Source: Bacteroidota bacterium
Lineage (GTDB): Bacteria; Bacteroidota; Bacteroidia; Bacteroidales; UBA932
Assembly (NCBI GenBank): GCA_017860395.1
Contig: JAGDMC010000013.1
Location: 1 to 15,263 of the forward strand
Reading direction: 5' to 3'
Length of the DNA: 15,263 bases
Every line of letters starts with the position of its first letter. Position 1 is the first letter of the stretch. The translations under genes and the position numbers were made by a program. Below are positions 1-15,263 of this stretch, piece after piece. The notes beneath the pieces are model-generated. The model did not search any database. It saw nothing but the letters and a program-made list of their open reading frames with translations, and had not been told where the DNA came from.

Positions 1-251
1 TTTATGTTTTCGATTTCCTTTTCAATTTCGAGAAGAAGCTTTTTGCGGCTTGCAATTTTCCTGCGAATATATGTGAGCTCCTTTGTATTTGCTGCCTGCT
101 TTTGTTTTGTTGTTGCCAGCTGGCGGTCCAGAAAGGCAATCTCCTCCTCTATCTGTTTTTTTCTTTTCTCCTGCTCGGTGGTATTTTGGCCAAAGATGGC
201 CGCAGGTATGAGAACAAACAGCATTATGATTATGGCAGCTACTTTCTTCAA
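1..251 (-). CDS. EnvC-like M23 murein hydrolase activator, N-terminal part only
   Basis: Only about the first 83 codons are in the window; the gene runs off the left edge. I place the start at a TTG (251-249), because reading from there gives a proper signal peptide: LKKVAAIIIMLFVLIPAAIF followed by GQ, with two lysines and then a hydrophobic stretch. The next in-frame ATG (224-222) would cut this helix in half. After the signal peptide comes a charged coiled coil (EQEKRKKQIEEEIAFLDRQ, then a segment with IRRKIASRKKLLLEIEKEI). That pattern is typical of the N-terminal coiled coil of Bacteroidota EnvC-like proteins, which end in an M23 (LytM) domain. The catalytic or activator domain is not visible, so the family call rests on the coiled coil and on the neighbour. 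The gene begins 13 bp after the TPR gene ends and is probably cotranscribed with it. It would act in the periplasm on peptidoglycan at cell division. Confidence 0.72.
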   Translation of the reverse strand, partial: MKKVAAIIIMLFVLIPAAIFGQNTTEQEKRKKQIEEEIAFLDRQLATTKQKQAANTKELTYIRRKIASRKKLLLEIEKEIENI

Positions 252-264
252 AATTGTAATAGGT

Positions 265-1980
265 TTATTTTTGTTTCAGTTTCTCTACTTTGGCGGCAAT
301 TCCCAGGGAAGGGTCAATTTTATCGGCCTGGCCCCAATATATGTATGCAAGGTCCTTCTCGCCAAGTTCATACAAAACACGGGCATAGTGGTCAAGAATA
401 TCGGCATTCTGGTTGCCGCCATATACCATGGCCTGCTTAAGAATGACCTTTGCCTCGGCATTGTTCCCCAACTTATGCAGGATCCATGCGTATGTATCGA
501 GGTAAGTTGCGTTTTCCGGTTCAATCTCAACAGTTTTCTTGCTCATTGCCATAGCCTTCTTAAGCTGCTTTCCCTCTTCGCTAAGGTAATAGGCGTAGTT
601 GTTCAGGGCAGGAGCATGTTTTGGCTCCAGTTTTATGGTCTTTTGGTAGTATTTATATGCCTCTTTTTTATCTCCGGCCATGTAGTAGGTGTCTCCCAGA
701 ATGGAAAGTGTGCGAACTGTTGTTGCGCTGTCTTTGGCAAGAGAAAGTATTTTCTGGAATGTAATTATGGATTCCTTTGTATTGTTAAGCTGAAGCTGAC
801 CTATTCCTTTCAGCTGCATAAAGTCAAGGTCGTCCGGCCGTGTAACCAGCGCAGAGTCGCTTTGGGAAACGAGCAAATCCCATTTCTCCAGATAGTAGAG
901 AAGCGAGAGTTGCTGTCGTATAGGCTCTCTTTCCCCGGGATAGTTAGTAATGTTTTTTTCAAGAACCTTGATTGCAACATCGGCACGGTTCGTTTGTACC
1001 ATAAAGACTGCGAATCCGTACGCAACTGTGCTGTCGGTAGGGTGTGCGCCATACAGGTTTTGCATCATCGTGTCCACCTGAGGATAAAAAGTCTGAACAA
1101 ACTTTGGGTTTGCCATGAGCTCCTTCATGTAATCGGCTTTAAGGCGGGGGTTCACTTCTGTATTGGCCATGAAAGGGAACATGTATTCGAAATAAAGGTC
1201 AAACTGTCCCCTCATCCGGTATCCTTCTGCGATGCCAAATGTTGCGGGAATGTATTTCGGGTCCATGGACAAGGCAGAGCCGTAATATTGCATTGCAAGG
1301 GTATCTTTCTGGATACTTGCGTAGTAGTCGCCCAGTACAGTTGCTATTCGCGGAGAAGGCTGCTCTTTGTCGAATTCCTTTAGGAAGGCAATTGCCTCAT
1401 CCGGTTTTTTCTGATAGACCAGTATATTGTAGCGTGTAAGTCCGGTTGCTTCGTTCTTGCCGCTCACTCTTTCGATGTCGTCAATAACAGAGAGTGCTCC
1501 TTCGTAATTTTGCTTACGGGTGTACAATTCTATCATATCAAGATACAAATCTGTTCTTGCAGGATTGTCCCTGCGAATCTCTTCGTATATGCCTATTGAT
1601 TTGTCGAGTTCTCCGGTGGCTGCAGATATCCGGGCAAGCTGGATTTTATACCAGATATTGGAAGGGTCGCCCTTCAGGGCTGCAGAAGCACTTTTCTCAG
1701 CCTGCTTAAGATCGTTTTTCTTGATATAAATATTAGAAAGGTAGAAGTGGGCAGCATCCATTTCCGGATACTGTTTAACCAGCGACAGAAAGATAGTCTC
1801 GGCCTCGTCCGGGTGGCCAAGGTTTAGCAGGCGAAGCGCCTCTATATATCTGAGCTCTTTTCCCGGGTCTTCTTTGCTTTGCTGTGCGCTAAGAGCCGAA
1901 ACTCCTGAAACAAGGAGAAATGTAACTAAAATTATCCTGGAAAGCACTCTTCCAGATATGCGGGAGATGATATTTATCAT
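265..1980 (-). CDS. Secreted tetratricopeptide repeat (TPR) protein
   Basis: This 571-residue protein has an N-terminal signal peptide (hydrophobic residues about 14-31, likely cleaved near LSAQ at 30-33). The rest is a near-continuous array of helical TPR units. Clear units include the one around GDPSNIWYKIQLARISAATG (about residues 104-123) and a C-terminal set with LEPKHAPALNNYAYYLSEEG, IEPENATYLDTYAWILHKLG and ILDHYARVLYELGEKDLAYI. TPR arrays bind partner proteins; I see no enzymatic domain. The protein would be periplasmic or held at the outer membrane, though there is no lipobox cysteine. A good Bacteroidota promoter lies just upstream. The next gene, 13 bp downstream, is an EnvC-like murein hydrolase activator, so a role in envelope or peptidoglycan maintenance is plausible but inferred. 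The specific partner is unknown. Confidence 0.88.
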   Translation of the reverse strand: MINIISRISGRVLSRIILVTFLLVSGVSALSAQQSKEDPGKELRYIEALRLLNLGHPDEAETIFLSLVKQYPEMDAAHFYLSNIYIKKNDLKQAEKSASAALKGDPSNIWYKIQLARISAATGELDKSIGIYEEIRRDNPARTDLYLDMIELYTRKQNYEGALSVIDDIERVSGKNEATGLTRYNILVYQKKPDEAIAFLKEFDKEQPSPRIATVLGDYYASIQKDTLAMQYYGSALSMDPKYIPATFGIAEGYRMRGQFDLYFEYMFPFMANTEVNPRLKADYMKELMANPKFVQTFYPQVDTMMQNLYGAHPTDSTVAYGFAVFMVQTNRADVAIKVLEKNITNYPGEREPIRQQLSLLYYLEKWDLLVSQSDSALVTRPDDLDFMQLKGIGQLQLNNTKESIITFQKILSLAKDSATTVRTLSILGDTYYMAGDKKEAYKYYQKTIKLEPKHAPALNNYAYYLSEEGKQLKKAMAMSKKTVEIEPENATYLDTYAWILHKLGNNAEAKVILKQAMVYGGNQNADILDHYARVLYELGEKDLAYIYWGQADKIDPSLGIAAKVEKLKQK

Positions 1981-1999
1981 GCAAAAATTAATGTTAATA

Positions 2000-2029
2000 C
2001 AAAAGTAATCAATTTATCACCTTTACAAA
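2000..2029 (-). promoter_or_regulatory. Bacteroidota-type promoter for the TPR-EnvC operon
   Basis: Read on the minus strand, TTTG (2029-2026) is followed after 18 bases by TACTTTTG (2007-2000). This matches the Bacteroidota primary sigma consensus TTTG-N(about 17-21)-TAnnTTTG at every fixed position. The -7 box ends 19 bases before the ATG of the TPR gene at 1980, which leaves a short untranslated leader. No Shine-Dalgarno sequence is obvious, as is usual in this phylum. Confidence 0.7.
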
Positions 2030-2061
2030 TATCAATCCAATGTAGATTATATGTAACACCG

Positions 2062-2086
2062 TGCAACTATTTGTTGCAAATTTGCA
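2062..2086. promoter_or_regulatory. Overlapping TGCAA inverted repeats, candidate operator before the sigma gene
   Basis: Two inverted repeats overlap here. TGCAAC (2062-2067) pairs with GTTGCA (2073-2078) across five bases. TGCAAATTTGCA (2075-2086) is a perfect 12-bp palindrome. They end 16 bases before the sigma-factor ATG at 2103 and lie within the divergent region shared with the TPR promoter. I see no perfect TTTG/TAnnTTTG promoter for the sigma gene, so this stretch may overlap a promoter of another class or be a regulator site. The function is inferred from symmetry and position only. Confidence 0.4.
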
Positions 2087-2102
2087 TCTATAACATATAT
2101 TT

Positions 2103-2648
2103 ATGACAGTTCGGCACCGGGAATATTCAAATGAAAAGGAGGTTATAGAAGGTTGTGTAAAGCGGGATCCCCGCGCACAGCGCATTCTGTACGATTCCTA
2201 TTCTTCGCGTTTATTCACGGTGGCATTAAGGTATGCGGGTGACAGAGAGAGGGCAAAGGATATTTTACATGACGGATTTATAACTGTTTTTGAAAAAATA
2301 GGCAGTTATAACGGGAGTGGATCGTTTGAGGGGTGGCTAAGGAGAATATTTGTGAACACGGCTCTCATGGCTCTTAGAAAGGCAGATGTTTTAAAGAACA
2401 GCGGGGAGTTGAATTCGGTAGCGGGAGAGTTTAGCGACAATCCATCGGCTCTTGACGAAATATCCTCGAAAGAGCTGCTTAAGGTAATCGCTTCGATGCC
2501 GGACGGTTTTAGGATGGTTTTTAATATGTTTGCAATAGAGGGTTATTCCCATCAGGAGATAGCCGAAGAATTAAATATAAGCGAAAGCAGTTCCCGCTCG
2601 CAGTTGAGCAGAGCAAGGGTCTGGCTTCAGGAAAGGATTAGGAGGTAG
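2103..2648 (+). CDS. ECF-type RNA polymerase sigma factor
   Basis: This 181-residue protein has the two-domain layout and length of extracytoplasmic-function sigma factors. The sigma-2 region covers about residues 25-95, with the region 2.2-like core AKDILHDGFITVFEKIGSYN and the region 2.4-like FEGWLRRIFVNTALMALRK. The sigma-4 region covers about residues 122-178, with a helix-turn-helix in GYSHQEIAEELNISESSSRS followed by QLSRARVWLQE. There is no region 1 or 3. It would bind core RNA polymerase and direct it to envelope-response promoters. The downstream gene starts one base after this stop codon and encodes a protein with an anti-sigma-like N-terminus, so the two are almost certainly co-translated and act as a sigma/anti-sigma pair. 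The regulon cannot be read from this window. No Shine-Dalgarno sequence precedes the ATG; the upstream region carries overlapping palindromes. Confidence 0.92.
   Translation: MTVRHREYSNEKEVIEGCVKRDPRAQRILYDSYSSRLFTVALRYAGDRERAKDILHDGFITVFEKIGSYNGSGSFEGWLRRIFVNTALMALRKADVLKNSGELNSVAGEFSDNPSALDEISSKELLKVIASMPDGFRMVFNMFAIEGYSHQEIAEELNISESSSRSQLSRARVWLQERIRR
2640..2645 (+). promoter_or_regulatory. Strong AGGAGG ribosome binding site inside the end of the sigma gene
   Basis: AGGAGG lies four bases before the ATG at 2650 and inside the last codons of the sigma gene. It supports this start for the anti-sigma-like gene and is notable because most genes in the window have no Shine-Dalgarno sequence. 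It fits tight translational coupling of the sigma factor with its membrane partner. Confidence 0.6.
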
Positions 2649-2649
2649 T

Positions 2650-3888
2650 ATGCAGGAAAATGATTTTGACAAACGGGTAAGAGATATGATGGAAAGCCAC
2701 GGAGAGCTGCCACCGGCAGATTCGTGGAACAATATTTCGTCGTCGCTTATACGAAGAAGAAGGGGCGTTGTGCTCAGGAGAGGGTTTGGTTCGCTCGCAG
2801 CTGTTGCGGCGGCCGTTGCGCTCTTTTTTGTAATGGGCGGAGGCGATCTTTTTACTTCGAAACCGGAATTGCCAGTTCTTAATGCAGGTATTTCCCAAAA
2901 GGATATGCCTAAGGAAAAAATTGCCGTAGTTGAAAAACAGCAACCGGAAATTGCCGATGCAGGAAGCGCGGTTAAGAGATTTTCTTCCGTAAAGAGTGCT
3001 GTGGCCGATAAAAATACACAGGCAAATGTAACGGTAACGGCAAAAGCCGGAGATGTCACTACCGGGCCGGAAGCTGCAAAACAGATTGTAAAACAAATTG
3101 CGAAAGAACCGGCTGTGGCAGAAAATACCGGTCAGAAAACAGATGCAAATAAAGAAGTAAAAAAAGATACGAAAGAAAAAATAGAGACCGGGGAGAGAAA
3201 GACTTTGGAAATGGTTGAATATGAGGAGTCTGTAAATAGTAAAAGATTTAAACTGAACAAGCCGCTGCTTGCTTTCTCAACTATGCTCTCCCCCTCTGTT
3301 TCTTCCGGCTCAATGGAACTTCTTTCAAGGGCAAATACAGGTCACAAGGATATGTTCTCGTCTATGGACAGGGAACAGATACCATACGAAAATTTATATG
3401 ACACTAAATATATGCCTCCTGTTTCAGTTGGATTTCAGGTTGTGCTGCCGGTGGACAAGAGGGTCTCTTTTGGCACAGGAATCAACTACACTCTGCTCTA
3501 TTCTTATACCGATGTGCAAAACAGAAACGGAAGCGAGCGTCAGGAGCAGACTGTCCATTATATAGGAGTTCCGTTCAATCTCTATGTTAATATTCTTGAA
3601 AGTAAAGGTTTCCGCCTTTATGCCAATACAGGGGTAATGCTTGAAAAGGGGCTTGCTTTGAAATACAAGGTTATTGGCGATATTCCGGAAAACCATACTC
3701 AGAGCGTGTCGGGAGTGCAGTGGTCGGTTGGGGCAGGTATCGGAGGCGAATACATGGTACACAAAAATCTGGGGCTATATGCCGATCCGTCTGTTTCATA
3801 TTTCTTCCCGGGAGGTCAGCCTGTAACAGTAAGAACTGTTCAGCCTTTGCAATTTAAATTTGAAGTAGGTTTAAGGTTCCATCTTTAA
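2650..3888 (+). CDS. Dma-like protein: anti-sigma-like N-terminus, one TM helix, long linker and outer-membrane beta-barrel
   Basis: The 412 residues divide into four parts. Residues 1-44 are a short cytoplasmic segment (FDKRVRDMMESHGELPPADS, then WNNI) ending in an arginine-rich stop (RRRRG, 35-39). Residues about 46-63 form one transmembrane helix rich in Ala, Val and Phe. Residues about 64-205 are a low-complexity Lys/Ala/Glu/Thr linker. Residues about 206-412 look like an outer-membrane barrel, with alternating strands such as VSVGFQVVLPVDKRVSFGTG and the terminal strand QFKFEVGLRFHL. The short N-terminus resembles those of Bacteroidota anti-sigma factors. With the sigma gene one base upstream, this matches the dual membrane-spanning anti-sigma (Dma) layout reported in Bacteroides thetaiotaomicron. 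Inference: it anchors in the inner membrane, crosses the periplasm and reports outer-membrane state to the sigma factor. Alternatively it is simply annotated as an outer membrane beta-barrel protein. The architecture is seen; the function is inferred. Confidence 0.75.
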   Translation: MQENDFDKRVRDMMESHGELPPADSWNNISSSLIRRRRGVVLRRGFGSLAAVAAAVALFFVMGGGDLFTSKPELPVLNAGISQKDMPKEKIAVVEKQQPEIADAGSAVKRFSSVKSAVADKNTQANVTVTAKAGDVTTGPEAAKQIVKQIAKEPAVAENTGQKTDANKEVKKDTKEKIETGERKTLEMVEYEESVNSKRFKLNKPLLAFSTMLSPSVSSGSMELLSRANTGHKDMFSSMDREQIPYENLYDTKYMPPVSVGFQVVLPVDKRVSFGTGINYTLLYSYTDVQNRNGSERQEQTVHYIGVPFNLYVNILESKGFRLYANTGVMLEKGLALKYKVIGDIPENHTQSVSGVQWSVGAGIGGEYMVHKNLGLYADPSVSYFFPGGQPVTVRTVQPLQFKFEVGLRFHL

Positions 3889-3906
3889 AGGTATTTTGTA
3901 CCTTTA
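3886..3906. repeat. 8-bp perfect inverted repeat between the barrel gene and the glycosyltransferase
   Basis: TAAAGGTA (3886-3893) and TACCTTTA (3899-3906) form a perfect 8-bp stem with a TTTTG loop. The left arm begins at the stop codon of the Dma-like gene, and the right arm ends 14 bases before the TTG start of the glycosyltransferase. It is AT-rich and is followed by a run of A rather than T on the plus strand, so it is not a standard plus-strand terminator. It could be a processing, attenuation or protein-binding site. Confidence 0.4.
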
Positions 3907-3920
3907 CAAAAAAAATAAAG

Positions 3921-4940
3921 TTGGCAACAATTGCAGTAGTTATCCTTAACTGGAACGGGAAACACTATCTCGAAAGATTTCTCCCTCTTCTCGTAAAACA
4001 TTCAAGAATCGAAGGTGTGTCAATTGTTGTTGCCGACAATGGCTCAACTGACGGATCTGCAGACTGGACTGAATTTATGCACCCTTCGGTGCGGGTAATA
4101 CGATTCCCCGAAAATTACGGTTTCACAGGTGGTTACAACAAGGCTCTTGCTCAGATAGAGGCCGACTATTATATACTTCTGAACTCCGATGTTGAGGTTA
4201 CTCCCAATTGGATTCAGGAGCTCGTTGCGGGATTTGAAAACAACCCGGCTGCCGGAGTTGCCATGCCTAAGATTTTGTCTGCATTTGACAGGGAGAGTTT
4301 TGAATATGCAGGTGCATCGGGCGGCTTTATAGACCGTTTGGGCTATCCGTTTTGCAGAGGCAGGATTTTATCAAATATTGAAAAAGACAAAGGACAGTAT
4401 AATCTCGATTCTCAGGTTTTCTGGGCATCAGGTGCAGCAATGATGGTGCGGAGCGATCTTTACCACAAGCTGGGCGGTCTTGACGATAACTTTTTTGCCC
4501 ACATGGAGGAGATTGACTTTTGCTGGCGCGCTCAGCTGAGCGGCAGTGAAGTATGGGTATTTCCTTCGTCGGTGGTTTACCATGTTGGAGGAGGAACTCT
4601 TCCAAACAATTCTCCAAAAAAGCTCTATCTTAATTACCGGAATAACCTGCTCATGCTGTATAAAAACCTTCCTCAGAGGAGACTCCGTTCCGTTCTTTTT
4701 GCCAGAAAGCTGTCGGACGGGTTGTCTGCGGTTGTGTATCTGCTTCAGGGTAAAAAAAGCTTCTTCATGGCAGTATGGAGGGCGCACATGGACTTCTACA
4801 AAATGAAAGGAAAGGTTGTGCGCACGCAAGGGGCAGACAATGTCAGTCTTAAAGGAGTATTTAAAGGATTGATCGTTTTGTCGTTCTTGCTAAACAGGGG
4901 CAAACCCCGGTTTATCGAGATTGCCCCTGATGTAGAGTAA
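3921..4940 (+). CDS. Family 2 glycosyltransferase (COG1216 / rhamnosyltransferase-like)
   Basis: This 339-residue cytoplasmic enzyme has a GT-A fold. It would transfer a sugar from a nucleotide sugar to a growing surface glycan. Visible motifs are VVILNWNG at the N-terminus, the nucleotide-binding VVADNGSTDGS, the metal-binding LLNSDVEV, the acceptor-site ASGAAMMVR and MEEIDFCWRAQ, and HVGGGT. The C-terminal part holds basic and hydrophobic helices that may sit against the membrane. The start is TTG (3921), chosen because the conserved first strand follows at once and no ATG lies nearby. It begins 32 bases after the Dma-like gene and may be transcribed with it. The donor and acceptor sugars cannot be told from sequence. 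It converges with murF, and I see no convincing terminator in the 21-bp gap. Confidence 0.9.
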   Translation: MATIAVVILNWNGKHYLERFLPLLVKHSRIEGVSIVVADNGSTDGSADWTEFMHPSVRVIRFPENYGFTGGYNKALAQIEADYYILLNSDVEVTPNWIQELVAGFENNPAAGVAMPKILSAFDRESFEYAGASGGFIDRLGYPFCRGRILSNIEKDKGQYNLDSQVFWASGAAMMVRSDLYHKLGGLDDNFFAHMEEIDFCWRAQLSGSEVWVFPSSVVYHVGGGTLPNNSPKKLYLNYRNNLLMLYKNLPQRRLRSVLFARKLSDGLSAVVYLLQGKKSFFMAVWRAHMDFYKMKGKVVRTQGADNVSLKGVFKGLIVLSFLLNRGKPRFIEIAPDVE

Positions 4941-4961
4941 TTCTTAATGGTGCCGGCCTTT

Positions 4962-6266
4962 TTATGCCAGTATTTCCAGGACTTTTTCCAGTTTTGTTCC
5001 CCTTGAACCTTTTATAAGGATTGTATTGCCTTTTATGGGGTTGAGAGAAAGGTACTCTCTCAAATCCACAGAGGTGTCAAAGAATTTCCCTTTTTCTCCA
5101 AAAAACGGATTCCCTTTTGCTGCGGAATGAAACTCTTTTCCTACGAAGTAATAGTTTTGCGCATTGAGTTCTTGTGCAAATGCCAGAATTTCTTTGTGCT
5201 CTTCATGTGAATCTTTTCCCAGCTCCAGCATATCTCCCATTATGAGGCTCTTTAACGGAACCTGCATGGACGAAAAGTTGTCTAAAGCAGCATGCATGCT
5301 TGTGGGGTTTGCATTGTATGCATCCACTATCAGCAGGTTGTCTTTGCCTTTTAGAAGCATGGACCGGTTGTTAACAGGAGTGTAATGCTCAATTGCCATT
5401 ATAGCTGCCTCTCTATCAATGCCAAGCTGTTCGCCGGCGGCAAGCGCTGCCATTACATTGTCGGCATTGTAGGACCCAATGAGCAGGGTATTAATAATTA
5501 TTCCCTCTTTTAATGCTATGCGCAGATAAGGATTTTCCGGTGTAACGGGAAGGATTATTGCTCCGGAGTCGTGTAAACCGTACGAAGTCTTCCTCAGGGT
5601 TTTCCTGGCGGCAATCATTTCGCAAAGTATGGGGTTATCTATGTTAAAAAGCGCAATTCCTTCTCTTTTTTTGAGTGCATCATAAAGCTCTCCTTTTGTT
5701 TTCTTAACACCTTCCAGCGAGCCGAATCCAAGTAAATGGGCCTTGCCCACGTTGGTAATGAGTCCTATGTCGGGCAAAGCAATGTCGCATAGTGTTTTAA
5801 TCTCTCCCGGTGCGCTCGCCCCCATCTCAATTACTGCTATTTCGCTCTCTTTTGTGAGTTTGAGAAGAGTCAGCGGAACTCCGATATGGTTGTTAAGGTT
5901 GCCTGTTGTTGAAGTGACTTTATATTTTTTTGACAGAACTGCTGTAATGAGTTCTTTTGTTGTAGTCTTTCCGTTTGTGCCCGTTAGTGCGAAAACCGGC
6001 AGGGCAAGCTGCTCTCTGTGGTAGCGGGCAAGTTGCTGAAGTGCCTTTAGGGTATCGGGAACAGATATAATCCTGTCGCCTTTTAATCCCGGCCTGTCTG
6101 CAACAGCGTATATTGCACCGGCATCAATTGCTTTTTGTGCATAATCGTTGCCGTCGAAATTGTCACCTTTAAGTGCAAAAAAAAGATTTCCCTGTGCTAC
6201 TGCACGACTGTCTGTGGTTACTCCTGTCGATTCCAGAAAAATGCTGTACAGTTTTTCGATTTTCAT
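4962..6266 (-). CDS. murF: UDP-N-acetylmuramoyl-tripeptide--D-alanyl-D-alanine ligase
   Basis: MurF adds the D-Ala-D-Ala dipeptide to UDP-MurNAc-tripeptide using ATP, the last cytoplasmic step in building the peptidoglycan monomer. The 434-residue length is normal for the family. The N-terminal substrate domain carries TTDSR (17-21). The central Mur ligase domain has the P-loop TGTNGKTTTKE (95-105), then NLNNHIGVPLTL (123-134), VIEMGAS (145-151) and TNVGKAHLLGFGS (171-183). The C-terminal domain has DAYNANP (315-321), characteristic of MurF, and KGSRG (419-423). All key motifs are intact. It starts 12 bases after dut ends and is the last gene of the patatin-flippase-dut-murF run. In many bacteria murF sits in the dcw cluster with other mur genes; here it stands apart from them. 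Confidence 0.97.
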   Translation of the reverse strand: MKIEKLYSIFLESTGVTTDSRAVAQGNLFFALKGDNFDGNDYAQKAIDAGAIYAVADRPGLKGDRIISVPDTLKALQQLARYHREQLALPVFALTGTNGKTTTKELITAVLSKKYKVTSTTGNLNNHIGVPLTLLKLTKESEIAVIEMGASAPGEIKTLCDIALPDIGLITNVGKAHLLGFGSLEGVKKTKGELYDALKKREGIALFNIDNPILCEMIAARKTLRKTSYGLHDSGAIILPVTPENPYLRIALKEGIIINTLLIGSYNADNVMAALAAGEQLGIDREAAIMAIEHYTPVNNRSMLLKGKDNLLIVDAYNANPTSMHAALDNFSSMQVPLKSLIMGDMLELGKDSHEEHKEILAFAQELNAQNYYFVGKEFHSAAKGNPFFGEKGKFFDTSVDLREYLSLNPIKGNTILIKGSRGTKLEKVLEILA

Positions 6267-6278
6267 ATAAAATGTATT

Positions 6279-6713
6279 TTACTTTTTGCCTGTAGATCCA
6301 AATCCTCCCTCTCCGCGGCCGCTTTCGCCAAGTTCTTCAACGCATTTCCATTCCACGCGTTCGAATTTAGCCACGACCATTTGAGCTATCCGCTCACCCG
6401 GGTTTAAAACAAACTCTTCGTTGGATAGGTTCACAAGAACGATTTTTATCTCGCCCCTGTAGTCGGCATCAATTGTTCCGGGGCTGTTTACGATTCCTAT
6501 ACCATGCTTTGCGGCAAGTCCGCTTCTCGGGCGGATTTGAGCCTCATGACCTTCGGGAAGTTCAATGTGAAGCCCGGTAGGAATAAGGACCCTTTCGAGT
6601 GGAGATATTGTTATACTCTCTTCAATGTTGGCCCTGAGGTCCATTCCGGCAGAATGGATTGTTGCATACTGAGGCGCGTCAAAGCGGGATTTGTTTAAAA
6701 TTTTAACTTCCAT
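6279..6713 (-). CDS. dut: Deoxyuridine 5'-triphosphate nucleotidohydrolase (dUTPase)
   Basis: This enzyme hydrolyses dUTP to dUMP and pyrophosphate, which keeps uracil out of DNA and supplies dUMP for dTMP synthesis. At 144 residues it is a standard trimeric dUTPase with all five motifs in order: AGMDLRA (22-28), [12 protein letters not shown] (61-72), [12 protein letters not shown] (79-90, with the catalytic Asp83), GERIAQMVV (106-114) and the C-terminal arm [10 protein letters not shown] (133-142). The start overlaps the end of the flippase gene by 19 bp, indicating translational coupling. murF follows after 12 bases. No signal peptide is present, as expected for a cytosolic enzyme. Confidence 0.97.
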
Positions 6714-8170
6714 AAGGTAATCTTCTCGGTTTTTAGATATAATAAAACAAAGGCGAGTAAAAGAACTGTATTAATTGTGTATTTAATTACAAAATGAACC
6801 TCCGGTACAAGCAGGGATGCCAGATATAGCAGGATGCCCGACCCGATGTATGTGATAATTTTTTTCCAGTCGTACGGGATAGGATAGTGCTTGTTTCCAA
6901 GATAAACGCTTAATATGAACATTACCAAATAGCTGAGCAGATGCCCCCACGCTGCAGCGTGATATGAGTAAAGAGGCATGAAAATGACATTAATGAGGAT
7001 TGTTATTGGGAGCCCTGCCATTGTAATATATATGGCGTAGTTTGTTTTTCCGGAGAGCTTGTACCACATGGAAACATTAAAGTTCATACCAAGTATCACA
7101 TAGGCAAGCAGCATAACGGGAACAATGTCTATTCCCGACTGGAAGTTTCTGCCTATTATGAGCGCTATTATATCCAGATACATCATCATCCCAAGGAAGA
7201 TGAACATGCAGAATGCTGTAAAATGCTCCATAACCGAGGCATAAAGCTCTTTGGACTTAGCCTCTTTTGCTCTTGAAAAGAAAAACGGTTCGGCAGCATA
7301 ACGGAACATCTGTATGAAAAGCATCATCAGTGTCGCAAATTTTACCCAGGCCTGGAAAATACCAAGATCGGACTGCCACACATGTCCTTCCGGAGAGAAA
7401 AAACGGAACAAAGGGCGGTCGATGAAGTCGTTTAGTATTCCGGGAAGTCCGGCAGCCATCAGAGGGAGAGAGTAGAGCATCATTTCCCGCCAAAGTTTAG
7501 GATTAAAGTTAAACTTCAACCTGAAGAGGTCTGGAATGAAAAGTACAAGAGAAACAATGCCGCTCAAAAAGATTGCGAATATAATGTATGTGAAATCGGG
7601 CGTTGCGGATACGAAATTAAGGAGAAACGAATCCGGATGGGATGCGAGATAGGACGGAACAGCAAAAAACAGCAGGAAGTTAAACAGTGTTTCGGAAAGA
7701 ATCTTTATCGTTTTGAATACTGCAAATTTTATTGGCCTGTGTTCAAAGCGGATTTTTGCAAAAAGAATAGAGGTAAATGAATCTATTGCAAGGATGCTTC
7801 CAATGAACCAGATGATGTTTGAAAATCCGTCATATTGGAGCCATGACGATATGTCGCCGGCAAAAACTCCCATTGATATGAAAAAGAGCAGCGACAGGAT
7901 GCCAACAGTTAAAAGGGCGTTGGAAAATACAGAAGCCGGTTTGTCGTGTTTGTTTGCGAAATTGAAGCATCCGGTTTCAAGCCCCAAAGTAAGAATCACC
8001 TGCAACATTGCTATATAGGCAAGAAATTCGGCTGCAATTCCATAGCTCCCCGTTGTGAGCATGCGGGTGTAAATGGGGACGAAAATGAAATTTATGAATC
8101 TGGCAAGAATGCTACTCATGCCGTAAATGACTGTTTCTCCTGCAAGTTTTTTAAGTGGATTGGCGCTCAT
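6695..8170 (-). CDS. Oligosaccharide flippase / polysaccharide biosynthesis protein (Wzx-like, MATE superfamily)
   Basis: This 491-residue integral inner-membrane protein has roughly 12-14 hydrophobic helices spread along its length. It opens with the typical flippase start [18 protein letters not shown] followed by [11 protein letters not shown] and the SYGIAAEF motif region. Family members flip lipid-linked oligosaccharides across the inner membrane for O-antigen, capsule or other surface glycans. The hydrophobic C-terminal segment ([18 protein letters not shown], then [15 protein letters not shown]) fits the last two helices. It starts 7 bases after the patatin gene stop and overlaps dut at its end. 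The substrate is unknown; lipid II flipping (MurJ-like) cannot be excluded, but a glycan flippase is more likely. Confidence 0.88.
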
Positions 8171-8176
8171 CCGGGA

Positions 8177-10492
8177 TTAGTTTGATAAAGATTTTGACTT
8201 AAACAGCAGCAAACCAATATTCAGCTGGGGATACCATTTTACATCTCCTTTCTGGTAGTAGGTTGCAGACAGCGAAATAGGCCCCACAGGCGACTGCCAT
8301 ACTAAAGCGGCATTGCCCATAAAGGACCCGGTTGGGAACGGATCGGAAAAAGCTGCTGTACCGTCCTGATTTTGTATAAGTAACTGGTATGGCTGGAAAT
8401 ATGTGAACTGAGTATTGAGAAATACATTGTTTGCTATGCGTATAATAGGGTTAACTCCTGCAGCGAGATATGTGGGGGCGCGGTATCCCTTCATGAGGAG
8501 TGTCTTGCTGTGCGGATTTGGCTGAAATGCAGGTAAGCTGATGAGAGTGGAAATGTAATCGGCAAATATTATATTATTTGAAACCGTGAAATCAATAATT
8601 GACCCCAATGTAAACCATTTGTTAATTGGATAATATACCTCCGATGAAAATCTGGCCTTAAACCGGTGATTTATCTTTTCGTTAATTGGTGTCATCTCCT
8701 GTGAAGTGCTGCCAGGTTTGTAGTCGGACGACATGAATGTATAACCTACTGTCAGCCTCTGGTTCATACCTTCGGTGGGATAAATTCTGTAGTTTGTGTT
8801 GTTTTTTTCTAAAATGAAAGACGGAGCAACGAAATTTATTCCGGATATATCTGGCAAATCGTATGACGTAAAGTTGTCTGTGAGGTAGTATTCGTATGCG
8901 TTACGGCCTATGCTGATATTTAATTTTCCAAGTATGCTTCTTCGCAGGTCAATAGGGGTGCCAAAGCGTAATGTTGCAAACATTTCATTTTCCTCAATGC
9001 TTGTAGGGAGCCTGTCGGTATAGTACCTTGTCTGGCTTCCCCCAAAATAGTCGAACTTGTGGGCAGTGAACTCTATTTCGTAAAACATAAGAGGTTTAAC
9101 GGAGAAGTCCTTGCGAAAGGATACAGTTCCTCCGGTATAGAACCTGCCAAGGTTTGCGTCTATGGATACTTTCCACGGGTAGAGGGAGAAATGCCGGTAT
9201 TCTAAACCAACATACCCCTGGTTGAGAGAAGATGAAGAGATATTTCCTCCGATTGCCAGCCTCAGTGGCTGTGTTTCCGATATTCTGAGATGAAGGTCAA
9301 ATAGAGAGTCTTTGTTCATCTTTGTTGTTGGGTAGAAGGTGTTCACATTGCCGGACGAAACGACGCGGAAGTATCCTCTTTTTATCACATCAAAGCCTAC
9401 GGGGTCTTCCCGGTGATTCTTAATGGTATTGCTTATGAATTGCTTTTTCCCGGATTTAAGAGAGTCGGGATCGAAATATACTTTGTCAAATATAAGCTGA
9501 GGGCATTTCTGACGGAAAGCAAGCCTTTTTTCCTGCAGTTCTTTTGCAGAGATTCTTGTTTTTATACGCTTTTTGAGTTCGGGGATGAATTTAAGCGCAA
9601 GCTCATATCCCTTTTGAACAAGTTCGTCTGTTTTTTGGAAATCAAGGAGATTCACATCGGGGTATGCGCCATCTATGAGTATTCCCTTGTCTTCCGGGAT
9701 ATCATAGTTTGTCTCCTTCATCATCATGTTCTCAATCTGAGTCATGAGGTCCTCGGCCTCCGGCTCGATTGGATTTTTTGAGCACTTAACGCCAATAATG
9801 TAACCAGGGTTGAAATCCTTTGCCATTACATCCCATGGGAAGTTATTGTATAAACCCCCGTCAAAAAGGAGGGTTGAATCTATCATTATCGGTTTGAAAA
9901 CGAAAGGAAAGGTCATTGAAGCGCGGATGGCCGAGCCAAGGTCGCCTTTGCGGATTATGAACGGCTTTTTTGCGGCGATGTCTGCAGCGACACAGCGGAA
10001 CGGGACCATAAGCTTGTCGAAGTTATATCCGGAGGCAGCAGAAGAAGAGGCAAAAAGCTGAATGAGGGCAATGTCCATCGGATATGGCGAAATAATGCTG
10101 GTAGGCAGGATATAGCTAATCTTTTTTTCTTTCGGATTAAGGCTGAATGTTGCACCGAAAAGTTCGGCAGTAGATTCTCTGCGATATATGTATGTTGAGA
10201 AACTTTTTTCGGATATACCCTGTTGCCATGAGGCAAACTCTGCAGAGCGGAAAAGAGTAACCATTTCATCGGGGGTGAGTCCTATTGCGTAAAGGCCGGA
10301 TATTATTGCCCCCATTGAAGTGCCGGCGACATAGTCTATTGGGATATTGTTCTCTTCCAGTGCTTTTATGACTCCAATGTGTGACAGCCCTTTTGCCCCG
10401 CCTCCGCTGAGAACCAGCCCTACACTTTGTGCGCTAATGTTTCCGACGGCAATTGTCAAAATCAGAAGAATCAAAAGTTTTTTCACTTGCAT
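8177..10492 (-). CDS. Patatin-like phospholipase fused to a POTRA-like segment and an outer-membrane beta-barrel
   Basis: The 771 residues begin with a signal peptide (MQVKKLLILLILTIAVGNIS, cleaved near AQ). The patatin domain (about 23-310) has the oxyanion motif SGGGAKG (29-35), the nucleophile elbow GTSMG (57-61, Ser59) and the catalytic DGG (211-213, Asp211), so the Ser-Asp dyad is intact. Residues about 330-405 look like a POTRA-type alpha/beta segment. Residues about 410-771 form a 16-strand-like barrel of the BamA/Omp85 surface-antigen type, with many alternating aromatic strands. This resembles the type Vd (PlpD-like) autotransporter layout, common in Bacteroidota. It would cleave acyl chains of phospholipids at the outer membrane. 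Whether the patatin domain faces the periplasm or the surface cannot be decided here. It is the first gene of the minus-strand run toward murF. Confidence 0.92.
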   Translation of the reverse strand: MQVKKLLILLILTIAVGNISAQSVGLVLSGGGAKGLSHIGVIKALEENNIPIDYVAGTSMGAIISGLYAIGLTPDEMVTLFRSAEFASWQQGISEKSFSTYIYRRESTAELFGATFSLNPKEKKISYILPTSIISPYPMDIALIQLFASSSAASGYNFDKLMVPFRCVAADIAAKKPFIIRKGDLGSAIRASMTFPFVFKPIMIDSTLLFDGGLYNNFPWDVMAKDFNPGYIIGVKCSKNPIEPEAEDLMTQIENMMMKETNYDIPEDKGILIDGAYPDVNLLDFQKTDELVQKGYELALKFIPELKKRIKTRISAKELQEKRLAFRQKCPQLIFDKVYFDPDSLKSGKKQFISNTIKNHREDPVGFDVIKRGYFRVVSSGNVNTFYPTTKMNKDSLFDLHLRISETQPLRLAIGGNISSSSLNQGYVGLEYRHFSLYPWKVSIDANLGRFYTGGTVSFRKDFSVKPLMFYEIEFTAHKFDYFGGSQTRYYTDRLPTSIEENEMFATLRFGTPIDLRRSILGKLNISIGRNAYEYYLTDNFTSYDLPDISGINFVAPSFILEKNNTNYRIYPTEGMNQRLTVGYTFMSSDYKPGSTSQEMTPINEKINHRFKARFSSEVYYPINKWFTLGSIIDFTVSNNIIFADYISTLISLPAFQPNPHSKTLLMKGYRAPTYLAAGVNPIIRIANNVFLNTQFTYFQPYQLLIQNQDGTAAFSDPFPTGSFMGNAALVWQSPVGPISLSATYYQKGDVKWYPQLNIGLLLFKSKSLSN

Positions 10493-10513
10493 AATAAGGG
10501 TAATTGAGGTAAT

Positions 10514-10543
10514 TTTGCCTTGATTACAAAGGTAATAAATTTG
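10514..10543 (+). promoter_or_regulatory. Bacteroidota-type promoter for the cyclophilin gene
   Basis: TTTG (10514-10517) is followed after 18 bases by TAAATTTG (10536-10543), matching the TTTG/TAnnTTTG consensus at all fixed positions. The -7 box ends 23 bases before the ATG at 10567. The spacing is the same as in the TPR promoter at 2000-2029. Confidence 0.7.
10527..10534 (-). promoter_or_regulatory. Candidate -7 box for the patatin-flippase-dut-murF run
   Basis: On the minus strand this reads TACCTTTG, a perfect TAnnTTTG box 34 bases before the patatin ATG. The matching upstream TTTG is not at normal distance: the nearest (10549-10546) is only 11 bases away. The call therefore rests on the -7 box and position. 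It sits inside the spacer of the divergent cyclophilin promoter. Confidence 0.4.
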
Positions 10544-10566
10544 AACAAAACTTATAACTTATCCAT

Positions 10567-11235
10567 ATGAAGAATAAAATTTTTAATTTACTGATAATCA
10601 CATCGATGGTTATTTTTTCCTGCAAAGGCAACAAGCAGGAAAATGCAAACGCAAATCAAACTAAACAAGAGGACTCAACTGTTATGACTAACACCAATTT
10701 AGCTTTTAATCCTTCCGATCTTCCGGAAGAACCGGTTTTTGACATTGAAACAACTGCCGGCACAATCCGAATCAAACTTTATAAAGAGACCCCTCAGCAC
10801 AGGGATAATTTCGTTAAACTTGCCTCTGAAAGGTTTTACGACGGAATTTTATTCCACAGAGTAATTAAAGGGTTTATGATTCAGACAGGTGACCCGCTCA
10901 CCAAGGACACTTCTGCTGTGGCAAGATATGGCACAGGCGGTCCGGGATATAATGTTCCTGCCGAAATCCTGCCTCAGTTCAAGCACAAGAAAGGAGCTCT
11001 TGCAGCCGCAAGAAGAGGCGGCCCGGGCAATCCTCAAAAAGAGTCTTCGGGCTCGCAGTTTTATATCGTTGAAGATGCCGGAACATGCGCTCAGCTCGAC
11101 GGGGACTACACCGTTTACGGCGAAACTATAGACGGTTTTAACGTGATTGACAAAATCGCAGCAACCCCAACCGACCAGCGCGACAAACCCAATACAGACA
11201 TTAAGATTATATCTGTAAAACCGGTACTGAAATAG
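10567..11235 (+). CDS. Lipoprotein cyclophilin-type peptidyl-prolyl cis-trans isomerase
   Basis: This 222-residue protein interconverts cis and trans X-Pro bonds in exported proteins. It has a lipoprotein signal peptide with lipobox VIFSC (acylated Cys19), then a Lys/Asn/Gln-rich linker to about residue 55. The cyclophilin domain spans about 57-220 and has the active-site FHRV (96-99, Arg98), GFMIQTGDP (102-110), GSQFYI (162-167) and YTVYGETIDGFNVIDKI (181-197). The usual HTVFG is YTVYG here, a common bacterial variation. The protein should be tethered to the inner or outer membrane, facing the periplasm. It is monocistronic: its own promoter lies upstream and a strong hairpin terminator downstream. 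Confidence 0.95.
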   Translation: MKNKIFNLLIITSMVIFSCKGNKQENANANQTKQEDSTVMTNTNLAFNPSDLPEEPVFDIETTAGTIRIKLYKETPQHRDNFVKLASERFYDGILFHRVIKGFMIQTGDPLTKDTSAVARYGTGGPGYNVPAEILPQFKHKKGALAAARRGGPGNPQKESSGSQFYIVEDAGTCAQLDGDYTVYGETIDGFNVIDKIAATPTDQRDKPNTDIKIISVKPVLK

Positions 11236-11268
11236 ACCTCGCGGCGCAGCCGCACCATGGTTAGCAAT

Positions 11269-11301
11269 AAAAATGAAGGGGGCATTGCCCCCTTCATTTT
11301 T
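11269..11301 (+). terminator. Strong intrinsic terminator after the cyclophilin gene
   Basis: AAAAATGAAGGGGGC (11269-11283) and its exact complement (11287-11301) form a 15-bp perfect stem with a 3-base ATT loop. The GC-rich core is flanked by A on the left and T on the right, so it can terminate in both directions. It lies 34 bases after the cyclophilin stop codon. Confidence 0.9.
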
Positions 11302-11351
11302 GTTAATATACTGCTAATTGTTGAGCTTAACTTGCACATAACCAATATTAT

Positions 11352-11390
11352 ACTAAAAAGGATGGCATCTTAGATGCTATCCTTTTTAGT
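11352..11390 (-). terminator. Intrinsic terminator at the end of the TonB receptor-MlaE-MlaF run
   Basis: An 18-bp stem pairs 11352-11369 with 11373-11390 around a TTA loop. Its AAAAAGG/CCTTTTT outer part gives a U tract in either direction. One position pairs as G-U in the plus-strand RNA but becomes an A/C mismatch in the minus-strand RNA. It lies 28 bases beyond the MlaF-like stop codon and backs up the cyclophilin terminator. Confidence 0.8.
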
Positions 11391-11417
11391 AATGCGCGAC
11401 AACGAAAATCTTCTCCC

Positions 11418-12185
11418 TCATCGGGCCGCCTGCTGCATCATCTCCTTCACTTTCTTTGCCATGTTGTTGGCAAAAACGAATTCGTTGAGTTCGGCGCTGT
11501 TGGATGTAAGAATGTCGTTACGGCTTCCTTCCCATACTTTTTCGCCTTTGTGGATGAAAGAGACCTGGTCGCCAATTTCCATAACCGAGTTCATGTCATG
11601 GGTGTTCACGATGGTAGTGATGTTGTACTCTTCAGTAATCTCTGCAATCAGCTGGTCAATGAGGATTGATGTATGCGGGTCAAGTCCTGAGTTTGGCTCG
11701 TCGCAGAAGAGGTACTTCGGATTTAGTGCTATTGCCCTTGCTATTCCGACTCTCTTTTGCATGCCTCCGCTCAGTTCATTGGGAAACAACTTGTTTACGT
11801 TTATCAGATTTACTCTTTTCAGGCAGAAGTTTACGCGCTCCAGCTTTTCCTCCTTGCTCCATTCTGTAAAGAAATCCATTGGGAAACGGATGTTCTCCTC
11901 AACTGACGCAAAGTCGAAAAGTGCACTTCCCTGAAAAAGCATTCCTATCTCCTTACGGATATTTTTTATCTCTTTTTCGCCAAGGCTGCTAAAGAGGACA
12001 TCGTCGTACCATATCTCTCCGCTATCAATTGGGAGAAGCCCCACCAGCGATTTAAGCAATACTGTCTTTCCTGACCCGCTCGCACCAATCACCAGGGAGC
12101 ATTTCCCCGGCTGGTATTCAATGGAGATGTCTTTCAGGACCTGTTTCTCTCCAAAAAATTTATTTAGTTTTACTACTCGGATCAT
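11418..12185 (-). CDS. MlaF-like ABC transporter ATP-binding protein
   Basis: This 255-residue cytoplasmic ATPase would power phospholipid movement between the membranes with its permease partner. It has Walker A GASGSGKT (34-41), Q-loop Gln85, signature LSGGMQKRVGIARA (138-151), Walker B YLFCDEPNSGLDP (158-170, with Asp162 and catalytic Glu163) and switch His196 in NTHDM. The GMQKR form of the signature and the SGLDP D-loop are typical of the MlaF/Mkl group. It starts one base after the MlaE-like gene, so the two are translationally coupled. No MlaD-type MCE gene follows; a terminator does. In Bacteroidota the MCE partner is often encoded elsewhere. Confidence 0.93.
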   Translation of the reverse strand: MIRVVKLNKFFGEKQVLKDISIEYQPGKCSLVIGASGSGKTVLLKSLVGLLPIDSGEIWYDDVLFSSLGEKEIKNIRKEIGMLFQGSALFDFASVEENIRFPMDFFTEWSKEEKLERVNFCLKRVNLINVNKLFPNELSGGMQKRVGIARAIALNPKYLFCDEPNSGLDPHTSILIDQLIAEITEEYNITTIVNTHDMNSVMEIGDQVSFIHKGEKVWEGSRNDILTSNSAELNEFVFANNMAKKVKEMMQQAAR

Positions 12186-12186
12186 A

Positions 12187-12936
12187 TCAGACTAACATTA
12201 TATGGGTGATAACCAGATTGGCCACAAGTATCAAAACGCTGCTTGCAACAATTGCCTTTGTGCTTGAGCTTCCAACTCCAAGCGACCCTCCGGATGCATA
12301 GTAGCCATAGAAGGATGATATGCTGGTAATTATGAAGCTAAAGACAGCCATCTTTGTCATGCTGTAAAAGATGTAATAGGAACGGAAGGCGTAGTGAAGA
12401 CCGTCTACATACTGGCTCATTGTAACAATGCCGGTAATGAAGATTATCATTGCTCCTCCCAAAAGTCCAATCATGAAGCTCATCAGCATCAGAAAAGGAT
12501 TGAAGATTGTAGCTGCCGATATTTTTGGAAGAATCAGGTAGTTTGCCGAATTTATCCCCATTATTTCCATCGCATCTATCTGCTCTGTTATCCGCATACT
12601 GCCTATCTCCGATGAGATATTTGAACCTACTTTGCCGGCAAGTATCAGGGCAATCATTGTAGAACAGAATTCAAGTACCAGACTTTCTCTTGCCATATAA
12701 CCCACGTACATTTTGGGGATGAAAGGGCTTTCGATGTTTGAGGCTGTCTGGATAACAATTACTGCTCCAATGAATACGGAAATTACTGCAACGATAGGTA
12801 TAGAGTTAAGCACAAGCTTCTCAACATCTGTAAAAAACTGTTTCCAGAAAATTGAGCTCTTGTCGGGTTTGGTAAAGACTTTCCTCATGAGGAGGACATA
12901 TCTTCCCAATATATCCAGTGCGTTTTTCATTATCAT
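12187..12936 (-). CDS. MlaE-like ABC transporter permease
   Basis: This 249-residue inner-membrane protein has about five hydrophobic helices, near residues 42-64, 88-102, 138-160, 160-175, 195-212 and 228-248, the boundaries being approximate. The family hallmark GSMRITEQIDAMEIMGI (112-128) is clear, preceded by Glu110. With MlaF it forms the core of a lipid transporter that keeps the outer membrane asymmetric. Two in-frame ATGs (12936 and 12930) compete for the start. A promoter-like element ends five bases before the first, which would make that start nearly leaderless and may favour the second. The TonB receptor gene ends 21 bases upstream. Confidence 0.92.
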   Translation of the reverse strand: MIMKNALDILGRYVLLMRKVFTKPDKSSIFWKQFFTDVEKLVLNSIPIVAVISVFIGAVIVIQTASNIESPFIPKMYVGYMARESLVLEFCSTMIALILAGKVGSNISSEIGSMRITEQIDAMEIMGINSANYLILPKISAATIFNPFLMLMSFMIGLLGGAMIIFITGIVTMSQYVDGLHYAFRSYYIFYSMTKMAVFSFIITSISSFYGYYASGGSLGVGSSSTKAIVASSVLILVANLVITHIMLV

Positions 12937-12940
12937 TACA

Positions 12941-12969
12941 CAAAAATACCGAAAATTTTAGAATCCAAA
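12941..12969 (-). promoter_or_regulatory. Candidate internal promoter for the mlaE-mlaF pair
   Basis: Read on the minus strand, TTTG (12969-12966, in the last codons of the TonB receptor gene) is followed after 17 bases by TATTTTTG (12948-12941). All fixed positions of TTTG/TAnnTTTG match. Transcription would start at about the first ATG (12936), so the message would be leaderless or use the ATG at 12930. The region is AT-rich, so a chance match is possible. Confidence 0.5.
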
Positions 12970-15263
12970 TGATTTCATATCAATCCTCACCCCGATATTT
13001 GCATTTGTGCCAAATCCCCAGAATCCGCGAAAGCTCTGAAGTGTATGATTTGCACCGTCTTTACCTCGTTCTATATATTTTGTGTTGAGTGCATTGTTTA
13101 CATTTATAAATATTGTGCTGCTCCATTTTCCCCAGTTTTCCCTCCAGGAGAGACTCATATTAATAAGCTGATAATTTGGCAGCTGAAGAGAACTTGCCCT
13201 GTCCTGCGAATTTTGTCTGCTTACGGGATCAAAATCGGCAAAAAGTCTGGCATTATACCTCCAGTCGGCAGAAAACCGGAGCTCTTTATATAGTTTTACA
13301 TCGGCAAAGAGAGCAACTTGTGTCTGAGGGGCATCTCCAACAACGAGCCCGTCGCTGTATACATTTACACTGCCAATTTCAAGTCCTGAGTAGTTGTCGT
13401 AAATCTTTGCAGAAACATCATTTTTCCAGTTCCAATTTGCGAAAGAGGCATACCCCTTAAGATTGAGCCATCCGGTTGGCCTGTATTCTGCATCGATTTC
13501 CAGTCCAGAGTGAAGTGCGTCAAGCCCCTGAATCATGTATCTGTTTGCCGAGTTGTCAAGCTGTTTGTAGGGGTCAGACATTATTGTCTTGTTTTTCCAG
13601 TATGCCACATATGCTGTTGCCTCAATTGAGCCTCTCTGGAAAAGAAAGCGATATCCCAGCTCGGAAAGCAGGTTCCGCTCGTTTTTTACGTCATTGGTAA
13701 TTTCATTGTTGCCGCTCGAGAAGAACACATCGGAATAGGGGAGGCGACTATAAGCTGCAGCGTTCAGATAAACCGAGCTCTGAGGGGTTATCCTGTAAAG
13801 TGCGCCTCCCTTTACGCTATATCCGAGAGCAGATGCAGACGGACTAAATATATCCGATGTGTAGATATAGTCGCCAACGTGTTTGACTGGGTTACGCCCG
13901 GCAAGTCCTGCAAGCGACGATTTTGAGTAGTCTTCGTACCAGTAGTTTCCTCCAAGCATGTCGGTAATTTTTTCTTTTTCCCAGGTGGAGTAAAACTGAT
14001 AATGTATCCCTTCGGTTAGTGTGAATTTATCGGTTAATTTGTGGCTGATGTTGCTTTTTATGCCTGCCTGTGTGTGCCCGGCAAGGTAGTCGGAAAGTAT
14101 GTTTTTTGAAGAGCCGGCTTCGTTTTCGATTGTGCCGGGGATAGACTGGTTTGCAGAGGTTACGGCATCCCATTCAATTTGTCCGTCTTTCTGAAAATCG
14201 ATGATTCTCTTGCCTTTGGATTCGGACCATCTTCCGCCTCCGTTTCCAATTGAAAGGTATGCCGTGTTTGCAATTTCGGTGTTGTTGCCCGGTGTGTAAA
14301 AGTGGTGGAGAGTAAAATAAGGTTTGTGATAGAAATTTTCACTCAGGTTAAACGGCTCCTTTTCTCCTGTTTGCGGGTTTGTGCGGTATCCCCAGTTTTT
14401 ATTGTAGCGGAGTCCGTACTGTTCCACTTCGGCATTGCTAAGCCTTGCAGAGCGCTGCTCGTGTCTTTCTGGAGAGCCTAATATGGTAAATAACAGGCTA
14501 TGATGGTTGTTTATCTTCTTATTGATGTTCATCAGATATGCCCAGGAATTTACACCGGAACCATCTACATATCCGCTTCCGCCTGCATATGAGGCCATGA
14601 GCGAAAACGCCCAGCCTCCTTTAAGCAATCCGCTGTGCATGTTTACGAATGCCTTTCCCAGCCCGTAGCCTGTATAAAACATACCTGCAGATACAGATGA
14701 ATTTTGCTGAGGAGTGGTTGTGATAATATTGATTGTTCCGCCAACTGAATTGTCGGAAAGCATCGAAGCTCCGATTCCTTTCTGTACCTGAATCGAATGA
14801 GTTGCATCGGCAAGCCCGAGCCAGTTGTTCCAGAACATGTTTCCCGTAACAAGACCCGAAATAGGAATCCCGTTAAGCATCACCGAAATGTTTTCCTGCT
14901 TGAACCCGCGGATGTTAATTTTTGCATCCCCATAGCTGCCCGACTCGCTTGTTGCATATACGCCCGGAATGTCTCTCACCAGTTCCGGATAAGTTTTTCC
15001 AATCGCCTTACCCTCAATTTCTCCCTTCCCCACACTCTTGAGCCTTAGCGGTGTCCTCCTCTCATTCACAAACGATGCCGACAGCACAATCTCCTTAAGA
15101 TTAAGACTGATAGTCGTGTCCTGCTGGCTTGTTCCACCGGTTGGCAGAGACCTCTTAACACTTTGACCCGACTCCTCCGCCGGCATAACATTGCGGTTTA
15201 CCGAATCCCGCAGCGCATTTCGATTTAGCGAATCCGGAAATGAACTTGCATCAGCATAGCCGG
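12958..15263 (-). CDS. TonB-dependent outer-membrane receptor, N-terminus cut by the window edge
   Basis: The frame stays open from the first in-window ATG (15186) back to the right edge, so about 768 codons are visible and the true start and signal peptide lie outside. The plug domain (about 50-175 from that ATG) shows NIRGFKQENISVMLNGIPI, then NMFWNNWLGLADATHSIQVQ, KGIGASMLSD and SVGGTINIITT, which are plug hallmarks. The rest is a 22-strand-type barrel rich in aromatic alternating strands, ending in MKSFGF with a terminal Phe suited to BAM recognition. It imports a substrate using TonB-ExbBD energy. It has no SusD partner in view and looks more like an iron-complex type receptor than a SusC, but the ligand is unknown. 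It ends 21 bases before the MlaE-like gene. Confidence 0.93.
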   Translation of the reverse strand, partial: GYADASSFPDSLNRNALRDSVNRNVMPAEESGQSVKRSLPTGGTSQQDTTISLNLKEIVLSASFVNERRTPLRLKSVGKGEIEGKAIGKTYPELVRDIPGVYATSESGSYGDAKINIRGFKQENISVMLNGIPISGLVTGNMFWNNWLGLADATHSIQVQKGIGASMLSDNSVGGTINIITTTPQQNSSVSAGMFYTGYGLGKAFVNMHSGLLKGGWAFSLMASYAGGSGYVDGSGVNSWAYLMNINKKINNHHSLLFTILGSPERHEQRSARLSNAEVEQYGLRYNKNWGYRTNPQTGEKEPFNLSENFYHKPYFTLHHFYTPGNNTEIANTAYLSIGNGGGRWSESKGKRIIDFQKDGQIEWDAVTSANQSIPGTIENEAGSSKNILSDYLAGHTQAGIKSNISHKLTDKFTLTEGIHYQFYSTWEKEKITDMLGGNYWYEDYSKSSLAGLAGRNPVKHVGDYIYTSDIFSPSASALGYSVKGGALYRITPQSSVYLNAAAYSRLPYSDVFFSSGNNEITNDVKNERNLLSELGYRFLFQRGSIEATAYVAYWKNKTIMSDPYKQLDNSANRYMIQGLDALHSGLEIDAEYRPTGWLNLKGYASFANWNWKNDVSAKIYDNYSGLEIGSVNVYSDGLVVGDAPQTQVALFADVKLYKELRFSADWRYNARLFADFDPVSRQNSQDRASSLQLPNYQLINMSLSWRENWGKWSSTIFINVNNALNTKYIERGKDGANHTLQSFRGFWGFGTNANIGVRIDMKSFGF
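15189..15234 (-). repeat. Two 19-bp near-identical direct repeats in the TonB receptor N-terminus
   Basis: The copies at 15216-15234 and 15189-15207 differ at 3 of 19 positions, with a 27-base period. They encode the tandem nine-residue units DSLNRNALR and DSVNRNVMP just before the plug domain. They lie in a low-complexity linker and may reflect slippage or local duplication. Confidence 0.5.

Follow-up and report, generated by a model that had tools for sequence, protein, structure and literature searches.

Anti-sigma factors of the Dma family, known from the Das1-Dma1 and Das2-Dma2 pairs of Bacteroides thetaiotaomicron, combine an anti-sigma binding domain, a transmembrane helix, a long disordered tether, and a C-terminal barrel in one protein; family members lie adjacent to ECF sigma genes, with ECF21 sigmas encoded beside them, and Dma1 works through nigD1 (PMC13088901). 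EcfO-Reo of Phocaeicola vulgatus and Bacteroides fragilis is described along similar lines: the anti-sigma factor is predicted to span the periplasm and to carry a C-terminal outer-membrane barrel, the P. vulgatus system is induced by envelope-damaging toxins, and the regulon includes three nigD genes (PMC9308784, PMC13114119). In P. vulgatus, the locus tags are nigD 03762, ecfO 03761, and reo 03760 (PMC9308784, PMC13114119).

Here, we describe a gene pair that we read, with a probability of about 0.8, as a Dma-class (Reo-class) sigma/anti-sigma switch with a candidate TGCARC-N16-GCATCT regulon. The pair lies in the window, by which we mean the whole stretch of DNA analysed (15,263 nucleotides), corresponding to one contig (C100) of the 1.77 Mb genome (G000) of an uncultured Bacteroidales bacterium; the genome comprises 280 contigs and is 73% complete. 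Among named records, a Bacteroidales MAG comes closest, its sequence matching the second gene at 96% identity. A first-pass annotation, made from the sequence alone, had proposed an ECF sigma gene coupled to a second gene that begins one base after it; both open reading frames were confirmed, with Sigma70_r2 and Sigma70_r4_2 domains in the first, and the TAG stop at 2646-2648 is indeed separated from the anti-sigma ATG by the single base 2649. The AGGAGG that this annotation placed in an overlap is also present, but it sits in the 3' end of the sigma gene, and the two genes do not overlap (Table 1).

Table 1. Features of the sigma/anti-sigma locus, with positions in the window
Feature	Position	Strand	Remarks
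Putative sigma self-promoter, TGCAAC-N16-GCATCT	2062..2089	+	13 nt 5' of sigma ATG
ECF sigma factor, 181 aa	2103-2648	+	Sigma70_r2 E 1.1e-14, Sigma70_r4_2 E 9.4e-15 (Pfam); TIGR02937 sigma70-ECF E 1.4e-27; tree clade A
AGGAGG	2640-2645	+	within last sigma codons, 5' of anti-sigma ATG; read from sequence
Anti-sigma ORF, 412 aa	2650-3888	+	PF13568 OMP_b-brl_2 E 2.2e-07, residues 245-379
Residues 1-44, conserved cytoplasmic segment, presumed sigma-binding part	2650..2781	+	38% mean identity over 34 homologues; helix 3-15, start of helix 25-62
Residues 45-64, inner-membrane TM segment	2782..2841	+	hydropathy 2.07; 44% mean identity
Residues 65-248, disordered tether	2842..3393	+	pLDDT <50 for most of 69-243; 19% mean identity
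Residues 249-412, 8-stranded outer-membrane barrel	3394..3885	+	

The pair is flanked by a TPR gene (265-1980) and a glycosyltransferase gene (3921-4940), with no nigD beside the sigma gene, whereas the dma2 operon of B. thetaiotaomicron has BT_1557. Farther along, positions 4962-12936 of the window are full of envelope genes, among them a Mur ligase, a polysaccharide flippase-like protein, a patatin-like protein, and an MlaE permease with its ABC ATPase. A search against Rfam matched nothing at the gathering threshold.

The domain order of the second protein is largely as first proposed. Its one hydrophobic segment, which starts at residue 45-46 and has a Kyte-Doolittle value of 2.07 across 19 residues, agrees with the suggestion of a 44-residue N-terminal segment followed by a single transmembrane helix. 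AlphaFold2 modelled helices at residues 3-15 and 25-62 with confidence no better than low to moderate (block pLDDT 52-75), gave most of residues 69-243 a pLDDT below 50, and placed strands across residues 249-410 at a block pLDDT of 88-98, in keeping with the C-terminal beta-barrel that had been anticipated. The linker had been put at about 140 residues rich in Lys, Ala, and Glu; its composition stands (K 12%, A 10%, E 10%), but its length is closer to 184 residues, and among 35 proteins the tether ranges from 137 to 268. The barrel is 8-stranded and OmpA/OprF-like, although its likeness to the 8-stranded barrels of OmpA, OprF, and NspA is one of fold only; the window barrel is joined to a tether, a transmembrane segment, and a cytoplasmic segment. 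Foldseek with the whole 412-residue model returned weak E-values, and a sequence search of the PDB (query A1) gave no credible match, with a best E-value of 0.17. The N-terminal 44 residues form a conserved, predicted-helical segment that is presumed to bind the sigma factor.

This architecture is widely retained. At E <= 1e-3, we recovered 90 homologous proteins. In 89 of them, a single clear hydrophobic segment lies close to the N-terminus, and the sole exception is a 304-residue protein (P0027) that lacks this end; likewise, all four parts lie within one open reading frame in 89/90. Matches to the anti-sigma protein were present in 40 of the 60 genomes searched, the window's own included. 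Because the N-terminal hydrophobic segment is kept in nearly all homologues and the match recurs in so many genomes, a chance fusion of open reading frames was ruled out. Gene coupling is equally consistent: the sigma gene stands directly 5' of the barrel anti-sigma gene in 51/51 distinct pairs (38/38 from sigma clade A and 13/13 clade-B-like), counting once the duplicate loci from one genome (L002/L008, L001/L007, L036/L188, and L178/L190).

These clades come from a tree of 43 sigma factors, which splits with support of 98/94 into clade A (38 members, including that of the window) and clade B (5 members); eight of the 13 clade-B-like pairs were picked by similarity and fall outside the tree. 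In four genomes (G026, G027, G028, and G055), both clades are represented, each by one pair, and of the 25 genomes of the window's genus only one showed a second pair, of the clade-B-like kind (G006, with 7% contamination, the pair being outside the tree). The two groups differ in their neighbours, with nigD adjoining 7/13 clade-B-like pairs versus 1/38 clade-A pairs, where the clade-A count covers flanks of roughly 0.5-1.5 kb. That single clade-A case is a nigD-like ORF just behind the pair of G030 (L183, 2606-3201). We considered nigD adjacency as evidence for the window's pair and set it aside, since the tree places most nigD-adjacent pairs in the other clade.

Upstream of the sigma genes, we noticed a shared pattern consisting of TGCARC, 16 bases, and GCATCT, whose spacing and sequence resemble the -35/-10 elements of an ECF promoter. 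With a spacer of 15 or 16 bases, the pattern is exact by the sigma start in 35/38 clade-A pairs (L032 counted among them); of the remaining three, two deviate at a single position and the third at three positions. Among the 25 same-genus genomes, G003 is without the pair, and the other 24 all carry the site without mismatch before their sigma gene (24/24), as do 8/9 other genera of the family and 3/5 other families; the spacer is 16, or 15 in G040 and G053. For three loci (L177, L179, and L181), the site overlaps a sigma start inferred by alignment. Mononucleotide shuffles of positions 1881-2102 yielded the site in 1/200000 cases. In a per-ORF control across 23 same-genus loci, restricted to ORFs that are 150 aa or longer and have all 320 nt of upstream sequence, the site preceded 19/67 ORFs, all 19 being the sigma gene, and 0/48 others; four sigma genes (L013, L018, L025, and L027) are outside this count because their longest ORF begins above the site. 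We prefer this control to a backwards-pattern control, which is weak because the reversed pattern contains CpG, and left unused the one-mismatch matches in G000 and G021, which were too numerous to inform. A motif for EcfO of B. fragilis is stated to have been published in 2013 (PMC7366714), and the site found here may thus not be new; a search of the available literature brought up no paper printing an EcfO promoter consensus.

In clade B, by comparison, the exact TGCARC-N15/16-GCATCT site was found in 0/5, and the intergenic regions show, by eye, TGCAGTATT or TGCAAGATT. At three loci (L180, L194, and L195), nigD and the clade-B sigma gene diverge, and AATACTGCA ... TGCAGTATT was noted by eye between them, an arrangement suggestive of two promoters for the clade-B sigma factor placed back to back.

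What might the clade-A site control besides the sigma gene? In the 25 same-genus genomes (about 58 Mb), which are not independent of one another, the pattern with a spacer of 15-17 occurs 171 times, or about 3 per Mb, including 24 occurrences at the sigma gene, 10 before nigD-like genes, and 19 before L-asparaginase genes. Counted from the genes instead, the site lies upstream of 10/10 same-genus nigD genes found by PF12667 and of 19/19 same-genus L-asparaginase genes (22 other same-genus genomes searched), in the latter case 82-236 nt 5' of the aligned start, and Pfam confirmed NigD_N, NigD_C, and asparaginase domains. Three nigD ORFs (L147, L149, and L150) begin, at their longest, above the site; for these, a Met within the ORF and immediately below the site served as the start. 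Two further sites are outside these counts: one before an asparaginase gene in G023 (L108), because that genome was not in the asparaginase search, and one before a nigD gene in G016 (L099), because PF12667 did not find the gene. A third group of candidate targets is represented by four loci (L078, L101, L106, and L111). In all of them (4/4), the gene behind the site codes for a small lipoprotein, and the next one encodes a protein in which the radical SAM motif CxxxCxxC was identified by eye; further lipoprotein genes stand behind other sites. Both matches per genome in G003 and G019 are explained by sigma, nigD, or asparaginase sites, and 5/7 exact N16 matches in G021 precede genes, with 2/7 inside ORFs. 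Within the 40 stretches examined, many exact sites fall in long ORFs and probably arose by chance. The candidate regulon as a whole points to NigD, the reported output of Dma1 and Reo, for which induction by stress has also been described. The asparaginase and lipoprotein-radical SAM targets are candidates of the present study, not found for Das-Dma in the available portion of PMC13088901, and a literature search for a link between NigD and asparaginase gave none among the matches listed.

Other arrangements were observed in passing. In three genomes (L074, L115, and L121), a FabD-like gene (labelled by eye) comes after the nigD gene that bears the site, whereas in G004 (L124) and G010 (L134) an exact site stands before a FabD-like gene and nigD is absent between them; FabD could be the older target of the site. 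Four genomes also have a spacer-15 site 465-488 nt 5' of a gene for a lipoprotein-like protein of 500-514 aa (L100, L105, L110, and L116).

Beyond the genus, the exact site was found at 0/7 nigD genes, where the best match has one mismatch (L140), and at 0/1 asparaginase genes (L173). In the window's own genome, exact copies of the site occur only twice, once before the sigma gene and once inside a long open frame, and no match to NigD or asparaginase was found; as that genome is only 73% complete, this absence neither supports nor refutes the regulon there.

The proposal that the second protein is a member or relative of the Dma class is supported by its domain order, by the adjacent ECF sigma gene, and by a candidate regulon pointing to NigD. 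The evidence supports a real and new member with the Dma/Reo architecture, set beside the Dma proteins, themselves from Bacteroidota, by their described domain order and gene adjacency, not by sequence. It is a further step to regard the window pair as the orthologue of EcfO-Reo or Das1-Dma1. The architecture is the same, and a nigD output (a candidate one here) would be shared, but nigD, seemingly adjacent to ecfO by locus tag in P. vulgatus, rarely neighbours sigma genes of the window's clade, and the genomes carrying one pair of each clade also speak against orthology, which we consider doubtful.

Alternative workings of the pair itself must also be weighed. The transmembrane segment might be cleaved, at synthesis or on signal, leaving the cytoplasmic part to act as an ordinary inner-membrane anti-sigma factor with the barrel separate, such that a span of both membranes would be absent or short-lived. 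A lone hydrophobic segment with a disordered linker behind it would allow such a scheme, and anti-sigma factors elsewhere are freed by proteolysis; the usual signal-peptide n-region, however, is far shorter than the 44 conserved residues that precede the hydrophobic stretch, and the near-universal retention of the four parts in one ORF likewise argues against separation. We therefore regard cleavage as improbable. Even with a real two-membrane switch, the TGCARC-N16-GCATCT sites might be read by another regulator or sigma factor, the self-site being shared through a chance of common control. Several ECF sigmas in these genomes could serve as such a reader, yet the presence of the site at nearly all clade-A sigma genes and none of the five in the sister clade is what self-control predicts, and its resemblance to the -35/-10 elements of an ECF promoter points the same way; a separate reader thus seems very improbable.

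Computation shows the architecture, the gene coupling, how well the site is conserved, and which genes stand behind it, and on the reading of the pair as a Dma-class switch we propose the following working. Residues 1-44 would hold the sigma factor at the inner membrane, while the transmembrane helix and disordered tether would cross the periplasm to a barrel seated in the outer membrane. A disturbance of the outer membrane may then act through barrel and tether to free the sigma factor, which is predicted from the DNA to read TGCARC-N16-GCATCT promoters, presumably its own first. In the window's genus, further predicted targets would be nigD-like genes, a leader-bearing L-asparaginase, the lipoprotein-radical SAM pair, and other lipoproteins.

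More tentatively, and at slightly less than even odds, Bacteroidales may hold two paralogous two-membrane sigma switches that are related but use different promoters: TGCARC-N15/16-GCATCT in clade A, and TGCAGTATT/TGCAAGATT, often beside nigD, in clade B. In the window's genus, nigD would have moved under the clade-A site together with the leader-bearing asparaginase and the lipoprotein-radical SAM pair, that is, a regulon would have passed between outer-membrane sensors.

Overall, the evidence supports the finding as real, with the Dma-class reading resting on architecture and with a candidate regulon that is testable. That one protein can carry a signal from the outer membrane to the cytoplasm was found recently, and the available literature describes such pairs from Bacteroides and Phocaeicola; our comparison extends the architecture through several Bacteroidales families. 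Beyond the known architecture, it adds a promoter candidate, candidate outputs besides NigD, and a picture of two sigma clades, which may respond to different signals.
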